Shown piece after piece: positions 1 to 64,000 of a stretch of 64,000 nucleotides of DNA. Made by a program: the position numbers and the translations under genes. The stretch comes from Exiguobacterium sp. s122 (GTDB taxonomy: Bacteria; Bacillota; Bacilli; Exiguobacteriales; Exiguobacteriaceae), in contig NZ_JACSMD010000001.1 of NCBI RefSeq assembly GCF_018618475.1, positions 992,001 to 1,056,000 on the forward strand. Direction: 5' to 3'. Numbering within the stretch: position 1 is the first letter of the stretch; each line of letters begins with the position of its first letter. The notes under the pieces are model-generated. The model saw only the letters and a program-made list of their open reading frames with translations. It ran no database searches and was not told the DNA's origin.

Positions 1-1679
1 AACGTCATTACGGATTCCGACCAACCGGTATCTGGTTGCCAGAGTGTGCGTATACGCCTGGAGTGGACCGGATTTTGTACGAGGAAGGGGTCCGGTACAC
101 GTTCGTCGATGAACACGCGCTCCTTGACGCCGATCCGACACCGGAAAAAGGGATTGGAGCCCCGGTCTATTCGCCGCACGGTGTGGCGCTCTTCCCGCGT
201 GATCAAATCATCTCCGGAAAAATTTGGAGCTCGATGATTGGCTACCCGGGTCACCCGGACTATCGTGAGTTCTATCGTGACCTCGCTTATGACCGGGATT
301 GGGATTATATCCAATCGTTCATGCACCCAGAAGGGATTCGGTTCGACACCGGCCTGAAGATGCACCGGATCACGGGTGATACGGACGCGAAAGATTATTA
401 CGTCCGCGAATGGGCCGAGCATCAAATCGGCAATCACGCGACGGACTTTGTTCAAACGCTTGAAGCCCACCTTGAGGCGCACGGCGGTCAAACGTTCCCG
501 CCGTTTCTCGTCACGGCTCCTTTTGACGCCGAGCTGTTTGGTCACTGGTGGTTCGAAGGACCTGAATTTTTAGGTCAAGTTGCAGAGCGACTCGAACAAT
601 TCGGAATTGAGACGATTACACCAGCCTTGTTCCTCGAACGTCATTTCCAAGACCTCGACACTGTCCACGTGTCAATGAATACATGGGGACGGAAAGGCTA
701 TGGCGACGTCTGGATTAACGAGCGAAACGAATGGATGTTACGACACCTTCATATGATGGAGACGCAACTCGTCAAAGACGTAGCCGATTATCGAGGAACG
801 TCACCGCTCGTCGACCGGGCATTAAAACAATTGATTCGACACTATGTTCTTGCCGTCTCAAGCGACTGGGCGTTCATCTTGGACGGTCAGACGACCGCGC
901 AATATGCAGCGGAGCGGTTCCGTGAGCATGCCCGCCTCTTCGCAGAACTCGAGACCGCGCTCTATGAGAACAAACTGACAAACGAGCTGCTTGATGGGCA
1001 CTTCCGAGCCTATCCGTTCTTACAGGACGGGGACATTGAAATCGACACGTTCCTTTCGCCGCATGACTACTACGTGACGAAAGAACGCGGCACGGAACCC
1101 GATGCGATTCTCATCCTGACACCCGAATATACCGGCAATCTCGTCGGCGGTCTCGGACAGCGTGTCGTCGAAGAAGTCGAGGCACGAGCGAACCAAGGCG
1201 AGACGTTGTACGTTCTCACCCCTTACAAGGAAGGGTTATTGGAGTACGAACGTCAGGGCAACGTCCATGTCTATCGTGTTCGCTTGACGAGCCCGTTCTT
1301 AGAGCATGTAATGAATCAAGTCGCCGCGCAGAATGTCAGTTATGTGAAGCTCGTACATGAACTCGTGAATGCGGTTCGATTTAAAGCGGTCCATCATTTT
1401 GACTGGATGACCATTCCAGCAGCACGTTCACTTGCGAAGTCGCTTGCTGTTCCGTTATACTCAACTATGTTGTCATTTGAAACGACGCGCAATCCCCATG
1501 GGCATGGTGGTTTGTTCGATGCGATTCATCGGATTGAGAACAGTGTCTTTGCCGAGGCGGACACCGTCTATGTCGGTTCCGACGTCTCAATCGAGAAGCT
1601 TCAATCGCGGTATGCGGTCAAAGATAACGTCACATCTTGCTTGTCGCTCGATGCCTCGCCGTACAAGCAGAACGTTTGA
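1..1679 (+). CDS. GH57 glucan branching enzyme-like protein with GT5-type half domain, 5' truncated by window edge
   Basis: The reading frame is open to the left edge, so the N-terminus lies outside the window. The visible 559 codons start inside a glycoside hydrolase family 57 catalytic domain. The conserved WLPECAY block (its Glu is the family nucleophile) lies at the very start, and FDAELFGHWWFEG (its Asp is the acid/base) follows about 160 residues later. A helical DUF1957-type C-terminal region comes next. After that, about 190 residues resemble the N-terminal half of a GT5 glycogen synthase (TPEYTGNLVGGLGQRV). The matching GT-B C-terminal half is absent before the stop. A role in glycogen or glucan metabolism is likely; whether the GT part is active is doubtful. 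Confidence 0.8.
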   Translation, partial: RHYGFRPTGIWLPECAYTPGVDRILYEEGVRYTFVDEHALLDADPTPEKGIGAPVYSPHGVALFPRDQIISGKIWSSMIGYPGHPDYREFYRDLAYDRDWDYIQSFMHPEGIRFDTGLKMHRITGDTDAKDYYVREWAEHQIGNHATDFVQTLEAHLEAHGGQTFPPFLVTAPFDAELFGHWWFEGPEFLGQVAERLEQFGIETITPALFLERHFQDLDTVHVSMNTWGRKGYGDVWINERNEWMLRHLHMMETQLVKDVADYRGTSPLVDRALKQLIRHYVLAVSSDWAFILDGQTTAQYAAERFREHARLFAELETALYENKLTNELLDGHFRAYPFLQDGDIEIDTFLSPHDYYVTKERGTEPDAILILTPEYTGNLVGGLGQRVVEEVEARANQGETLYVLTPYKEGLLEYERQGNVHVYRVRLTSPFLEHVMNQVAAQNVSYVKLVHELVNAVRFKAVHHFDWMTIPAARSLAKSLAVPLYSTMLSFETTRNPHGHGGLFDAIHRIENSVFAEADTVYVGSDVSIEKLQSRYAVKDNVTSCLSLDASPYKQNV

Positions 1680-1795
1680 AAAAGAACGTGAAAACACCTT
1701 GCTTTTTCTATAAAAAATTGGTAGGATAATTGAGTATGCTTAGACTGTAAAGCAAAAGCACTTGATACAACATCAGTAAGATTGGAGTGAACACA

Positions 1796-1945
1796 ATGCG
1801 CGTTAAAATCACACTAGCTTGCACAGAAACAGGCGATCGCACGTACATCACGAAGAAAAACAAACGTAACAACCCTGAGCGCCTCGAATTGCGCAAATAC
1901 AACCCACGTCTCCGCCGTCACACGCTTTACCGCGAAGTGAAATAA
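1796..1945 (+). CDS. rpmG: 50S ribosomal protein L33
   Basis: A 49-residue basic protein starting [15 protein letters not shown] and ending [10 protein letters not shown], the full L33 length. It belongs to the large ribosomal subunit near the E site. Only one cysteine is present, so this is the zinc-independent (C-) form rather than the four-cysteine zinc-ribbon form. The ATG follows a GGAGTG ribosome binding site at 1784-1789. It is followed by a strong terminator and then by yqgN, the same neighbour as in Bacillus subtilis. I saw no Zur-like palindrome upstream, although C- paralogues are often zinc regulated in other species. Confidence 0.95.
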
Positions 1946-1952
1946 TGAGACG

Positions 1953-1982
1953 GGCCGTCACTCATGTGGCGGCCTTTTTTTT
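1953..1982 (+). terminator. Rho-independent terminator after rpmG
   Basis: Stem GGCCGTCAC / GTGGCGGCC (one G-T pair) with a 4-base loop, followed by eight T residues. It lies 8 bases after the rpmG stop. Confidence 0.9.
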
Positions 1983-2000
1983 CGAGAGGAGGAAGTTGCT

Positions 2001-2555
2001 ATGGACGCGAAACAAGCGCTCAGACGAGCGGTACATTTGAAAATTGCCGAATTGGCCCACCGTGACGAAGCGGATGCCGCGATTGTACATAACGTGATGA
2101 CACTACCCGAGTGGATTGAAGCGGACACCGTCGCCCTCACGCTCTCGTTCGGACTCGAGGTCGATACGCGACCGTTGATTGAGGCAGCTTGGCAGGCAGG
2201 AAAAGTGGTACACGTGCCGAAAGTAACGACAGAGGGGCTCACGTTTCATCGCCTCACGTCTTATGAGGACCTCGAACCCGGGGTGATGGGTATTTTGGAG
2301 CCGACGACACCTTCGGTCGAGGCCGACGTCGACCTATGCATCGTCCCGGGACGCGTGTTCAACCGTTCTGGTTATCGGATCGGGTGGGGTGGCGGGTATT
2401 ACGACCGTTTTTTGGCGACGTATGCAGGAAAGACATTGTCGATTGCCTACAGTGTCCAAATTCTAGACGACATACCAATTGAAGCGCATGACATTCCGGT
2501 TGGAATGATTGTGACGGAAAGGGAATGGATTCGATGTTTGCCATTTTTCTCGTAA
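2001..2555 (+). CDS. yqgN: 5-formyltetrahydrofolate cyclo-ligase
   Basis: A 184-residue cytosolic enzyme of the MTHFS/5-FTHF cyclo-ligase family. It converts 5-formyl-THF to 5,10-methenyl-THF with ATP. The C-terminal signature RIGWGGGYYDRFL (residues about 125-137) is the conserved substrate and phosphate-binding segment, and the N-terminal KQALRRAV basic segment is typical. The length is normal. The ATG at 2001 is preceded by GAGAGGAGGAAG, a strong ribosome binding site. The stop overlaps the start region of the next membrane protein gene, so the two are probably co-transcribed. folD at 28.2 kb acts on the same methenyl-THF pool. Confidence 0.93.
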   Translation: MDAKQALRRAVHLKIAELAHRDEADAAIVHNVMTLPEWIEADTVALTLSFGLEVDTRPLIEAAWQAGKVVHVPKVTTEGLTFHRLTSYEDLEPGVMGILEPTTPSVEADVDLCIVPGRVFNRSGYRIGWGGGYYDRFLATYAGKTLSIAYSVQILDDIPIEAHDIPVGMIVTEREWIRCLPFFS

Positions 2556-3304
2556 CTTGTTTGGTCGCTTATGCCGGTTATCGGTTAAAGTCGCTCACGC
2601 GATCGGGAGTTGTCTTGACAGTCGTGACCGGCACGGTCATCGGCTATGGATTCGGTTGGTTCGGTCTCTACTTATTAGGCGTTTTCTTCTCGACGTCTTC
2701 GCTCGCTTCAAAATATCGTGCGTCTGAGAAGGCGCCGGTCGATGAAATTGTCGAAAAATCGGGTCCTCGGGATCATATCCAAGTGCTGGCGAACGGAGGA
2801 ATCGGAATGGTGACCGCGCTCGGCATGGCAGTCACAGCGAATGAGGCGTGGCTCTTCGCCTATATCGTCTCAATCGCCGCGGCGACGAGTGATACGTGGG
2901 GTTCAGAGTTTGGTGTCCTCGCAAAGAAAAAGCCACGTTCCATCCTGACCCTTCGCCCTGTCGAACCGGGGACGAGCGGTGGCGTCTCGCTTTACGGAAC
3001 ATTGATGTCGATTGTCGGAGCCGCGACCATCGTCCTTGCAGTCTATCCGTTCATGACGCTCGGTTTCGAAGTGACGCTCGCATTGATCGTACTTGGTTTG
3101 GTCGGCAGTGTGGTGGATACGTTACTCGGTGCGACCGTTCAGCGGAAATATCGATGTCAGGTGTGTGGCAAATTGACGGAGAAGCAACAGCATCATGGAC
3201 GAGCGACGCAGTATGTGTCAGGATGGCGTTGGCTCGGGAACGATGCAGTCAATTTTACGTCTATCGCGACCGCCGCCTTGCTTTGTTTTTTCGTCTTCAG
3301 TTGA
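2534..3304 (+). CDS. DUF92 family integral membrane protein
   Basis: A hydrophobic protein of 256 residues with about six membrane segments. It contains the DUF92 features GPRDHIQVLANGG, SDTWGSEFGVL and a Cys pair (CQVCGK) in a cytoplasmic loop. DUF92 includes the plant VTE6 phytyl-phosphate kinase relatives, so a polyprenol-phosphate kinase role is possible but unproven here. An ATG also occurs at 2525, but the AAAGGGA ribosome binding site at 2517-2523 fits the ATG at 2534 better. The gene overlaps the end of yqgN by 22 bases, suggesting translational coupling. No terminator is evident before the ldh promoter region. Confidence 0.85.
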   Translation: MFAIFLVTCLVAYAGYRLKSLTRSGVVLTVVTGTVIGYGFGWFGLYLLGVFFSTSSLASKYRASEKAPVDEIVEKSGPRDHIQVLANGGIGMVTALGMAVTANEAWLFAYIVSIAAATSDTWGSEFGVLAKKKPRSILTLRPVEPGTSGGVSLYGTLMSIVGAATIVLAVYPFMTLGFEVTLALIVLGLVGSVVDTLLGATVQRKYRCQVCGKLTEKQQHHGRATQYVSGWRWLGNDAVNFTSIATAALLCFFVFS

Positions 3305-3337
3305 GGGTAGTACAGAGAATGAGGATGTTTCAAACAA

Positions 3338-3355
3338 ATGTGAATCTTGTCACAA
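3338..3355 (+). promoter_or_regulatory. Rex operator candidate 1 upstream of ldh
   Basis: ATGTGAATCTTGTCACAA matches the Rex consensus TTGTGA-N6-TCACAA with one mismatch and has perfect TGTGA/TCACA arms. Rex is the NADH-sensing repressor that controls fermentative genes in Firmicutes. Confidence 0.75.
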
Positions 3356-3394
3356 TATCGCCAAACTGAAAACGGTTTCTGCTGTATTGAGTGT

Positions 3395-3412
3395 TTGTGA
3401 ATGATGTTACAA
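3395..3412 (+). promoter_or_regulatory. Rex operator candidate 2 upstream of ldh
   Basis: TTGTGAATGATGTTACAA is a second TTGTGA-N6-TnACAA element, 57 bases downstream of the first and 62 bases before the ldh start. Paired Rex boxes in front of a lactate dehydrogenase gene fit redox repression. Confidence 0.72.
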
Positions 3413-3473
3413 TCTTTATGTAACAGATATTACTAAAACATGAAACAGATTGTTCGAAGGGTGGAGAATCAAC

Positions 3474-4430
3474 ATGGAAACATTAAATCATGCTAAAGTA
3501 ACACGCGTCGCGCTCGTCGGTGCCGGTGCAGTCGGTGCGAGCTTCGCGTATCAATTGACGACTGCGAGCCTTTGTGAAGAACTCGTCATCATCGATATCA
3601 ACAAAGCTAAAGCGGAAGGGGAAGCGATGGACTTGAACCACGGTGTCTCGTTCGCCTCTTCACCGATGCGCGTATGGGCTGGCGATTACACGGACTGCGG
3701 TGCGGCAGATATCGTCGTCATCACGGCAGGTGCCCCACAAAAACCAGGGGAGACTCGTCTTGACCTCGTTGAAAAGAATGCGAAAATCATGAAGTCGATG
3801 ATTGGGGAAATCATGGCTTCAGGATTTGACGGCATGATCATCATCGCCTCGAACCCGGTCGATATTATGACGCACTTGGCATGGAAGTATTCGGGCCTTC
3901 CGAAACACCGTGTGTTCGGCTCGGGGACGGTGCTCGACACGTCACGGCTCCGCTATATGCTTGGCGATTACTTCAACGTCGACCCGCGCAACTGTCACGC
4001 GTACATCATGGGTGAACATGGGGACACGGAGTTCGCGGCATGGAGCAACGCTCGAATTTATGGAAAGTCCATCGAACAGTTGCTTGAGGAAAATGACGCA
4101 TACACGTGGGAGGACCTCGAAGACATCTATGTCAATGTCCGTGATGCGGCTTATCACATCATCGAGCGTAAAGGGGCGACTTATTATGCCATCGGTCTCG
4201 GATTGCTCCGCCTCGTAAAAGCGGTGCTCCGGAACGAGAACACCTTACTCACGGTCGGTGCGTATCTAGACGGGGAATACGGATTGAACGATATCCATAT
4301 CGGTGTCCCGGCCATCATCAACCGACAAGGCGTGCGCCAAGTCGTTGAGATTGAATTGTCTGAAGAAGAAAAGCAGAAGATGCACCATTCAGCAGACGTG
4401 TTGATGAAGACGATGCAGCCGGTGCTATAA
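3474..4430 (+). CDS. ldh: L-lactate dehydrogenase
   Basis: A 318-residue NAD-dependent enzyme interconverting pyruvate and L-lactate, used to reoxidise NADH during fermentation. The Rossmann glycine motif GAGAVG lies at residues 16-21 and the catalytic histidine motif GEHGDTEF at 180-187. DLVEKN and SNPVD are the other family signatures. An upstream in-frame start at 3450 would add eight residues not seen in the family. The GGGTGGAG ribosome binding site at 3459-3466 selects the ATG at 3474. Two Rex-type palindromes lie upstream, so expression should rise when NADH accumulates. A terminator follows, so the gene is probably monocistronic. Confidence 0.96.
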
Positions 4431-4443
4431 AGGAACAAGTTCG

Positions 4444-4471
4444 CAGTCGGCTATGTGCCGGCTGTTTTTTT
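4444..4471 (+). terminator. Rho-independent terminator after ldh
   Basis: Stem CAGTCGGC / GCCGGCTG with a 5-base loop and seven T residues, 13 bases after the ldh stop. Confidence 0.88.
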
Positions 4472-4552
4472 ATGGAGGGCATATACGGAACGTCTCCTTT
4501 TTGTCGGCGCTTCCGAATTGGATTACAATTATGGGGAAGGGAGGGGATTCAG

Positions 4553-5605
4553 ATGGCAAGCTCGTTTTGGGAAGATATATATGGAAACGTGAAGGCGGGG
4601 GGACGCGTCGAAGGAATCCTCGAGCCGTCACGGGCACTTCTTTTGTTCGATACGAAAGCGGGAGACGTCTATCACCTATACATAAGGACCGATAAGGCGT
4701 GGGCCAACCATGTTGGAATGGATATCGAGGCAATTATGAATTCATTTCGCCTTGCTCGCCTCGGCAAGAGCAAATTACGGATCCATCTATACGGAGAACA
4801 ACTCGTCGATGAAGAACGCATCTCGTCGCTCACGTTTCACATTCCGGCGAAAGTGACGATTGAACGGCATATCTCGTCAGAAGACAGTGGAGAGGCGGAC
4901 TATCGGCCGCTCGCACTTGCGCTTGATCGCGAGCGAAAAGCCGAATTGAAGCGACGGTTCGCATTCGGAAAACCGCAGGCAGTTTATGTGTTCATGATTG
5001 TGACGTTTTTCATCATGTGGCTCGCGGAATCGGTCGGCTCGACGCTTGATCCGAACACGCTCGTTCGATTTGGAGCGAAAGTGAATCCGCTCATCGATGA
5101 AGGCGAATGGTGGCGACTCGTGACACCGATGTTTCTTCATATTGGTTGGTTCCACTTTAGTATTAACATGTTCGCGCTCTGGTCGCTCGGCCCGCTCGTG
5201 GAACGGATGTATGGTTCGCCACGATTCATCGTCATTTATGTGTTGGCAGGGATGATTGCATCGACGGCATCGTATGCGTTTAGTGACGCCATTTCGGCAG
5301 GAGCATCGGGTGCGCTTTTCGGTCTCGTTGGCGCCTTGCTCTACTTTGGGATTCGAGATCGCTCTCTTTTTATGAAGACACTCGGTCCACCATTGTTCAT
5401 TATGTTAGGATTAAACATAGGACTTGCGTTCGTCCTCGGGGCGAGCCTCGACCATTCCGCCCACGCTGGCGGACTCGTCGGTGGCTTTTTAATGGCAGGA
5501 GTCGTCGGGCTCCCGGACGAAACGCGGCAGATGCGGCGGATTCTTTTTCTAATTAGCACAATCATCCTCACGGCCGCATGTTTCCTGTATGGCTACTATC
5601 GATGA
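4553..5605 (+). CDS. gluP: Rhomboid family intramembrane serine protease
   Basis: A 350-residue membrane protein with a soluble N-terminal domain of about 165 residues, followed by six or seven membrane segments. The rhomboid hallmarks are HIGWFHFSINMF after the first segment, GASGALFG with nucleophile Ser near residue 252, and AHAGG with catalytic His near residue 304. It should cleave transmembrane substrates in the plasma membrane. It corresponds in place and domain layout to B. subtilis YqgP/GluP, minus the long TPR tail. The ATG at 4553 follows GGGAGGGGATT; an earlier in-frame ATG at 4472 overlaps the ldh terminator and is unlikely. Confidence 0.92.
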   Translation: MASSFWEDIYGNVKAGGRVEGILEPSRALLLFDTKAGDVYHLYIRTDKAWANHVGMDIEAIMNSFRLARLGKSKLRIHLYGEQLVDEERISSLTFHIPAKVTIERHISSEDSGEADYRPLALALDRERKAELKRRFAFGKPQAVYVFMIVTFFIMWLAESVGSTLDPNTLVRFGAKVNPLIDEGEWWRLVTPMFLHIGWFHFSINMFALWSLGPLVERMYGSPRFIVIYVLAGMIASTASYAFSDAISAGASGALFGLVGALLYFGIRDRSLFMKTLGPPLFIMLGLNIGLAFVLGASLDHSAHAGGLVGGFLMAGVVGLPDETRQMRRILFLISTIILTAACFLYGYYR

Positions 5606-5620
5606 CAAAGGGGTAATCAA

Positions 5621-6643
5621 ATGATTGAGACGTTGAAGCAACTTGTAGAAATACCGAGTCCATCCGGCATGACGGATGAAGCGATTGAATTCGTGGAACG
5701 TGAACTTTCAAAACGTAATGTAAAGACGAAGCGTCTAAATAAAGGAGCGCTCCTCGCCACGTTCGAAGGGCAAGCAGGACCGGCCCGATTGTTGACGGCT
5801 CACGTCGATACGCTCGGTGCGATGGTAAAAGAAATTTTACCGAGCGGCCGACTTCGCCTTACGCAAGTCGGGGGATACGCGTGGACGGCGATTGAAGGTG
5901 AGAACTGTCTCGTCCATAAAGAAGAAGGTGCAGCGGTAGAAGGCACGATTTTGGTGCATCAATCGAGTGTGCACGTCTATCGTGATACGAACAGCGCAGA
6001 ACGGACAGCCTCGAACATTGAGGTCCGGTTAGACGCGGACGTCCATAGTGAGGAAGATGTGCGGGCGCTTGGCATCGAAGTCGGGGACTTTGTCTCGTTT
6101 GACCCTCGGTTTAAACTGACGGACTCAGGTTACATTAAATCACGACATCTTGACGATAAAGCTTCGGTCGCGATTTTACTCGACTTGGCGCGTGACCTCG
6201 TGGATATGGAGTTACCGCATCCGGTGCATTATTTGATTTCGAACTACGAGGAAGTCGGTTTTGGAGGCAACGCCGGCATTCCAAAAGATGTGATCGAATA
6301 TATCGCTGTCGACATGGGTGCGCTCGGAGACGGCCAACATTCAGACGAGTACACGGTATCAATTTGTGCCAAAGACTCGTCTGGTCCATATGATTTGAAA
6401 TTACGCCGTCAGTTCACGTCGATTTGCCGGGATGAAGGCATCGCGTTCAAAATTGATGTGTATCCGTATTATGGATCGGACGCTTCGGCTGCAGTGAGTG
6501 CGGGGCACGATATCCGTCACGCGCTCGTCGGTCCCGGAATCGAATCAAGCCATAGCTATGAACGCACCCATATCTCGTCGCTCGAAGCGACACGCAAGTT
6601 GTTATACCATTATGTCCTCTCGAAAATGGAGGAAGCACGATGA
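5621..6643 (+). CDS. M42 family metallopeptidase (glutamyl/deblocking aminopeptidase-like)
   Basis: A 340-residue cytosolic aminopeptidase of the M42 family, which forms large tetrahedral assemblies in known members. Metal ligands and catalytic residues sit in TAHVDTLGAMV, SRHLDDKASVA, NYEEVGFGG, VDMGALGDGQ and the C-terminal ESSHSYERTH. These motifs are in family order and the length is normal. It most resembles the YhfE-type endoglucanase-annotated group, which are peptidases rather than glucanases. It starts 15 bases after gluP with an AAGGGG ribosome binding site. Its stop overlaps the yqgQ start, so gluP, this gene and yqgQ may form one operon. Confidence 0.92.
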   Translation: MIETLKQLVEIPSPSGMTDEAIEFVERELSKRNVKTKRLNKGALLATFEGQAGPARLLTAHVDTLGAMVKEILPSGRLRLTQVGGYAWTAIEGENCLVHKEEGAAVEGTILVHQSSVHVYRDTNSAERTASNIEVRLDADVHSEEDVRALGIEVGDFVSFDPRFKLTDSGYIKSRHLDDKASVAILLDLARDLVDMELPHPVHYLISNYEEVGFGGNAGIPKDVIEYIAVDMGALGDGQHSDEYTVSICAKDSSGPYDLKLRRQFTSICRDEGIAFKIDVYPYYGSDASAAVSAGHDIRHALVGPGIESSHSYERTHISSLEATRKLLYHYVLSKMEEAR

Positions 6644-6834
6644 AGAACTTCTACGATGTTCAACAGTTCTTGAAAGGGTTTGGGACCATCATTTATATCG
6701 GGGAGCGAGATGCGGAAATCAGTCTGATGATGATGGAACTCGATGAACTGCATGCGGGTGGGATCATCGAGCAACGAGATTACGATACGGCGAAGATTAT
6801 TTTGACACATGAATTAAAAAATTCGACAGATTGA
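6640..6834 (+). CDS. yqgQ: YqgQ family protein (DUF910)
   Basis: A 64-residue acidic protein starting MKNFYDVQQFLKGFG, matching the small DUF910/YqgQ family of Bacillales over its whole length. Family members fold as a compact helical bundle and have been suggested to bind single-stranded nucleic acid, but the cellular role is not established. The ATG overlaps the end of the M42 peptidase gene by four bases. As in B. subtilis it sits just upstream of glcK, but here a perfect terminator hairpin separates the two. Confidence 0.9.
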   Translation: MKNFYDVQQFLKGFGTIIYIGERDAEISLMMMELDELHAGGIIEQRDYDTAKIILTHELKNSTD

Positions 6835-6839
6835 CAGAA

Positions 6840-6873
6840 AAACCCCTTGTGCAAATGTTTGCACAAGGGGTTT
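6840..6873 (+). terminator. Perfect 16-bp hairpin, terminator between yqgQ and glcK
   Basis: AAACCCCTTGTGCAAA / TTTGCACAAGGGGTTT with a two-base loop. The T-run after the stem is short (three T, inside the stem), so termination may be partial. Confidence 0.75.
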
Positions 6874-6874
6874 G

Positions 6875-6906
6875 ATAGTGTACACTATTGAATGAAAGCG
6901 ATTTAT
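6875..6906 (+). promoter_or_regulatory. Palindrome plus cre-like site upstream of glcK
   Basis: A perfect 14-base palindrome ATAGTGTACACTAT (6875-6888) is followed by TGAAAGCGATTTAT (6893-6906), which matches the CcpA cre consensus except at its last two positions. They fill the short gap between the terminator and the glcK ribosome binding site. Regulator identity is unknown. Confidence 0.4.
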
Positions 6907-6927
6907 TCGAAATGAGGAGTGATTGAT

Positions 6928-7890
6928 GTGAAATGGTTATTAGGAATCGACATCGGTGGTACGACGGTGAAAATGGCCGTCCTCGATATGAATGGCATCA
7001 TTTCTGATAAGTGGGAAATTACGACAGATATTCGTGAGAACGGAGTACATATTCCAAAAGATATCGCGACTTCTTTTAACGCCTACCTTGTCGAGTCAGG
7101 AAAGTCAAAAGAAGACTTTGCCGGGGCCGGAATTGGGGCGCCAGGCTTCATCAACTTCTCAGAAGGAATTGTGGAGTACTCACCAAATATCGGGTGGAAA
7201 AACTTCGCGCTCGTGAGCGAGTTTGAAAAAGCAGTCGGGTTACCAGCCGTGCTCGAAAACGATGCGAATGCGGCTGCCCTTGGAGAAATGTGGAAAGGGG
7301 CCGGTGAAGGGGCCGCGGAGTTGCTTGCTGTCACGCTTGGGACAGGTGTCGGAGGCGGCGTCATCACGAACGGCAATATCGTACATGGCGCGGCGGGAAT
7401 GGCTGGCGAAATCGGGCATATTACGGTCGAGCGTGACGAGACAAAAGCAGTTAAATGTGGCTGTGGTCGGACCGGCTGTATCGAGACAATCGCTTCTGCG
7501 ACGGGCGTCTCACGCTTGGCGCTCCAAAAACGCAAACACCGCACGACGTCCCTCAACGAATTAACAGAAGTGACGGCTCGCGATGTGTTTGAAGCTTACA
7601 AGGCGAACGATGAAGTGGCGACGGAAGTCGTCGAAGAAATGACCGAGTATCTCGGCCTTACGATCTCGAACATCGCCAATACGCTGAACCCAAAAATCAT
7701 TGTCATCGGTGGCGGTGTCTCGAAAGCACGTGAAGCGTTACTGGAACCGCTCGATGCCCAGTTCAAACGGTTCGCGCTCGAACGCGTCTATGAATCGACG
7801 ACGTTCAAGATTGCGGAGCTCGAAAACGATGCTGGTGTCATCGGTTGTGCTTGGCTCGCACGGAAACATTTCCTGCCGACACGTGTATAA
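6928..7890 (+). CDS. glcK: ROK family glucokinase
   Basis: A 320-residue sugar kinase phosphorylating glucose to glucose-6-phosphate with ATP. The ATP-binding DIGGTT motif lies at residues 8-13. Catalytic Asp112 lies in the ENDAN motif. Zinc ligands are His164 and the Cys residues of KCGCGRTGCIE (177, 179, 184), as in bacterial ROK glucokinases. GTG at 6928 is the better start because GAGGAG at 6914-6919 is correctly spaced from it and overlaps the alternative GTG at 6919. The position after yqgQ matches B. subtilis yqgR. A terminator follows. Confidence 0.93.
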   Translation: MKWLLGIDIGGTTVKMAVLDMNGIISDKWEITTDIRENGVHIPKDIATSFNAYLVESGKSKEDFAGAGIGAPGFINFSEGIVEYSPNIGWKNFALVSEFEKAVGLPAVLENDANAAALGEMWKGAGEGAAELLAVTLGTGVGGGVITNGNIVHGAAGMAGEIGHITVERDETKAVKCGCGRTGCIETIASATGVSRLALQKRKHRTTSLNELTEVTARDVFEAYKANDEVATEVVEEMTEYLGLTISNIANTLNPKIIVIGGGVSKAREALLEPLDAQFKRFALERVYESTTFKIAELENDAGVIGCAWLARKHFLPTRV

Positions 7891-7906
7891 TAAAATGGAA
7901 CTGCTT

Positions 7907-7937
7907 CGCCTATGTGACATGCATAGGCGTTTTTTTT
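7907..7937 (+). terminator. Rho-independent terminator after glcK
   Basis: Stem CGCCTATG / CATAGGCG with a 7-base loop and eight T residues. Confidence 0.9.
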
Positions 7938-7981
7938 GTGACGAAGGGGTATTAACTAATGTAAAATTTGTAACCGTGGAG

Positions 7982-8091
7982 TTGATTTTTTGTTAAAAAA
8001 GGGGTAAGATTTGAACTTGATACTAGACTGAATTCGTTCGTGAAAAAGAGAACAAGCTGTACACGAACATAACACGACCGAGGTCGTTAAA
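7982..8091 (+). promoter_or_regulatory. Promoter and structured leader of the LTA synthase gene
   Basis: TTGATT (7982-7987) and TAAGAT (8005-8010) are spaced by 17 bases, a good SigA-type promoter. The leader of about 100 bases holds a hairpin GTTCGTG / CACGAAC (8036-8042 with 8062-8068) and a second, ACGAC / GTCGT (8074-8087), before the GAGGAGGAG ribosome binding site. Confidence 0.55.
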
Positions 8092-8117
8092 AACTGAAAA
8101 GAGGAGGAGACCGTCAG

Positions 8118-10037
8118 ATGAAGTCATCTCAACGCTTCTCGAAGCTAACTATGCGACTGAATGAAACGGTCCGCGCTTCGTTTCAAGAATATCGTTTATT
8201 CTGGATTTTTACTTTATTGCTTTGGACGAAGACGTATATCGTATATCAATTTTTCTTTAATATTCCGATTGAAAACACGGCGCAAGCCTTTATTTTGTTA
8301 ATCAGCCCAATCAGCTCAACGTTATTTTTATTTGCGTTTAGTTTCTTCTTTAAAGGCAGCAAACAAAAATGGGTGCTCTTTACACTCTATGCGTTCGCCT
8401 CGTTTATCTTATTCGCTGACGCCGTATACTATCGCGAATTCACCGATTATTTGACGATGCCGGTCATTTTACAACCGTCAAACATGGAGACGATATCCAC
8501 GTCGTTCACGTCACTGCTTGAATGGAAAGACCTCATCATTCTCGGCGATGTGCTCGTGTTACCATTCATCCTCTGGAAAGTGAACACGCGTGAAAATGCG
8601 GCATCGCACCGACGCGCGCTCGTCACGTTCGTGGCGGCTGTCGCCGTGTTCCTTTTCAATTTGTCGCTCGCAGAGACAGAACGCCCAGAACTCTTGACGC
8701 GCTCGTTCGACCGCGAATTGCTCGTCAAAAACATCGGGACGTTCAACTTCCATGTGTATGACGCGATGCTTCAAACGAAGACGTCGGCGCAAAAAGCGAT
8801 GGCGGACGGCTCGGAACTTGCTGAAATCGAGCAGTTCACACGCCAAAACTATGCGGCACCAGATCCTGAACTGTTCGGCAAGTATAAAGGTAAAAACGTG
8901 ATCGTCGTCTCGTTCGAGTCGGCCCAAAACTTCACGCACAATATGAAAGCCTCAAACGGCGAGTACATCACGCCGAACTTGAACAAACTGATCGAGGAGT
9001 CGCACTTCTGGCCGAACTATTATCATACTGTCGGACAAGGGAAGACGTCCGATGCCGAGTTCGCCCTCGATAACTCGCTCTATGGTCTTCCGCGCGGAGC
9101 CGTCTACTTTACGAACGCCGATAACGAATACCAGGCACTACCTGAAGTAATTAAAGAAGATAACTACTATTCGGCTGTATTCCATGCGAACAACAAATCG
9201 TTCTGGAACCGTGACCATATGTATAAAAACGTAGGGGTTGACGAGTTCTTCGATGAGAAGAGCTATGATCTTGGAAATCCAGAAGATATGACCGAATGGG
9301 GACTTCTTGATGATAGTTTCTTCGAACAATCGATTCCGATGCTTGAGGAGCTCCCGGAACCGTTCTATGCGAAGTTCATCACGCTTACGAACCACTTCCC
9401 GTACACGATGCCGAGCGAAGATTATGAGCTCGTGCCAAAATTCGAAACAAGCTCGACAACGCTTAACAATTTCCCGCAGGCGCTCGCCTATCAGGATTAT
9501 GCGCTCGGCTTGTTCATCGATGAATTGAAGGCGAACGGCATGTGGGAAGATACGATTTTTGTCGTCTACGGGGACCATTACGGAATCTCGACAAACCATA
9601 ATGCCGCCATGGCTGACTTGCTCGGAAAAGAAGAGCTGACGCCATACGATGTAGCAAAATTGCAACAAGTACCGTTCGTCGTCCATTTACCTGACCAAAC
9701 AAAAGGTGAAGTGCATGAGACGATTGGTAGTCATGTCGATATGAAACCGACGATCCTCCACTTGTTAGGGATGGATACGTCTGACTTGGTCGGATTCGGA
9801 AATGACTTGTTCTCGAAAGAACGGAACAGTCGCGCCATCTTCCGAGATGGAACGGTGTTGACCGATGACTATGTGTGGACCCAGTCGACGTGTTATGATG
9901 CCGAAACTGGAGAGGTCGTTGAAGATGCATCACTTTGTGGACCGATCAATGAAGAAGCAGAAGCGATTCTTCAGATGAACGATGATTTGATTTATTCTGA
10001 CTTGTTACGTTTTAAAGAACAGTCGGACAACCGATAA
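8118..10037 (+). CDS. ltaS: Lipoteichoic acid synthase (LtaS family sulfatase-fold enzyme)
   Basis: A 639-residue polytopic enzyme that polymerises glycerol phosphate from phosphatidylglycerol onto a glycolipid anchor outside the membrane. Five membrane segments fill residues 25-185, followed by a linker and an extracellular sulfatase-type domain. Catalytic Thr310 lies in GQGKTSDAEF. Metal-site motifs VVSFESAQN and VVYGDHYG are present. The linker AQKAMADG near residue 226 could be the signal-peptidase cut that releases the ectodomain in relatives. Its place after glcK matches B. subtilis yqgS. It has its own promoter and a double terminator, so it is monocistronic. Confidence 0.95.
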   Translation: MKSSQRFSKLTMRLNETVRASFQEYRLFWIFTLLLWTKTYIVYQFFFNIPIENTAQAFILLISPISSTLFLFAFSFFFKGSKQKWVLFTLYAFASFILFADAVYYREFTDYLTMPVILQPSNMETISTSFTSLLEWKDLIILGDVLVLPFILWKVNTRENAASHRRALVTFVAAVAVFLFNLSLAETERPELLTRSFDRELLVKNIGTFNFHVYDAMLQTKTSAQKAMADGSELAEIEQFTRQNYAAPDPELFGKYKGKNVIVVSFESAQNFTHNMKASNGEYITPNLNKLIEESHFWPNYYHTVGQGKTSDAEFALDNSLYGLPRGAVYFTNADNEYQALPEVIKEDNYYSAVFHANNKSFWNRDHMYKNVGVDEFFDEKSYDLGNPEDMTEWGLLDDSFFEQSIPMLEELPEPFYAKFITLTNHFPYTMPSEDYELVPKFETSSTTLNNFPQALAYQDYALGLFIDELKANGMWEDTIFVVYGDHYGISTNHNAAMADLLGKEELTPYDVAKLQQVPFVVHLPDQTKGEVHETIGSHVDMKPTILHLLGMDTSDLVGFGNDLFSKERNSRAIFRDGTVLTDDYVWTQSTCYDAETGEVVEDASLCGPINEEAEAILQMNDDLIYSDLLRFKEQSDNR

Positions 10038-10040
10038 ACA

Positions 10041-10069
10041 AAGCGTCGCCTAGACAGGCGACGCTTTTT
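10041..10069 (+). terminator. Rho-independent terminator after ltaS
   Basis: Perfect 11-bp stem AAGCGTCGCCT / AGGCGACGCTT with a four-base loop, then T residues. Confidence 0.9.
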
Positions 10070-10075
10070 CTGTAC

Positions 10076-10101
10076 AAAAAAAACGACCGAAGTCGTTTTT
10101 T
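10076..10101. terminator. Bidirectional terminator between ltaS and yqgW
   Basis: AAACGAC / GTCGTTT stem with a CGAA loop. It is flanked by A residues on the left and T residues on the right, so it can serve both ltaS and the converging yqgW gene. Confidence 0.75.
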
Positions 10102-10108
10102 CGTTTCA

Positions 10109-10288
10109 TTAACTTGGGATTCCACCATAGATCAATGTTGCGACTCCGAAGAAACCGAAGACGAGAACAGTGACGGCCGCAAAGGCCAGTGGGAAGAATT
10201 GACGTTTCTTAAATGAACGGGCCATTCCCCAAATCGCGACAAAAGCCACGATAAGTGAAATCCATCCAAACGGCTCATACAAATGCAT
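10109..10288 (-). CDS. yqgW: YqgW-like small membrane protein (DUF2759)
   Basis: A 59-residue protein starting MHLYEPFGWISLIVAFVAIW, with two hydrophobic stretches (residues about 8-22 and 32-54) separated by the basic segment RSFKKRQ. Size, two-helix layout and location between the LTA synthase and yqgX match B. subtilis YqgW, a DUF2759 protein of unknown function. The start is supported by AGGGGGACT upstream on the minus strand. It converges on ltaS with a shared bidirectional hairpin. I assign the family from context and general resemblance rather than from an alignment. Confidence 0.8.
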   Translation of the reverse strand: MHLYEPFGWISLIVAFVAIWGMARSFKKRQFFPLAFAAVTVLVFGFFGVATLIYGGIPS

Positions 10289-10315
10289 GACGAGTCCCCC
10301 TTTTATTATACGTCA

Positions 10316-10335
10316 TGAAATTCATAAAAATTTCA
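10316..10335. promoter_or_regulatory. Inverted repeat between divergent yqgW and yqgX
   Basis: TGAAATT-N6-AATTTCA, perfect 7-bp arms, 27 bases upstream of the yqgW start. It may be an operator. A second TGAAAT follows nine bases downstream. Confidence 0.3.
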
Positions 10336-10445
10336 CTGAAATATCACTATTATTTTATCCGAAATATGTGACGGTGTCGAGCAAAGAAAGGCGTCGCTAC
10401 AATTTTGCCACAATATCGATTAGAATGAATGATGGAGGTGTTTAG

Positions 10446-11066
10446 ATGAACGTAGTAAAAATCACATCAGGCTTGGCGCAAGAGAACGGTTATGTGGTCG
10501 AACAGGACGGTACAGTCGTGATTGTTGACCCCGGGACGGATGATCCGCGCTTCTTTGAGACGGTCGAGCGCTTCGGTCGTTTGGACGCAATTTTATTGAC
10601 CCATGCCCATTTTGACCATATTGGGGGCATCGATGCGTTACGCGATCGTTACGGGGCTCCGGTTTACGTACATGAAGCCGAGCGGACGTGGTTAAGCGAT
10701 GACGAAAAAAATGGAGCGGCTAAATTCCATTTGCCGTCCGCTTCCATGCGTCCGGCTGAGCGGACGTATCAAGGTAAGACGCTGACGATTGGAGCGTTAT
10801 CGTTTGAACTCCATCATACGCCAGGTCATTCGCCAGGGAGCGTCACACTCTATCTACCAAATGAGCAAATCGCATTTTGTGGCGATTTGATTTTCAAACA
10901 GTCGGTTGGGCGTACCGATTTATTAGGGGGCGACCAAGCGACGTTGCTTGGCTCAATCGACCGGCTACGTCAACTGTTGCCAAAAGAGACGGTCCTTTAT
11001 TCAGGGCACGGACCGAAAACGACGCTCGGCGCAGAAATCGAATCCAATCCATTTTTCAGTCGCTAA
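10446..11066 (+). CDS. yqgX: MBL fold metallo-hydrolase (glyoxalase II-like)
   Basis: A 206-residue metallo-beta-lactamase-fold hydrolase. The zinc motif THAHFDHIGG lies near residues 58-67, followed by HHTPGHSPGS, FCGDLIF and a C-terminal YSGHGP, the full ligand set for a binuclear zinc site. Family members hydrolyse thioesters such as S-lactoylglutathione or bacillithiol conjugates. In a Firmicute a bacillithiol or general thioesterase role is more likely than glutathione, but this is inferred. The ATG follows GATGGAGGTGTTTAG. Location matches B. subtilis YqgX. A bidirectional terminator separates it from the converging yqgY. Confidence 0.9.
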   Translation: MNVVKITSGLAQENGYVVEQDGTVVIVDPGTDDPRFFETVERFGRLDAILLTHAHFDHIGGIDALRDRYGAPVYVHEAERTWLSDDEKNGAAKFHLPSASMRPAERTYQGKTLTIGALSFELHHTPGHSPGSVTLYLPNEQIAFCGDLIFKQSVGRTDLLGGDQATLLGSIDRLRQLLPKETVLYSGHGPKTTLGAEIESNPFFSR

Positions 11067-11070
11067 ACAA

Positions 11071-11105
11071 AAAAAGATTGTCTCGTGATGAGACAATCTT
11101 TTTTA
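11071..11105. terminator. Bidirectional terminator between yqgX and yqgY
   Basis: Stem AAAAAGATTGTCTC / GAGACAATCTTTTT with a five-base loop and A and T runs on the two flanks. It overlaps the end of yqgY. Confidence 0.88.
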
Positions 11106-11366
11106 CATTTGGAAGTTACTCCAATACGTGAAGACGATGAAGAAGACCGTCAAATAAGCGCCGAACACGTATACATACGTTTTTTCAGTCAATTTTAAGT
11201 AACCGAGTGCGACGAAGAAAATAGTTTGAGCTAAGAAAACTAGACCCATTACGACGAAGTCACCAGTATGTTCGCTGCTGCTTTGATCTCCACCGAGCGC
11301 GCCTACGAATGCAAGCGCTGCGATCAACCCAGTCCAAAATCCAAGGACACGGTACATTCTCGCCAT
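11103..11366 (-). CDS. yqgY: YqgY-like membrane protein (DUF2626)
   Basis: An 87-residue protein starting MARMYRVLGFWTGLIAAL, with three hydrophobic segments and the conserved YLKLTEKTYVYVFGAYLTVF region typical of DUF2626 proteins. The function is unknown. The order yqgX, yqgY, yqgZ matches B. subtilis. An acidic, Ser-rich loop (GGDQSSSEHTGD) between helices 1 and 2 is longer than I recall for relatives. The minus-strand ribosome binding site GGGGGG lies in front of the start. Confidence 0.88.
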   Translation of the reverse strand: MARMYRVLGFWTGLIAALAFVGALGGDQSSSEHTGDFVVMGLVFLAQTIFFVALGYLKLTEKTYVYVFGAYLTVFFIVFTYWSNFQM

Positions 11367-11500
11367 GTTAATCCCCCCATACGTACATTATTCCATTCTC
11401 ATTCACTATTTTACCAACACATTAAAAAAAATGCTATGGAAACGTGTGAATTGAACAAAATAATCGTGAAAAAAATGTGAAATCTTATCCTGAAACAATC

Positions 11501-11562
11501 TTGTACAAAAAATAAAAAAAGTTGTACAAATACTGTACAATCTTGTCCAAGCATTGTATAAT
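11501..11562 (+). promoter_or_regulatory. Helically phased TTGTACAA-like repeat array over the yqgZ promoter
   Basis: Five octamers lie at 11501 (TTGTACAA), 11522 (TTGTACAA), 11533 (CTGTACAA), 11543 (TTGTCCAA) and 11554 (TTGTATAA). The spacings are 21, 11, 10 and 11, i.e. one or two helical turns. The last copy overlaps a TATAAT -10 box at 11557-11562; TGTACA 17 bases upstream may serve as -35. This is a likely multi-site operator; the binding protein is unknown. Confidence 0.5.
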
Positions 11563-11615
11563 CATCTTACACAACATGTACGAGCGAGAACTGAACCTAT
11601 AAGGAGGCAATTACA

Positions 11616-12002
11616 ATGGCAAATGAATTGATGTTTTATACGTACCCAAGTTGTACATCGTGTCGAAAAACGAAGGCGTTTCTACAAGAGCAACAACTCA
11701 ACGTGAGTGAACGTCATATTTTCCGTGACGCGCCTTCGGTCGATGAGTTGATGGCGTTACTCACATTATGTGACAACGGAGTCGAATCACTTCTTGCGAC
11801 GAGAAGCCAAGCGTTCAAACAGTTGAACGTCGATGTTGACGATTTGAAATTGAGCGAACTGCTCCATTTGATGAGTGAAAATCCAAAGTTATTGAAACGC
11901 CCGATTTTGACGGACGGTAAAGAAGTCATTGTCGGATACGATAAAGTTTCAATCGAGACGTATGCGCGTCGTCATGATTTAACTTCAGCCCACGTTTCAT
12001 AA
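11616..12002 (+). CDS. yqgZ: Spx/MgsR family regulatory protein (ArsC-like)
   Basis: A 128-residue thioredoxin-fold protein of the ArsC/Spx family. The redox CxxC centre is CTSCRKTK at residues 13-20, and RPILTDGKEVIVGYD is the conserved C-terminal block. Spx-type proteins bind the RNA polymerase alpha subunit and switch transcription during thiol or general stress. Location after yqgY matches B. subtilis YqgZ (MgsR), so MgsR is the best match, though Spx itself cannot be excluded from sequence alone. The start follows TAAGGAGGCAATTACA. The promoter carries an unusual phased repeat array. Confidence 0.88.
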   Translation: MANELMFYTYPSCTSCRKTKAFLQEQQLNVSERHIFRDAPSVDELMALLTLCDNGVESLLATRSQAFKQLNVDVDDLKLSELLHLMSENPKLLKRPILTDGKEVIVGYDKVSIETYARRHDLTSAHVS

Positions 12003-12004
12003 AA

Positions 12005-12039
12005 CAAGTCCACTTTCATAAAGGTGGGCTTTTTTTTAT
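12005..12039 (+). terminator. Terminator after yqgZ
   Basis: Imperfect stem AAGTCCACTTT / AAAGGTGGGCTT followed by eight or more T residues. Confidence 0.75.
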
Positions 12040-12060
12040 GCTTATCGCGAGGTGGAGACG

Positions 12061-12879
12061 ATGAGAGCGGTGACGAAACGATTGATTGGGCTAGCGCGGC
12101 AACATCGGGCGAGCGATGTCCATTTTATGCCGGGGCCAGATGATGTGGCAATCCATATTCGGTCCGGGACGAGACTCGATGTGATGGAAACGATCAGTAG
12201 GTCAGAGTATGAGCGTTTGACGTTACATATGAAATATTGGTGTTCGTTGACAGAGACGGATCAGCGAGTCCCTCAGTCCGGAGTGTACGACGCAGAGACG
12301 GCGATGATTCGTGTCACGTTCTTGCCGTCATTTGAGCATACGTTAATGTCGTGGCGCATGCCGAACATGTCATTTGAATTAGGTGAATTGGTTGCGGAAA
12401 AAGATCAAATGGTATTTGAACAGTTAGGGAAGATGGGGCATGGATTGTTTTTAATCGGTGGAGCGACCGGGGCAGGGAAGACGACGGTGTTGTATGCGTT
12501 ACTTGAGCAGATCAATCACCGTCGAATTGTTACGATTGAGAATCCGCCGGAACAGGCCATTGCCGGTGTCATTCAGTTAGAGGTGAACGTAAAGGCTGGT
12601 CTCGATCATCGCAGTCTTTTGAAAGAGACGCTTCGCGCCGACCCCGACGTGATTGTCATCGGTGAGGTGCGCACAAGTGAGGAGTTTAAAGTCGCCCATG
12701 ATGCCGCGCTTAGCGGTCATTTAACGATTGCGACGTTTCACACATCGACGATTGAGGATGGGGAGCGCCGTCTTAAAGAGCTCGCGGGTGTGATGGAAAT
12801 GAAACGGTACTGGTGCGTCCTTCAACGTGGAGAGGAGATGACATGTTCATGGTCCCTACCCGAGTCATGTATGAATTGA
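12061..12879 (+). CDS. comGA: Competence ATPase ComGA (short form)
   Basis: A 272-residue GspE/PilB-type secretion ATPase that powers assembly of the competence pseudopilus at the cytoplasmic membrane. The Walker A motif GATGAGKT lies at residues 134-141, an Asp/Glu-box near 157-163, Walker B region PDVIVIGEVR at 195-204, and the His-box SGHLTIATFHT near 218-228. Relatives are usually about 80 residues longer at the C-terminus. Here the reading frame runs into the start of comGB and stops soon after RRLKELAG. The ATG at 12061 is set by GAGGTGG. It may be a natural short version or a truncated protein. Confidence 0.88.
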   Translation: MRAVTKRLIGLARQHRASDVHFMPGPDDVAIHIRSGTRLDVMETISRSEYERLTLHMKYWCSLTETDQRVPQSGVYDAETAMIRVTFLPSFEHTLMSWRMPNMSFELGELVAEKDQMVFEQLGKMGHGLFLIGGATGAGKTTVLYALLEQINHRRIVTIENPPEQAIAGVIQLEVNVKAGLDHRSLLKETLRADPDVIVIGEVRTSEEFKVAHDAALSGHLTIATFHTSTIEDGERRLKELAGVMEMKRYWCVLQRGEEMTCSWSLPESCMN

Positions 12880-13823
12880 ATACGATTCGCCGCTTTTTAA
12901 GGTTGCAAGCTCGCGGCGTCGGATTGAAGAAAACGTTCGAGACACTCGAGCTACACGAACGTGGGAAGAGACGGGACAAGGTGACGAATATGCGCATCGC
13001 GCTTGAGGACGGAGCGTCACTCGCAGAAGTATTTAAGACGCTCGTCTCAAACCGACGGATGCGTGAGTTGCTCGAGACGGCAGAACGCGGACACCACTTC
13101 ATCGAAGGGCTCGAACAAGTGCTTGCCTTGTCGATGATGCGTTCCTCGCTTGAGCAGGAGTTAAAGCAACTGGCCCGATACCCGCTCATTATTTTGACGA
13201 TGCTGTTTGGCCTAGGTACGATATACGCCCTATACATTTTTCCTAAACTGTTGTCGATGGTGGAAATTGAGCGATTGAGCGGCATGAACGCCCTGTTATT
13301 AACGAAGTGGTTCTTCCCCGGGCTCTTTTTTCTCTTTCTCTTGACTGCAAGCGGATTGTATCGTCTCGGTAAATCAGGCGTCATCCGAATCCCTGTCATC
13401 GAGCGAGGTCAACGGCTATACGTCACGTACTTGTTCGTCAGTGAATTGTCACTCCTTCAAGACGGTGAGGCGTCGGTACGTCACATCGTCGAACGGTTGG
13501 CTTTAGGAGACGGCGAAGTGGCGTTGATTGCAAGGCGAATCCATGATCGGATGTCGGCTGGTTTCGAGCTCGAGGTCGCCGCGCGGAACGAACCGCTTTT
13601 AGACCACGAAGTTGTGAGCCTGTTTGGCGTCGGTTCTGTCAGTGGGGAACTTGGGACGATGATGGCCATGCATCGAGAACTTGTCTTTGAAGAGATGGAA
13701 AGCTATTGGAAAGAACTCATCGCTAAAGTGGAACCCGCGCTATATGGGGTGTTGACCGTCATGGTCACGATGATGTTTTATACGATCTATTTGCCGGTGC
13801 AATTGATTATGGGTCAACTATAA
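12843..13823 (+). CDS. comGB: Competence type II secretion membrane protein ComGB
   Basis: A 326-residue polytopic protein of the GspF/PilC family, the inner-membrane platform that partners ComGA. A soluble GspF domain precedes the first hydrophobic stretch (about residue 115-135). A second membrane hairpin and a C-terminal helix (YGVLTVMVTMMFYTIYLPV) follow. The conserved FELEVAARNEPLLDHEVVSLFGVGSVSGEL corresponds to the second GspF repeat. GAGAGGAG at 12830-12837 points to the ATG at 12843. It overlaps comGA by 37 bases, an unusually long overlap that implies tight translational coupling. Confidence 0.9.
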   Translation: MFMVPTRVMYELNTIRRFLRLQARGVGLKKTFETLELHERGKRRDKVTNMRIALEDGASLAEVFKTLVSNRRMRELLETAERGHHFIEGLEQVLALSMMRSSLEQELKQLARYPLIILTMLFGLGTIYALYIFPKLLSMVEIERLSGMNALLLTKWFFPGLFFLFLLTASGLYRLGKSGVIRIPVIERGQRLYVTYLFVSELSLLQDGEASVRHIVERLALGDGEVALIARRIHDRMSAGFELEVAARNEPLLDHEVVSLFGVGSVSGELGTMMAMHRELVFEEMESYWKELIAKVEPALYGVLTVMVTMMFYTIYLPVQLIMGQL

Positions 13824-13835
13824 GGAGGAATTGAG

Positions 13836-14147
13836 ATGATGAACCAGAATTCGGAACGGGGCTTCACGCTTGTCGAGATGGCCGCGGTCTTGTTAATTAT
13901 TTCGGTCTTGTTGTTACTGCTCGTTCCGTCGATGACGGACGGGAAAAGTCGGGCCGATAGCGTCAGTTGCGAAGGGAGCGTGCGCATCGTCGAGTCGGAG
14001 ATTAACCTATATTATGCGGAGCATAAGTCGTACCCGGAAACACTCGCCGTTATCAAACGAGGGGGGTCGTCCGACCCGCTCACGTACAGCTGTCAGTCGA
14101 CGACGTACACGTACGCACCGGCGACGGGCACGCTCACGAAAAAATGA
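13836..14147 (+). CDS. comGC: Major competence pseudopilin ComGC
   Basis: A 103-residue class III prepilin. The short leader ends in RGFTLVEM, where the prepilin peptidase ComC cuts after Gly and methylates Phe. A hydrophobic helix of about 20 residues follows. Two cysteines (SCEGS and YSCQS) could form the intramolecular disulfide known in ComGC. The product is the main subunit of the transformation pseudopilus. Strong AAGGAGGAATTGAG ribosome binding site. The gene overlaps comGD by four bases. Confidence 0.93.
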   Translation: MMNQNSERGFTLVEMAAVLLIISVLLLLLVPSMTDGKSRADSVSCEGSVRIVESEINLYYAEHKSYPETLAVIKRGGSSDPLTYSCQSTTYTYAPATGTLTKK

Positions 14148-14581
14148 GGCAAGACGGGTATACGTTCGTGGAAATGGCGGCGGTGCTCCTCGTTTTGTCG
14201 TCCATCTTGCTGTTGGCCATGCCGTCCGTCCGTTCCATTGACCGGCTTGCCTTGATTGATTTCACGGAAGGGCTACTGGCCGATATCGCGGAAGTCGGGC
14301 AGTATCCGTACGTCGCTGCCGACGAGAAGTGCGTACCACGCCTGCGCTGGTACGTGAAAGAGCGGCGTTATCACATTACGTGCGGACTCACGTCGATTAA
14401 GACGGTCCAAGTGCCAGATGGAATCGTCCTTAGTCTGCCGACGTCGAGCGAAATCGTCTTCTCGAAGACGGCAGCGAGTTATGCCGGGCAATGGAAATTT
14501 TCTTCAGGCACTCGATCGATTACGCTCAAGTTTCGACTGGGCACGTACGAACCGGAGGTGATTCGAAGTGAGGGGTTCTGA
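14144..14581 (+). CDS. comGD: Minor competence pseudopilin ComGD
   Basis: A 145-residue prepilin-like protein starting MRQDGYTFVEMAAVLL, with the GYTFVE processing motif and a following hydrophobic helix. Position in the operon identifies it as ComGD. Two cysteines in the globular part (EKCVP and ITCGL) may form a disulfide. It should be a minor pseudopilus component at the outer face of the membrane. It starts within the last codon of comGC and its 3' end overlaps comGE by 14 bases. Confidence 0.88.
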   Translation: MRQDGYTFVEMAAVLLVLSSILLLAMPSVRSIDRLALIDFTEGLLADIAEVGQYPYVAADEKCVPRLRWYVKERRYHITCGLTSIKTVQVPDGIVLSLPTSSEIVFSKTAASYAGQWKFSSGTRSITLKFRLGTYEPEVIRSEGF

Positions 14582-14804
14582 ACGAGGCGTCACGTTATGG
14601 GAGATTTGTTTGAGTCTGGCGCTCCTAATTGGGTGGATTGGTGTGCTCGTCCCGTTTGTCGTGAACGCCAATGAGCGAATCGAACGGTTAGAAGTGACGG
14701 TCCGACACTATGAATCAATTCAGCGGGAGGTGTTGATCGATGCGGCTGAGCCAAGTGGAAAAGAGCGTGTCTGTATCGAAGAACTTTGCCTCCCGACACT
14801 GTGA
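14568..14804 (+). CDS. comGE: Minor competence pseudopilin ComGE
   Basis: A 78-residue protein with a GTG start. It begins MRGSERGVTLWEICLSLALL, in which GVTLWE is a slightly divergent prepilin processing motif, followed by one hydrophobic helix. Identity rests on the motif and the place between comGD and comGF. It is short for the family (about 115 residues in B. subtilis). A Cys pair near the C-terminus (CIEELC) is notable. It overlaps comGD by 14 and comGF by 65 bases. Confidence 0.8.
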   Translation: MRGSERGVTLWEICLSLALLIGWIGVLVPFVVNANERIERLEVTVRHYESIQREVLIDAAEPSGKERVCIEELCLPTL

Positions 14805-15234
14805 AGACGGCTATACGATGTTAGAGCTCACGCTTGTCCTGTTGCTCATCCCGTTATTTATCGGACTACTCGTACAACTCCTCTCGCTCGGTGAAACGCT
14901 TTATGAACAGCCGAGGGGAAACGTGACGACGACGTCGCAACTCTTCGTCCGAAAAGTGATTGATAGTCGAGATTGTGCCGTGAAAGATGGACGGCTCACC
15001 GGCGTGTACGTGCGCCCGGATAAGACGACATGGGCTTGGACGTTAAAGCAGATTAACGGGAACTTGGTCATGGTCGGAGATGGAGGGGGGAATCTATTAT
15101 TCCTAAGAGGAATCGAACAGTATCGTGTCGAATCGGTAGGGCAAGGCTATCACATCCAATTCGTCGATCGAAACGGGGCTCGGGAAAAGTACGTGATGTG
15201 CATGAGAACGGCTTCTTCCTCGTTACTTCGTTAA
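14740..15234 (+). CDS. comGF: Minor competence pseudopilin ComGF
   Basis: A 164-residue protein. After a leader of about 23 residues comes GYTMLELTLVLLLIPLFIGL, a prepilin processing site and hydrophobic helix. ComGF is assigned by position and by the soluble domain with two Cys residues (SRDCAV, YVMCM). GGGAGGTG at 14725-14732 gives a well-spaced ATG at 14740, inside comGE. The 65-base overlap with comGE is long but typical of this tightly packed operon. Confidence 0.83.
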   Translation: MRLSQVEKSVSVSKNFASRHCEDGYTMLELTLVLLLIPLFIGLLVQLLSLGETLYEQPRGNVTTTSQLFVRKVIDSRDCAVKDGRLTGVYVRPDKTTWAWTLKQINGNLVMVGDGGGNLLFLRGIEQYRVESVGQGYHIQFVDRNGAREKYVMCMRTASSSLLR

Positions 15235-15500
15235 TTGTCATGATGTGGATTCTTGGCGCATCGTTGTTTTGGTATACTGATATTGAACGAAGTACCGAAC
15301 GATTGGCACGAGACATCCTCGCCATCCGTTTCGAGGGACACTTGCTCGTGGCAAAGGCGAATTGCAAAACGAAAGCCATCACTGTCACAAAACCGACCGG
15401 TACGATCTCTTGCCGTCCGCTTGGGAGCGGGACGATTGAAGTGGATATCCGGCTCGTGAGCGGAGAACGACATAAAGAGGTGATTTATTTCGATGAGTAG
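15198..15500 (+). CDS. comGG: Minor competence protein ComGG
   Basis: A 100-residue protein with a GTG start (MHENGFFLVTSLIVMMWI). The N-terminal hydrophobic helix follows a GFFLVT segment rather than a classical processing site, as in ComGG of B. subtilis, which is not processed canonically. Two Cys residues (KANCKT, ISCRPL) may pair. Last gene of the comG set; it overlaps comGF by 37 and aroK by 8 bases. Assignment rests mainly on position. Confidence 0.78.
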   Translation: MHENGFFLVTSLIVMMWILGASLFWYTDIERSTERLARDILAIRFEGHLLVAKANCKTKAITVTKPTGTISCRPLGSGTIEVDIRLVSGERHKEVIYFDE

Positions 15501-15978
15501 GCCGTTTTATATTATTGGGTTTATGGGTACAGGTAAAACAAGCGTCAAACGATATCTTGAAACAACAAATCATGTCGTGGACTTAGACGAACAGCTCGTA
15601 CACGTTGCCGGCATGGGCATCCCGACGTACTTTCAACGATTCGGGGAGGCCGCGTTTCGTGAACTCGAAAGCGTAATATTAAAGTCGACAAAGGCGGAGT
15701 ATGTCGTGACGGGCGGGGGCATCGTGGAGCGTGCCGAAAACGTGGAGTGGATGAAGGCGAATGGGACCGTCGTTGCGCTCGATGCGCCGTTTGAATTATG
15801 TTGGGCACGGATTCGTCATTCCAATCGACCGCTCGTCAAAGGGGGGGAGGCGCGCGTTCGCGCCTTGTATGATCGGCGACTTCCGCTGTACCGGGAAGCC
15901 GATGTCGTCCTTGATGCCTCACGAGGTACCGAGGATGTCGTTCGACAACTAAAGCAATTGAAGGAGGAGAAGGAATGA
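15493..15978 (+). CDS. aroK: Shikimate kinase
   Basis: A 161-residue P-loop kinase phosphorylating shikimate to shikimate-3-phosphate in aromatic amino acid synthesis. Walker A GFMGTGKTS lies at residues 9-17. The DLDE motif follows near 32 and the TGGGIV shikimate-binding motif near 74-79. RPLVKGG belongs to the lid region. It overlaps comGG, and in B. subtilis an aroK homologue also lies between comGG and gcvT, so this is conserved synteny rather than function. aroQ of the same pathway lies 8 kb downstream. Confidence 0.92.
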   Translation: MSRPFYIIGFMGTGKTSVKRYLETTNHVVDLDEQLVHVAGMGIPTYFQRFGEAAFRELESVILKSTKAEYVVTGGGIVERAENVEWMKANGTVVALDAPFELCWARIRHSNRPLVKGGEARVRALYDRRLPLYREADVVLDASRGTEDVVRQLKQLKEEKE

Positions 15979-16313
15979 TTTGGATTAACTTAGGCATCGT
16001 CGTGCTCGCGCTCGCCGGGCTCGGCTTGTACGGTTTTCTTCTATACAAAAAGAAGATGTCAGGTGACGTGCGTCGCGTCAAGCGTCTGACGGAACGGTTT
16101 CAAATTCGCATCAATGTGATTCAACAGTTGATTGATGAGATTAAACGTCACGTCGATACAGTGAACGCATCGATTGGCGAAATGAAACGTCTGTCGGTGA
16201 AAGTGAAGACAGAATCGGTCGAATTAAAGGATGCGTCGGTCAGTTTAACAAAAGAAATCAAACGGACCGCAGGAATTGAAAGCACGCCCGTTTCCACTGA
16301 GAGCAAAATATGA
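15975..16313 (+). CDS. Small membrane-anchored coiled-coil protein, unknown function
   Basis: I do not recognise this 112-residue protein. It has one N-terminal membrane segment (residues about 4-24, WINLGIVVLALAGLGLYGFL), a basic KKK stop-transfer patch, then a predicted amphipathic coiled coil (residues 35-95) rich in heptad Val, Leu and Ile. The layout resembles DUF948-type proteins. It overlaps aroK by four bases, with AAGGAGGAGAAGGA as ribosome binding site, so it is translated with aroK. It occupies the aroK-gcvT gap. Confidence 0.75.
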   Translation: MIWINLGIVVLALAGLGLYGFLLYKKKMSGDVRRVKRLTERFQIRINVIQQLIDEIKRHVDTVNASIGEMKRLSVKVKTESVELKDASVSLTKEIKRTAGIESTPVSTESKI

Positions 16314-16319
16314 AATAAT

Positions 16320-16357
16320 GAGGATGAAAACGTTTTCGTTTTCATCCTCTTTCTTTT
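16320..16357 (+). terminator. Terminator ending the comG-aroK operon
   Basis: Stem GAGGATGAAAAC / GTTTTCATCCTC with a six-base loop, followed by a T-rich run. Confidence 0.9.
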
Positions 16358-16418
16358 TTGCTCGTTTAAGACTAGGCAGCACGAATAAAAATTGATAGAG
16401 TGATAGTGAAAACGAAAT

Positions 16419-16432
16419 ATTTCATTTGAAAT
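16419..16432. promoter_or_regulatory. Inverted repeat upstream of gcvT
   Basis: ATTTCA-TT-TGAAAT in an AT-rich gap of 105 bases between the upstream terminator and gcvT. It may be an operator. I found no glycine riboswitch motifs here. Confidence 0.3.
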
Positions 16433-16462
16433 TTATTTTTATGTTCGGGATTGGGGGATAAT

Positions 16463-17536
16463 ATGGAGAAAGTTACGCTTAAACGTACGCCTTTGTATGA
16501 CTTAATCGCACCGAAGGCGAAAATGGTGGAGTTTGCGGGGTTTGATATGCCGATTATGTTCTCGTCGTTTAAAGAGGAACATATGGCTGTCCGAGAAAAA
16601 GTCGGGATGTTCGACGTCTCGCACATGGGGGAAATTCGGATTGAAGGGCCGGATGCGTTACAAAACGTTCAGCGGCTCGTGACGAATGATGTGTCAAAAC
16701 TTCAAATCGGTCAGGCTCAATACAATTTGTTTTGTTTGCCTGACGGGGGAGTCGTCGATGACTTGCTCGTCTATCGTCTTGACGAAGATGCGTTTTGGCT
16801 CGTCGTCAATGCATCGAATATCGAGAAGGACGTCGCGCACGTCAACACGTACGTCGAAGGGGACGTGACCGTGACGAATGAGTCGGATGCTTACGGGCAG
16901 ATTGCCATTCAAGGACCGAAAGCAGAGGAAGTGCTAGCAAAATTAACCGACTTGCCGCTCGGCGAGATTAAATTCTTCCGCTTCCTCACCGGGAACGTCG
17001 CGGGTGTGACGACAATCGTCTCTCGAAGTGGATATACAGGGGAAGATGGTTTCGAGCTCTATGCGCGTGCAGAACAGATCGGCCAAATTTGGTCGGCACT
17101 CGAAACGGAACAAGTGACACCGTGTGGGCTCGGTTCACGCGACACGTTGCGATTTGAGGCGTGTCTCCCGCTATATGGTCATGAACTCGATGAGACGGTC
17201 TCACCGTTTGAGGCGAACGTGAACTTTGCGGTCAAACTTGATACAGACTTCATCGGAAAAGACGCCCTCGTGAAACAAAAAGAAGACATTCCACGCCGTT
17301 TGATTGGCTTGAGACTACTTGGCCGGGGGATTGCCCGTCAAGGCGCGACAGTTGAGTTTGACGGAGAGACGATTGGCGTCGTCACAACGGGGACGATGCC
17401 ACCGACCGTGAATGAGTCGATTGCCTGGGCCCGGATCGATCGTCGCTTCGTGGAAGAGACGAATTTCGTCGTCGATGTCCGAGGGAAGAAAATAGAAGCC
17501 GAACGCATTCCGACACCATTTTATAAACGTAAATGA
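16463..17536 (+). CDS. gcvT: Aminomethyltransferase, glycine cleavage system T protein
   Basis: A 357-residue enzyme moving the aminomethyl carbon from lipoyl-H protein to tetrahydrofolate, releasing ammonia. The family features DVSHMGEIRI, RSGYTGEDGFELY and the C-terminal barrel with TTGTMPPTV are in order, and length is normal. The ATG at 16463 follows TTGGGGGAT; an in-frame ATG at 16451 lacks a site. It heads gcvT-gcvPA-gcvPB. gcvH and a glycine-system lpd are not in the window (lpdV here is in the bkd cluster). Confidence 0.95.
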   Translation: MEKVTLKRTPLYDLIAPKAKMVEFAGFDMPIMFSSFKEEHMAVREKVGMFDVSHMGEIRIEGPDALQNVQRLVTNDVSKLQIGQAQYNLFCLPDGGVVDDLLVYRLDEDAFWLVVNASNIEKDVAHVNTYVEGDVTVTNESDAYGQIAIQGPKAEEVLAKLTDLPLGEIKFFRFLTGNVAGVTTIVSRSGYTGEDGFELYARAEQIGQIWSALETEQVTPCGLGSRDTLRFEACLPLYGHELDETVSPFEANVNFAVKLDTDFIGKDALVKQKEDIPRRLIGLRLLGRGIARQGATVEFDGETIGVVTTGTMPPTVNESIAWARIDRRFVEETNFVVDVRGKKIEAERIPTPFYKRK

Positions 17537-17552
17537 TACAGGGGGATTCAGA

Positions 17553-18896
17553 ATGAACAGAATGGAATTTCGCTATTTACCGATGACAGAACAAGATGAG
17601 CGGGACATGTTGCAGACGATTGGCGTCGATTCGATTGACGACTTGCTCGAAGACATTCCGGCTTCGCTCCGCGAATCCGCGTCACTATCCGCCATCGGGG
17701 CACCGTTACCTGAAGTGGACCTCGTTCGTCATATGACGAAACTTGCTGAGAAGAATATGCATACGAAATCGCACCCAAGCTTCCTTGGCGCGGGGATGTA
17801 CGATCATTTGTCACCGAGTGTCATGAACCATATGCTGCTTCGCTCTGAGTTTTACACGGCATACACGCCGTATCAACCTGAAATCTCACAAGGAGAACTT
17901 CAGGCCATGTTCGAGTTTCAGACGATGATCTGTGAACTAACGGGCATGGACGTTGCCAATTCGTCGATGTATGACGGCATCACATCGCTCGCTGAGGCGA
18001 CGTACCTCGCGAGCGCGCACACGAAGAAGAAACGTGTTGTCGTATCAGGTGCGGTTCACCCTGAAGCGAAAGATGTCATTCGAACGTATGCAGGTGGACC
18101 AGGACTTGACGTCGAGGTAACCGAAGTCGTCGATGGATTGACTTCGACCGAACTCGACTTGACGGACGCATCCTGCCTCGTCGTCCAATATCCAAACTTT
18201 TACGGACGTGTCGAAGATTTGGCCGCACTCGCGAAAGTCGCGCATGATGCCGGTGCCCTTCTCGTCGTTTCGAGCAACCCGCTCGCTTTAGGTGTGCTCG
18301 AATCGCCAGGAGCGCTCGGTGCCGACATCACAGTCGGTGACGCGCAACCGTTCGGGATTCCACAGAGCTTCGGTGGTCCGTCATGCGGTTACTTCGCCGT
18401 CAAAAAAGCGCTCATGCGTAAATTACCAGGACGTCTTGTCGGTCAGACGGTCGACGAGGACGGAAAACGAGGATTCGTTTTGACGCTTCAAGCACGTGAA
18501 CAGCATATCCGCCGCGACAAAGCGACGTCTAACATCTGTTCGAACCAAGCACTAAACGCACTCGCTGCATCGATCACGATGTCGGCACTCGGGAAATATG
18601 GGATTCGTGATATGGCAATCCGCAACATGCAGACGGCGCACTATATGAAAGAGTCTCTCAAGGCAGCCGGGTATGCCGTGATTGATGAAGGCCCGATGTT
18701 CAACGAGTTCGTCGTCGACTTCGGTGTCGATGCCGACGACGTGTCGCGTCACTTGCTTGACCATGGCATCATCGGCGGGCTACCGCTTGGGACGTATGAA
18801 TCGGAACGACGCACTCAGATGCTCATCTGTGCGACGGAGCTCCGGACGAAAGAAGAGATTGATGGGTTTATCGAAGTGGTTGGGGGGATGAACTGA
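17553..18896 (+). CDS. gcvPA: Glycine dehydrogenase (decarboxylating) subunit 1
   Basis: A 447-residue PLP-fold protein, the N-terminal half of the split P protein that decarboxylates glycine. [17 protein letters not shown] and [15 protein letters not shown] are strongly conserved in this subunit. It forms a heterodimer with GcvPB, which carries the PLP lysine. The gene starts 16 bases after gcvT behind AGGGGGATT and shares one base with gcvPB. Confidence 0.95.
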
Positions 18897-20371
18897 TGCA
18901 ACACGAACAAACGCTCATTTTTGAAGTATCACGCGCCGGCCGGACAGGTTACAACCTACCGACACCGACTGTGCCAGAAGTCGATTTAGAATCACTTTTG
19001 CCAGCCTCGATGATTCGGACGCAAGTAGCCGAATTACCAGAAGTATCAGAACTTGACGTCGTTCGACACTATACGTCGCTCTCGACGCGGAACCATGGTG
19101 TGGATTCCGGTTTTTATCCGCTCGGGTCTTGTACGATGAAATACAACCCGAAAGTGAATGAAGATATGGCGCGTCTTCCTGGGTTCGCTCATATCCATCC
19201 GCTCCAACCGATCGAGTCGGTACAAGGCGCGCTTGAGATGATGGTCGACCTTCAAGAGAAACTGGCCGAGATCACGGGAATGGATGAAGTGACGCTCCAA
19301 CCTGCAGCCGGTGCCCATGGGGAATGGACAGGCCTCATGTTGATTAAAGCGTTCCATCATCATAACGGGGACGTGCAACGGACGAAAGTACTCGTCCCGG
19401 ACTCTGCGCACGGCACGAACCCGGCTTCGGCTGTCGTCGCCGGATTTGAGACGGTGACGGTCAAGTCGGATGAGCGTGGCCTCGTCGACTTGGATGATTT
19501 GAAAGCAAAAGTCGGGGAGGATACGGCTGCTTTAATGCTGACGAACCCGAACACGCTCGGCTTGTTCGAAGCGGACATTCTTGAAATTAGTAAAGTTGTG
19601 CACGAGGCAGGCGGTAAATTGTATTATGACGGCGCCAACTCGAACGCGATTCTCGGCATCGCCCGTCCTGGGGACATGGGTTTTGACGTCGTCCACTTGA
19701 ACTTGCACAAGACGTTCACGGGCCCGCACGGTGGCGGTGGACCAGGATCTGGCCCAGTCGGCGTCAAACGCGACTTGATTCCGTATTTGCCGACACCGAT
19801 CGTTCGTAAAGCCGATTCTGGTTATACGCTCGACTACGATCGTCCGCAGTCGATCGGCCGGATCAAACCGTTCTACGGAAACTTCGGGATTAACGTCCGG
19901 GCGTATAGCTACATCAAAACGATGGGCGCCGAAGGGTTGACGCGCGTATCGCGTGAAGCCGTCTTGAACGCCAACTATATGTTCGCGCGACTAAAAGATG
20001 CGTTCGACGTGCCGTACGACACGTATTGCAAGCACGAGTTCGTCTTGTCCGGAAAACGTCAAAAAGCGCTCGGCGTCCGTACGCTCGATATCGCCAAACG
20101 CCTGCTCGACTTCGGGTACCATCCGCCGACGATCTACTTCCCGCTCAACGTCGAGGAGTGTATCATGGTCGAGCCGACGGAGACCGAGTCGAAAGAGACG
20201 CTTGACGCGTTCTGTGATGCGATGCTTCAAATTGTGAAAGAAGCTGAAGAGAACCCGGAAATCGTCCAGACGGCGCCGCATACGACCGTCGTCAAACGAC
20301 TTGACGAGACGCTCGCTGCACGGAAACCGGTGTTGAAATATGAGCACCGCCAACCTTCCTCAATCAATTGA
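18896..20371 (+). CDS. gcvPB: Glycine dehydrogenase (decarboxylating) subunit 2
   Basis: A 491-residue subunit carrying the PLP-binding lysine in [18 protein letters not shown] (near residue 270) and the [11 protein letters not shown]-contact segment. Together with GcvPA it forms the P protein of glycine cleavage. Normal length. Starts at the A of the gcvPA stop codon, so translation is coupled. A long hairpin terminator follows. Confidence 0.95.
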
Positions 20372-20377
20372 ACGAAG

Positions 20378-20412
20378 ACAAGGCCCATTCACGTCACGTG
20401 AGTGGGCCTTGT
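20378..20412 (+). terminator. Hairpin after gcvPB
   Basis: 15-bp stem ACAAGGCCCATTCAC / GTGAGTGGGCCTTGT with a five-base loop. No T-run follows directly. Confidence 0.7.
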
Positions 20413-20417
20413 GGCAT

Positions 20418-20449
20418 AAAAAGACCGATTCTCTAAGTTGAGAATCGGT
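20418..20449 (-). terminator. Terminator of yqhL (minus strand)
   Basis: Perfect 10-bp stem ACCGATTCTC / GAGAATCGGT. The AAAAA run to its left reads as TTTTT on the minus strand, placing it after the yqhL stop. Confidence 0.82.
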
Positions 20450-20457
20450 ACAGTCGG

Positions 20458-20838
20458 TTAATCTTTTTTAATTTTGCCCTTCCAGTTCTTGAAGCCGCCT
20501 TCGAGCATATAGACGTCCGTGAACCCGTTCTTCAACAAGAGCTTCGCCGCTTGATTTGAGCGCGATTTCCCTTGGCAGTACATGAGGACGGGTTGGTCTT
20601 TGCGAAGCTCTTTCATCCGTAGCTTCATCTGACCGACCGGGATGTTTCGCGCGCCGATAATATGACCGCCTTTATATTCGTTCGGTTCGCGGACGTCAAT
20701 CAATTGCCCTTTTCGGAGCGAGGCCCGGAATTCTTCTTGCTTCATCTTTTTCAAACCGCGCGCTGGCATGAAGCGCCAGACGATGTATGCGATGAGTGCA
20801 CCCCATAGGATGATGACGAGGATTGTTTCGATTCCCAT
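20458..20838 (-). CDS. yqhL: Membrane-anchored rhodanese-like protein
   Basis: A 126-residue protein. One N-terminal membrane helix (residues 3-22) is followed by a single rhodanese domain. Active-site loop MYCQGKSRS holds the catalytic Cys near residue 88; DVREPNEYKGGHI is the other hallmark. It should transfer sulfane sulfur, or act as a phosphate/arsenate-like relay, at the inner face of the membrane. Matches B. subtilis YqhL in place. The lipoate ligase gene yqhM that follows it in B. subtilis is absent. Divergent from mntR. Confidence 0.9.
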   Translation of the reverse strand: MGIETILVIILWGALIAYIVWRFMPARGLKKMKQEEFRASLRKGQLIDVREPNEYKGGHIIGARNIPVGQMKLRMKELRKDQPVLMYCQGKSRSNQAAKLLLKNGFTDVYMLEGGFKNWKGKIKKD

Positions 20839-21001
20839 TGCTGTTCTTCCTTTCTCAACTTAAGTTACCACCATTCATTATAAAGAAGATAAGGTCATGA
20901 GACAATGATGGACTGACCGATTTCCGCCTCAAGCTTCCGGTTTGCTAGTTGTTACGCTAAAATAGAGATTGGAGAATGGAACTGAAGGGGAGGCTACGCC
21001 C

Positions 21002-21433
21002 ATGCCGACACCGAGTATGGAAGATTATTTAGAACGAATCTATTTATTGATGGAGGAGAAAGGGTATGCCCGAGTATCCGACATCGCGGAACATTTAGGG
21101 GTACACCCTTCCTCAGTCACAAAGATGGTCCAAAAGCTTGATCGGGAAGGCTATTTGGTATACGAAAAGTATCGTGGCCTCATGTTGACGAACAAAGGTC
21201 AAAAGATTGGGAAGCGGCTAGTCGAGCGTCATACGATGTTGGAGTCGTTTCTCCGGCTTATCGGAGCGGACGAAGCGCACGTCTACGAAGACGTGGAAGG
21301 CATCGAGCATCATTTGAGCTCGGATACACTTGACTGCATGACAGGATTTGTCGAGTTTTTCGAGGATAAACCTGAACTGATGGAGCAGTTTCATGAGTTC
21401 CAACAACAGCGTCGCACACAAGATGAATCGTGA
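21002..21433 (+). CDS. mntR: Manganese-responsive transcription repressor MntR
   Basis: A 143-residue DtxR-family regulator that represses manganese uptake when Mn(II) is plentiful. Starting at ATG 21002 (AAGGGGAGG at 20985-20993), all manganese ligands of B. subtilis MntR fall at identical positions: Asp8, Glu11, His77, Glu99, Glu102 and His103. The winged helix ([22 protein letters not shown]) is highly conserved. An upstream in-frame start would add 11 non-family residues. No MntR box was recognised in front of the gene itself. Confidence 0.95.
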
Positions 21434-21438
21434 AAGTC

Positions 21439-21470
21439 AGGCATCGGTCGTCGCACCGGTGCCTTCTTTT
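21439..21470 (+). terminator. Terminator after mntR
   Basis: Stem AGGCATCGGT / ACCGGTGCCT (one G-T pair), six-base loop, then TCTTTT. Confidence 0.8.
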
Positions 21471-21486
21471 AAGATGAAATTCTATT

Positions 21487-21551
21487 AAAACCGAACATTA
21501 AAAACATTGGAAAGAATAATGTATAGTTTTTCGATGATTCTATGTTAGAAT
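21487..21551 (+). promoter_or_regulatory. PurR box candidate and promoter of hpt
   Basis: AAAACCGAACATT (21487-21499) matches every position of the Firmicute PurBox consensus AWWWCCGAACWWT. An extended -10 element TGTTAGAAT lies at 21543-21551. The expected inverted second box is weak here. Confidence 0.5.
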
Positions 21552-21584
21552 GAGGGCTGGATCGAATGAATAGGGGGTGACGGC

Positions 21585-22130
21585 GTGTCATGCGCCGACG
21601 GGATGGATATTCAAATTAAAGGAAAACTGTTTGACGAAAACCAAATTAAGCATCGTGTGAGAGAGCTCGCGGAGCAGATTGAGCGGGATGCCGCGGGGAC
21701 GCCAATCGTCCTCGTCGCCGTCTTGAAAGGGTCGATGGTGTTTGCGGCCGATTTGATGCGGGAGATGAACGGGAGCGTCCAACTCGACACGGTCGCGGCC
21801 TCTTCCTACGGCAAAAAAACGGTATCAAGCGGCAACGTCCAATTACGAAAAGATCTTGACTTGGATGTGGAAGGCAAATATGTCGTCATCATCGAAGATA
21901 TTATCGATACGGGGCAGACGCTCAAATTTTTGTGCCAGCATATGACGCTGCATCAACCGGGCGAGTTGAAAATTTGTACGCTTCTCGATAAACCGGCCCG
22001 TCGACTCGTCAAACTTGACGCGGACTATGTCGGGTTTGAGATTCCGGACGAGTTTGTGATTGGCTACGGGATTGACTACGCCGAACAATATCGCAACTTA
22101 CCGTATATCGGTTTTGTGGAGACAGAATAA
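21585..22130 (+). CDS. hpt: Hypoxanthine phosphoribosyltransferase
   Basis: A 181-residue purine salvage enzyme joining hypoxanthine or guanine to PRPP. The PRPP-binding motif VVIIEDIIDTGQTL lies near residues 100-113. VLKGSMVFAADL forms the early loop, and YVGFEIPDEFVIGYGIDYAE is the purine-binding end. GTG at 21585 is preceded by AGGGGGTGA; ATG at 21603 is an alternative start giving a protein closer to average length. It is not beside tilS or ftsH, where the main hpt gene usually lies, so it may be a second copy. A perfect PurBox-like site is upstream. Confidence 0.9.
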   Translation: MSCADGMDIQIKGKLFDENQIKHRVRELAEQIERDAAGTPIVLVAVLKGSMVFAADLMREMNGSVQLDTVAASSYGKKTVSSGNVQLRKDLDLDVEGKYVVIIEDIIDTGQTLKFLCQHMTLHQPGELKICTLLDKPARRLVKLDADYVGFEIPDEFVIGYGIDYAEQYRNLPYIGFVETE

Positions 22131-22170
22131 AAAACAGGAGGTGACACGGTGATGTGTCCCTCCTGTTTTA
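22127..22170. terminator. Bidirectional terminator between hpt and yqhP
   Basis: Stem AAAACAGGAGG-TGACAC / GTGTC-CCTCCTGTTTT with A and T runs on the flanks. It overlaps the last codon of yqhP. Confidence 0.85.
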
Positions 22171-22578
22171 CATATTCGCTTTTTTCTTCTTCTTGCCTTT
22201 TTTTCCTTCGATGACGGTAAGCGTCGGTCGATCCGTCCGATTCAAGGCAGTCCGTTTCGACAGTTTCGTCACGTTCGAACCGGGCTTTTGTTTCGCTTTT
22301 TTCTTCGCGGCCGCGGATGGTTTAACTTGTGGGCTGTTCGGACGTTGCATCCGTTTTTTCGAGGCTTGCGCCGTCTTCCGGTAACGCATGTCTTCAGCAG
22401 AGATTTTAGGCGCCATGAACACTCGGTAAATCACATAAAAGATTAACCCGAAAATCCCAATGAAAAGCAACTGTCTGAACAAACGACCGGGATCGGTCGC
22501 GAGCATATGCCCGACACCGATGAAACCCAAAATAAATACGATGGTCGCCGCGGTCGAGCCGATTCTTTGTCTGATCAT
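22168..22578 (-). CDS. yqhP: YqhP/SA1362 family membrane protein
   Basis: A 136-residue protein with two N-terminal membrane helices (residues 9-27 and 36-54) followed by a long, very basic cytoplasmic tail ending in GKKGKKKKKANM. It corresponds to the SA1362/YqhP family of Firmicutes, whose function is unknown. It lies directly downstream of yqhQ on the same strand, as in B. subtilis. The Lys/Arg-rich tail could contact RNA or acidic lipid, but this is speculation. Confidence 0.8.
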   Translation of the reverse strand: MIRQRIGSTAATIVFILGFIGVGHMLATDPGRLFRQLLFIGIFGLIFYVIYRVFMAPKISAEDMRYRKTAQASKKRMQRPNSPQVKPSAAAKKKAKQKPGSNVTKLSKRTALNRTDRPTLTVIEGKKGKKKKKANM

Positions 22579-22593
22579 GGCGTTTCCTCCTCT

Positions 22594-23535
22594 TTAACCC
22601 TCTCTCTTAACGGACGGTTGAATGGTTTCGGCGCGTTCCCACGTTTCGAACGCCTCAATGGCGACTTGAATCTGTTCATCGTTCGGCTCCCGTGTCGTCA
22701 ATAACTGAAGCGACAGCCCAGGCTTGCCGAGAACAGATAAATAGCGATGTTCGCGAAAACGGTTCGTGAATTGAAGAACTTCAAATGAGATGCCGATGAC
22801 GACCGGCAACAGTGCGATGCGACTGACGAGTCGGACCCAGAGCGGATCGATTGGGACGATCATATAAACACCGATACCGACGAATACGGTGAACAAGATG
22901 AAACTTGAACCGCAACGATAGTGTAATCGTGAGCTCGTGCGGACGTTTTCCACCGTAATTGGTCGGCCAGACTCGTAACAATTAATGACTTTATGCTCGG
23001 CGCCGTGATATTGGAACACACGCTTGATGAGCGGGGTCAACGAAATCAAATACAAATAGCTGAGCAGTAATATTAATTTTATTCCCCCTTCGAGGAGGTT
23101 TTGAATCACATGACCGGACAATGCCGGCACGCTTTGGAACATGGCGGCTAAAAGTGCCGGGGTGACGTTGAAGATGAGCTTCCCGAAAATGTACGAAATG
23201 ACGCCGACGATGGCGATCATGAGCACCATAAAGATGTTTTGTTTTTTTTCAGGTTTTTCGACTGCATCTTCGCTCGGGTCGACATCGTACCGATCACTCG
23301 CGAACGTCATATGGGCGGAGCCGTTCTTTAACGATTCATATAACGCCACGATGCCGCGCAAAAAGGGTACTTTCTTCAGAGATTGGACCCAAGGCACGAG
23401 GATACGAGGTTGACTGAACGTCTCGACCGACCCGTCTTTCCGTCGAATCGCCGAAGCGCTCTCGCTCCGTCCTTGAAACATCACGCCTTCAACGAGTGCT
23501 TGCCCGCCGACAGGGATGGATGGTTTAGTTGTCAT
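22594..23535 (-). CDS. yqhQ: DUF1385 membrane protein YqhQ
   Basis: A 313-residue polytopic protein of the DUF1385 family. It starts with PVGGQALVEGVMFQGRSES, and YHGAEHKVINCYESG with its HGAEHK block is the family hallmark, suggesting a metal or cofactor site facing the cytoplasm. Four or five membrane segments lie around it. Function is not established. It precedes yqhP by 15 bases and is divergent from aroQ. Confidence 0.92.
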   Translation of the reverse strand: MTTKPSIPVGGQALVEGVMFQGRSESASAIRRKDGSVETFSQPRILVPWVQSLKKVPFLRGIVALYESLKNGSAHMTFASDRYDVDPSEDAVEKPEKKQNIFMVLMIAIVGVISYIFGKLIFNVTPALLAAMFQSVPALSGHVIQNLLEGGIKLILLLSYLYLISLTPLIKRVFQYHGAEHKVINCYESGRPITVENVRTSSRLHYRCGSSFILFTVFVGIGVYMIVPIDPLWVRLVSRIALLPVVIGISFEVLQFTNRFREHRYLSVLGKPGLSLQLLTTREPNDEQIQVAIEAFETWERAETIQPSVKREG

Positions 23536-23674
23536 ACAGTTTCCTCGATTCTAGCAGTAGTATAGTTGAATTATACCGTGATTCGGTAGAAAAACGAAAC
23601 CTTAGGTGACTCGATTCACGCACACTGTGTAAATTTGATACAATAGAAGCGACTTGACGAAGGGGGAATGAGGG

Positions 23675-24112
23675 GTGCGTATTCTTGTGTTGAACGGGCC
23701 GAACTTGAATTTGCTAGGGAGACGAGAGCCGGACGTGTACGGTGACGTGTCGTTGAAAGGACTTGCGAGTGAACTGATGCTCGCTGCACCGGACGATGTG
23801 GAGCTGACATTCGTCCAATCGAACCATGAAGGCGCATTGCTCGATGCGTTGCATGAAGCGTTCGATTATGAGGGAATCATTTTTAATGCCGGAGCCTATA
23901 CGCATACGTCCATCGCACTCCGTGATGCCATCGCGGCCATTTCTGCCCCTGTCGTCGAAGTACATATCTCGAACGTGCATGCGCGTGAGTCGTTCCGGCA
24001 TGAATCGAAACTTGCCGCTGTTTGTCTCGGTGTCATCAGCGGATTCGGCTTGACGAGTTATACGCTCGCGTTGCACGCATTAATCGAACATTGGAGGAAT
24101 CGACATGATTGA
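23675..24112 (+). CDS. aroQ: 3-dehydroquinate dehydratase, type II
   Basis: A 145-residue dodecameric enzyme of the shikimate pathway, removing water from 3-dehydroquinate. The N-terminal LNGPNLNLLGRREPDVYG includes the catalytic Tyr and Arg. NAGAYTHTSIALRDA and EVHISNVHARE complete the active site. GTG start preceded by GAAGGGGGAATGAGG. It overlaps the downstream peptidase gene by eight bases. Same place as B. subtilis yqhS. Confidence 0.95.
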   Translation: MRILVLNGPNLNLLGRREPDVYGDVSLKGLASELMLAAPDDVELTFVQSNHEGALLDALHEAFDYEGIIFNAGAYTHTSIALRDAIAAISAPVVEVHISNVHARESFRHESKLAAVCLGVISGFGLTSYTLALHALIEHWRNRHD

Positions 24113-25175
24113 ACGCGTCAATAAGTTACAACAGACATTAGCTACAAACGGAATCGACGGACTCCTCGTGACGAAACGCGAGAATATTCGTTACTTGTCT
24201 GGATTTACCGGTTCAAGTGGTGTCATCTTGATTACGCCGGCATCGGCAAGTTTTATTACCGATTTCCGGTATACAGAGCAAGCGGCGAGCCAAGTGAAAG
24301 GCTATTCGATTGTCGAACTCAAAACGTCGCTCGTTAAATCGGTCGCGGAAATTGTTAGTGGCGAATCTCTGCAACGCCTTGGGATTGAGCAGGACGACAT
24401 GACGGTCGGTACGTATCGTACGTATGAAAAGGAAGTGACGGCAACGCTCGTCGAGACGTCAGGAATCGTGGAAAAGCTACGCTTGATTAAGGATGAGTCA
24501 GAGCTTAAGATAATGAAGGAAGCTGCGGCGATTGCGGATTCGGCTTTCGAGCATATCCAAACGTTCATTCGTCCGGGTCGCACAGAAAAAGAAGTCGCGA
24601 ACGAACTTGAGATGTTTATGCGCGGTCAAGGCGCCGACTCCTCGTCGTTTGATATGATTGTCGCTTCAGGCTGGCGGTCGGCACTCCCGCACGGTGTGGC
24701 GAGTGATAAGGTGATCGAGTCGGGAGAACTCGTCACACTCGATTTCGGTGCCTATTATAAAGGGTACTGCTCGGACATCACTCGGACACTCGCAGTTGGC
24801 GCCATCTCAGACGAACTGCGTAACATATACGATACGGTGCTCGAGGCACAGCTCGCAGGCGTAGCCGGGACGAAAGCGGGGATTTCGGGAATCGAGGCGG
24901 ACGCGTTGACGCGTGACGTCATCAAAGATGCTGGATACGGTGAATATTTCGGCCACTCGACTGGGCATGGACTCGGGATGGAAGTACACGAGGCGCCAGG
25001 ACTGTCGTTCCGTTCTGAGACGATTCTCGAACCGGGTATGGTCGTCACGATTGAGCCGGGCATTTATATCGCCGGTGTCGGCGGTTGTCGCATCGAGGAC
25101 GATGTCGTGATCACCGAGGACGGATGTGTTCGCCTCACGCAATCGCCAAAAGAATTAATCACCATCGAAGCGTAA
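24105..25175 (+). CDS. yqhT: Xaa-Pro peptidase (M24 family)
   Basis: A 356-residue M24B metallopeptidase cleaving X-Pro bonds. An N-terminal creatinase-type domain (TKRENIRYLSGFTGSSG) precedes the pita-bread catalytic domain. The five metal ligands lie in TLDFGAYYKGYCSDITRT, GHSTGHGLGMEVHEAP, TIEPGIYIAG and GCRIEDDV. Corresponds to B. subtilis YqhT, upstream of efp. Probably co-transcribed with aroQ and efp (gap of 29 bases to efp). Confidence 0.94.
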   Translation: MIERVNKLQQTLATNGIDGLLVTKRENIRYLSGFTGSSGVILITPASASFITDFRYTEQAASQVKGYSIVELKTSLVKSVAEIVSGESLQRLGIEQDDMTVGTYRTYEKEVTATLVETSGIVEKLRLIKDESELKIMKEAAAIADSAFEHIQTFIRPGRTEKEVANELEMFMRGQGADSSSFDMIVASGWRSALPHGVASDKVIESGELVTLDFGAYYKGYCSDITRTLAVGAISDELRNIYDTVLEAQLAGVAGTKAGISGIEADALTRDVIKDAGYGEYFGHSTGHGLGMEVHEAPGLSFRSETILEPGMVVTIEPGIYIAGVGGCRIEDDVVITEDGCVRLTQSPKELITIEA

Positions 25176-25204
25176 GCTTCATTTGACATTAGGAGGAACT
25201 TAAC

Positions 25205-25771
25205 ATGGTATCAGTAAACGATTTAAAAACAGGCTTAACGGTCAAAACGTCAGACGGTTCGATTTGGCAAGTCATCGAATTCCAACACGTCAAACCAGGT
25301 AAAGGCGCTGCTTTCGTCCGCACGAAGATGCGTAACTTGCGCACAGGCGCAATTCAAGAGACGACATTCCGTGGCGGCGAGCGGATTGAACGCGCGCACA
25401 TCGAACGGAAACGCATGCAATACCTCTATCCGATGGGCGACACGTATGTCTTCATGGATAACGAGTCTTACGAGCAACTTGAACTCACGAGCGAGCAAGT
25501 GAAAGCAGCGCTCCCATATATGCTTGAGAATATGGAAGTGAGCATCGCGGACTACAACGGCGAGATTCTTGGAATCGAACTTCCGACGACGGTCGTCTTG
25601 ACGATTGTAGAGGCTGACCCAGGCGTCAAAGGGGACACGGCGTCGAACGTGAAGAAAAACGCGACGGTCGAGACGGGCCACATCATCCAAGTGCCACTCT
25701 TCATCGAGCCAGGTGAAAAAGTCACGGTCGATACACGAACAGGCGAGTTCACAGGCCGTTATAACGGGTAA
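25205..25771 (+). CDS. efp: Translation elongation factor P
   Basis: A 188-residue, three-domain beta-barrel protein that relieves ribosome stalling at polyproline stretches. The modified tip lysine is Lys33 in [13 protein letters not shown]. In Bacillus the homologous lysine carries a 5-aminopentanol group. The C-terminal [19 protein letters not shown] is nearly invariant. Strong TTAGGAGG ribosome binding site. In spore formers a yqhV-spoIIIA block follows efp; here accB follows after one terminator. Confidence 0.97.
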
Positions 25772-25776
25772 AATGA

Positions 25777-25811
25777 AGTGGGTCTATTCTTCGGAATGGA
25801 CCCGCTTTTTT
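25777..25811 (+). terminator. Terminator after efp
   Basis: Stem AGTGGGTCTATTC / GAATGGACCCGCT with a short loop, then six T residues. Confidence 0.88.
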
Positions 25812-25815
25812 GTCA

Positions 25816-25844
25816 TTGCATTCACTGGTCTGACCAGTTATAGT
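25816..25844 (+). promoter_or_regulatory. accBC promoter with an embedded FadR/GntR-type palindrome
   Basis: TTGCAT (25816-25821) and TATAGT (25839-25844) are spaced by exactly 17 bases. The spacer is almost wholly occupied by the perfect palindrome ACTGGTC-T-GACCAGT (25824-25838). This shares the TGGTC-N-GACCA core of FadR/GntR-type operators, and a protein bound there would block RNA polymerase. Confidence 0.6.
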
Positions 25845-25853
25845 AGAGTAGAG

Positions 25854-25872
25854 TTTAGTACCAGGTATAAAT
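25854..25872 (+). promoter_or_regulatory. FapR operator candidate upstream of accB
   Basis: TTTAGTACCAGGTATAAAT resembles the FapR box (TTAGTACC half-site followed by a degenerate inverted copy; about 14 of 19 positions agree with the version I recall). FapR is the malonyl-CoA-sensing repressor of lipid synthesis in Firmicutes. It lies just downstream of the promoter and 14 bases before the accB start. Confidence 0.5.
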
Positions 25873-25885
25873 AGGGGGTATATTC

Positions 25886-26338
25886 ATGCAAATCGATCAT
25901 ATTAAAGAGCTGATGGAATTGCTCGATCAAACGTCAATCCACGAGATGGAACTCGAGACGTCTGACTTTAAATTGTCATTAAAAAAAGAGGCGGCCCCGC
26001 AAGTCGTCACACAGGCTGTACAGGCTGCGCCCGTTGCTCCAGTAGCGGCACCGGTCGCATCGAGTGAACCGAATAAAGAGGTGGCGGTCGAAGCCGCACC
26101 GACATATAAAACGATCACATCCCCGATGGTCGGTACGTTCTATTCACGTCCGGCACCTGATAAAGACGCGTTTGTGAATGTAGGCGAACGTGTCGAGACG
26201 GGACAAGTCGTCTGTATTCTCGAAGCGATGAAGTTGTTCAATGACGTCGAAGCGGAAATCAGTGGCGAAATCGTCGAAGTGCTCGTGGCCGATGGTGATT
26301 TGGTCGAATACGGTCAAGCGCTCTTCAGCGTGAAGTGA
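25886..26338 (+). CDS. accB: Biotin carboxyl carrier protein of acetyl-CoA carboxylase
   Basis: A 150-residue carrier protein. A short N-terminal segment and an Ala/Pro/Val-rich flexible linker (residues 36-70) precede the biotinyl domain. Biotin attaches to Lys116 in the EAMKL motif. It shuttles CO2 between biotin carboxylase (AccC) and carboxyltransferase (AccA/D, not in this window) in the first step of fatty acid synthesis. ATAGGGGGTATATTC supplies the ribosome binding site. Upstream DNA carries two candidate lipid-regulator sites. Confidence 0.95.
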
Positions 26339-26345
26339 GGTCGTT

Positions 26346-27689
26346 ATGAAATTACTCATTGCAAACCGTGGTGAAATCGCCGTCCGAATTATTCGGGCAG
26401 CGAAAGAGCTGAATATCCCGACCGTCGCCGTCTTTTCTGAGGCCGACCGGGAAGCGCTCCATGTCAAACTCGCGGATGAGGCGTATTGTATCGGACCGAA
26501 CGCATCAAAAGATTCGTATTTAAACATCCCGAATATTCTTTCGGTCGCTTGTGCAGTCGACGCGACGATGATTCATCCAGGATACGGCTTCTTGGCCGAA
26601 AATGCTGAGTTTGCGGAGATGAGCGAGGCGTGTGGCATCCAGTTCGTCGGACCGAGTAGCTATGCGATTCGAAAGATGGGAATCAAGGATGAGGCGAAGC
26701 GCACGATGATTGAGTCGGGCGTTCCGGTCGTCCCAGGTTCAAGTGGCGTCGTCACCGACGAGGAAGCCATCGAGCTCGCCCGCGAAATCGGCTATCCGGT
26801 CATCATCAAAGCGACGGCCGGTGGTGGCGGACGCGGCATTCGTGTTGCCTTCGATGAGCCGGAACTCATTAAAGGACTTAGCGCGACGCGTAAAGAAGCG
26901 AAGCAGGCGTTCGGGAACGGGGACGTCTATTTAGAGAAGTATATCGAGTCGTTCCGCCACGTCGAAGTCCAGGTGCTCGCCGACCAGTATGGCAACGTCA
27001 TCCATCTCGGGGAACGCGATTGCACGATTCAACGTCGGATGCAAAAATTAGTCGAGGAAGCACCGTCTCCAGCGATTGACGAAGCGACAAGACGTGCGAT
27101 GGGCGATGCGGCCGTTAAAGCGGCGAAGGCAATCCGCTATTCGGGTGCCGGGACGATCGAGTTCATTTACGTCCCGGAAGTGAACGAGTTTTACTTCATG
27201 GAAATGAATACGCGGATTCAAGTCGAGCATCCGGTGACCGAGATGATCACCGGTTTTGACCTCGTCCAAGCTCAACTCGAAGTGGCTCTCGGCCATCCGC
27301 TCGCGATCACTCAAGAAGACATCGTCTTCTCTGGCCACTCGATTGAGTGTCGAATCAACGCCGAGGACCCGTTCTCAGACTTCCGTCCGATGGCTGGGAA
27401 GATTGATCAGTACATCATCCCGGGAGGCATGGGCGTTCGAGTGGACAGTGGACTCTATGCCGGAGCGGTCATCCCGCCATTTTACGATTCGATGGTGGCG
27501 AAGCTCATCGTCCACGCGCCGACGCGCGATGAGGCGATTGCAAAAATGCTTCGTGCCCTCGATGAATTTACGGTAGCGGGCATCCATACGACGATTCCGT
27601 TCCATCAGCAGGTGATGGCGCACGAACGATTCAAAAATGGTTCATTCGATACAAAATTCGTCGAAAAAGAAATGACGCTATCGAAATGA
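26346..27689 (+). CDS. accC: Biotin carboxylase subunit of acetyl-CoA carboxylase
   Basis: A 447-residue ATP-grasp enzyme carboxylating biotin on AccB. Motifs: N-terminal [20 protein letters not shown], glycine loop [32 protein letters not shown] and [15 protein letters not shown] with active-site Arg and Glu. Normal length. It follows accB by seven bases in a two-gene operon closed by a terminator. B. subtilis yqhY (Asp23 family), which normally sits between accC and nusB, is absent. Confidence 0.96.
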
Positions 27690-27697
27690 CGATCTTC

Positions 27698-27735
27698 AGG
27701 AAGCCCGAACATTATTTCGGGCTTCCTTGTTTTTT
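27698..27735 (+). terminator. Terminator after accC
   Basis: Perfect 12-bp stem AGGAAGCCCGAA / TTCGGGCTTCCT, six-base loop, then TGTTTTTT. Confidence 0.92.
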
Positions 27736-27802
27736 GTACTGAATTTATGAGTGCTTTATGCTAAACTAACTCAATGAAAGCAAGCAAAAGGAGAGTATCT
27801 GA

Positions 27803-28186
27803 ATGAAACGTCACGAAGCACGCGAAAAAGCGATTCAAACGCTTTTTCAAATTGAAGTATCGAAACTTGAGGTAGAAGATGCGATTGAGTTCGCACTCGA
27901 CGGGACAGAGTCTGACCCGTTTTATGAGCAACTTGTCACAGAGACGCTCGAGAAACAAGAAGAAATCGACGCATTACTCGTTGAGAACTTGAAGAATTGG
28001 CGACTTGATCGACTCGGAAACGTTGAGCGGACGATTCTCCGCATGGCTGCGTACGAGTTGCTATACGTCGAGACGATTCCGGAAAGTGTCACAATCAATG
28101 AGGCGGTCGAACTCGCCAAATCGTTTTCGGACGAGGAAGCATCGAAGCTCGTGAACGGCGTGCTCGGCAACATCATTAAAGCGTAA
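27803..28186 (+). CDS. nusB: Transcription antitermination factor NusB
   Basis: A 127-residue all-helical protein that binds boxA RNA together with ribosomal protein S10 during rRNA antitermination. KRHEAREKAIQTLFQIE at the N-terminus and RTILRMAAYELLYVETIP with INEAVELAKSF near the C-terminus are NusB signatures. ATG 27803 follows AAAAGGAGAG. It starts the nusB-folD-xseA-xseB-ispA run. Confidence 0.95.
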   Translation: MKRHEAREKAIQTLFQIEVSKLEVEDAIEFALDGTESDPFYEQLVTETLEKQEEIDALLVENLKNWRLDRLGNVERTILRMAAYELLYVETIPESVTINEAVELAKSFSDEEASKLVNGVLGNIIKA

Positions 28187-28250
28187 CGTAAATAAAGAGA
28201 AGACACCACACCAACTACAGAGAAACCTAACATAACGGGGGATGAGAGAG

Positions 28251-29087
28251 ATGGCAGTAGTGATCGACGGGAAACAAATCGCAACATCATATCGGGAGAC
28301 GTTAACAGAACGCGTTTCGGCGCTTCGCGAACGAGGCATCGTGCCGAAACTGAAAGTCATACTCATCGGGGACGACCCGGCGAGTCATAGTTATGTACGT
28401 GGAAAAGAGCGCGCAGCGGCCGAGATTGGGATTGACTCGCAAGTACTTCGATTCGATGCATCCATTTCAGAGCGAGAATTGCTCGAACTGATTGATTCGA
28501 TGAATGCCGATGCGGATTTGCACGGGATTCTCGTGCAACTGCCCCTTCCGGCACATATTGATGAAAATCGTGTCATCATGCGCATCTCACCAGACAAAGA
28601 TGTCGACGGCTTCCATCCGGAAAACGTGGGCAAGATGATGCTCGGGCTCGAGACGTTGCTTCCGTGCACGCCGCACGGGATTCTCCATCTCGCGAAAATG
28701 CAGACGGACCTCGTCGGCAAACACGTCGTCGTCATCGGCCGGAGTCAAATCGTTGGCAAGCCGGTCGGGATGTTGTTCTTGAACGAGTCGGCGACGGTGA
28801 CATACTGTCATTCGAAGACGAAAGACCTCCCTGCGATGACGCGTCAAGCGGACATATTGATTGTTGCCGTCGGTCGAGCCGGGCTCGTCACGAAAGAGAT
28901 GGTGAAACCGGGAGCTGTCGTCATCGATGTCGGGGTCAACCGTGTCGAGAACCGTCTCGTCGGGGACGTGGACTATGAACACGTCAAAGACGTCGCTAGT
29001 GCCATCACACCTGTACCTGGTGGTGTCGGCCCGATGACGATTACGATGCTCATGCACAACACCGTCGAGGTCGCGTCTCGTGGCTAA
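28251..29087 (+). CDS. folD: Bifunctional methylene-THF dehydrogenase / methenyl-THF cyclohydrolase
   Basis: A 278-residue enzyme supplying 10-formyl-THF by NADP-dependent oxidation and hydrolysis. SHSYVRGKERAA carries the catalytic Tyr/Lys region. HGILVQLPLP and DKDVDGFHPENVG are the classic signatures, and VIGRSQIVGKPVGMLF binds the cofactor. An in-frame ATG at 28242 is possible, but the GGGGGATGAG site spaces better from 28251. Its end overlaps xseA by eight bases. Confidence 0.95.
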   Translation: MAVVIDGKQIATSYRETLTERVSALRERGIVPKLKVILIGDDPASHSYVRGKERAAAEIGIDSQVLRFDASISERELLELIDSMNADADLHGILVQLPLPAHIDENRVIMRISPDKDVDGFHPENVGKMMLGLETLLPCTPHGILHLAKMQTDLVGKHVVVIGRSQIVGKPVGMLFLNESATVTYCHSKTKDLPAMTRQADILIVAVGRAGLVTKEMVKPGAVVIDVGVNRVENRLVGDVDYEHVKDVASAITPVPGGVGPMTITMLMHNTVEVASRG

Positions 29088-30429
29088 TCCACTCCCCGTA
29101 TCCGAAGTCGTCCGTTATGTGAAACGTCAACTCGACGGGGACCCGGTATTGCAACACGTCGCCGTCATCGGTGAAATCTCGAACTTTAAACGCTACGCCT
29201 CAGGTCATTGCTATTTCACGTTAAAAGACGAGTCGTCGCGTATGAAGGCGGTCATGTTCGCCCGGGATGCGAACATGCTCACGTTCGACCCGACGGACGG
29301 GATGAACGTCATCGTCGTCGCACGTGTGACGATGTACGAGTCGACCGGCGACGTCCAGTTATACGTCGAATTGATGCGCCAAGACGGAGTGGGCCAACTG
29401 TATGAACGCTTTGAGGCGAGAAAACGCGAACTCGAGGCAAAAGGCTGGTTCAATGACGACCGGAAGCGTCCCCTCCCTCTTTTCCCAGAGCGAATCGGCA
29501 TCGTGACGTCGCCAAAAGGGGCGGCGCTACATGATATCGCGACGACGCTCAGACGTCGGGCACCACACGTGGCGATCACGTTCGCTCCGGTCGCTGTCCA
29601 AGGTGCGACGTCGGCCCCACAAGTGGCGAACGCGATTCGGTGGATGAATGAGCGGACGGATTGCGACGTCTTGATTGTCGGTCGCGGCGGTGGCTCGATT
29701 GAGGAGTTGTGGGCGTTCAATGAAGATGAGGTCGTTGAGGCAATCGTTGCATCCGACATCCCGATCATCTCCGCGGTTGGCCATGAGACGGACTTCACGT
29801 TAGCTGATTTCGTAGCGGACGTCCGAGCAGCGACGCCTACGGCCGCAGCAGAGCTCGCGACGGCGACAATTGAGGCACAGCGAAAAGATGTGGAACGACT
29901 CAGTGTTCAGCTCCATCGTGTCGTCACGATGCAAGTAGCATCGTTCCGTGAACGCGTGGAACGCATGCAACAAAGTTATGGGCTGAAGTCTCCGCGATAT
30001 ACGATTCTTCAAAAACGGGAACGTTTTTCGCAAGCGGAGATCCGTCTCGAGCAAGGGGTCGTGAAACACGTGACGTCGGCTCGGCATCAACTCGTCCGTT
30101 CGAGTCAACGTTTAGATGTCCGCAACTTGCAACACGTGTTTCGGACGCAACAAGACCGCTTCGGTCAATTTGATGAGCGGCTCGCGCGACTCCAGCCTCT
30201 CGAGCGTCCGACTGACCAGTTCGTGCGCTTAGCAGGAAGACTCGCATCCGTCAGCCCGCTCGCTGTCTTGGCACGAGGTTATACGCTCGTCGAACAAGGC
30301 GGTTCTTACGTAAAAGATGTCAAACAACTACATGACGGTCTTGTGACGATCCAATTTCGAGATGGTCACGCCGTCGCGGAAGTGAAGGAGAGACATGATG
30401 GCGAAGAAACAAGAAGATCAGACGTTTGA
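29080..30429 (+). CDS. xseA: Exodeoxyribonuclease VII large subunit
   Basis: A 449-residue nuclease subunit. An N-terminal OB fold (VAVIGEISNFKRYASGHCYFTLKDE) binds single-stranded DNA. The catalytic core has the conserved IGIVTSPKGAALHDI, GRGGGSIEELWAFNDE-type block (residues about 205-220) and ISAVGHETDFTLAD. A long coiled-coil region recruits XseB. GTG start with GAGGTCG upstream. It overlaps xseB by 35 bases. Confidence 0.95.
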   Translation: MANPLPVSEVVRYVKRQLDGDPVLQHVAVIGEISNFKRYASGHCYFTLKDESSRMKAVMFARDANMLTFDPTDGMNVIVVARVTMYESTGDVQLYVELMRQDGVGQLYERFEARKRELEAKGWFNDDRKRPLPLFPERIGIVTSPKGAALHDIATTLRRRAPHVAITFAPVAVQGATSAPQVANAIRWMNERTDCDVLIVGRGGGSIEELWAFNEDEVVEAIVASDIPIISAVGHETDFTLADFVADVRAATPTAAAELATATIEAQRKDVERLSVQLHRVVTMQVASFRERVERMQQSYGLKSPRYTILQKRERFSQAEIRLEQGVVKHVTSARHQLVRSSQRLDVRNLQHVFRTQQDRFGQFDERLARLQPLERPTDQFVRLAGRLASVSPLAVLARGYTLVEQGGSYVKDVKQLHDGLVTIQFRDGHAVAEVKERHDGEETRRSDV

Positions 30430-30628
30430 GACGGCGTTAGCCCGTCTAGAAGAGATTGTGGCGAAGCTTGAAGCAGGAGAGGTCGCGCTTGAAGAGGCGA
30501 TGACGCTCTACGAGGAAGGCGTGCGCCTGTCTGCCTTCTGCCAGGCGAAACTTGCCGCTGCCGAGAAGAAGATGGACGAGATTCTCGAACTCGACGGGAC
30601 GCTCCGTGAGAAAGGCGGCCCGGCATGA
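30395..30628 (+). CDS. xseB: Exodeoxyribonuclease VII small subunit
   Basis: A 77-residue helical protein with the family signature TFETALARLEEIVAKLEAGE and LEEAMTLYEEGV. Several copies wrap around the XseA coiled coil to form the active nuclease. AAGGAGAGAC precedes the tandem ATGs. Overlaps xseA and ispA, so the three are translated together. Confidence 0.94.
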   Translation: MMAKKQEDQTFETALARLEEIVAKLEAGEVALEEAMTLYEEGVRLSAFCQAKLAAAEKKMDEILELDGTLREKGGPA

Positions 30629-31494
30629 ATTCGTTACAATCCTGGAAGCATGAAGTCGAGCGGTCGCTCGAGGTGTTCAATGAACGCGACGCAATACCGA
30701 ACCGACTTCACGATGCGATGATGTATTCGCTCGAGGCGGGCGGGAAGCGGATTCGCCCAGCCCTTGTCTATGCGGTTTTGGAGACGTATGACTGTCCGCT
30801 TGCGCGTGGCGCGGAAGTGGCCGCCGCACTCGAAATGGTTCATACATACTCCCTCATCCATGACGATTTGCCGGCAATGGACGATGACGACGTCCGTCGG
30901 GGGCGTCCGACGAACCATCGACAGTTCGATGAGGCGACGGCGATTTTAGCCGGTGATGCCTTATTGACCGACGCATTTCGAATCCTCGCCGAAACGAAAC
31001 TTGAAGCGCATAAAGTGGTCGAATTGATCGCCTTGTTCAGTAGTGCGGCCGGTAGCCGCGGGATGGTCGGCGGACAGCTTGATGACATGCTCGCTGAGAA
31101 GCGCGCCGATGTTTCGCTTGAGACGTTACAATCGATTCATGAACGGAAGACGGGCGCGCTACTCGTCTATGCGCTCGAGGCGGGTGCCATCTTAGCCGAC
31201 GTCACACCAGCTGACCGCGCGGCATTGAAGGCGTTCGGTCGACATCTCGGAATTGCGTTCCAAATCCAAGATGATATTTTAGACGTCGAAGGCGATGAGG
31301 CTGTCATCGGAAAACGAGTCGGGTCGGATGAACAGAACGACAAGACGACGTATCCAAAGCTGCTCGGTCTTGAAGGGGCGAAACACGCACTCTCGAGAGA
31401 GGTCGAATGGGCCGAGTCGGAACTGAGTTCGCTCTCGGTTGAGGCGCCGCTCTTACAGGCGATGCTCGACTTTATCGTTAAACGGAATCATTGA
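30625..31494 (+). CDS. ispA: Farnesyl diphosphate synthase (polyprenyl synthetase)
   Basis: A 289-residue trans-prenyltransferase condensing IPP with DMAPP and geranyl-PP. The first aspartate-rich motif lies at residues 80-89 (DDLPAMDDDD) and the second is FQIQDDILD near residue 212. The bulky residues before the first motif fit a C15 product. Starts with ATGA overlap on xseB. A terminator follows, so dxs probably has its own promoter although both serve isoprenoid supply. Confidence 0.95.
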   Translation: MNSLQSWKHEVERSLEVFNERDAIPNRLHDAMMYSLEAGGKRIRPALVYAVLETYDCPLARGAEVAAALEMVHTYSLIHDDLPAMDDDDVRRGRPTNHRQFDEATAILAGDALLTDAFRILAETKLEAHKVVELIALFSSAAGSRGMVGGQLDDMLAEKRADVSLETLQSIHERKTGALLVYALEAGAILADVTPADRAALKAFGRHLGIAFQIQDDILDVEGDEAVIGKRVGSDEQNDKTTYPKLLGLEGAKHALSREVEWAESELSSLSVEAPLLQAMLDFIVKRNH

Positions 31495-31498
31495 CAGT

Positions 31499-31534
31499 GG
31501 TGACACGATAGCACATCGTGTCACCTTTGTTTTT
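31499..31534 (+). terminator. Terminator after ispA
   Basis: Perfect 11-bp stem GGTGACACGAT / ATCGTGTCACC with a five-base loop, then TTTGTTTTT. Confidence 0.9.
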
Positions 31535-31605
31535 GTGAATGTATGGCATCCTTGGACACATTCTTGTAAAATGTAAGGTACGAATCAGTAATAAGAGGAG
31601 AAAGG

Positions 31606-33507
31606 ATGGTCATCATGGACTTGACATCCATTCAAGACCCGTCATTCCTAAAACGAATGTCGGTACCGGAAATGGAAGCGCTCGGCGCCGACATTCGACG
31701 GTTCTTGATTGAAAAATTGGCAGAAACGGGAGGGCATTTGGCGCCGAACTTGGGTGTTGTTGAATTGACGCTTGCCCTACACCGTGTATTCGACAGTCCG
31801 AAAGACCAGCTCGTTTGGGACGTAGGGCACCAAGCCTACGTGCATAAAATCTTGACAGGACGGACGAAACAGTTCGATACGCTTCGTCAATACAACGGTT
31901 TATGCGGCTTCCCGAAACGGTGTGAAAGTGACCATGACGTCTGGGAAACCGGGCATAGTTCGACTTCGCTTTCGGCGGCCATGGGGATTGCTATCGCCAA
32001 CGAGTTGAAAGGACGATCTGAAGACCGGGCGATTGCGATCATCGGAGACGGGGCACTCACTGGGGGGATGGCGCTAGAGGCGCTCAACCATATCGGTGCG
32101 GAGAAACAAAATGTGATTGTTATTTTGAACGACAATGAAATGTCGATCGCACCAAACGTCGGGGCGATGCACAATATGCTCGGTCGGATGCGGTCGTCGC
32201 GTAAGCTCAAACATGCACGCGAAGAAGTGGAGTCGCTCATCAAGCAAATCCCAATCGTTGGGGGACCGTTAGAACGGAGCGGGGAACGTGTCAAAGACAT
32301 GTTGAAATCGGCGCTTATTCCAGGAACGTTCTTTGAAGAGCTCGGATTCACTTACTTTGGACCGGCCGACGGACACGACTTGAAAGATTTACTCGAAACG
32401 CTCGAATATGCGAAGAAAATTGACGGGCCCGTCATCGTCCACGTCATCACGAAAAAAGGCAAAGGCTACCGTCCAGCCGAACTTGACGGCGTCGGGACAT
32501 GGCACGGACTCGGACCCTACAAGATTGAGTCCGGTGAAGTGATTAAAGGCAAAGTGAAAGGTCCGAGCTATTCGAAAGTCGTCGCGGAGACGGTGACTAA
32601 AGTCGCTGAGACCGACGATCGCGTGACATTGATCACGCCGGCGATGAGTGTCGGATCGAAGCTCGATTGTTTCTCGAAGAAGTTTCCAGAGCGCATGTTT
32701 GACGTCGGGATTGCTGAACAGCATGCCGTCACACTCGCTGGCGGTCAGGCCACCCAAGGGTTGAAACCGGTCGTCTCGATTTATTCGACGTTTTTCCAGC
32801 GCGCCTACGATCAACTCGTCCACGACATCTGTCGTCAAAACTTGAACGTCGTGTTCACGATTGACCGCTCAGGGCTTGTTGGTGCCGATGGGGAAACGCA
32901 CCAAGGTGTGTTTGACATCGCCTTTATGCGCCACGTACCGAACATTCGGATTCTCATGGCGAAAGATGAAGAAGAGTTGCAACAACTTGTTTATTCGGCC
33001 CTTCGTTATGACGACGGTCCAATCGCGATTCGCTTCCCGCGTGGAGAAGGAATCGGTGTACCGATGAGTGAGTCGTTGAACGAAATTCCGCTCGACGTAT
33101 GGGAAGTTGAGGCGGAAGGAACGGATGTTGCACTGTTGACGTTCGGTCCGCAAGTACAAGATGCCCTAGAAGTTCGTGAACGACTGGCCGGCACGTTGAG
33201 CGTTCGTGTTATCAACTGTCGAACGATCAAGCCGCTCGACGACGTGATGCTCACATCGCTTTATGAGGAAGGCATCCCGCTCGTCACACTTGAAGAAGCG
33301 GCGCTCGCCGGTGGTTTCGGTAGCAGCGTGCTTGAGCATGCGAGCGATGCGAGACAGTTCCCACGTGTGTTGCGGCTCGGCATCCCGGACCGTTACATCG
33401 AGCACGGCGGCGTAAACCAACTACTTGAAGAAATCGGTCTCCGGCCGGCTCAAATCGCGGAATCGATTCAACAATTCGTTCAAGTGACAAATCGACAGAA
33501 TGTGTGA
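31606..33507 (+). CDS. dxs: 1-deoxy-D-xylulose-5-phosphate synthase
   Basis: A 633-residue thiamine-diphosphate enzyme making DXP from pyruvate and glyceraldehyde-3-phosphate, first step of the MEP isoprenoid pathway. [15 protein letters not shown] (near residue 146) is the TPP/Mg motif, [14 protein letters not shown] and the C-terminal [13 protein letters not shown] carry catalytic His and Glu. Full family length. AGAGGAG at 31594-31600 selects ATG 31606. Upstream of yqxC with a six-base gap. Confidence 0.96.
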
Positions 33508-33513
33508 GGAACT

Positions 33514-34335
33514 ATGGAAAAGAGAAAGAAAACAAGATTAGATGTATTACTCGTGGACCGCGGTTTAGCGGAGACGCGTGAAAAGGCGAAGCGCGCCGTG
33601 ATGGCGGGCCTCGTCTATAGCGGCACGGAACGGCTCGACAAGGCGGGAGACAAAGTATTTGATGACATCCCGCTTGACGTGAAGGGACAAGTGCTTCCTT
33701 ACGTCGGTCGTGGCGGACTAAAGCTCGAAAAAGCGCTCGACGTCTTTCCGCTTGACGTGACTGCAAAGATTGGACTCGACATCGGTTCGTCGACAGGCGG
33801 CTTCACAGACTGTGCCCTTCAGAACGGGGCGCGACAAATGTATGCCGTCGATGTCGGCTACAATCAATTGGCGTGGAAGCTCCGGAGTGATGAGCGCGTC
33901 GTCGTTATGGAACGAATGAATTTTCGTCATGCGACGGCTGACCAGTTCAAGGATGCCCCGGACTTTGCGACGATCGACGTCTCATTCATCTCGCTACGAT
34001 TGATGTTACCGCCGCTCAAACAAATCTTGAAGCCGAACGGGGTCGTCATGGCCCTCGTCAAACCACAGTTTGAAGCTGGGAAAGCCGACGTCGGGAAGAA
34101 AGGAATCGTCCGCGATCGCGCCGTTCATGAACGGGTCGTCGAGGATATGGTTCGTTTCTTCGCCTCAGAAGGTTTTCACGTCGAAGGGTTAGACTACTCC
34201 CCAATCACCGGAGGAGACGGGAATATTGAATTCTTATTATTCGCCCGACTCACCGGCGTCGGTGGAATCGAGCCTGCCATTGACGTATCCGCAGTCATCG
34301 ATGCGGCGCACGCGCAATTGAAGAAAAATGGGTAA
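33514..34335 (+). CDS. yqxC: TlyA family rRNA methyltransferase / S4 domain protein
   Basis: A 273-residue protein with an N-terminal S4 RNA-binding domain (RLDVLLVDRGLAETREKAK, residues 8-70) and a C-terminal FtsJ-like Rossmann methyltransferase (LDIGSSTGGFTDCALQNGA as SAM site). The K-D-K-E-type tetrad is suggested by the VGRGGLKLEKAL, IDVSFISLR and VKPQFEAGK blocks. The target is probably 2'-O-ribose of rRNA, as in TlyA. Same position between dxs and argR as in B. subtilis. Confidence 0.92.
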   Translation: MEKRKKTRLDVLLVDRGLAETREKAKRAVMAGLVYSGTERLDKAGDKVFDDIPLDVKGQVLPYVGRGGLKLEKALDVFPLDVTAKIGLDIGSSTGGFTDCALQNGARQMYAVDVGYNQLAWKLRSDERVVVMERMNFRHATADQFKDAPDFATIDVSFISLRLMLPPLKQILKPNGVVMALVKPQFEAGKADVGKKGIVRDRAVHERVVEDMVRFFASEGFHVEGLDYSPITGGDGNIEFLLFARLTGVGGIEPAIDVSAVIDAAHAQLKKNG

Positions 34336-34360
34336 CCTGTAGCCTTGCTGCAGGTTTTTT
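34334..34360 (+). terminator. Terminator after yqxC
   Basis: Stem AACCTGTAGC / GCTGCAGGTT with a three-base loop (one G-T pair), then T residues. It starts in the stop codon. Confidence 0.8.
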
Positions 34361-34469
34361 CAATGGTTGGCGAGCCGCTTGAATTCATTCGCCGAAAGCT
34401 AGACCTTTTTTCGACAATACTTTAGAATGAACATGAGTATGTGAAACGAAAAATGAGGTGTCAGCGAGT

Positions 34470-34919
34470 ATGAACAAAGGACAGCGCTTGATTAAAATCC
34501 GTGAGATCGTCACGAATCGCGAAGTCGAAACGCAAGACGAGCTGGTGGATGAATTACATCGTGCCGGCTATCCGGTGACGCAGGCGACGGTATCACGAGA
34601 CATTAAAGAACTTCATCTCGTCAAAGTACCGCTCAATGATGGTCGGTACAAATATAGTCTTCCGGCCGATCAACGCTTCAATCCGTACGGCAAAATGAAA
34701 CGGATCCTCGGGGACAGTTTCGTCTCTGTCGATTCGGCCCAAAACCTGGTTGTCATGAAAGTATTGCCGGGGAATGCGGATGCGATTGGCGTGTTGATTG
34801 ACCATTTATCATGGGATGAATTGATTGGGACGGTTTGCGGGGACGACACGATTTTAATGATCGCCCGCGACGAACGACAAGCGAAACAAATCATCGAACG
34901 ATTACTCGGAATGTTATGA
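34470..34919 (+). CDS. argR: Arginine repressor ArgR/AhrC
   Basis: A 149-residue hexameric regulator, the same length as B. subtilis AhrC. The N-terminal winged helix ([17 protein letters not shown]) binds ARG boxes. The C-terminal core [13 protein letters not shown] and [12 protein letters not shown] binds arginine. ATG 34470 is correctly spaced from GAGGTG; the in-frame GTG at 34458 overlaps that site. An ARG-like box lies 16 kb away upstream of artP. Probably coupled to recN (13-base gap). Confidence 0.95.
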
Positions 34920-34932
34920 GGTGAATGAACGT

Positions 34933-36630
34933 ATGTTAGCAGAACTATCGATCAAACAATTTGCGATCATCGACGAGTTGAATATCGACTTCAATCGCGG
35001 GATGACGGTCCTGACCGGTGAAACCGGGGCAGGGAAATCAATCTTGCTCGACGCGATAGGGCTGCTTGTTGGGGGACGTGGCTCGAGCGAGTTCGTCCGC
35101 TACGGTCAAGACAAGGCAGAAATCGAAGGGCTATTCATCGTGGAAGCCGGCCACCCGATTCTTGAGGCGGCGTCACAATACGGGATTGAAATTGAAGACG
35201 GTACGGTCATCTTGCGTCGTGATTTACATAGTAGCGGCAAGAGCGTCTGTCGTGTTAATGGGAAGATGATGCCGCTCTCGACACTACGTGAGTTCGGCCG
35301 ACAGCTCGTCGACATCCATGGGCAACACGAACATCAACATTTGATGGATGCGGAATACCATCTCGGCATTTTGGATAGCTTTGCGGAAGGGGACGTGACA
35401 CCGCTTCTTGAACAGTATCGTGAAGCGTATAAAGCTTGGAACGACGTCGCGAACGAACTGAAACGGCTCAGCCAGAGCGAACAGGAACTGGCGCAACGGA
35501 TGGATTTACTCGCGTTTCAGACGAATGAAATCGAGGCCGCGGCTCTACAAATCGGGGAAGAACAGGCACTCACAGAAGAACGGGATGAGCTCGCCAACTT
35601 CGAACGCATTCATCAGCACGTCCGGCTTTCGTATGAGGCGGTGGCCGATGAGTCACGCGGGCTCGACCAAATCGGTGTCGCGATGCGGGAAATGGAAGAG
35701 GCGTCGGCACTTTCGACCTCGCTTTCGCCGATGGCCGAGACCATCTCGAACGCGTATTATTTGCTCGAGGACGCGAAGTTCCAACTTCGGGACCAGCTTG
35801 ACTCCCTTGAGTTCGATCCAATCCGCCTCGATGAGATTGAGACGCGGCTCGCATTGTTCCAACAGCTGAAACGAAAATATGGCGCCACAATCGATGAAGT
35901 GATCGCCTACGGAGAAAAAGTCGCCGATGAGTTAAAATCGATGACGAATCGGGAAGAACATTTGCAAGAACTGACGGAAAAGCTCAAGCGCCTCGAAGTC
36001 GATGTGCGTGAAAAAGGGATGACGTTGTCCAAAGCCCGTAAAGATGCGGCCATCGAACTCGAACAAGCGATTCATCGAGAACTGCAAGAACTGTACATGG
36101 AGAAGACCCGATTCGAGGTTCGGTTCAATGAAGGGACATTTAAACAGGACGGTCTTGACCAAGTCGAATTTTACATGATGACGAATGTCGGGGAACCGTT
36201 CAAACCGCTCGCGAAAGTCGCCTCGGGGGGTGAATTGTCGCGTGTCATGCTCGCGCTGAAATCTATTTTTTCTCGGACCGTCGGTGTCGCCTCCATTATC
36301 TTTGATGAAGTGGATACAGGTGTCTCAGGACGAGTTGCGCAAGCGATGGGCGAGAAGATTTTCCGCCTCTCGGTCGGTTCGCAAGTATTGTGTATCACGC
36401 ATTTGGCACAAGTTGCTGCCATGGCCGACCAACATCTCTATATTACGAAGTCAGAGACAGACGAGCGCACGAAAACGAACGTGAGCGTGCTCGACCGTCA
36501 AGAACGGATTGACGAGCTTGGACGAATGATTGCCGGGCCGCAGATGACGGAGCTGACGAAACAACATGTAGAGGAACTGCTCGACATGTCTTTGCAATTA
36601 AAACGGAAGTTCATTGAAGGGGTGTCTTAA
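34933..36630 (+). CDS. recN: DNA repair protein RecN
   Basis: A 565-residue SMC-like ATPase of double-strand break repair. Walker A LTGETGAGKSILLDAIG (residues 28-44), long central coiled coil (about 150-370) and a C-terminal head with SGGELSRVMLALKS signature and IIFDEVDTGVSG Walker B. GAGGTG spaces to ATG 34933 rather than to GTG 34921. Followed with no gap by spo0A; spoIVB, which separates the two in spore formers, is missing. Confidence 0.95.
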   Translation: MLAELSIKQFAIIDELNIDFNRGMTVLTGETGAGKSILLDAIGLLVGGRGSSEFVRYGQDKAEIEGLFIVEAGHPILEAASQYGIEIEDGTVILRRDLHSSGKSVCRVNGKMMPLSTLREFGRQLVDIHGQHEHQHLMDAEYHLGILDSFAEGDVTPLLEQYREAYKAWNDVANELKRLSQSEQELAQRMDLLAFQTNEIEAAALQIGEEQALTEERDELANFERIHQHVRLSYEAVADESRGLDQIGVAMREMEEASALSTSLSPMAETISNAYYLLEDAKFQLRDQLDSLEFDPIRLDEIETRLALFQQLKRKYGATIDEVIAYGEKVADELKSMTNREEHLQELTEKLKRLEVDVREKGMTLSKARKDAAIELEQAIHRELQELYMEKTRFEVRFNEGTFKQDGLDQVEFYMMTNVGEPFKPLAKVASGGELSRVMLALKSIFSRTVGVASIIFDEVDTGVSGRVAQAMGEKIFRLSVGSQVLCITHLAQVAAMADQHLYITKSETDERTKTNVSVLDRQERIDELGRMIAGPQMTELTKQHVEELLDMSLQLKRKFIEGVS

Positions 36631-37362
36631 TTGATTACATTATGCATCGCGGACGACAACCGAGAAATCGTTGATTTGTTGACCCGCCAACTGGAGACCG
36701 AGACCGACTTGAAGGTCGTCGGGACCGCCTTTGACGGCGAGGCGTGCTTAGACGTCGTCAAGACACACCAGCCGGACGTATTGTTACTCGATATCATCAT
36801 GCCGCATTTGGACGGGATTGGCGTATTAGAACGCCTGCAAGATGAATTGGCCGAAGCGAAACCAGAAGTGATCATGCTGAGCGCCTTCGGGAAAGACGAA
36901 GTGACAAAGCAAGCCGTTCAACTCGGCGCTTCTTACTTTTTAGTCAAGCCGTTCAACATCCAGCAGTTGATTGCCAAGATTCGAGAGTTGGCCGCGGGCT
37001 CGAATCGGGAGTTCGAGGCAATGTCGCCTGAAGAACTCGACATTTCTCTGTTGTTACAACAACTCGGGATCTCCCCACGAATCAAAGGATTTAAATACCT
37101 TCGTCAGGCGGTCATTTACGTGCGCGAACGCCAAGAGTTGCTCGGCCTGATTACGAAAGAGCTTTATCCGATGGTCGCCAAAGAGCATGAGACGACGTCA
37201 TCGCGCGTCGAACGCGCCATGCGCCACGCCATCAAGACGGCATGGGATAACGGCATGCGCGACCATGAGATGTTCAATGGACGACCGGAGCGGGAACGGA
37301 GTCCTAAAAACTCAGAATTCATTTCGTATTTCGTGACGTATCAGACGTTGAAGCAACAATGA
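36631..37362 (+). CDS. spo0A: Spo0A-like response regulator
   Basis: A 243-residue response regulator. The receiver has acidic pair Asp8-Asp9, phosphoacceptor Asp54 (LLLDIIMPHLDG), a Ser in place of the usual Thr in the MLSAFG switch block, and LVKPF with the conserved Lys. A shorter linker than B. subtilis leads to a Spo0A-type effector domain, with HETTSSRVERAMRHAIKTAW as recognition helix region. TTG start directly after recN with GAAGGGGTG. It is intact although the neighbouring sporulation genes are gone, so it probably controls stationary-phase, biofilm or metabolic genes. Confidence 0.93.
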   Translation: MITLCIADDNREIVDLLTRQLETETDLKVVGTAFDGEACLDVVKTHQPDVLLLDIIMPHLDGIGVLERLQDELAEAKPEVIMLSAFGKDEVTKQAVQLGASYFLVKPFNIQQLIAKIRELAAGSNREFEAMSPEELDISLLLQQLGISPRIKGFKYLRQAVIYVRERQELLGLITKELYPMVAKEHETTSSRVERAMRHAIKTAWDNGMRDHEMFNGRPERERSPKNSEFISYFVTYQTLKQQ

Positions 37363-37366
37363 GAAG

Positions 37367-37390
37367 CCAGAGACACTCTGGTTTTTCTTT
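37367..37390 (+). terminator. Terminator after spo0A
   Basis: Stem CCAGAG / CTCTGG with a three-base loop and a T-rich tail, five bases after the spo0A stop. Confidence 0.82.
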
Positions 37391-37401
37391 TAGTTTGTGA
37401 A

Positions 37402-37438
37402 AGAAAGCGCTTGCAATTTCGTCTCGGCTTGTTATAAT
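37402..37438 (+). promoter_or_regulatory. Promoter of the large RNA, with overlapping cre-like site
   Basis: TTGCAA (37411-37416) and TATAAT (37433-37438) lie 16 bases apart, with TG one base before the -10, a strong SigA promoter. AGAAAGCGCTTGCA (37402-37415) resembles a CcpA cre site and overlaps the -35 box, which would place this transcript under carbon control. Confidence 0.7.
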
Positions 37439-37444
37439 AAGGGT

Positions 37445-37972
37445 GTACCAAGTTACTTGGACGAGCGTCAGATGAACGCTTTCTATTCGGTGCCGGAACC
37501 GGTTAGAGCAAGAAATCATCTCGGACCGCTATCCGTTAATAGCTCAGAGGTGGGAACGACATCTCAAACCGTTTACACGTCCCGACGAGAGGTCGCGACG
37601 TTCGCTCATTCGCGAGATGGTTCTGAATACGATTCGAAGCTAGGGATCGTGTCAGGTAAAACAAATCGTTCAGTTGACCAAAAGGAGTGTTGTCAACCGT
37701 TGAACAGTTTATGGCAAGCGTTCGACTTCACGATGGATGGTTCGACATGACCCGATGAAAAACCGTTAGTAACTCGAATGGGTACGTTTCCGTTCACGCA
37801 AGACGGCAGTTACTAGTTTCTTTCAAACTTCTTCATTAAGAAGACCATTGGTGTATCATGTCACATGTAATGCAGTATGAAATGAGAGGAGATCATCCGT
37901 AGTGATCACAATTCAATATGAATAAAAAGGTTCCGCACTTGAAATGAAGTCAAGTTAGGGAACCTTTTTTTG
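37445..37972 (+). ncRNA. Large structured noncoding RNA candidate (about 530 nt), possibly OLE-like
   Basis: No convincing coding sequence exists here, yet the stretch has its own strong promoter and terminator. Many short inverted repeats nest in order: CCAAG/CTTGG (37448-37460), AGCGT/ACGCT (37464-37480), CGGA/TCCG, GAGGTG/CATCTC, ACGTC-C-CGAC/GTCG-C-GACGT around a GAGAG loop (about 37577-37601), ACGAT/ATCGT, a two-part stem GTTCA-TTGAC/GTCAA-TGAAC, and the longer-range TAGTAACT/AGTTACTA (near 37768 and 37808). Length and position beside the folD-ispA-dxs-recN genes recall OLE RNA of other Firmicutes, though OLE usually lies nearer dxs, next to the gene for its partner protein, which is not here. 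Identity is unproven. Confidence 0.65.
37924..37971. terminator. Strong terminator of the large RNA, also facing yqzF
   Basis: Outer stem AAAAAGGTTCC / GGAACCTTTTT with an inner stem ACTTGA / TCAAGT, then T residues. The A-run on the left also gives a T-run for the converging yqzF transcript. Confidence 0.92.
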
Positions 37973-37985
37973 TGTGTCCGGATGA

Positions 37986-38231
37986 TTAAGAATCAATCGG
38001 CACTTTTCCAGTTTTTTTATCACGGTTGAAGATATAGCCTGCGACGAACCCAATTCCGCCTATGGCGATCAACAATCCGAACGTCCCTTGTAGCATCGAA
38101 GCGGCCGCGACCGAATCAATCCAAGAGAATGGGGCGCTCGTCATCAAGAAGAAACTGTCACGTAACAGCTTGATCCCATACACACCGAGCAGACCGGGGA
38201 CGATTAGGATTAGAAGCGCGATGACTCGCAT
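37986..38231 (-). CDS. yqzF: YqzF-like membrane protein (DUF2627)
   Basis: An 81-residue protein starting MRVIALLILIVPGLLGVYGI, with two hydrophobic helices and a C-terminal basic tail (FNRDKKTGKVPIDS). It matches the DUF2627 family, which in B. subtilis is YqzF beside bkdR. Function unknown. The start is chosen by the AAAAGGAGGAGATTTT ribosome binding site on the minus strand; an earlier in-frame start would run into the bkdR promoter. Divergent from bkdR. Confidence 0.87.
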   Translation of the reverse strand: MRVIALLILIVPGLLGVYGIKLLRDSFFLMTSAPFSWIDSVAAASMLQGTFGLLIAIGGIGFVAGYIFNRDKKTGKVPIDS

Positions 38232-38362
38232 AAAATCTCCTCCTTTTCCACTCATTATTTTAACAGAAAAGCCGTAGTCCGACACGGTCTTTTTATGGCA
38301 GTTGCGAAACGGGTCGGGTTTCAGTAGCATGAATGCAGGTAGAGAAATGGGGGAATGGTTCA

Positions 38363-40000
38363 ATGAAGAAACGACTACTCATTGTCGGAGCCGGAAAAGG
38401 CGGTACGGAAGTGTTAAAGATGTTGCTCGATTCGCCGCTCGTCCGCATCATCGCGGTCGTCGATTCGGATGAGGCAGCCGAGGGATTGAAGCTTGCGCGA
38501 AGCCGAGGGATTCAAATCGGGCGTGACTGGCGTGACTGCGCTGAGGAAAAAGTAGATTTCGTCATCGAGACGACGGGGAAAAGCGAGACGTTCCATGAAT
38601 TGAAGGCGCACTTTACAGAGGCGGTCGTCTTACCGGGAGAGTTCATTCGGGTCGTCGTCGAACGGTTGCAACAACATCAACAGATGCTCGAGGCGATTAT
38701 CGATTGCACGAGTGAAGCGATTTCCGTGGCGGACCATCATGGCAACACGATTTTAATCAACCCGTCCTATACCCGTCTGACCGGGTTCAAGAAAGAGGAT
38801 GTCGTCGATAAACCCGCGACCGCTGACATCGGGATGCAGGAGAGCGTGCATTTGAAAGTGTTGTCGACCGGAAAAGGCGTCCGTGATATTCGGATGCAAA
38901 TCGGGGCAACGCGACGGGACATCCTCGTCAACGCCGAACCGATTATCGTAGAAGGAAAGCTGCGAGGCTCAGTCGGGGTCATTCGAGACGTTTCCCAACT
39001 GCGTGCGCTTCGGGACGAACTGCAAGAAGCGAAGACACGAATCCGAAACCTTGAGGCGAAATACCAGTTCACCGATATTATCGCTACGAGCGAGGCGATG
39101 CGCTTCGTCATCGAGCAGGCGCGGCTCGCCGCACTCACACCGGTGACCGTCCTGATTCGCGGAGAGTCAGGTACCGGGAAAGAGCTGTTCGCCCACGCCA
39201 TCCATGGGGAGTCGCCGAGGAAGTATAAGAAGTTTGTCCGGGTCAACTGTGCCGCCATCTCCCCGACGTTGCTCGAGAGTGAGCTGTTCGGCTATGAGGA
39301 TGGCGCGTTCAGCGGTGCGAAGCGCGGCGGGAAGGTCGGTTACTTTGAAGAAGCGGACGGGGGCTCGCTCTTTTTAGATGAGATTGGCGAGTTGCCGTTA
39401 GACGTGCAAGTGAAGTTGCTACGTGTCCTTCAAGAACATGAAATCGTGCGTGTCGGGGGGACAAACGCGATTCCGATTGACGTCCGCATCATCGCGGCGA
39501 CGAATGCTGACCTCGAACACAAAGTGGCCGATGGCTCCTTCCGCGAAGACTTGTATTATCGGATTAACCGGATGCCGATTTATATTCCGCCGCTCCGTGA
39601 CCGGTTGGAAGAAATCGAACCACTCGCTGAGCGAATCATCCGGAAGTTGAATCAAGAATATGGACGTAGCGTGCACGGGATTGAGATCGAGGCAATCGAG
39701 CAGTTGAAAAGTCAATATTGGAAAGGGAATGTCAGGGAACTTGAAAATGTGCTCGGCCGGGCGATGATTTACATGTCGAACAACGACCAATACATTGCCC
39801 CACACCATCTTCAACTCGCCCCGCGCCTCACCGTGACGAAAGCGACGGATACGTCGACGCTTCAACAATCGGTCGCGCGCTATGAACGTGATTTGATTGA
39901 GCGGGCGATTGAAGAAGCAGACGGGAATAAGTCCGAAGCCGCGCGCCGTTTACACATTTCGATTCGAACATTATATAATAAGCTTGAACGCACGCAATAA
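38363..40000 (+). CDS. bkdR: Sigma-54-dependent activator of branched-chain amino acid catabolism
   Basis: A 545-residue enhancer-binding protein. An N-terminal Rossmann-like domain (LLIVGAGKGGTEVLKML, residues 5-100) may sense a nucleotide or CoA ligand. A PAS domain follows (about 105-215), then the AAA+ domain with Walker A GESGTGKE (267-274), the sigma-54 contact loop as GAFSGA (314-319; usually GAFTGA), and Walker B GGSLFLDE. A C-terminal Fis helix-turn-helix (NKSEAARRLHISIRTLYNKL) binds DNA. ATG 38363 follows a GGGGGA site. It precedes the bkd operon it should activate. Confidence 0.92.
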   Translation: MKKRLLIVGAGKGGTEVLKMLLDSPLVRIIAVVDSDEAAEGLKLARSRGIQIGRDWRDCAEEKVDFVIETTGKSETFHELKAHFTEAVVLPGEFIRVVVERLQQHQQMLEAIIDCTSEAISVADHHGNTILINPSYTRLTGFKKEDVVDKPATADIGMQESVHLKVLSTGKGVRDIRMQIGATRRDILVNAEPIIVEGKLRGSVGVIRDVSQLRALRDELQEAKTRIRNLEAKYQFTDIIATSEAMRFVIEQARLAALTPVTVLIRGESGTGKELFAHAIHGESPRKYKKFVRVNCAAISPTLLESELFGYEDGAFSGAKRGGKVGYFEEADGGSLFLDEIGELPLDVQVKLLRVLQEHEIVRVGGTNAIPIDVRIIAATNADLEHKVADGSFREDLYYRINRMPIYIPPLRDRLEEIEPLAERIIRKLNQEYGRSVHGIEIEAIEQLKSQYWKGNVRELENVLGRAMIYMSNNDQYIAPHHLQLAPRLTVTKATDTSTLQQSVARYERDLIERAIEEADGNKSEAARRLHISIRTLYNKLERTQ

Positions 40001-40004
40001 TTTA

Positions 40005-40041
40005 CCTGCAATTTTATGCGTGGTATGTCATAATATGCAGG
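40005..40041 (+). promoter_or_regulatory. Inverted repeat, candidate BkdR enhancer site
   Basis: CCTGCA-N4-TATG ... CATA-N3-TGCAGG is a near-symmetric element centred about 55 bases upstream of the sigma-54 promoter, a suitable place for an activator site. It could also weakly terminate bkdR, but lacks a T-run. Confidence 0.5.
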
Positions 40042-40053
40042 GTGGACGACCGT

Positions 40054-40067
40054 TTAAAGCGCTTTCA
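40054..40067 (+). promoter_or_regulatory. cre-like CcpA site upstream of ptb
   Basis: TTAAAGCGCTTTCA matches the cre consensus TGWAANCGNTNWCA at all but the second position. It lies between the enhancer-like repeat and the sigma-54 promoter, so catabolite repression of the bkd operon is likely. Confidence 0.6.
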
Positions 40068-40071
40068 ACAT

Positions 40072-40087
40072 TGGAAACTAAATTGCA
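40072..40087 (+). promoter_or_regulatory. Sigma-54 (-24/-12) promoter of the bkd operon
   Basis: TGGAAACTAAATTGCA has the essential GG and GC at the right spacing and a full TTGCA -12 box (consensus TGGCAC-N5-TTGCA). It is 35 bases before the ptb start and pairs with the adjacent BkdR activator gene. Confidence 0.82.
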
Positions 40088-40122
40088 TGTATGTTGGTGA
40101 AGCATCGTTAGGGGGGACATGT

Positions 40123-41019
40123 ATGAATTTTGAACGGATGCTCGCAAAGGCGAAACAATTGGACGGCTGTACCGTCTCGATTGCCGGCGCAGCTGACGTA
40201 GAAGTGATTCGGGCGGTCAAACTTGCCACCGATCACGGGTTGTCACGGTTCATTTTATTTGGTGATGCGCGTGAGATTAAACGCTTATGTGACGACGAAG
40301 GCATCGCCGAGAATGCGGTTGACATCCTGCATGTGAAAGGAGAAGCGGACATCGCCAAACGGGCGACGCTCGCTGTCAGAAACGGTGAGGCCGACGTGCT
40401 CATGAAAGGCATGGTCGCGACGTCGACGTTCATGAAAGCGGTACTCAGTCGGGAGGCGGGTCTCCGGACGAATCGGACGCTCAGTCACGTCGCACTATTT
40501 CAAATACCAAATAGAGAACAGTTGATTGGTGTGACCGATGCGGCGATTCATATCGCACCAACGCTTGAAGAGAAAGTCGAGATTATCCATAATGCGGTCG
40601 GAGCGATGCGAGATATCGGCTATGACTTACCGCGCGTGGCTGCAATCGGTGCTGTCGAGGTCGTCAACACGCAGATGGCGGCGACGATGGACGCCGCCTT
40701 GCTTACGCAAATGAATCGACGTGGTCAAATTAAAGGGTGTGTCGTCGACGGGCCACTCGCCCTCGATAATGCCGTCGATATGGTCGCGGCCAAACAAAAA
40801 GGAATTGACAGCGATGTTGCCGGCCAAGCCGATTTGCTACTCGTACCTTACATAGAGGTCGGCAACGTCCTTTATAAGTCAATCATGTATTTCGCCGGTG
40901 CGAGCGTCGCGGCAATCGTCGTCGGCGCAGCAGCACCTGTCGTCTTAACAAGCCGGGCCGATACGGCCGAGGCGAAGCTATACTCGCTCGCTTTCGCATT
41001 GTTGCACGCAAAAAACTAA
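40123..41019 (+). CDS. ptb: Phosphate butyryltransferase
   Basis: A 298-residue acyltransferase converting branched or straight acyl-CoA plus phosphate to acyl phosphate. Features: MKGMVATSTFMKAVL, THIAPTLEEK-like DAAIHIAPTLEEKVEI and DLLLVPYIEVGNVLYKSI, typical of the phosphotransacetylase fold. First gene of the bkd operon. GGGGGGA selects ATG 40123; the longer frame back to 40042 crosses the sigma-54 promoter. With Buk it conserves energy from acyl-CoAs made by the BKD complex. Confidence 0.94.
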   Translation: MNFERMLAKAKQLDGCTVSIAGAADVEVIRAVKLATDHGLSRFILFGDAREIKRLCDDEGIAENAVDILHVKGEADIAKRATLAVRNGEADVLMKGMVATSTFMKAVLSREAGLRTNRTLSHVALFQIPNREQLIGVTDAAIHIAPTLEEKVEIIHNAVGAMRDIGYDLPRVAAIGAVEVVNTQMAATMDAALLTQMNRRGQIKGCVVDGPLALDNAVDMVAAKQKGIDSDVAGQADLLLVPYIEVGNVLYKSIMYFAGASVAAIVVGAAAPVVLTSRADTAEAKLYSLAFALLHAKN

Positions 41020-41042
41020 TCACTTCCTAGGAGGAATTACTT

Positions 41043-42164
41043 ATGATGGAGACTAACATGGAACCACGTTTTCGTATCTTTGACGTTTTGCAGGCTGAAG
41101 ACTATGAACAAATCGTCTTCTGCCAAGACCAAGCGTCAGGCTTAAAAGCGATTATTGCGATTCATGACACAACGTTAGGACCTGCGCTAGGCGGACTTCG
41201 GATGTGGAACTATGAGTCGGAAGAAGCGGCGCTTACGGACGTGCTCCGACTTGCAAAAGGGATGACGTATAAAAACGCGGCGGCAGGGTTGAACCTCGGC
41301 GGCGGAAAAGCCGTCATCATCGGAAATGCGAAGACAGACAAATCCGAGGCGCTCTTCCGTGCGTTCGGTCGCTACGTCCAGTCGCTCAGCGGTCGCTACA
41401 TCACGGCCGAGGACGTCAATACGTCAGTCGCCGATATGGATTACATTCATATGGAGACAGATTATGTGACGGGTGTCAGCCCAGCGTTCGGATCGAGTGG
41501 CAACCCATCACCGGTGACGGCGTACGGCGTTTATCGCGGAATGAAGGCTGCGGCCAACTGGAAGTTCGGATCGGATTCGCTCGCCGGGAAGACGATTGCC
41601 GTTCAAGGTGTCGGAAATGTCGCCTACAACTTGTGCCGCCATCTTCATGAAGAAGGCGCTCACCTGGTCGTCACAGACATCAATGAAGAGGCGCTCAAAC
41701 GGGCCGAGACCGATTTTGGAGCTACGGTCGTGAAGCCAGAAGAGATTTACGCAGTCGAATGCGACATCTTTGCACCTTGTGCCCTCGGAGCGGTCATCAA
41801 TGACACGACGATTCCACAATTGAAAGCGAAGATTGTCGCGGGCGCAGCGAACAACCAACTCGCTGAGGACCGTCATGGGGATGTGTTAGAAGAGCATGGC
41901 ATCCTCTATGCCCCTGACTTCGTCATTAACGCAGGTGGCGTCATCAACGTCGCCGACGAACTCGAAGGCTACAACCGTGAACGGGCTATGAAGAAAGTCG
42001 AGCTCATTTACGACAACATGATGCGTGTGTTCGAAATCGCGGAACGCGATGGTGTACCGACGCACGTCGCCGCCGAGAAAATGGCAGAAGAACGAATCGC
42101 GATGATGTCACGATCACGTAGCCAGTTCTTGAAAGTCGAGAAGAGCTTGCTTGGAGGACGCTAA
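41043..42164 (+). CDS. bcd: Leucine (branched-chain amino acid) dehydrogenase
   Basis: A 373-residue NAD-dependent amino acid dehydrogenase that deaminates Leu, Ile and Val to 2-oxo acids. Catalytic glycine-rich GGLRMWNY and Lys-containing [11 protein letters not shown] motifs are in the N-terminal half. [14 protein letters not shown] is the NAD site. Strong AGGAGGAATTACTT ribosome binding site before tandem ATGs. Feeds the BKD complex encoded downstream. Confidence 0.95.
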
Positions 42165-42165
42165 T

Positions 42166-43257
42166 ATGGCCCGTCAACTCATTCTCGCCATCAATCCCGG
42201 GTCGACATCGACGAAAGTCGGTTTGTTTGACGGCCAAGAGGAGATTTTGACGAAAACGGTTCGGCACGGTGAAGACGTCACAAGATTGTCACTTCCGGAC
42301 CAGCTCACGCATCGGGAACAAGAAGTCCAGGCCGTTTTGAACGAGGCCGACATCGCAGTCAAAGACTTGTCTGCGATTGTCGGTCGCGGCGGTCTCCTCG
42401 CTCCGATGCCTTCTGGAACGTATGAAGTCAACGCGCTCATGCGGGAAGACCTCGCTAGCGGACGTTTTGGCATGCATGCGTCGAACCTTGGCGGCTTAAT
42501 CGCACATAAACTTGGCAGTGCGTTTCAAGTACCAAGCTTTATCGTCGACCCGGTCGTGGTCGATGAGCTACAACCAATCGCGCGCCCGACCGGGATGCCG
42601 GAGATCGATCGCCGGAGCATCTTCCACGCGTTGAACCAAAAAGCAGTCGGCAAACGCTTCGCTGCTGAAAATGGAAGCGATTACACATCGCTCAATTTAA
42701 TTATCGCGCACCTTGGCGGAGGCATCACAGTCGGTGCCCATGCAAAAGGACAAGTGATTGATGTGAATAACGGTCTCGACGGGGACGGCCCGCTCGCACC
42801 CGAACGGGCAGGCTCGATTCCTGTTGGACAGGTAGTAGAACTATGTTATAGTACCAGGTATAAAGAATCGGAGATGAAACAGAAAATTGTCGGCCGTGGC
42901 GGGCTTTATGCTCACCTTGGCACGTACGACGCCATCGAGATCGAAGAGCGTATGGCAGCCGGAGACGAACAAGCATCCCGTCTTTATGAAACGATGGCTT
43001 ATCGGGTCGCCCAAGAGATCGCCAAACATGGCGCCACGCTCTTCGGGCAAGTCGATGCCATCATTCTCACAGGAGGGATTGCGTATTCGGATTGGTTGAC
43101 CGAGTCGATTAAGCGACGGGTCGGTTATCTCGCGCCCGTTCACGTCTATCCAGGTGAGGATGAGTTGAAGGCGCTCGCTGAAGGGGCGCTTCGAGCCATC
43201 CGACAAGAAGAAGCAGTTCGACAATATGAGGGGGATACACATGGCACGAGAATTTGA
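42166..43257 (+). CDS. buk: Butyrate kinase
   Basis: A 363-residue ASKHA-fold kinase making ATP from butyryl or branched acyl phosphates. ILAINPGSTSTKVGLFD is the phosphate 1 loop, HLGGGITVGAH the catalytic loop, and ILTGGIAYS the adenosine motif. ATG 42166 follows GGAGGACG. Its 3' end overlaps lpdV by 17 bases. A 16-base stretch near 42849 is identical to the FapR-like box in front of accB. Confidence 0.94.
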   Translation: MARQLILAINPGSTSTKVGLFDGQEEILTKTVRHGEDVTRLSLPDQLTHREQEVQAVLNEADIAVKDLSAIVGRGGLLAPMPSGTYEVNALMREDLASGRFGMHASNLGGLIAHKLGSAFQVPSFIVDPVVVDELQPIARPTGMPEIDRRSIFHALNQKAVGKRFAAENGSDYTSLNLIIAHLGGGITVGAHAKGQVIDVNNGLDGDGPLAPERAGSIPVGQVVELCYSTRYKESEMKQKIVGRGGLYAHLGTYDAIEIEERMAAGDEQASRLYETMAYRVAQEIAKHGATLFGQVDAIILTGGIAYSDWLTESIKRRVGYLAPVHVYPGEDELKALAEGALRAIRQEEAVRQYEGDTHGTRI

Positions 43258-44650
43258 AGTCGTCGTCATCGGCGGAGGTCCCGGCGGCTATGTGGCTGCA
43301 ATTAAAGCAGCCCAAGCCGGGAAACGAGTCGCAATCGTAGAAGCATCTAAACTCGGGGGGACATGCCTACATAGAGGATGCATCCCGACAAAAGCGCTAC
43401 TAAAGGCAGCCCACGTCTATCAAACGGCCAAACATGGCGAGACATACGGCGTTGAGACAGGTCCGGTCACGTTCAACCTCGAACGGGCCCAGGTGTTCAA
43501 ACGCGATTTGGTCGCGGGACTCGAAAAGGGAATCGAGCACTTGATGAAGCAAGGGAAGATTGAAGTCTTTCACGGGAAGGCGTCGATTCTTGGACCGAGT
43601 ATCTTCTCCCCGCAACCGGGGACGGTCGCGATTGAAGACGAGACGGGTGAGTCCGAACTCATCTTACCGAATCAATTGATTATCGCGACAGGATCGATTC
43701 CACGAGAACTCCCTGGTTTACCGTTCGACCACGAACGCATTTTGAATTCGGATGACTTGCTCCAGTTCGAAGCGCTTCCGAGCTCAATCGCCATCGTCGG
43801 CGGCGGTGTCATCGGTGTCGAGTGGGCGTCGATGCTCATCGATTTAGACGTCGACGTGACGTTGATTGAAGTCGGCGATCGTTTGTTGCCGCTTGAAGAC
43901 AAGGCGGTGTCACGCGAAGTCGAACGTTTGTTGAAAAAGCGTGGTGTACGCGTCAAGAAGAATGTGACGGTCGACCCGGAACAGACAACAGTCAAAGAAG
44001 ACGGCGTCGACTTGAAGGTCGGGGATACGTCCCTTACTGTCGACTGTGTCCTCGTCTCCGTCGGTCGCGTCGCGAACATCGAGGACCTCGGATTACAAAA
44101 CACGTCCATCGTCGTGGAGAAGGGTGTCATTCAAGTCGATGCCCAATATCGCACGAAAGAACGTCACATTTTCGCGATTGGGGATTGTATCGGGAAATTG
44201 CAACTCGCCCACGTTGCTTCGGCAGAAGGCGTCAAGGCGGTCGAGACGATTCTCGGGCATGAACCGATGCCGCTCGATTACGATTTGATTCCACGTTGTG
44301 TATATGGCGTGCCGGAAGTCGCATCGGTCGGGTTAACAGAAGAAGCGGCGAAAGCGTCTGGGCGGAACGTCAAGACGGGTACGTATCGTTTCAATGGACT
44401 CGGGAAAGCGCGCATTGAAGGTCAAGCAGACGGGTTCGTCAAACTCGTATCCGACCAAGAGACGGATGATTTGCTCGGGGTCCATATCGTCGGACCGAAA
44501 GCGACCGAATTGATCACAGAAGGCGGTCTCGCCCTCGTCTTGAACGCGACGGCATGGGAGATGGGTCAACTCGTCCATCCGCACCCGGCACTGAGCGAGG
44601 CGTTCCAGGAAGCGGCACTCGCTGTTGACGGCTTACCGATTCATGCCTAA
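43241..44650 (+). CDS. lpdV: Dihydrolipoyl dehydrogenase (E3 of BKD complex)
   Basis: A 469-residue flavoenzyme regenerating the oxidised lipoyl group. FAD motif GGGPGGYVAAI, redox disulfide GGTCLHRGCIPTK (residues about 41-53), NAD site AIVGGGVIGVEWA and C-terminal HPHPALSEAFQEAAL with catalytic His and Glu. Overlaps buk and precedes bkdAA, which marks it as the BKD-specific E3. GAGGGGGATACAC precedes ATG 43241. Confidence 0.95.
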   Translation: MAREFEVVVIGGGPGGYVAAIKAAQAGKRVAIVEASKLGGTCLHRGCIPTKALLKAAHVYQTAKHGETYGVETGPVTFNLERAQVFKRDLVAGLEKGIEHLMKQGKIEVFHGKASILGPSIFSPQPGTVAIEDETGESELILPNQLIIATGSIPRELPGLPFDHERILNSDDLLQFEALPSSIAIVGGGVIGVEWASMLIDLDVDVTLIEVGDRLLPLEDKAVSREVERLLKKRGVRVKKNVTVDPEQTTVKEDGVDLKVGDTSLTVDCVLVSVGRVANIEDLGLQNTSIVVEKGVIQVDAQYRTKERHIFAIGDCIGKLQLAHVASAEGVKAVETILGHEPMPLDYDLIPRCVYGVPEVASVGLTEEAAKASGRNVKTGTYRFNGLGKARIEGQADGFVKLVSDQETDDLLGVHIVGPKATELITEGGLALVLNATAWEMGQLVHPHPALSEAFQEAALAVDGLPIHA

Positions 44651-44663
44651 GGAGGAAACGGAA

Positions 44664-45671
44664 ATGGAACAAATGACTGTAAATTCATATGAAGAGCTCG
44701 GTCTTTCGAAACAAGACTTGATTGCCATGTTTGAGACGATGGTCCGAGCTCGAAAGATTGATGAGCGGATGTGGAAATTGAACCGCGCTGGAAAAATCCC
44801 GTTTGTCGTCTCGTGTCAAGGACAAGAGGCGGCCCAAGTGGGTGCAGCGTTCGCTCTCGAAAAAGGAATCGACTATATTTTACCGTACTACCGGGATGTC
44901 GCGGTCGTGCTCCATTTTGGCCAAACGGCTCGTGACTTGATGTTGTCCGCGTTCGCCAAAGCGGAAGACCCGAACTCGGGCGGGCGTCAAATGCCAGGAC
45001 ATTTCGGTTCAAAACAACATCGAATCGTGACAGGGTCGTCACCGGTGACGACGCAAGTGCCGCATGCGGTCGGTGTCGCGCTTGCTGCGAAACTGAAAAA
45101 AGAAGAGCTCGTCACATTCGTCTCGTTCGGTGAAGGCTCATCGAACCAAGGAGATTTCCATGAAGGAGCGAACTTCGCCGGCGTCCATAAACTTCCGGTC
45201 ATCTTGTTCTGTGAGAACAACAAGTACGCCATTTCGGTCCCGTTATCGAAGCAGCTCGCTTGTGAGCGTGTCTCAGATCGGGCCAAAGGATATGGGATGC
45301 CAGGCGTGACGGTAGACGGGACAGACCCGATCGCCGTGTATGTCGCTGTGAAAGAAGCGCGGGAACGTGCCCTCCGTGGGGAAGGACCAACCCTCATCGA
45401 AGCGGAAGTCGAGCGTCTCGTCCCGCATTCGTCCGATGATGATGATAAAGCGTATCGTTCAGCAGAAGAGTTGGCCGAATTGAAACATCGAGACGGCAAC
45501 CAATTGTTCCGTGCCCGTTTAATTGAAGACGGGATCGCGACAGCTGAAGAGTTGGCATCCATCGAGTCAGCCGTCGATGCGGAAGTGAACGAAGCGACGA
45601 CGTACGCCGACAAAGCACCGTACGCGTCACCTGAATCGACATTGGATCACGTGTACGAGGGGGAAATGTGA
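44664..45671 (+). CDS. bkdAA: Branched-chain 2-oxo acid dehydrogenase E1 alpha subunit
   Basis: A 335-residue TPP enzyme subunit decarboxylating branched 2-oxo acids. The TPP/Mg motif GEGSSNQGDFHEGANFAG is near residues 165-182 and the phosphorylation-loop-like region HSSDDDDKAYR follows. AAGGAGGAAACGG fixes ATG 44664; the longer frame starting inside lpdV is unlikely. Its end overlaps the GTG/ATG of bkdAB by one to four bases. Confidence 0.94.
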   Translation: MEQMTVNSYEELGLSKQDLIAMFETMVRARKIDERMWKLNRAGKIPFVVSCQGQEAAQVGAAFALEKGIDYILPYYRDVAVVLHFGQTARDLMLSAFAKAEDPNSGGRQMPGHFGSKQHRIVTGSSPVTTQVPHAVGVALAAKLKKEELVTFVSFGEGSSNQGDFHEGANFAGVHKLPVILFCENNKYAISVPLSKQLACERVSDRAKGYGMPGVTVDGTDPIAVYVAVKEARERALRGEGPTLIEAEVERLVPHSSDDDDKAYRSAEELAELKHRDGNQLFRARLIEDGIATAEELASIESAVDAEVNEATTYADKAPYASPESTLDHVYEGEM

Positions 45672-46648
45672 TGAAAACGTTTATTGAAGCAATCAATGAA
45701 GCGATTCATGAAGAGATGGAACGAGATGAGAACGTCTTTGTCCTCGGTGAAGACGTCGGCGTCCGTGGGGGCGTGTTCCGCGCCACGCAAGGATTGATTG
45801 AAAAGTATGGGGAAGATCGTGTCATCGATGCTCCGCTCGCAGAAAGTGCGATTGCAGGCGTTGGAATCGGTGCGGCGATGTACGGAATGCGTCCGATTGC
45901 GGAAATGCAGTTCGCTGACTTCATCATGCCGGCCGTCAACCAAATCGTTTCGGAAGCAGCCAAGATTCGGTATCGTTCAAACAATGATTGGACGTGCCCG
46001 ATGGTCATCCGCGCGCCGTTCGGTGGTGGAATCCATGGTGCCCTTTACCATTCCCAATCCGTCGAAGGCATGTTCAATTCGACACCGGGACTGAAGGTCG
46101 TCATCCCGTCTGATCCCGTCGATGCGAAAGGACTGCTAAAATCTGCGATTCGCTCAAATGACCCCGTTCTTTTCTTTGAACATAAGCGTGCCTATCGTTT
46201 GCTCAAGTCTGAATTGCCGACGGACGACTACACGGTCGAAATCGGCAAAGCGGCCGTCAAACGCGAAGGGGACGATATTACGATCATCACCTACGGCCTT
46301 TGCGTCCACATGGCGCAAGAAGCGGCGAAGACACTCGAGTCAGAAGGGATCAGTACCCACATTCTTGACTTGCGTACCGTCTATCCGCTTGACCAAGACG
46401 GAATCGTCGAAGCGGTGAAGAAGACGGGCAAAGTCCTTCTTGTCACGGAAGACAATAAAGAAGGAAGCATCATCGGGGAAGTGGCGGCCATCATCGCCGA
46501 GAAGGCGCTATTTGAACTCGATGCACCGATTGAACGCTTGGCGGGTCCTGACGTCCCGTCGATGCCGTATGCCCCACCGATGGAGAAATTCTTCATCGTC
46601 TCGCCTGAAAAAATCGCGGAGCGGGCACGCCAGCTCGCTGCGTTTTAA
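45671..46648 (+). CDS. bkdAB: Branched-chain 2-oxo acid dehydrogenase E1 beta subunit
   Basis: A 325-residue partner of BkdAA. The N-terminal half starts MKTFIEAINEAIHEEM and carries GEDVGVRGGVFRATQGL and ESAIAGVGIGAAMYGMRP. The C-terminal transketolase domain includes LLVTEDNKEGS. Ribosome binding site GAGGGGG at 45658-45664 favours ATG 45671 over GTG 45668. Forms the E1 heterotetramer that passes the acyl group to BkdB. Confidence 0.94.
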   Translation: MKTFIEAINEAIHEEMERDENVFVLGEDVGVRGGVFRATQGLIEKYGEDRVIDAPLAESAIAGVGIGAAMYGMRPIAEMQFADFIMPAVNQIVSEAAKIRYRSNNDWTCPMVIRAPFGGGIHGALYHSQSVEGMFNSTPGLKVVIPSDPVDAKGLLKSAIRSNDPVLFFEHKRAYRLLKSELPTDDYTVEIGKAAVKREGDDITIITYGLCVHMAQEAAKTLESEGISTHILDLRTVYPLDQDGIVEAVKKTGKVLLVTEDNKEGSIIGEVAAIIAEKALFELDAPIERLAGPDVPSMPYAPPMEKFFIVSPEKIAERARQLAAF

Positions 46649-46659
46649 GGAGGGCCATG

Positions 46660-47970
46660 ATGGAACAGACAATTAAAATGCCTCAGCTCGGTGAAAGCGT
46701 AACTGAAGGAACAATCACGACGTTTCTCGTCAAACCAGGTGACCGAGTTGATGAATATGAACCACTCGCTGAAGTTATGACGGATAAAGTGACGGCCGAA
46801 ATCCCAGCGACAAGCGCGGGTGTCGTCAAAGAAATCTTGATTGGGGAAGGCGACACGGTCGCCGTCGGCACACCGGTCCTCGTCATGGAAGTCGAAGGAG
46901 CCGGAGCGGAGAAAGCGGTCGACGCAGCACCTTCAAACGAGCCGGTAGCGGAAGAGCGTCCGGTAGAAGCCGCGGCGGCCACAGCTTCGGCGCCGAGAAA
47001 ACAGAGCGGCAACGGACGATTTTCACCGGCCGTCATTCGCTTAGCAAACGAGAACGACATCGACTTGAATCAACTTGACGGTTCGGGCCTTGGGGGACGA
47101 ATCACACGGAAAGACGTGCTCCGTTACTTATCAGAAGGACGTCCCGTCAAGTCGGAGGCGACCCAAGCCCCACTTCAAGAGACGATGATTCAAGAAAAAC
47201 TTGATGTGCCGAAAGAAGCGGAAACCGTCAACGTGGCGCCGCCGGCTTCTCCTTCACAAGAAGCATCTGACCGCATCGAACGTATCCCGACAGCGGGTGT
47301 GCGTCAAGCAATTGCGACAAACATGGTCCGCTCGAAACACGAGGCACCGCATGCATGGCTCATGATTGAAGTCGATGTGACGAATCTCGTGGAGACACGA
47401 GCCAAGTTGAAGGATGACTTCTTGAAACAAGAAGGCGTCAAACTGACGTTCATGCCGTTCTTTATGAAAGCGGCGGTCGAAGCGTTGAAGAAATATCCGA
47501 TGATGAACTCAGAATGGGCGGGTGACCACATCAAAGTGCATCAAGACATTCACTTGTCTGTCGCTGTGGCGGCGAATGACGCGCTTTACGTCCCGGTGAT
47601 CAAACATGCGGATGAGAAAAACATTAAAGGACTCGCGGTCGCGCTTCAAGACGTCGCGTCTCGTGCACGCGCGAACCGGTTGAGCGCGAACGAGATGCGT
47701 GGCGGAACGTTCACGATCAACAATACGGGTGCGTTCGGTTCAATCCAATCAGCGCCGATTTTGAACTACCCGCAAGCCGCGATTCTCTCGGTCGAGTCGA
47801 TCGTGAAACGTCCGGTGTGGGTGAACGGCATGTTCGCAGCCCGGGATATCGTCAACTTATGTATGTCGGTTGACCATCGTGTGCTCGACGGACTCGTCGC
47901 CGGTCAATTCTTGCAAGCGATGAAACAATCGCTCGAATCGATTGACCCGAATACGTATACCGTCTATTAA
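46660..47970 (+). CDS. bkdB: Branched-chain 2-oxo acid dehydrogenase E2 component
   Basis: A 436-residue dihydrolipoyl acyltransferase core. One lipoyl domain has Lys43 in MTDKVTAE. An Ala/Glu-rich linker leads to the E1/E3-binding domain (FSPAVIRLANENDIDLNQL, about residues 123-160). A second linker leads to the catalytic domain with the DHRVLDG active-site motif near the C-terminus. AAGGAGGG favours ATG 46660 over ATG 46657. Last gene of the sigma-54 operon. Confidence 0.94.
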   Translation: MEQTIKMPQLGESVTEGTITTFLVKPGDRVDEYEPLAEVMTDKVTAEIPATSAGVVKEILIGEGDTVAVGTPVLVMEVEGAGAEKAVDAAPSNEPVAEERPVEAAAATASAPRKQSGNGRFSPAVIRLANENDIDLNQLDGSGLGGRITRKDVLRYLSEGRPVKSEATQAPLQETMIQEKLDVPKEAETVNVAPPASPSQEASDRIERIPTAGVRQAIATNMVRSKHEAPHAWLMIEVDVTNLVETRAKLKDDFLKQEGVKLTFMPFFMKAAVEALKKYPMMNSEWAGDHIKVHQDIHLSVAVAANDALYVPVIKHADEKNIKGLAVALQDVASRARANRLSANEMRGGTFTINNTGAFGSIQSAPILNYPQAAILSVESIVKRPVWVNGMFAARDIVNLCMSVDHRVLDGLVAGQFLQAMKQSLESIDPNTYTVY

Positions 47971-47972
47971 TG

Positions 47973-48023
47973 AAAAAGAGATGGTCCTTTGTCATCGTGA
48001 CATCGGACACATCTCTTTTTTTT
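47973..48023. terminator. Terminator of the bkd operon, bidirectional with spo0M
   Basis: AAAAAGAGATG / CATCTCTTTTT outer stem with inner pairs GTCC-GTCA / TGAC-GGAC, then T residues. The left A-run also serves the converging spo0M transcript. Confidence 0.9.
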
Positions 48024-48024
48024 C

Positions 48025-48798
48025 TTAAAGCGAACGTTCAATCAACCGTTCGACATCTTGTTGAATCCGTTCGGTCGTCACATCGGCGACGTCATAACTG
48101 AGTCGATGGGTCGATTCATCCGTGCCGGTCAAATCGGCGAACAGACTCCCAAGGTTGTGTACACTCTTGTCGACTTGAATCAACAGATCGAGCGACGTCT
48201 CGTCTTGCAAGAGGACGACCTCGAGTTCGTCGAGTTTACGCCCGTAACGGGTACCGTTCGGTGAATACTCGAGTTCCTGCGCGATCGGCAGTCGGCCTGA
48301 GCGGTGACGGGCCGGTAACATCTCGGTATCCGCTTTTTTTAGACGGAAGCCGATGGCATCGATGGCGTCGAGGACGACTTATTGCGCCTCGTTCGGCTTC
48401 ACGACGATGGCATCCTCGTCTTTCGGGTCGACGGCTTGCGCGATATCTAGTCCCGTCTCAATCCACGATTTCGATTGGCTGACCGATAACGGGGTGTTGT
48501 ACGGGACGTTAATTGTGAACGGAATATCTTTCACTTCATCCGGACCGATTAGGAAAGGAGCCTCGTTCAGTGAAATTTTCTCAATCGTGAACGTCGAATA
48601 GGTCGTCTTGTCATTCACTTCGTGTTTATACAAGGTGTTGAAGAAGATGTAAATGCGGTCAACCGACTGTTCCACATTTCCGCCCTTCACATGGACGACC
48701 CCTTCGAGTCGTCCACCCGGCTCGCAATGACTATCGGCGAGACGCGTATCCACGGTCGCGGCGCCGACCCCGATCGATGATAATAGTTTTTTGAACAT
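48025..48798 (-). pseudogene. spo0M: Sporulation-control protein Spo0M, interrupted by an in-frame stop
   Basis: Two same-frame pieces make one Spo0M-like protein of 257 codons, the normal family length. The N-terminal 139 residues (MFKKLLSSIGVGAATVDTRL to VVKPNEAQ) form the first arrestin-like beta domain with WIETGLDIAQAVDPKDED. A TAA at 48379-48381 interrupts; reading continues VVLDAIDAIGFRLKKAD into the second domain (LPIAQELEYSP, RKLDELEVVLLQDE). No frameshift occurs; a single base change in one codon could explain it. Either a recent pseudogene, a truncated active protein, or a sequencing error. Ribosome binding site GGAGGAAACACC is intact. Confidence 0.85.
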
Positions 48799-48886
48799 GG
48801 TGTTTCCTCCTTTGACGTTTGCACGGCTTCGTGTAATAGTATGTACGGATGAACGATTTGAAAAGTTCCGAAACTAATCAAAAAGG

Positions 48887-50080
48887 ATGATGGAAGTGGA
48901 CTATACACAATTACTTGACCGCCTGAACGACGTCGTCACAAACGAAGAGCTCGTCACGGCGACAATCAGTCAACCGCGCTTGAAGTCGAGTGACTTGCGC
49001 CGCGTCAAGCTAAAGCCAGTCTTATTAAAAGAGACGTACCATATACAGTTTGAGTACCAATATGAGCGCGTGATGAAACATAAAAATCTACAAATAGATG
49101 AAGCGGCCCGTGAAATCGAGACACTCCTCGAGACGTTCCGCCAAGGACAGTTCCAGTTAAAATCGTCAGACCTTCAATTTCAATTGTCGAAGAAATTCAA
49201 AGTGATGTATAAAGAGCAGCAAACGACGGCGAAACAAGTCCAGCTGACCCACAATCGGGAGAAGCAATACGTGCTCCCACTCGATGAGCCGGTCCCGTTT
49301 TTAATTCGGCTCGGCGTCCAGTCGGAAGATGGGAAAGTGAAACGGCAAAAATATGATAAATTCAAGCAGATTAACCGGTTCCTTGAGTTCATTGAAGACT
49401 CGATTAAACATTTGCCGACGGACCGGACGATTCGAATTTTAGACTTCGGGTCTGGGAAGTCTTACTTGACGTTCGCCCTGTATCATTTTCTCCATGAGAT
49501 GAAAGGTTACGACGTGCATATTACGGGACTCGACTTAAAAAAGGAAGTCATCGAAGAATGTGCCGGGATCGCCCGCGACCTCGGTTATGAACGACTGGAG
49601 TTTCTTGTCGGCGATATAAACGAGTACGAAGGTGAATCGGCTGTCGACATGGTCGTCACGTTGCACGCTTGCGACGTAGCGACAGATATGGCGCTCGCCC
49701 GCGCCGTCCGTTGGGGAGCGAAAGTCATCTTGAGCGTGCCGTGTTGTCAAAAAGAATTGAATCGTCAACTAGACGCCACGCCGCTGGACGTAATGCTAAA
49801 GCATGGCCTCATGAAAGAACGCTTCGCCTCGCTCGCAACCGATTCGATTCGGGCAGAGCTACTCGGGTTCGTTGGTTACGAGGCCCAGTTGCTCGAATTC
49901 ATCGATATGGAGCATACAGCAAAGAATGTTTTAATTCGGGCGTTCCTGACGAACCGGAAAGCATCGAATGAAGAGCGGGCCCGTTACACGGCGTTCAAAG
50001 CATTGCTTGGGGCCGACCCGTTCCTTGAACGTGAATTGAGCGATAGACTTGTTTTCACAGTCGGAGAAGACGTAAAATAA
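48887..50080 (+). CDS. Class I SAM-dependent methyltransferase (METTL25/RRNAD1-like)
   Basis: A protein of about 397 residues. The N-terminal 160 residues have no motif I recognise. The C-terminal half is a Rossmann methyltransferase with [20 protein letters not shown] as SAM site (about 185-204), [12 protein letters not shown] and the late VPCCQKEL motif seen in the METTL25/Methyltransf_32-type group. The substrate is unknown. Tandem ATGs at 48887 and 48890 and a GTG at 48896 are possible starts; AAGGA at 48882-48886 fits the GTG or second ATG better. Confidence 0.82.
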
Positions 50081-50114
50081 GAAAGAACAGACGCAAGTTG
50101 AAAGGGGAAACGAC

Positions 50115-50543
50115 ATGGATTTTCAATTATATTTTCAAGATGTAGTCGAACAGGCACGAAATGAGGTTCGAACTGCAGGTTATACGGAATTGACGACACC
50201 GGAAGAAGTCGACGCCGCCCTCAAAAAAGAAGGCAAAACGCTCGTCCTCGTGAACTCGGTATGTGGATGTGCCGGGGGGATTGCCCGTCCGGCGGCAGCG
50301 TACGTGAACAAGATGGAGGGGACGAAGCCCGATCACTTCGTGACGGTATTCGCCGGGCAAGATCGTGAAGCCACCGATCGTGCGCGTGAGTATTTCGAAG
50401 GGTACGCCCCATCATCACCGTCCATCGCCTTGCTTGAAGACGGCAACATCGTGACGATGGTCGAACGGAGCACCATCGAATCTTCGACAGCCGAGGAACT
50501 TGTCGATCAACTTCAAACGTTGTTTGACATCTATTACGCGTAA
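50115..50543 (+). CDS. brxB: Bacilliredoxin BrxB family protein
   Basis: A 142-residue thioredoxin-fold protein with the unusual CGC active site in [15 protein letters not shown] (Cys near residues 52 and 54). Bacilliredoxins remove bacillithiol from S-bacillithiolated proteins after oxidative stress. B. subtilis YqiW (BrxB) lies in the same bkd-to-art neighbourhood. The acidic, Ser-rich C-terminus is typical. Ribosome binding site GAAAGGGGAAACG. A hairpin terminator follows. Confidence 0.92.
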
Positions 50544-50549
50544 GCTATG

Positions 50550-50580
50550 AAGCGCAGAGGCACCGCCTTTGCGCTTTTCG
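50550..50580 (+). terminator. Terminator after brxB
   Basis: Stem AAGCGCAGAGGC / GCCTTTGCGCTT with a three-base loop (one G-T pair), then TT. Confidence 0.8.
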
Positions 50581-50598
50581 CTAAGAAAGGATCGAATT

Positions 50599-50940
50599 AT
50601 GGAACCAGTCGTCAAAATCATGAGCGAGGCCGAATATACGATCGCGTTATCTCGCGGTGAGATCAATGAACCGACGCTCCAGACAGAAGGGTATGTCCGG
50701 TGTTGCACCCCGCAACAGATTGGTCAATTTGTGCGCCGCTATTATCCAAACGAGCGGGTCGTGCTCGTGTCGTTTCACGTCGGGCGATTGGGCAACTTGT
50801 TGCATTATGAGATCGACGAGGACGGGGAACGCTACCCGCACGTATATAGCGCAATTCCCATCACAACTGTCAAACGGGTTCAAGAATACGGTTCACGCGA
50901 TAACGGAACGGTCACTTATTTTGCTTACGAGCGAATGTGA
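50599..50940 (+). CDS. DUF952-like protein
   Basis: A 113-residue protein without membrane segments or signal peptide. The TEGYVRCCTPQQIGQFVRRYY start region, FHVGRLGNLLHYEIDEDGERYPHVYSAIP core and IPITTVKRVQ end resemble the DUF952 fold, which is related to ADP-ribosyl transferase-like domains; catalysis is not shown. ATG 50599 follows AAAGGATCG. The terminator stem of the gene begins inside its last codons. Function unknown. Confidence 0.75.
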   Translation: MEPVVKIMSEAEYTIALSRGEINEPTLQTEGYVRCCTPQQIGQFVRRYYPNERVVLVSFHVGRLGNLLHYEIDEDGERYPHVYSAIPITTVKRVQEYGSRDNGTVTYFAYERM

Positions 50941-50954
50941 CCGGTTTTTTTTTA
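50908..50954 (+). terminator. Terminator overlapping the end of the DUF952 gene
   Basis: Stem CGGTCAC / GTGACCG with a 21-base loop, followed by nine T residues. The left arm and loop are inside the coding sequence. Confidence 0.65.
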
Positions 50955-50962
50955 GGTTTATG

Positions 50963-50988
50963 CATGAATATACTTTACAAGTTATAAT
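50963..50988 (+). promoter_or_regulatory. ARG box candidate and -10 element upstream of artP
   Basis: CATGAATATACTTTACAAGT (50963-50982) agrees with the B. subtilis AhrC consensus CATGAATAAAAATKCAAGT apart from one extra base and the AT core. It abuts TATAAT (50983-50988). ArgR is encoded at 34.5 kb. The leader of about 130 bases to artP is AT-rich without evident structure. Confidence 0.6.
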
Positions 50989-51121
50989 TATGTGTATATA
51001 GTGGTTGAAGGACAAGTCAGACATATGAAGAGTCGAAGAATGATTGAGTCATGTTCACATATATGTCATAATTTTGTTAATGTTCTGATATTTTATTCTC
51101 TTGGAGAAAGGAACGATTCGG

Positions 51122-51913
51122 ATGAAAAAAGGTTTTCTAGCATTATGTATTGCAAGTCTAGCAGCATTTTCGGTCGCTTGTGGCGCCGACGTCAATGAAG
51201 GAGGCTCTTCGTCATCAAACAACGATGACGATAAAGTCATCGTCATGGGCACAAGTGCCGATTACTTCCCATATGAGTTCGTTGATACGGCGAACGGGGA
51301 TGAGATTGTTGGATTTGATATCGATATTGCCAAACAAGTCGCTGAAAACATGGGTTATGAGTTAAAGATTGAAGATATGGACTTCGGTAGCCTCCTCGGA
51401 GCGCTCAACGCGGGGCGTGTCGACTTCGTCATGGCGGGTATGACACCGACCGAAGAGCGTAAAGAAAATGCGGATTTTTCTGACATCTATTTCACGGCAA
51501 AAAACTTAATCCTCTCAAAAGGGGATGCCATCCAGTCGCTTGAAGACTTAAACGGCAAACAAGTCGGTGTTCAGCTCGGCTCAATCCAAGAAGGGATTGC
51601 CAAGGACAACATCGAAGGGGCAGAGATTGTCGCCTTGAACAAAATCCCGGAAATCATTCAAGAAATCAAGACGGGCCGAATCGATGCGATGGTCATCGAG
51701 GACACGGTCGCGAAGAAATATCTCGACCAAGACAGCGAACTGTCGACATTTGAAATCGTTGACGAAGAGGAGGCCGGTTCGGCGGCAGCGTTCCGAAAAG
51801 GCGACGAGCTTCGTGATCAGTTCAATGAAGAGTTGAATAAGTTGATTGAAAGCGGAGAAATCGAGAAGTTGGCTCAAAAATGGTTCGAAGAGGAAGCCGC
51901 GCCAGCGGAATAA
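51122..51913 (+). CDS. artP: Arginine ABC transporter substrate-binding lipoprotein
   Basis: A 263-residue amino acid binding protein. The signal peptide MKKGFLALCIASLAAFSVAC ends in a lipobox with lipidated Cys, followed by a Ser/Asn/Asp linker. The solute-binding fold shows YFPYEFVD, GFDIDIAKQVAENMG and ERKENADFSDIYFTA, typical of cluster 3 family binding proteins. ATG 51122 follows TTGGAGAAAGGAACG. B. subtilis artP (yqiX) lies at the equivalent place. A hairpin between artP and artQ may make the binding protein more abundant. Confidence 0.9.
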   Translation: MKKGFLALCIASLAAFSVACGADVNEGGSSSSNNDDDKVIVMGTSADYFPYEFVDTANGDEIVGFDIDIAKQVAENMGYELKIEDMDFGSLLGALNAGRVDFVMAGMTPTEERKENADFSDIYFTAKNLILSKGDAIQSLEDLNGKQVGVQLGSIQEGIAKDNIEGAEIVALNKIPEIIQEIKTGRIDAMVIEDTVAKKYLDQDSELSTFEIVDEEEAGSAAAFRKGDELRDQFNEELNKLIESGEIEKLAQKWFEEEAAPAE

Positions 51914-51923
51914 TTCATGTACG

Positions 51924-51954
51924 AGGCTGACTGAAGTATCGGTCAGCCTTTTTT
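51924..51954 (+). terminator. Intercistronic hairpin between artP and artQ
   Basis: AGGCTGAC / GTCAGCCT stem with a 10-base loop and six T residues. As it lies inside the operon it probably attenuates artQR relative to artP. Confidence 0.75.
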
Positions 51955-51968
51955 AGGAGGAACTCACA

Positions 51969-52628
51969 ATGGATTTTAGTCGGATTTATGATTCAATCCC
52001 TTATATTTTAGAAGGTATTCCGGTCATGTTCCAAGTCGTGCTCGTCTCGGCATTGTTCGGGATCACGCTCGGAATCGTCGTAGCCACATTCAAAATCGTC
52101 CCAAATCGATTCGTTAACTTCATCGGTCACGCGTATACGGCTGTGTTTCGGGGGACACCGCTCATCTTACAACTCGCCATCATCCACTTCGGCTTGCCGC
52201 AGTTGACCGGCTATATCACGACGCCTTATCAATCAGCCGTCATCGCCTTCTCGCTCAACTCAGCGGCATATATCTCGGAGATTATCCGGGCCGGGATTCA
52301 AGCTGTCGATAAAGGACAGTGGGAGGCGTCCGACGCACTCGGCGTCCCGTATGTGAAACAGTTGCGTTCCATCATCTTACCGCAAGCGTTTAAAAATATC
52401 TTACCAGCGCTCGTCAACGAGATGATCACGTTGACAAAAGAATCGGCACTCGTCTCAACGGTCGGTGTTCTCGACATTATGCGCCGGGCACAAATCGTCG
52501 GTGGGCAAAAGGCAATCTACTTCGAACCGCTTCTATTCGCGGGTGTGATATACTTTACGATAGTGATGGTGTTGACGTATCTTGGTCAACGTCTTGAAAA
52601 ACGGCTAAGAAAGAGTGATGGCAGATGA
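51969..52628 (+). CDS. artQ: Arginine ABC transporter permease
   Basis: A 219-residue polar amino acid permease with about five membrane helices. [19 protein letters not shown] and the EAA-loop [33 protein letters not shown] (which contacts the ATPase) are typical of the HisMQ family. A single permease gene implies a homodimeric pore. TTAGGAGGAACTC ribosome binding site; overlaps artR by four bases. Confidence 0.93.
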
Positions 52629-53347
52629 TTCAAGTAAATGATTTATACAAACAATTCGGAGATTTAGAAGTATTGAAAGGCATCACGACGACGATTGAGC
52701 GGGGCGAGGTCGTCGCCGTCATCGGACCGTCTGGTTCAGGGAAGTCGACGTTCCTTCGTTGTCTCAATATGCTCGAGGTTCCGACGGCTGGTACCGTCTC
52801 AGTCGACGGGTTTGAATTAACGAAAAAAGGGGCGAACGTCGCCAAGGCACGCCAAAACATCGGCATGGTGTTTCAACAGTTCAACTTGTTCCCACACATG
52901 AGCGTACTCGACAACTTGACGTATGCGCCGATTAACGTGTTGAAAGTAAGCAAGGCCGAAGCGATCGAACGGGCGAAAAAACTGCTCGAGCGTGTCGGCT
53001 TGTCTGAGAAAATCAACGCCTATCCGAGCCAATTATCGGGTGGACAAAAACAACGTGTCGCCATCGCGCGGGCACTTGCGATGGAACCGAACGTCATGTT
53101 GTTCGACGAACCGACGTCGGCGCTTGACCCGGAAATGGTCAACGAGGTACTCGACGTGATGAAAGGGCTCGCACAAACGGGGATGACGATGGTCGTCGTC
53201 ACACACGAGATGGGCTTCGCACGCGAAGTCGCGGACCGTGTCCTTTTCCTAGATGAAGGAATCTTGATGGAAGAAGGCAAACCGGCGGACCTGCTCCTTA
53301 ACCCGCAGACCGACCGGGCGAAGCGCTTCCTAGAGAAAGTCTTGTAA
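52625..53347 (+). CDS. artR: Arginine ABC transporter ATP-binding protein
   Basis: A 240-residue ABC ATPase of the polar amino acid family. Walker [10 protein letters not shown] at residues 34-42, Q-loop [13 protein letters not shown], signature [15 protein letters not shown] near 135, Walker [15 protein letters not shown] and H-loop [10 protein letters not shown]. Completes artPQR. Translation is coupled to artQ through ATGA overlap. No terminator separates it from the next hydrolase gene. Confidence 0.94.
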
Positions 53348-53388
53348 GTGAACCGTTCTAGCTGACACCAGTTAAGGGAGGAATCAGG

Positions 53389-54063
53389 ATGAAGATCACG
53401 TATTATGGCCATGCGACCGTGTTATTGAATATCGATGGGGTGAACGTCCTCATCGACCCGTTCTTGACGAGCAATCCGCATACGGAAGTCGATCCGGCGA
53501 CCGTCCCAGCCGATTATATTTTGCTCACCCATGCGCACTTCGACCACATCGAGGACGTGGAGTTGATTGCGCACGAGACCGGCGCGACAATCGTCGCCAC
53601 CCATGAGCTCGCCACGTATTACGAGAAGAAAGGTTTCTCTGTCCACGGGATGAATATCGGCGGTGGTAACGCCTTTCCGTTCGGCCGCGTCACGATGACG
53701 CAAGCGTTCCACAGCTCGAGCCTCGACATGGGGGATACGCCAGTTTATATGGGCATGCCTGGAGGCTTTATCATCGAAACGAACAGCTTGACCGTCTATC
53801 ATGCCGGCGACACAGGCTTGTTCTCTGATATGAAGTTATACGGGGAACGGTTTGAAATCGACGTGGCATTCCTTCCGATTGGTGACAACTTTACGATGGG
53901 GCCGACGGATGCGCTCGACGCGGCGCATTGGCTCCAAGCCAAACGAGTCGTTCCGATTCATTTCGACACGTTCCCACCTATCAAACAAGATGCGCAAGCG
54001 TTCTGTGACCAACTGCATCAACGTGGTCTCCTCATTGAACCGAACGCGAAGATCGAAATTTGA
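53389..54063 (+). CDS. Metal-dependent hydrolase, UPF0173 family (MBL fold)
   Basis: A 224-residue metallo-beta-lactamase-fold protein. MKITYYGHATVLL, THAHFDHIEDV (zinc ligands near residues 48-53), AFHSSS, YHAGDTGLFSDMKL and VPIHFDTFP are the UPF0173 pattern. B. subtilis YtkL is a member. Substrate unknown. AAGGGAGGAATCAGG precedes the ATG. Its stop overlaps the next gene by four bases, so the two hydrolases are probably made together. Confidence 0.9.
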   Translation: MKITYYGHATVLLNIDGVNVLIDPFLTSNPHTEVDPATVPADYILLTHAHFDHIEDVELIAHETGATIVATHELATYYEKKGFSVHGMNIGGGNAFPFGRVTMTQAFHSSSLDMGDTPVYMGMPGGFIIETNSLTVYHAGDTGLFSDMKLYGERFEIDVAFLPIGDNFTMGPTDALDAAHWLQAKRVVPIHFDTFPPIKQDAQAFCDQLHQRGLLIEPNAKIEI

Positions 54064-54644
54064 CGTACGGAAAAGATGTCATTGCCGAGACGGAGCGTTT
54101 CGTCACGAACGTGCATGCGTTCGATCATACGGGCCATGACGTCGCCCATCTCGACCGGGTACGGCGACTCGCAGAATCGCTTTGTGACGGATTGACGGTC
54201 AATCGTCTTGTCGTGACACTATCCGCACTGTTGCATGACGTCGAAGACCACAAGCTCGGCCGCGAGGCAGGACTTGTAAAACGGCACCTGGATTCGCTCG
54301 ACATCTCGGACGAGGTGAGTCGACACGTCTTAGACGTCATCGCGGAAACGTCGTACTCGAAAGGGAAGACGCCATCTTCGCTAGAATCGGCAATTATCCA
54401 AGACGCCGATCGACTCGATGCGATGGGGGCGATTGGTATCGCTCGAACGTTTCAGTACGCCGGTGCGAGTGGCACCGCCTTATATGGCGATACGAGCGCG
54501 ATCTCCCATTTTCATGAGAAATTACTTCGACTCGGCGACGGTATGCACACGGATGCAGCGAAACGAATCGCGCGTGAGCGTCACGCGTATCTCCTCTCGT
54601 TTTTGGAGCGATTCGAGGCCGAATGGAACGGAAACGACATATGA
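54060..54644 (+). CDS. HD domain phosphohydrolase
   Basis: A 194-residue HD-superfamily protein. Metal ligands are expected in HTGHDVAHLDRV, LLHDVEDHK (HD pair near residues 59-60) and IQDADRLDAMGAIGIARTF. It resembles the YpgQ/YedJ group, which hydrolyse nucleoside triphosphates. TTG start within the stop of the previous gene; no better start with a ribosome binding site is nearby. Ends at a perfect palindromic terminator shared with fadH. Confidence 0.86.
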   Translation: MTYGKDVIAETERFVTNVHAFDHTGHDVAHLDRVRRLAESLCDGLTVNRLVVTLSALLHDVEDHKLGREAGLVKRHLDSLDISDEVSRHVLDVIAETSYSKGKTPSSLESAIIQDADRLDAMGAIGIARTFQYAGASGTALYGDTSAISHFHEKLLRLGDGMHTDAAKRIARERHAYLLSFLERFEAEWNGNDI

Positions 54645-54675
54645 AATGGCCGAGGAGCTCCTCGGCCATTTTTTT
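54644..54675. terminator. Bidirectional terminator between HD gene and fadH
   Basis: A near-perfect palindrome AAATGGCCGAGGAG / CTCCTCGGCCATTT followed by T residues on the plus strand. It overlaps the end of fadH. Confidence 0.85.
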
Positions 54676-55438
54676 AGAATGGATGCTTATTGAGCCAATG
54701 ACCACCATCGAGCGAGATGCATTCCCCGTTTAAATAGCGCATCTCGTCGGATAGCATCCAAAACGCCAAGTCGGCGATCTCTTCCGGTGTGCCAAATCGA
54801 CCGAGCGGAACGTTTCGTCGAATGCGCTCCACTTCTTTCACGTGTACCGCAAGCTTGTCGGCTCCACCGGTCCGTTCAATCGGACCTGGGCTGATCGCGT
54901 TGACACGCGCCCCGAACTGATAGCCCCATTCAACGGCGAGCGTCCGCGTCAAATTGAGGACACCTGCTTTCGCGGCGGCACTTGGTGCGACACCGGCACC
55001 GGCCTGCCATGCGTAAGAGGCGACCATATTGAGAATCGAGCCATCACGCAACTGTTCGGCTTCCCAATGTTTTCCGAGTGCATGTGTGCAGTTGAACGTG
55101 CCGTTTAAGACGATGTCAATCACGCTCGTCCAGCCGTTCGGCGTCAAGTCGAGCGTCGGACAGACGAAGTTACCTGCTGCGTTGTTCACGAGCGCATGTA
55201 CAGGTCCATACGTAGTGATGATGGTATCGAGCGCTTCTATGCACCCGTCATAGTCCCGTACGTCGTGTTGTACCGCAAGCGCCTGTCCAAAATCGATTGC
55301 GTTCAGTTCTGTCATCGCCTCGTCGAGCCGCTCGGCATTTCGACCGCTGATGGCCACGTTCCAGCCCTCCTGCTTGAACTTGAGCGCCATCGCTTTTCCC
55401 ATGCCGGACGACCCACCTGTAATCCAAATCGTTTTCAC
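54674..55438 (-). CDS. fadH: 2,4-dienoyl-CoA reductase-like short-chain dehydrogenase
   Basis: A 254-residue SDR. NADP motif TGGSSGMGKAMAL and NNAAGNF are standard. In place of the usual YxxxK, the active-site segment reads SAAAKAG (as in dienoyl-CoA reductases, where Ser replaces Tyr), preceded by VASYAWQAGAGVAP. AISPGPIERTGGADKL is close to B. subtilis FadH. It should reduce 2,4-dienoyl-CoA intermediates during unsaturated fatty acid oxidation. A FadR-like operator lies 20 bases upstream of the start. Confidence 0.88.
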   Translation of the reverse strand: MKTIWITGGSSGMGKAMALKFKQEGWNVAISGRNAERLDEAMTELNAIDFGQALAVQHDVRDYDGCIEALDTIITTYGPVHALVNNAAGNFVCPTLDLTPNGWTSVIDIVLNGTFNCTHALGKHWEAEQLRDGSILNMVASYAWQAGAGVAPSAAAKAGVLNLTRTLAVEWGYQFGARVNAISPGPIERTGGADKLAVHVKEVERIRRNVPLGRFGTPEEIADLAFWMLSDEMRYLNGECISLDGGHWLNKHPF

Positions 55439-55456
55439 TTATACTCCCCCTTTAAA

Positions 55457-55476
55457 ATGAATGGTCGTTCATTCAT
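55457..55476 (-). promoter_or_regulatory. FadR (TetR-type) operator candidate upstream of fadH
   Basis: ATGAATG-N6-CATTCAT has perfect 7-bp arms. The arms TGAATG and CATTCA and the 6-base spacing are those of the B. subtilis FadR consensus TGAATGAMTANTCATTCA. The position just before the fadH ribosome binding site fits repression relieved by long-chain acyl-CoA. Confidence 0.7.
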
Positions 55477-55506
55477 GTATTCTGGACGCGGTTGAAGAAT
55501 TCCTGC

Positions 55507-55537
55507 CAAAAAAAAAGCGATGGCGACCGCCATCACT
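55507..55537 (-). terminator. Terminator of the glucosaminidase gene
   Basis: On the minus strand GTGATGGCG / CGCCATCGC with a two-base loop, followed by nine T residues. It overlaps the stop codon. Confidence 0.85.
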
Positions 55538-56603
55538 TGATTCGTTCATAAAATGCATTTCCAAGTGCCTGGTCGATACGATACATCGTGCCGGCAACTT
55601 TTTCACCCCAGTACGGGTCTGAAGCATAAAACATGTTGATTCCTTCTTGTTTGTTTCCAGGGAAGGGTCCCCGTGCATAGGAGCCCGTCACATATTTCTC
55701 AGCGAACAGCGTTGCCGCTGCATCGATACTCGCTTCGACCGTCTCGAACGCCGCCGCGTTGCCGCTCGGGTCGTCATCGGTCGCCTTGAATCCGAACAAG
55801 TTGTTCTTATCGCGGGCGATGGCGGACGTGCCATAACTCGACTCGTGCCCGGCGACGGCGAGAAGAAACAAGGCGTTGATGCCATGTTTCGCTTCTGCGT
55901 CCTTGAAGGCGGCGCCTTTTCCTTTTAAGGGTGAGTCCGTGAGCGTCTCGAGATAGCGGTCGAGTTCAGCCGCCGAGTAGGGGGAAGTCGTGTCGATTGA
56001 AGCAAACTGATACGGTGAGTCGAACACGTCGCGTACGTTTTCGGTCTCATAACGGTCAGGTGCCGCCCCGCCGGCTGGTCCGACGAGAAACGTCCCGGCC
56101 AAAAAGTCCGTCGCTTCGACGGTATGATACACGTCCCCGTCGCGAACTTCATAGAACCCGCGCCGCTCGACGAGCGCGTCCGGATAGAGTGTCATGTTCG
56201 CGAGCGGTACATAGACGTCGGCACCTGAGATGCGCACTTTCAAGTGGTCATCTCCACGCTCGAGCAGGCGTAATCGGGTACCGCCGGCCACGTAGGACTG
56301 TCGCTCGGTCAATGCGGCGTCTTTAAAAAGATAAGTGACGTTGTCAGTCGGCGTGACGGCGATGCCGGACCCGGTAAAGTCGATGACGTCACCTTCAGGT
56401 CCGATGAGGGCGCGATGTTCGCCTTGTTCCATATAGGATGTCGCTTCGTCGAGCGATTCGAATTGTCGCGTCTCCGTCGTGCCATCGACGTACGTCTTGA
56501 CCGTGTAGGTGCCGCCGGAGCGGCCCTCGAGCCAAAGAAATCCGAGTACGGCGATGCCAAGGATGACAAGGGAAGGCAGTATTTTTTTCTGTTTTTTCTT
56601 CAC
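55533..56603 (-). CDS. Secreted N-acetylglucosaminidase (GH73/LytG-like)
   Basis: A 356-residue protein with one N-terminal signal anchor (basic MKKKQKKIL, then LVILGIAVLGFLWL). Residues 33-195 are extracellular and include an SH3-like region (YVAGGTRLRLLERGDDHLKVR). The C-terminal 140 residues form a glucosaminidase domain with catalytic Glu in VAGHESSYGTSAIARDKNNLFGFKA. It should cut peptidoglycan glycan strands. GTG start with GGAAGTG upstream. Transcribed away from yqjA. I cannot name a specific orthologue. Confidence 0.85.
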   Translation of the reverse strand: MKKKQKKILPSLVILGIAVLGFLWLEGRSGGTYTVKTYVDGTTETRQFESLDEATSYMEQGEHRALIGPEGDVIDFTGSGIAVTPTDNVTYLFKDAALTERQSYVAGGTRLRLLERGDDHLKVRISGADVYVPLANMTLYPDALVERRGFYEVRDGDVYHTVEATDFLAGTFLVGPAGGAAPDRYETENVRDVFDSPYQFASIDTTSPYSAAELDRYLETLTDSPLKGKGAAFKDAEAKHGINALFLLAVAGHESSYGTSAIARDKNNLFGFKATDDDPSGNAAAFETVEASIDAAATLFAEKYVTGSYARGPFPGNKQEGINMFYASDPYWGEKVAGTMYRIDQALGNAFYERIK

Positions 56604-56681
56604 GTTCCATCACTTCCAAACATAAGGATTGCCAAACACGCGAAACTAGTGAACAATTTTGAAAGAGAAAGGGGGGATTCG

Positions 56682-57680
56682 ATGAAAATCGGGTCACGTA
56701 CGTTAAAAACGGCGGTCGCCGCAGGGATTGCGATGCTCATCGCCGAGACGATCCATTTGGACTACTATGTGTTCGCCGCCATTATCGCCATTCTTAGTAT
56801 TCAAGAGACGAGGAAGAAGTCCTTCCGTGCCTCGTACGAACGGGTCATGGCGAGTTTAATCGCCATCGGAATGGGTGCACTCATGTTCACCCTCCTCGGT
56901 TATTCACCGGCCACACTCACTTTATATTTTGTCATGTTTATCCCACTCGTACAACAACTCAAACTGCAGGACGGCATGATCACAAGCGTCGTCATCTTGA
57001 CACATCTATACACAGAGGGCCAATTTACGCTCGAGTTGTTCGTTAACGAGTTACTGTTGATTGCGATCGGGGTTGGGGTCGGGCTTGTCGTCAACATGTA
57101 CATGCCGGCACTCGACCGAGAGATTGAGCGTATCAAGGACAACATCGACCGTGCGCTCGCCGTCTATTTCTATGATATCGCCGCTTGTGTCGAGACGGGA
57201 GTGTACAACGACCACGCGATGATGCTCTTGAAGACGCGCGATTATTTGAAGCAAGGAAAAGACCTCGCGCTTCGTCGGATGGGCAACTCAATCGGAAAGC
57301 GGAACGAAGATATGGATTACCTCTACTTTCGGATGCGTGAGCGTCAATATGACATCTTGAAACGAATCGTCGACAACGCCCGCGAGATCACGCTCGTCGT
57401 CGAGGAGGCGAAACCGGTCGCGACGTTCCTCCGGCTCGTCGGGGATAATGTGAATGAACGGGCCGACGCCTCGGCCTTCCTTCGTGAACTCGATGCGACG
57501 ATTGAGCACTATCGAAAAAACGTACCCCTCCCCACGTCACGTGAGGAATTTGAGGTACGTTCATCCCTACTTAACATTTTATCGGATGTGAAGAGTTACT
57601 TGATTTTAAAGGAGCGTTACATTCTCCTGTTAAAAGAACATGGCCATGCTCGAGAGCACCGTGCTAAGCAAAAAGATTGA
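56682..57680 (+). CDS. yqjA: Aromatic acid exporter family membrane protein (DUF939)
   Basis: A 332-residue protein. The N-terminal half has four or five membrane helices (MKIGSRTLKTAVAAGIAMLI to VGVGLVVNMYMP). The C-terminal half is a long helical cytoplasmic domain. This is the ArAE_1/DUF939 layout of B. subtilis YqjA; transport of aromatic acids is the family annotation but is not proven in Firmicutes. AAAGGGGGGATTCG selects ATG 56682. Its last 51 bases overlap the convergent small gene prli42. Confidence 0.88.
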   Translation: MKIGSRTLKTAVAAGIAMLIAETIHLDYYVFAAIIAILSIQETRKKSFRASYERVMASLIAIGMGALMFTLLGYSPATLTLYFVMFIPLVQQLKLQDGMITSVVILTHLYTEGQFTLELFVNELLLIAIGVGVGLVVNMYMPALDREIERIKDNIDRALAVYFYDIAACVETGVYNDHAMMLLKTRDYLKQGKDLALRRMGNSIGKRNEDMDYLYFRMRERQYDILKRIVDNAREITLVVEEAKPVATFLRLVGDNVNERADASAFLRELDATIEHYRKNVPLPTSREEFEVRSSLLNILSDVKSYLILKERYILLLKEHGHAREHRAKQKD

Positions 57681-57740
57681 TACGATGACGACAACGCCGA
57701 TTTGAATGATGCGTTGTCGTTTTTTTTGTTTATTTCTCAT
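57630..57740 (-). CDS. prli42: Prli42-like stressosome-associated miniprotein
   Basis: A 36-residue single-pass membrane protein. The basic N-terminus MRNKQKKRQRIIQIG, a hydrophobic helix VVVIVSIFLLSTVL and the ending SSMAMFF closely follow the Prli42 pattern (NKK-rich start, one helix, terminal MFL-like residues). In Listeria Prli42 anchors the stressosome to the membrane. The ribosome binding site TGGAGGAAC is strong, and a SigA promoter lies upstream. The 3' end overlaps yqjA in antisense, and the yqjA terminator falls inside this gene. Assigned from pattern, not alignment. Confidence 0.75.
   Translation of the reverse strand: MRNKQKKRQRIIQIGVVVIVSIFLLSTVLSSMAMFF
57684..57726 (+). terminator. 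Terminator after yqjA, inside antisense prli42
   Basis: Arms CGACAACGC / GCGTTGTCG with a loop of about 13 bases and eight T residues, starting a few bases after the yqjA stop. Confidence 0.72.
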
Positions 57741-57768
57741 GTCGTTCCTCCATTACACGTTTGCCCCC

Positions 57769-57797
57769 ATTGTACAGAATGGAAAACGTTCGTGCAA
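57769..57797 (-). promoter_or_regulatory. Promoter of prli42
   Basis: On the minus strand TTGCAC (57797-57792) and TACAAT (57774-57769), spaced by exactly 17 bases. Confidence 0.65.
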
Positions 57798-57852
57798 ACG
57801 TCATGAGTTTGGTATAATGACCAAGAAATGTTTGGATGGAGGGATGGTTTTT

Positions 57853-58980
57853 ATGGTAAACGAGACACGCGTGCTCGACACGTTTTTAGGGCTTGTCGGC
57901 ATCGATTCAGAAACGAAAGAAGAAGCGGTCATCTGTGAGCATTTGAAAGCGGTGTTCACTGAACTTGGCTGTGACGTCTATGAGGATGATGCATCGACGA
58001 AGACGGATCATGCGGGGAACAACTTGATCATCACCGTTCCGGCAACGAAAGAGGGTGTCGACCCGATCTATTTCACGGCGCATATGGACACAGTGACGCC
58101 AGGGAAAGACATCAAAACGAACATTAAAGACGGGTATGTCGTCACGGATGGGACGACAATCCTCGGAGCGGACGATAAGACGGGCCTTACAGCGATGATT
58201 GAACTCGTCCGGGTATTGAAAGAAGAAGCGATCCCGCACGGTCAAATTCAATTCGTCATCACGGTCGGCGAAGAGTCAGGTCTTGTCGGAGCGAAAGTGC
58301 TCGACTTATCTAAAATCGAGGCGAAATTCGGCTTCGCCCTCGACTCGGACGGACCGGTCGGAGATATCATCGTCGCCGCCCCAACGCAGGCAAAAGTCAA
58401 TGCACGCATTTACGGGAAGACGGCGCACGCCGGTGTCGCCCCTGAAAAAGGGGTATCCGCAATCCAAATTGCCGCGAAGGCGATTGCGAAAATGCCGCTC
58501 GGCCGGATTGACGAAGAAACGACCGCCAATATCGGCCGATTCGAAGGCGGGCGGGCGACGAACATCGTCTGTGATTATGTTGAGGTGTTCGCGGAAGCAC
58601 GTTCGCTGATCCATGAAAAGATGGAGGCGCAAGCAGAGACGATGAAACAGGCATATGAAGAGACAGCCGCGGCGCTCGGTGGGCGCGCAGAAGTCGATAT
58701 CGATATCATGTACCCTGGCTTCAAGTTCGAAGAAGGCGATGAGGTCGTTGAAATCGCGAAAGCAGCTGCCGCTTCAATCGGTCGTCCGACCCGCATCCTT
58801 CACTCGGGCGGGGGATCAGATGCGAACGTTATCGCGGGTGGAGGTATCCCAACGGTCAACCTTGGGGTCGGCTATGAAGAAATTCATACGACGAACGAAC
58901 GGATGCCACTTTCAGAACTGTATAAAATCGTCGAGTACGTCGTCGAGATCGTCAAACACGTCGCAACAACGAACAAGTAA
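57853..58980 (+). CDS. yqjE: M20 family peptidase, PepT-like
   Basis: A 375-residue zinc peptidase of the tripeptidase T-like group. Metal ligands lie in TAHMDTVTPG, GADDKTGLTAM, TVGEESGLVG and HTTNERMP. The central dimerisation domain includes GKTAHAGVAPEKG. A ribosome binding site GGAGGG at 57839-57843 fits ATG 57853; longer frames reach back over the promoter. An extended -10 TGGTATAAT lies at 57811-57819. Matches B. subtilis YqjE near yqjA. A hairpin follows. Confidence 0.9.
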   Translation: MVNETRVLDTFLGLVGIDSETKEEAVICEHLKAVFTELGCDVYEDDASTKTDHAGNNLIITVPATKEGVDPIYFTAHMDTVTPGKDIKTNIKDGYVVTDGTTILGADDKTGLTAMIELVRVLKEEAIPHGQIQFVITVGEESGLVGAKVLDLSKIEAKFGFALDSDGPVGDIIVAAPTQAKVNARIYGKTAHAGVAPEKGVSAIQIAAKAIAKMPLGRIDEETTANIGRFEGGRATNIVCDYVEVFAEARSLIHEKMEAQAETMKQAYEETAAALGGRAEVDIDIMYPGFKFEEGDEVVEIAKAAAASIGRPTRILHSGGGSDANVIAGGGIPTVNLGVGYEEIHTTNERMPLSELYKIVEYVVEIVKHVATTNK

Positions 58981-58982
58981 GT

Positions 58983-59010
58983 AAAAAGAGCCGACATGAC
59001 GTCGGCTCTT
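58983..59010. terminator. Hairpin between yqjE and the small minus-strand gene
   Basis: Stem AGAGCCGAC / GTCGGCTCT with a five-base loop. The AAAAA run on its left makes it a good terminator for the minus-strand gene and a weaker one for yqjE. Confidence 0.78.
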
Positions 59011-59027
59011 CGTATGTGTGCTCGTGA

Positions 59028-59201
59028 TTATGCGGCAAACTCCAGCGACTCGAGAACGAGTTCATCGGTACAGTGAAGCTCCTGCGCTATGTCGTGAATA
59101 CGGATTGAGGTGCCTTCTTCTTGTTGGTGTTTGCGATTTAACAGAGTCGCACGTTCTCGAATCACTTGATAGATAGTGTCGGAATGGTCAACTGTTTTCA
59201 T
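59028..59201 (-). CDS. Small unknown protein, 57 residues
   Basis: I do not recognise this protein. It starts MKTVDHSDTIYQVIRERATL and ends HCTDELVLESLEFAA. It is soluble, slightly acidic, with alternating helical stretches; the segment SIRIHDIAQELHCTDELVLESLEF resembles the small helix-turn-helix of DNA-binding or anti-repressor proteins (IAQEL turn). AAGGATGTG lies six bases before the ATG and a terminator follows the stop, so it looks like a real single-gene transcript. It is divergent from rnz. Confidence 0.65.
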   Translation of the reverse strand: MKTVDHSDTIYQVIRERATLLNRKHQQEEGTSIRIHDIAQELHCTDELVLESLEFAA

Positions 59202-59276
59202 CACGAATCACATCCTTTTTCAACGATTACGTTTAGTATAGCATGGAACGGTGAACAAGAAAGGACAAAATTATTT

Positions 59277-60182
59277 ATGAAGTTACATTTTTTAGGAACT
59301 GGTTCAGGCATGCCCACGAAGCAGCGGAACGTGTCCGGGCTCGCCCTTACCTTACCGAAACAGACGTGGTTGTTCGATTGTGGGGAAGCGACACAGCATC
59401 AAATGCTCTATACGTCAGTAAAGCCAAGGAAAGTGTCGGCTGTCTTTATCACCCATTTACACGGAGACCATGTTTTCGGGTTACCGGGATTCTTGTCGAC
59501 ACGGTCAGCACTTGCGGGGACGGAACCGCTCACCCTTTACGGGCCGAAAGGGATCAAGAAATGGCTTGAGTTGACGTTACACGTGACCGGATCTCATTTA
59601 GGTTATCCGTTGAACATCATCGAATATCAAGATGGCGATTCGTTCACGCAGGACGGGCATCGGGTGCATATTCACAAGTTGGCCCACCGCTTCCCGAGCT
59701 ATGGTTTCCGAGTCGAGTCTCCGACAAAACCAGGGACGCTCCTCGTCGAGAAACTGAAAGCAGAAGGGATCCCGAGTGGACCGCTCTATGGGCAAATCAA
59801 GCAGGTTGAGACGTTCGAATATGAAGGGAAAACGTACGCATCTAAAGAATACGTCACAGAGCCGGTCGCTGGACCGGTCATCGCGATTCTCGGAGACACC
59901 ATACCGTGCGCGAATGCGAAGCGACTCGCCGAAAACGCGGACGTGCTCGTCCATGAGGCGACGTTCATGGCGGCTGAGGCACAACTCGCGAGACAATACG
60001 GGCACTCGACGACGATGGAAGCGGCGGCACTCGCGGAGACGTCAGGCGTCGGGCGATTGATTGTCACGCATATCTCGGCACGCTATCAGGGGCGGGAGTC
60101 GGAATTTGAGGCGGAAGTCGCCATGGCGTTTCACAACAGCCACGTCGCGGCCGACTTTGATGAAATCATAGTGGGGGATTGA
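59277..60182 (+). CDS. rnz: Ribonuclease Z (tRNase Z)
   Basis: A 301-residue MBL-fold endonuclease that trims the 3' end of tRNA precursors lacking CCA. FLGTGSGMPTKQRNVS is the N-terminal motif; THLHGDHVFGLPGF (His60, His62, Asp64, His65) binds zinc, with LGDT and THISARY completing the site. The flexible-arm region GTLLVEKLKAEGIPSGPLYGQIK is present. ATG 59277 follows AAAGGACAA; upstream frame extension is non-family. Same place as B. subtilis yqjK. Confidence 0.95.
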   Translation: MKLHFLGTGSGMPTKQRNVSGLALTLPKQTWLFDCGEATQHQMLYTSVKPRKVSAVFITHLHGDHVFGLPGFLSTRSALAGTEPLTLYGPKGIKKWLELTLHVTGSHLGYPLNIIEYQDGDSFTQDGHRVHIHKLAHRFPSYGFRVESPTKPGTLLVEKLKAEGIPSGPLYGQIKQVETFEYEGKTYASKEYVTEPVAGPVIAILGDTIPCANAKRLAENADVLVHEATFMAAEAQLARQYGHSTTMEAAALAETSGVGRLIVTHISARYQGRESEFEAEVAMAFHNSHVAADFDEIIVGD

Positions 60183-60183
60183 T

Positions 60184-61074
60184 GTGACTATTCAACTATA
60201 CGTGTGGCTAGGGTTTCTCATCATCAGTGTGTTGCTCGGCCTACGCTTGAACCAGCTGAAAGAACCGGAACCGCGATTTTTCTTAAAGTTCTTGTTCTAC
60301 TCATTGCTCGGGATTGTCTCGTTCCCAATCGGCGGATTCCATATTCCGATCGGCTTTTTGTTATCATTCTTGTTTTTCCCGAAACGGAACAGCCGTTACA
60401 AATGGTACGGGGCACTCGTCGGTTTCTTTTTCTTTATCGTGCTGTTGTTCGTCCCGCTGTTCGACCAATCCGAGTTTCGGGCCGAGTCGCAACAGATTGG
60501 AGCGGTTTCCATACAAGATGAATCGTTTGACCAGATGACGAACCACATTTTACGTCGGGTCAACGCAGAGGCGATTAAACTTGACCGCAGTAAACTGGTG
60601 CTCACGCGGGACGGCCAACTTCAGTCACTCGAATACTTGCTCCTCGTCGAGCGCAGCAATTCGTTCCAACAGATTCGCATCACATACGAGGCGTCAGGTG
60701 AACTATCTTATCGGCAAGTCGATGAGTTGAACAAAGATTCCGGACGCGCCTTTTTCGAGAAGCTTGTGGACTTTGACCGGATGTTAAGCACGGTTCGTGA
60801 CACCCCGTGGCAAGACTTTGTGGACCAAGTGAACGCGCCCCTCATCCAGTTGTCTTTCGACGGACTGTACGATATGTACACGTTTGAGAACGAGGCGATG
60901 TTCATGATTAACCGCGAAGGACGCATCGTGAAGTTTTGGCTTCAGCGTGACCCGGTGCTCGCCAACAGCATTCAACTATCAGGACTTACCCGAGAAGGCA
61001 GGAGTTCGGGCGAACGTTATATTATTCTATACAACTATTCGATTCATCAACGAGAGGATTTGACAGATCAATGA
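60184..61074 (+). CDS. Unrecognised membrane protein with extracytoplasmic domain
   Basis: I do not recognise this 296-residue protein. The N-terminus has three hydrophobic segments (about residues 5-20, 33-66 and 74-92, including GIVSFPIGGFHIPIGFLL and YGALVGFFFFIVLLFV). The remaining 200 residues are soluble and charged, with no cysteine and no motif I can name. GTG start one base after rnz, with GGGGGATTGAT as ribosome binding site. It overlaps the DUF4430 lipoprotein gene by four bases, so it belongs to the transporter operon by layout. Confidence 0.8.
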   Translation: MTIQLYVWLGFLIISVLLGLRLNQLKEPEPRFFLKFLFYSLLGIVSFPIGGFHIPIGFLLSFLFFPKRNSRYKWYGALVGFFFFIVLLFVPLFDQSEFRAESQQIGAVSIQDESFDQMTNHILRRVNAEAIKLDRSKLVLTRDGQLQSLEYLLLVERSNSFQQIRITYEASGELSYRQVDELNKDSGRAFFEKLVDFDRMLSTVRDTPWQDFVDQVNAPLIQLSFDGLYDMYTFENEAMFMINREGRIVKFWLQRDPVLANSIQLSGLTREGRSSGERYIILYNYSIHQREDLTDQ

Positions 61075-61481
61075 AACGACTTCTAATGTTAAGTTTACTA
61101 ATCCCGATGCTTACGGCTTGTGCGCAGACCCCAGTCGAGGAGGCGGGTGACCAGTGCGCGGTAGAACCGACGATTTCGGTGTACAATGCGGCGACCGAGG
61201 AGACGCTTTTTAATGAACAGAGTGTCTGCCTTGATGAGGGGGCGACCGTGCTAGACGCGTTGAAGGCGACAGACTTGTCGATTGAATCGGTGGGAGATGG
61301 GGAAATGACTTACGTCACAGCCATCGATGGAATCGAGGAAAAGTCTGCTGGCCAGTCATCTGGATGGGTCTATGCGTTCAACGGAAGCCCTGGCGATGAA
61401 GGGGCCGGAGCGAAGGAAGTAGAGTCGACCGATATCATTCAATGGCGCTTTGAAGAAGATGCGATTTCTTTCTTCGAATGA
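61071..61481 (+). CDS. DUF4430 lipoprotein
   Basis: A 136-residue lipoprotein. Signal peptide MKRLLMLSLLIPMLTAC with lipobox Cys17. The mature part is a single DUF4430/transcobalamin-like beta domain: EGATVLDALKATDL, YVTAIDGIEE and SGWVYAFNGSPGDEGAGAKEV with the aromatic SGWVY ligand-facing motif. Such proteins are often encoded with ECF-type vitamin transporters, in line with the three genes that follow. Two cysteines of the mature domain (QCAVE, VCLDE) may pair. Substrate not known; cobalamin-type compounds are a guess from the fold. Confidence 0.83.
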   Translation: MKRLLMLSLLIPMLTACAQTPVEEAGDQCAVEPTISVYNAATEETLFNEQSVCLDEGATVLDALKATDLSIESVGDGEMTYVTAIDGIEEKSAGQSSGWVYAFNGSPGDEGAGAKEVESTDIIQWRFEEDAISFFE

Positions 61482-62133
61482 GGCGGATTGGGAGCGCAGA
61501 CATCCAGTCACGCTCCTTTTCTTTCTATTAGGCCATTTGTACGTCATCGTCCATCTGAACGGGTCGCTTTGGCTATTGATCGGCCTCATTGGCCTTCTCC
61601 TCCTTGAACGACGCTTGCCGCTCGCGATGAGCGGAATCCTTTTCGCGTTCGTCCTCATCTCGATGGCGCCCGTATTGATTGGTTGGGAGATCTCGTTCCA
61701 ACGAATCATTCGTCAACTCGTTCAGCTGGCGACCTTCCTTTTCGGGATGATTTGGATTAGTCGCTTTCTGAAGCTGGATCGACTGCTTCCGCTCCTAGAG
61801 CGGTGGCCTCGCTCGATGAAGCTCTTGTACGGGGGATGGGCGCTCATTCCGACGATGGAACGGGCGGTGCGCTTGTCACTGAAGAGTCATGCACGTCACG
61901 ATTGGCAAGAAGCCGTCGTCGTAGGGATTGAGAGCCAACGGGAAGAACCGGTCTATGCCCGTGCCCGACTGCGTATCATGCAACGATCGGACCTCGTGCA
62001 TCTCATTGGCTTGATTGGTAGTTTTTTAGCCATTTATTTCGGATGGCCACTCATGTGGTTACTATATCCGTATTTGACGAAAGGAGGGATTCGAGATGCA
62101 TTGGTTAGCTTCCGAAACCGGGCAAGTGAATGA
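61459..62133 (+). CDS. ecfT: ECF transporter T component (CbiQ family)
   Basis: A membrane protein of 224 residues with four or five helices (LLFFLLGHLYVIV, SLWLLIGLIGLLLLE, ILFAFVLISMAPVLI, near-C-terminal LIGLIGSFLAIYFGW). The CbiQ-type coupling helices carry a RLSLKSHARHD segment, related to the A-R-[SG] coupling motifs. It overlaps the lipoprotein gene by 23 and the ATPase gene by 38 bases. Start uncertain: TTG 61450 or ATG 61459. It should couple ATP hydrolysis to S component toppling. Confidence 0.8.
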   Translation: MRFLSSNEADWERRHPVTLLFFLLGHLYVIVHLNGSLWLLIGLIGLLLLERRLPLAMSGILFAFVLISMAPVLIGWEISFQRIIRQLVQLATFLFGMIWISRFLKLDRLLPLLERWPRSMKLLYGGWALIPTMERAVRLSLKSHARHDWQEAVVVGIESQREEPVYARARLRIMQRSDLVHLIGLIGSFLAIYFGWPLMWLLYPYLTKGGIRDALVSFRNRASE

Positions 62134-63052
62134 ATGGGCGAAGGCACATGATGCACTCATCCTGAACCTCGATTCGCCACTTGCGGGAAAAGTCGCCACG
62201 TTACTCATGGAAGACGACCCGTTATATGGTGCCGAAGTGGTCGCGTTACTTCAAGTCGACCACTTGCTGTATAAACGTTTCGACGAATGCTCGAGCGGCG
62301 AACGTCAACTCGTTCGCATTGCCTATGCCTTGCTCAAGCGACCGGAAGCGATCGTCTTACATGAGCCGTTTCGTTACCTTGACCGGTATCGGCGTGAACA
62401 TTTAACGATGTTACTCGAGCGTCTTGGACGACTCGGCGTGACCATCGGCTATACAGAACGCGCCAACGAACGTGGTGTGCACCCGACGTTTACGGTGACA
62501 CCTTCTGAAGGAAAGCTCTCGCTTGATGTACGGAACGTATCGTATCGCCACCCGCTCCAGCCCGTCTATGCTGTCGAAGATGTCACGTTCGTTGCGGACA
62601 TGCCAGGACTGACGGTATTCATTGGTACGAACGGGAGCGGCAAGTCGACGCTCATCGAATTGATGGCGAAAAGCATGAGACCGTTACAAGGGAAAATCAG
62701 ACGGTCGGTCCGTCCGCTTTATTTGCCACCTGAAGAGGAATACGGTCCGTTTCCACACGCACGGAATCGCCGGGTCGAACAGTTGCGGGCTGTTCTCGCT
62801 TCATCCGTCCCAATCGTGCTACTCGACGAACCGACAGTCGGACTTACGCGAGAAGAGCGGGAAGCGTTTTATGAAGCGTTACTTGAGAAGCGACGAACGG
62901 CCCAAGTCGTCTGTGCGACCCATGATACAACGCTCTTGAACATTGCGGATCGCATCGTCTCGCTATCGAACGGGCGCATCGTCTTTGATGGTACACGAAA
63001 TCAGTTTATGGAACGGAGTCTCGTATGGTCACATTCCTCGTCGGCGCAGTGA
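62096..63052 (+). CDS. Composite ECF ATPase with two complementary half-degenerate ABC domains
   Basis: A 318-residue fusion of two shortened ABC domains. Domain 1 (about residues 1-140) lacks any Walker A but has a signature ECSSGERQLVRIAYAL (64-79) and a Walker B-like AIVLHEPF, with Glu90 kept and His89 for Asp. Domain 2 (141-310) has a perfect Walker A GTNGSGKST (177-185), Walker B VLLDEPTVGL and H-loop ATHD (His276), but only a degenerate signature. The two halves together would supply exactly one full nucleotide site. Usual EcfA/EcfA' pairs are two proteins of about 280 residues each. AAAGGAGGG precedes ATG 62096. Confidence 0.83.
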   Translation: MHWLASETGQVNEWAKAHDALILNLDSPLAGKVATLLMEDDPLYGAEVVALLQVDHLLYKRFDECSSGERQLVRIAYALLKRPEAIVLHEPFRYLDRYRREHLTMLLERLGRLGVTIGYTERANERGVHPTFTVTPSEGKLSLDVRNVSYRHPLQPVYAVEDVTFVADMPGLTVFIGTNGSGKSTLIELMAKSMRPLQGKIRRSVRPLYLPPEEEYGPFPHARNRRVEQLRAVLASSVPIVLLDEPTVGLTREEREAFYEALLEKRRTAQVVCATHDTTLLNIADRIVSLSNGRIVFDGTRNQFMERSLVWSHSSSAQ

Positions 63053-63570
63053 TGGCGTACGGATTGATGTCAAGATTTGAACGGACGACAACGCCGATTT
63101 CGGTGTTGACGCAATTGCTCGCGGTGGCGGTCATCGGTCGTTGGTTATTCGTGGCCATCCCGAACGTTCAACCGACGACGGCGGTCATCATGCTGACGGC
63201 CCTATATTTCGGTTGGACGAGCGCCGCCATGCTCGCCCTGTTCGTTCCCATCTTGTCGGGCTTACTGCTTGGAATCGGTCCGTTCGTGTTGTATCAGTTT
63301 TTAGGATGGGTCGTCGTCGTCTCGCTCGTCACCTTGTGTAAGCCGATGCTGTTGAGGTCGTCACTGTTGCTCGGCTTGATGGGTCTCGTTTCTGGGTTTT
63401 TATTCGGATGGACGACAAACATCGCCTATGCCGAGGTCATCGGGAACGACTTCATTAATCTGCTCGTTTTGAGCTTGCCGTTTGACCTCGCCCATGGCGT
63501 CAGTAACCTCTTTTTCCTGCTCGTCTTACGCGAGGTGTTCGTTCGCATATTTGTACGTACCGAAGGGTAA
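63025..63570 (+). CDS. ECF transporter S component (substrate binding)
   Basis: A 181-residue, very hydrophobic protein with six predicted helices (VTFLVGAVMAYGLM through VSNLFFLLVLREVFV), the size and layout of ECF S components. It overlaps the composite ATPase gene by 28 bases, completing a DUF4430-T-A-S cluster. The substrate cannot be read from sequence. The DUF4430 partner recalls cobalamin-linked Firmicute clusters, but no cobalamin riboswitch is visible upstream. Confidence 0.78.
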   Translation: MVTFLVGAVMAYGLMSRFERTTTPISVLTQLLAVAVIGRWLFVAIPNVQPTTAVIMLTALYFGWTSAAMLALFVPILSGLLLGIGPFVLYQFLGWVVVVSLVTLCKPMLLRSSLLLGLMGLVSGFLFGWTTNIAYAEVIGNDFINLLVLSLPFDLAHGVSNLFFLLVLREVFVRIFVRTEG

Positions 63571-63599
63571 AGAGAGGAAAAGAGCGGAGGGGGTGTACC

Positions 63600-63938
63600 G
63601 TGAGCGACTACATCAACGTCTTCGAGTTTGGCATGTTCCTCTCGATTGGACTGTTTTTCATCGCACTTCATATTTTTTTCATCCTTCGCCGTTACATTCG
63701 AACGCGCTATGCGATGGTCGGCGTGCTCGCTTCGAGCGTCTGGCCAGCGCTAATGATTGTCTTATCGATTCAAGCTATCGACTTCGTGCCCGAGCTAACC
63801 GCACGCACGTTGTCACTCGCATCCGTCCTCGCCTGGGCGAGCGTGATGGCGACTTTGATCATGTTGCTTATTCCCGCAATGGTTCTGATTGGACGTCTAT
63901 TCCGTGTCGTCGATTGGCCTACACGAAAAAAACCGTAA
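63600..63938 (+). CDS. Small membrane protein, unknown
   Basis: A 112-residue protein with three hydrophobic helices (FGMFLSIGLFFIALHIFFIL, AMVGVLASSVWPALMIVLSI and VLAWASVMATLIMLLIPAMVLIG) and a basic C-terminus. I do not recognise the family. GTG start with GCGGAGGGGGTG as ribosome binding site, 29 bases after the S component gene. A bidirectional terminator follows, so this is the last gene of the operon. It may be an accessory of the transporter. Confidence 0.7.
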   Translation: MSDYINVFEFGMFLSIGLFFIALHIFFILRRYIRTRYAMVGVLASSVWPALMIVLSIQAIDFVPELTARTLSLASVLAWASVMATLIMLLIPAMVLIGRLFRVVDWPTRKKP

Positions 63939-63966
63939 CGCATCAACGTGCGTTACGGTTTTTTTA
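63926..63966. terminator. Bidirectional terminator at the end of the ECF operon
   Basis: Stem AAAACCGTAACGCA / TGCGTTACGGTTTT with a six-base loop and A and T runs on the flanks. Confidence 0.9.
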
Positions 63967-64000
63967 TGCGTTCGGTACTTGTTCGACTGACGCGTCGGTC
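63964..64000 (-). CDS. Possible 3' end of a converging gene, cut by the window edge
   Basis: On the minus strand a frame reads TDASVEQVPNA and then TAA, directly before the bidirectional terminator. Too short to name. Supported only by the terminator geometry. Confidence 0.35.
   Translation of the reverse strand, partial: TDASVEQVPNA

Follow-up and report, generated by a model that had tools for sequence, protein, structure and literature searches.

A large structured RNA is very probably encoded in the genome of Exiguobacterium sp. s122 between spo0A and a convergent gene on the opposite strand. The explanation that best accounts for the comparative evidence, to which we assign a probability of roughly 0.55, is a new family of large structured RNA that is confined to the Exiguobacterium family, would act in trans and perhaps has a dual function. 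To our knowledge, few large structured RNAs exist in the bacterial repertoire, and most of them are without an assigned function. The RNA occurs in all 38 family genomes examined and occupies a fixed place in bacteria that can be cultured, and it is conserved far above the synonymous positions of the neighbouring gene. Given so narrow a range, further large RNAs that escape broad searches may well be present in other lineages.

Genomic context and transcription signals

Coordinates refer to the window, by which we mean the whole 64,000-nucleotide stretch of DNA that was analysed. From the end of spo0A (37362) to the end of the minus-strand gene (37986) lies a gap of 623 bases without a recognisable protein gene. 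The spo0A assignment is based on PF00072 and PF08769 (Pfam), and the minus-strand neighbour, convergent to the RNA gene, is yqzF-like and matches PF11118 (DUF2627). Upstream, the gene order is ispA-dxs-...-recN-spo0A, with all names except spo0A given by eye. A sequence-only reading of this DNA had proposed a large structured RNA gene between spo0A and the yqzF-like gene, and this proposal is borne out by conservation in 38 of 38 genomes and by comparative folding, as described below. Positions 37411-37971 constitute a predicted independent transcription unit, whose product would be a structured RNA of about 530 nt, with the following features.

37401-37416, plus strand: cre-like box, a putative CcpA site overlapping the -35 element; two mismatches to the cre consensus, and only suggestive
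37411-37438, plus strand: promoter TTGCAA, 16 nt, TATAAT, with extended -10 TGTTATAAT; 10 of 12 consensus matches; recurs in 38 homologues
37445-37975, plus strand: structured RNA of about 530 nt, with its start placed from the promoter and its end from the terminator; in 38 of 38 family genomes, with covariation and conservation
37924-37971, plus strand: intrinsic terminator; perfect 11-bp arms (37924-37934 and 37959-37969), then a T run; conserved in the alignment

The promoter match noted in the sequence-only reading is not significant by itself, as a strict promoter scan of a shuffled region would be expected to turn up 1.6 sites of this quality. Its credibility comes chiefly from the recurrence of TGNTATAAT and TTGCAN at constant spacing across the 38 aligned homologues. 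The distance from the -10 box to the terminator is 534-542 nt in the genus of strain s122 and 568-763 nt in the second genus of the family. The strong terminator that had been noted is confirmed by its perfect arms, T run and conservation. A strict terminator scan listed a hairpin directly 3′ of spo0A (37361-37387), and the hairpin at 37924-37971 was absent from its list. The latter is near-symmetric, consisting of an A run, the hairpin and a T run, and the convergent DUF2627 gene has its stop some 15 bases away. Given this symmetry and proximity, the terminator may serve both transcripts.

A cre-like box with at most two mismatches to the consensus is found in 29 of 38 homologues, comprising 19 of 19 in the genus of s122 and 10 of 19 in the second genus. 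The nine genomes that lack one (L020-L028) all belong to the second genus, and catabolite control may have been lost there.

In 37 of the 38 loci, spo0A lies on the same fetched stretch as the RNA. The exception is L038 (E. flavidum), on whose fetched stretch spo0A was not found; here the sequence immediately 5′ of the promoter is a transposase-like insertion (identified by eye), with promoter and cre-like box both retained. In L029-L037 a minus-strand ORF, dihydrofolate reductase-like by eye, sits between spo0A and the RNA, which makes the RNA in these genomes independent of spo0A transcription. A DUF2627-like gene (by eye) is the next gene, in convergent orientation, in 11 inspected loci from both genera. 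In the loci inspected, no gene in the same direction follows the terminator; a cis-acting leader is therefore unlikely, and action in trans is the natural reading.

Distribution and conservation

The 38 genomes fall into two groups of 19, the genus of s122 (s122 included) and a second genus of the same family. Both are Exiguobacterium in the wide sense, with E. alkaliphilum an example of the former and E. sibiricum, E. antarcticum and E. undae examples of the latter. A DNA search of 101 relatives gave near full-length matches in the 19 genomes of the first genus, partial matches in the 19 of the second and trivial matches in two others. Two covariance models were built, R1 from 159 positions at the 3′ end (26 of 38 rows) and R2 from 131 positions at the 5′ end (29 of 38 rows), and each finds a single match per family genome. 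Among 398 genomes of the class, R1 matches 38 of 38 family members and only two of the 360 others, weakly (34.4 and 34.8 bits), and R2 matches 38 of 38 and none of the 360; the tool applies stricter filters in such large searches. An exact core pattern was found in 27 stretches of a genome collection, 24 from Exiguobacterium and one each from Lysinibacillus piscis, Alicyclobacillus hesperidum and a Bdellovibrionales MAG. We take the last three as chance, because R1 gives one match of only 7.1 bits (E 8.1) among them and R2 gives none.

Mean identity of the RNA is 90.0% in the first genus (171 genome pairs) and 89.9% in the second (153 pairs). For spo0A the corresponding values are 55.9% and 58.2% at third codon positions and 94.2% and 91.0% at first and second positions. 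Between the genera (342 pairs), the RNA is 59.3% identical, compared with 37.1% for spo0A third positions and 71.1% for first and second positions; L038, whose stretch lacks spo0A, is omitted from all of these figures. Runs of at least seven columns that are invariant in 38 of 38 sequences are TCATCTC, AAAAGGAGTGTTGTC, TTCTTTC, TCTTCATTAAGA, TCATCCG, AAAAGGT and CTTGAAATGA.

In seven of the 19 genomes of the second genus (L020-L024, L027 and L028), the linker that separates the 5′ part from the 3′ part is extended, by up to about 195 nt. This group includes E. sibiricum and E. antarcticum, and tandem repeats like AAGACCAAGC are present in the four linkers inspected, those of L021, L022, L027 and L028.

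Evidence for a folded RNA

Folding of the single sequence yields only a modest gain over shuffled controls, and the decisive evidence is comparative. The plus strand folds to -160.5 kcal/mol (z -2.92; 1 of 100 shuffles as good), and the minus strand gives z -2.40 with 2 of 100 shuffles as good. The nested perfect inverted repeats that had been described over about 530 bases are only partly borne out, their perfect arms being 8-11 nt long.

For each genus, 28 null alignments were simulated on the genus tree with substitution types and column rates kept, and were then refolded. The alifold energy of the first genus is -269.0, against a null mean of -217.7 and a best null of -237.1, and that of the second is -250.8, against -197.8 and -209.7. 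Pairs with covariation on both sides number 14 in the first genus (null mean 5.7, maximum 12) and 23 in the second (null mean 7.5, maximum 14). The plus strand gives lower energies than the minus strand (-264.3 versus -229.6 in the first genus, -248.4 versus -226.2 in the second), which is in line with transcription from the promoter found. Folding each genus on its own gives 173 and 176 pairs; only 51 of these occupy the same columns in both, but slid controls share at most 8. Compensatory change occurs somewhere among the 38 sequences in 14 of these 51 pairs.

A second alignment (MAFFT) comprised 31 of the 38 rows, with six rows that have an expanded linker and one duplicate left out. On it 99.8% of cells pair, and 153 cells show both-sided change, compared with 55.8 in shuffled and at most 20 in slid controls; the structure evaluated was derived from the same sequences. 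Counted by pair, both-sided change reaches 13, which does not exceed the shuffled value (12.4; 272 of 500 shuffles as high), because one difference between the genera makes up most of it, and further pair types are fewer than in shuffles. A one-set covariation test returned 0 significant pairs in the first genus, 1 in the second and 0 in all 38 sequences, and a structure-set test returned 2-3 and 2. Per-pair covariation is thus largely not significant, and most compensatory changes are a single fixed difference between the two genera. The sequence-only reading had named an absence of covariation in homologues, or a conserved protein frame through the stretch, as grounds for giving up its proposal. 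Covariation is present, though weak in per-pair significance, and no protein frame runs through the RNA stretch.

Conserved helices and motifs

The helices and motifs that recur across the family are as follows.

37448-37460, plus strand: 5′ hairpin CCAAG/CTTGG (CCAAA/TTTGG in the second genus); in the independent folds of both genera, with one G-C to A-U compensatory change
37464-37480, plus strand: hairpin around conserved CAGATGA; two pairs compensatory between genera
37516-37522, plus strand: UCAUCUC, complementary to translation starts; invariant in 38 of 38
37555-37562, plus strand: 5′ arm of long-range helix LR1, pairing with 37687-37694; seven of its eight pairs are canonical in 37-38 of the 38 sequences, and the first one is so in 19
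37578-37600, plus strand: hairpin; both-sided change in three pairs on the first alignment and two on the second
37623-37655, plus strand: helix ending in a conserved TTCGAAGC[TA]AGGG-like loop; 7 of 11 pairs with both-sided change in the first genus, 93% of cells canonical
37680-37694, plus strand: SD-like motif 1, AAAAGGAGTGTTGTC; invariant in 38 of 38, its 3′ half being the 3′ arm of LR1
37735-37740, plus strand: long-range helix LR2, GGATG[GA], with 37893-37898; canonical at all six pairs in every one of the 38 sequences, with G-U to A-U as the sole variation
37818-37824, plus strand: LR3 helix arm TTCTTTC, with 37884-37890; unchanged in all 38 sequences, in each of which the seven pairs are canonical; a candidate mask for the ribosome binding site
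37828-37843, plus strand: hairpin CTTCTTCATTAAGAAG (CCTCTTCATTAAGAGG in the second genus); one compensatory pair

LR1, LR2 and LR3 can form in nearly all 38 sequences. These helices vary little and are therefore candidates rather than proven elements, LR2 and LR3 being weakly tested. LR2 was judged on the first alignment only, because its arm is misplaced between the genera in the second. In the second genus, the energy model favours other partners for the ribosome binding site over LR3. The terminator loop contains an invariant AATGA (37938-37947) that is complementary to an invariant TCATT in a hairpin loop (37830-37841), both in 38 of 38 sequences, and the two loops could form a kissing contact.

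A seven-codon ORF at the 3′ end

Directly before the terminator lies a short reading frame with its own ribosome binding site.

37884-37891, plus strand: ribosome binding site preceding the mini-ORF, with GAGAGGAG or GAAAGGAG in 37 genomes and GAGAGGGG in L038
37902-37925, plus strand: 7-codon mini-ORF GTG...TAA, MITIQYE in the window; frame kept in all 38 genomes

The ribosome binding site is located 10-11 bases 5′ of the start codon and coincides with the 3′ arm of LR3, whose canonical pairs could mask it in all 38 sequences. No other frame of at least six codons has, in both genera, a common start and stop together with a ribosome binding site; a column-wise count of 25 of 38 reflects a gap column at the stop. 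The peptide is MITIQYE in 19 of 19 genomes of the first genus, M[KN]P[IT]LYE in 18 of 19 of the second and MKTTLYT in L038. Insertions and deletions flank the ORF, and none falls inside it. Inferred changes at codon positions 1, 2 and 3 number 3, 6 and 12, with eight of the 12 third-position changes at one site, the third base of the Tyr codon. Frame conservation and the distribution of changes suggest, without proof, that the ORF is coding. The sequence-only reading had stated that no frame combines a ribosome binding site with a family-like protein. A 117-aa frame (37397-37750) has no Pfam match, but the 7-codon ORF with its ribosome binding site was overlooked.

Possible function and alternative explanations

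The RNA would most likely act in trans. In the model that we propose tentatively, it would fold into a 5′ domain joined by a variable linker to a 3′ core, and the core would carry the ribosome binding site and the 7-codon ORF, maskable by LR3. Pyrimidine motifs complementary to translation starts (UCAUCUC and CUUCUUCAUU) would base pair with mRNA start regions. The mini-ORF would make this a dual-function RNA or recruit ribosomes to it, and carbon-catabolite control would be possible via the cre-like box.

Six conserved segments were compared with the starts of 63 script-predicted genes in the window, using 200 self-shuffles each and, as a second measure, the difference to inner gene sequence. 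The 12-mer containing UCAUCUC beats 196 of 200 shuffles at these starts, with 4 of 200 as good, and 3 of 200 by the difference measure. The shuffles as good by the two measures number 28 and 12 of 200 for CUUCUUCAUUAAGA, 94 and 13 for the whole UUCUUUC...GAAGAC segment, 33 and 23 for UUCUUUCAA, 70 and 34 for UCAUCCGUAG, and 180 and 188 for SD-like motif 1. Only the UCAUCUC segment is therefore below 5% in both measures, a figure uncorrected for the six segments, and only predicted genes of the window enter this comparison. A target search over the 63 predicted starts gave no clear winner; a start at 34470, inside an ahrC-like ORF, ranks second for SD-like motif 1 and is not significant after counting. 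Two 16S-tail patterns had no match in the draft genome, so that pairing with the anti-SD sequence is presumed. Together with the other evidence on function, the pairing hints tip the balance only mildly from a pure scaffold towards contact with translation initiation.

A more specific form of this idea, which we regard as speculative, is that of a large bacterial RNA of a new class that contains its own ribosome-docking module, namely a strong ribosome binding site maskable by LR3 and a 7-codon ORF at the extreme 3′ end. Unmasking and the arrival of a ribosome would switch the fold or activity of the whole RNA. The maskable ribosome binding site and mini-ORF offer a direct experimental handle.

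The strongest competing possibility, although one that we consider distinctly less probable than the main reading, is a structural or catalytic ribonucleoprotein RNA that serves as a scaffold or particle in the manner of OLE, GOLLD and ROOL, with the SD-like motifs as protein- or ribosome-binding structure. Its size, universal occurrence in the family, single copy, strong conservation and candidate long-range helices all fit such a role, as does the bS21-bound SD/anti-SD mimic of OLE described in passages of PMC12054373. However, there is no OLE or Rfam match at threshold and no partner among those searched (OapA), and a conserved ORF frame is unexpected in a pure scaffold.

That the stretch is an mRNA leader, or a protein gene that has decayed or escaped recognition, is very improbable. 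The 117-aa frame overlaps it, but this frame begins 5′ of the promoter and lacks a Pfam match. Similarly, a TTG/GTG frame of 16-20 codons begins 12 nt past SD-like motif 1 in 19 of 19 genomes of each genus, but its peptides are unrelated between the genera and its stops are one column apart; we rejected these longer frames as genes. A leader is further disfavoured by the convergent next gene in the 11 inspected loci.

Comparison with known RNAs

The preferred reading, a new trans-acting family, agrees with the earlier suggestion of a new class. At the gathering threshold, Rfam 15 gives no family in the window or in six homologous loci. A permissive search of the window stretch returned sub-threshold matches only, the best being archaeal sRNA41 (29.3 of 45 bits), which we take as chance because its long stem aligns to the terminator hairpin. 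The same search of L031, a copy from the second genus, returned two sub-threshold snoRNA hits. No description of this RNA was found in the literature on Exiguobacterium noncoding RNA and transcriptomes or on large RNAs, with subscription papers and large RNA-motif surveys thinly covered. The passages available from PMC4247613 state that ncRNA reads were filtered out, and those from PMC10837837 report sRNAs predicted in bulk.

The sequence-only reading had suggested an OLE-like or orphan OLE RNA, and a diverged OLE RNA that lacks its partner gene would have the right size and the upstream ispA-dxs-...-recN-spo0A order (by eye except spo0A). OLE membership is rejected on model match, partner and site. 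The OLE model (RF01071) matches neither the window nor any of the 38 family genomes, and positions 37300-38050 give nothing even when E values up to 10 are allowed, whereas as a positive control the model matches 69 of 299 class genomes, 68 of them over the cut-off with 452-578 bits. The search for OapA that had been called for found none in the 38 family genomes, and the same query is positive in 8 of 8 OLE-bearing genomes. In L039, the single OLE locus whose neighbours were read, OLE lies between ispA and oapA; the ispA-dxs gap in the window is 111 bases, and the RNA described here occupies a different site. At the sensitivity of these models, the diverged-OLE explanation is already refuted, and we give it almost no weight. 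OapB and OapC are said, in passages of PMC11332333, to be missing from some OLE clades. A further trait of OLE is its membrane-bound ribonucleoprotein particle.

A diverged 6S or tmRNA copy, although universal occurrence, single copy and a good promoter would suit one, is rejected as scarcely credible, since the genome has a 6S gene (77.5 bits) and a tmRNA gene (190.9 bits) at other sites and the RNA described here has no Rfam match. CsrA-sponge RNAs of the CsrB type carry a large excess of GGA motifs. Counts in L001, L014, L031 and L038 are 9, 9, 15 and 13, compared with shuffled means of 9.3, 8.4, 10.1 and 10.7 (sd 2.5-2.8). This candidate was rejected because the window copy has no excess; L031 is about 2 sd above its mean.

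Several known RNAs nevertheless offer instructive comparisons. OLE is a highly structured RNA of about 600 nt (passages of PMC9723947), and its SD/anti-SD mimic is bound by bS21 (passages of PMC12054373). It therefore resembles the Exiguobacterium RNA in size, structure, occurrence in Bacillota and possession of an SD-like sequence, and differs in that those passages mention no mini-ORF and in its model match, OapA partner and site. By analogy, the mimic may be a functional parallel to the SD-like motifs and is not evidence of kinship. GOLLD and ROOL are likewise large, structured RNAs (passages of PMC12286853). The Exiguobacterium RNA is like them in size and structure, and it has no Rfam match and is present as a single copy in all family genomes.

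SR1 of Bacillus subtilis is described in passages of PMC8501984 as a dual-function RNA with a small ORF. The Exiguobacterium RNA shares the small ORF and has no Rfam match. SR1 is about 205 nt long, with a 39-aa ORF and catabolite control. RNAIII of Staphylococcus, about 510 nt long and rich in hairpins, has an intrinsic terminator and a short ORF served by a ribosome binding site of its own, and the Exiguobacterium RNA resembles it in size and in all of these elements. In contrast to RNAIII, it has no Rfam match, and its ORF has only 7 codons and is located at the 3′ end. We know of no arrangement like the proposed docking module in the few families compared. The hallmark of dual-function RNAs such as RNAIII and SR1, a structured RNA that encloses a conserved ORF and its ribosome binding site, is found in 38 of 38 sequences, where the ORF may be translated.
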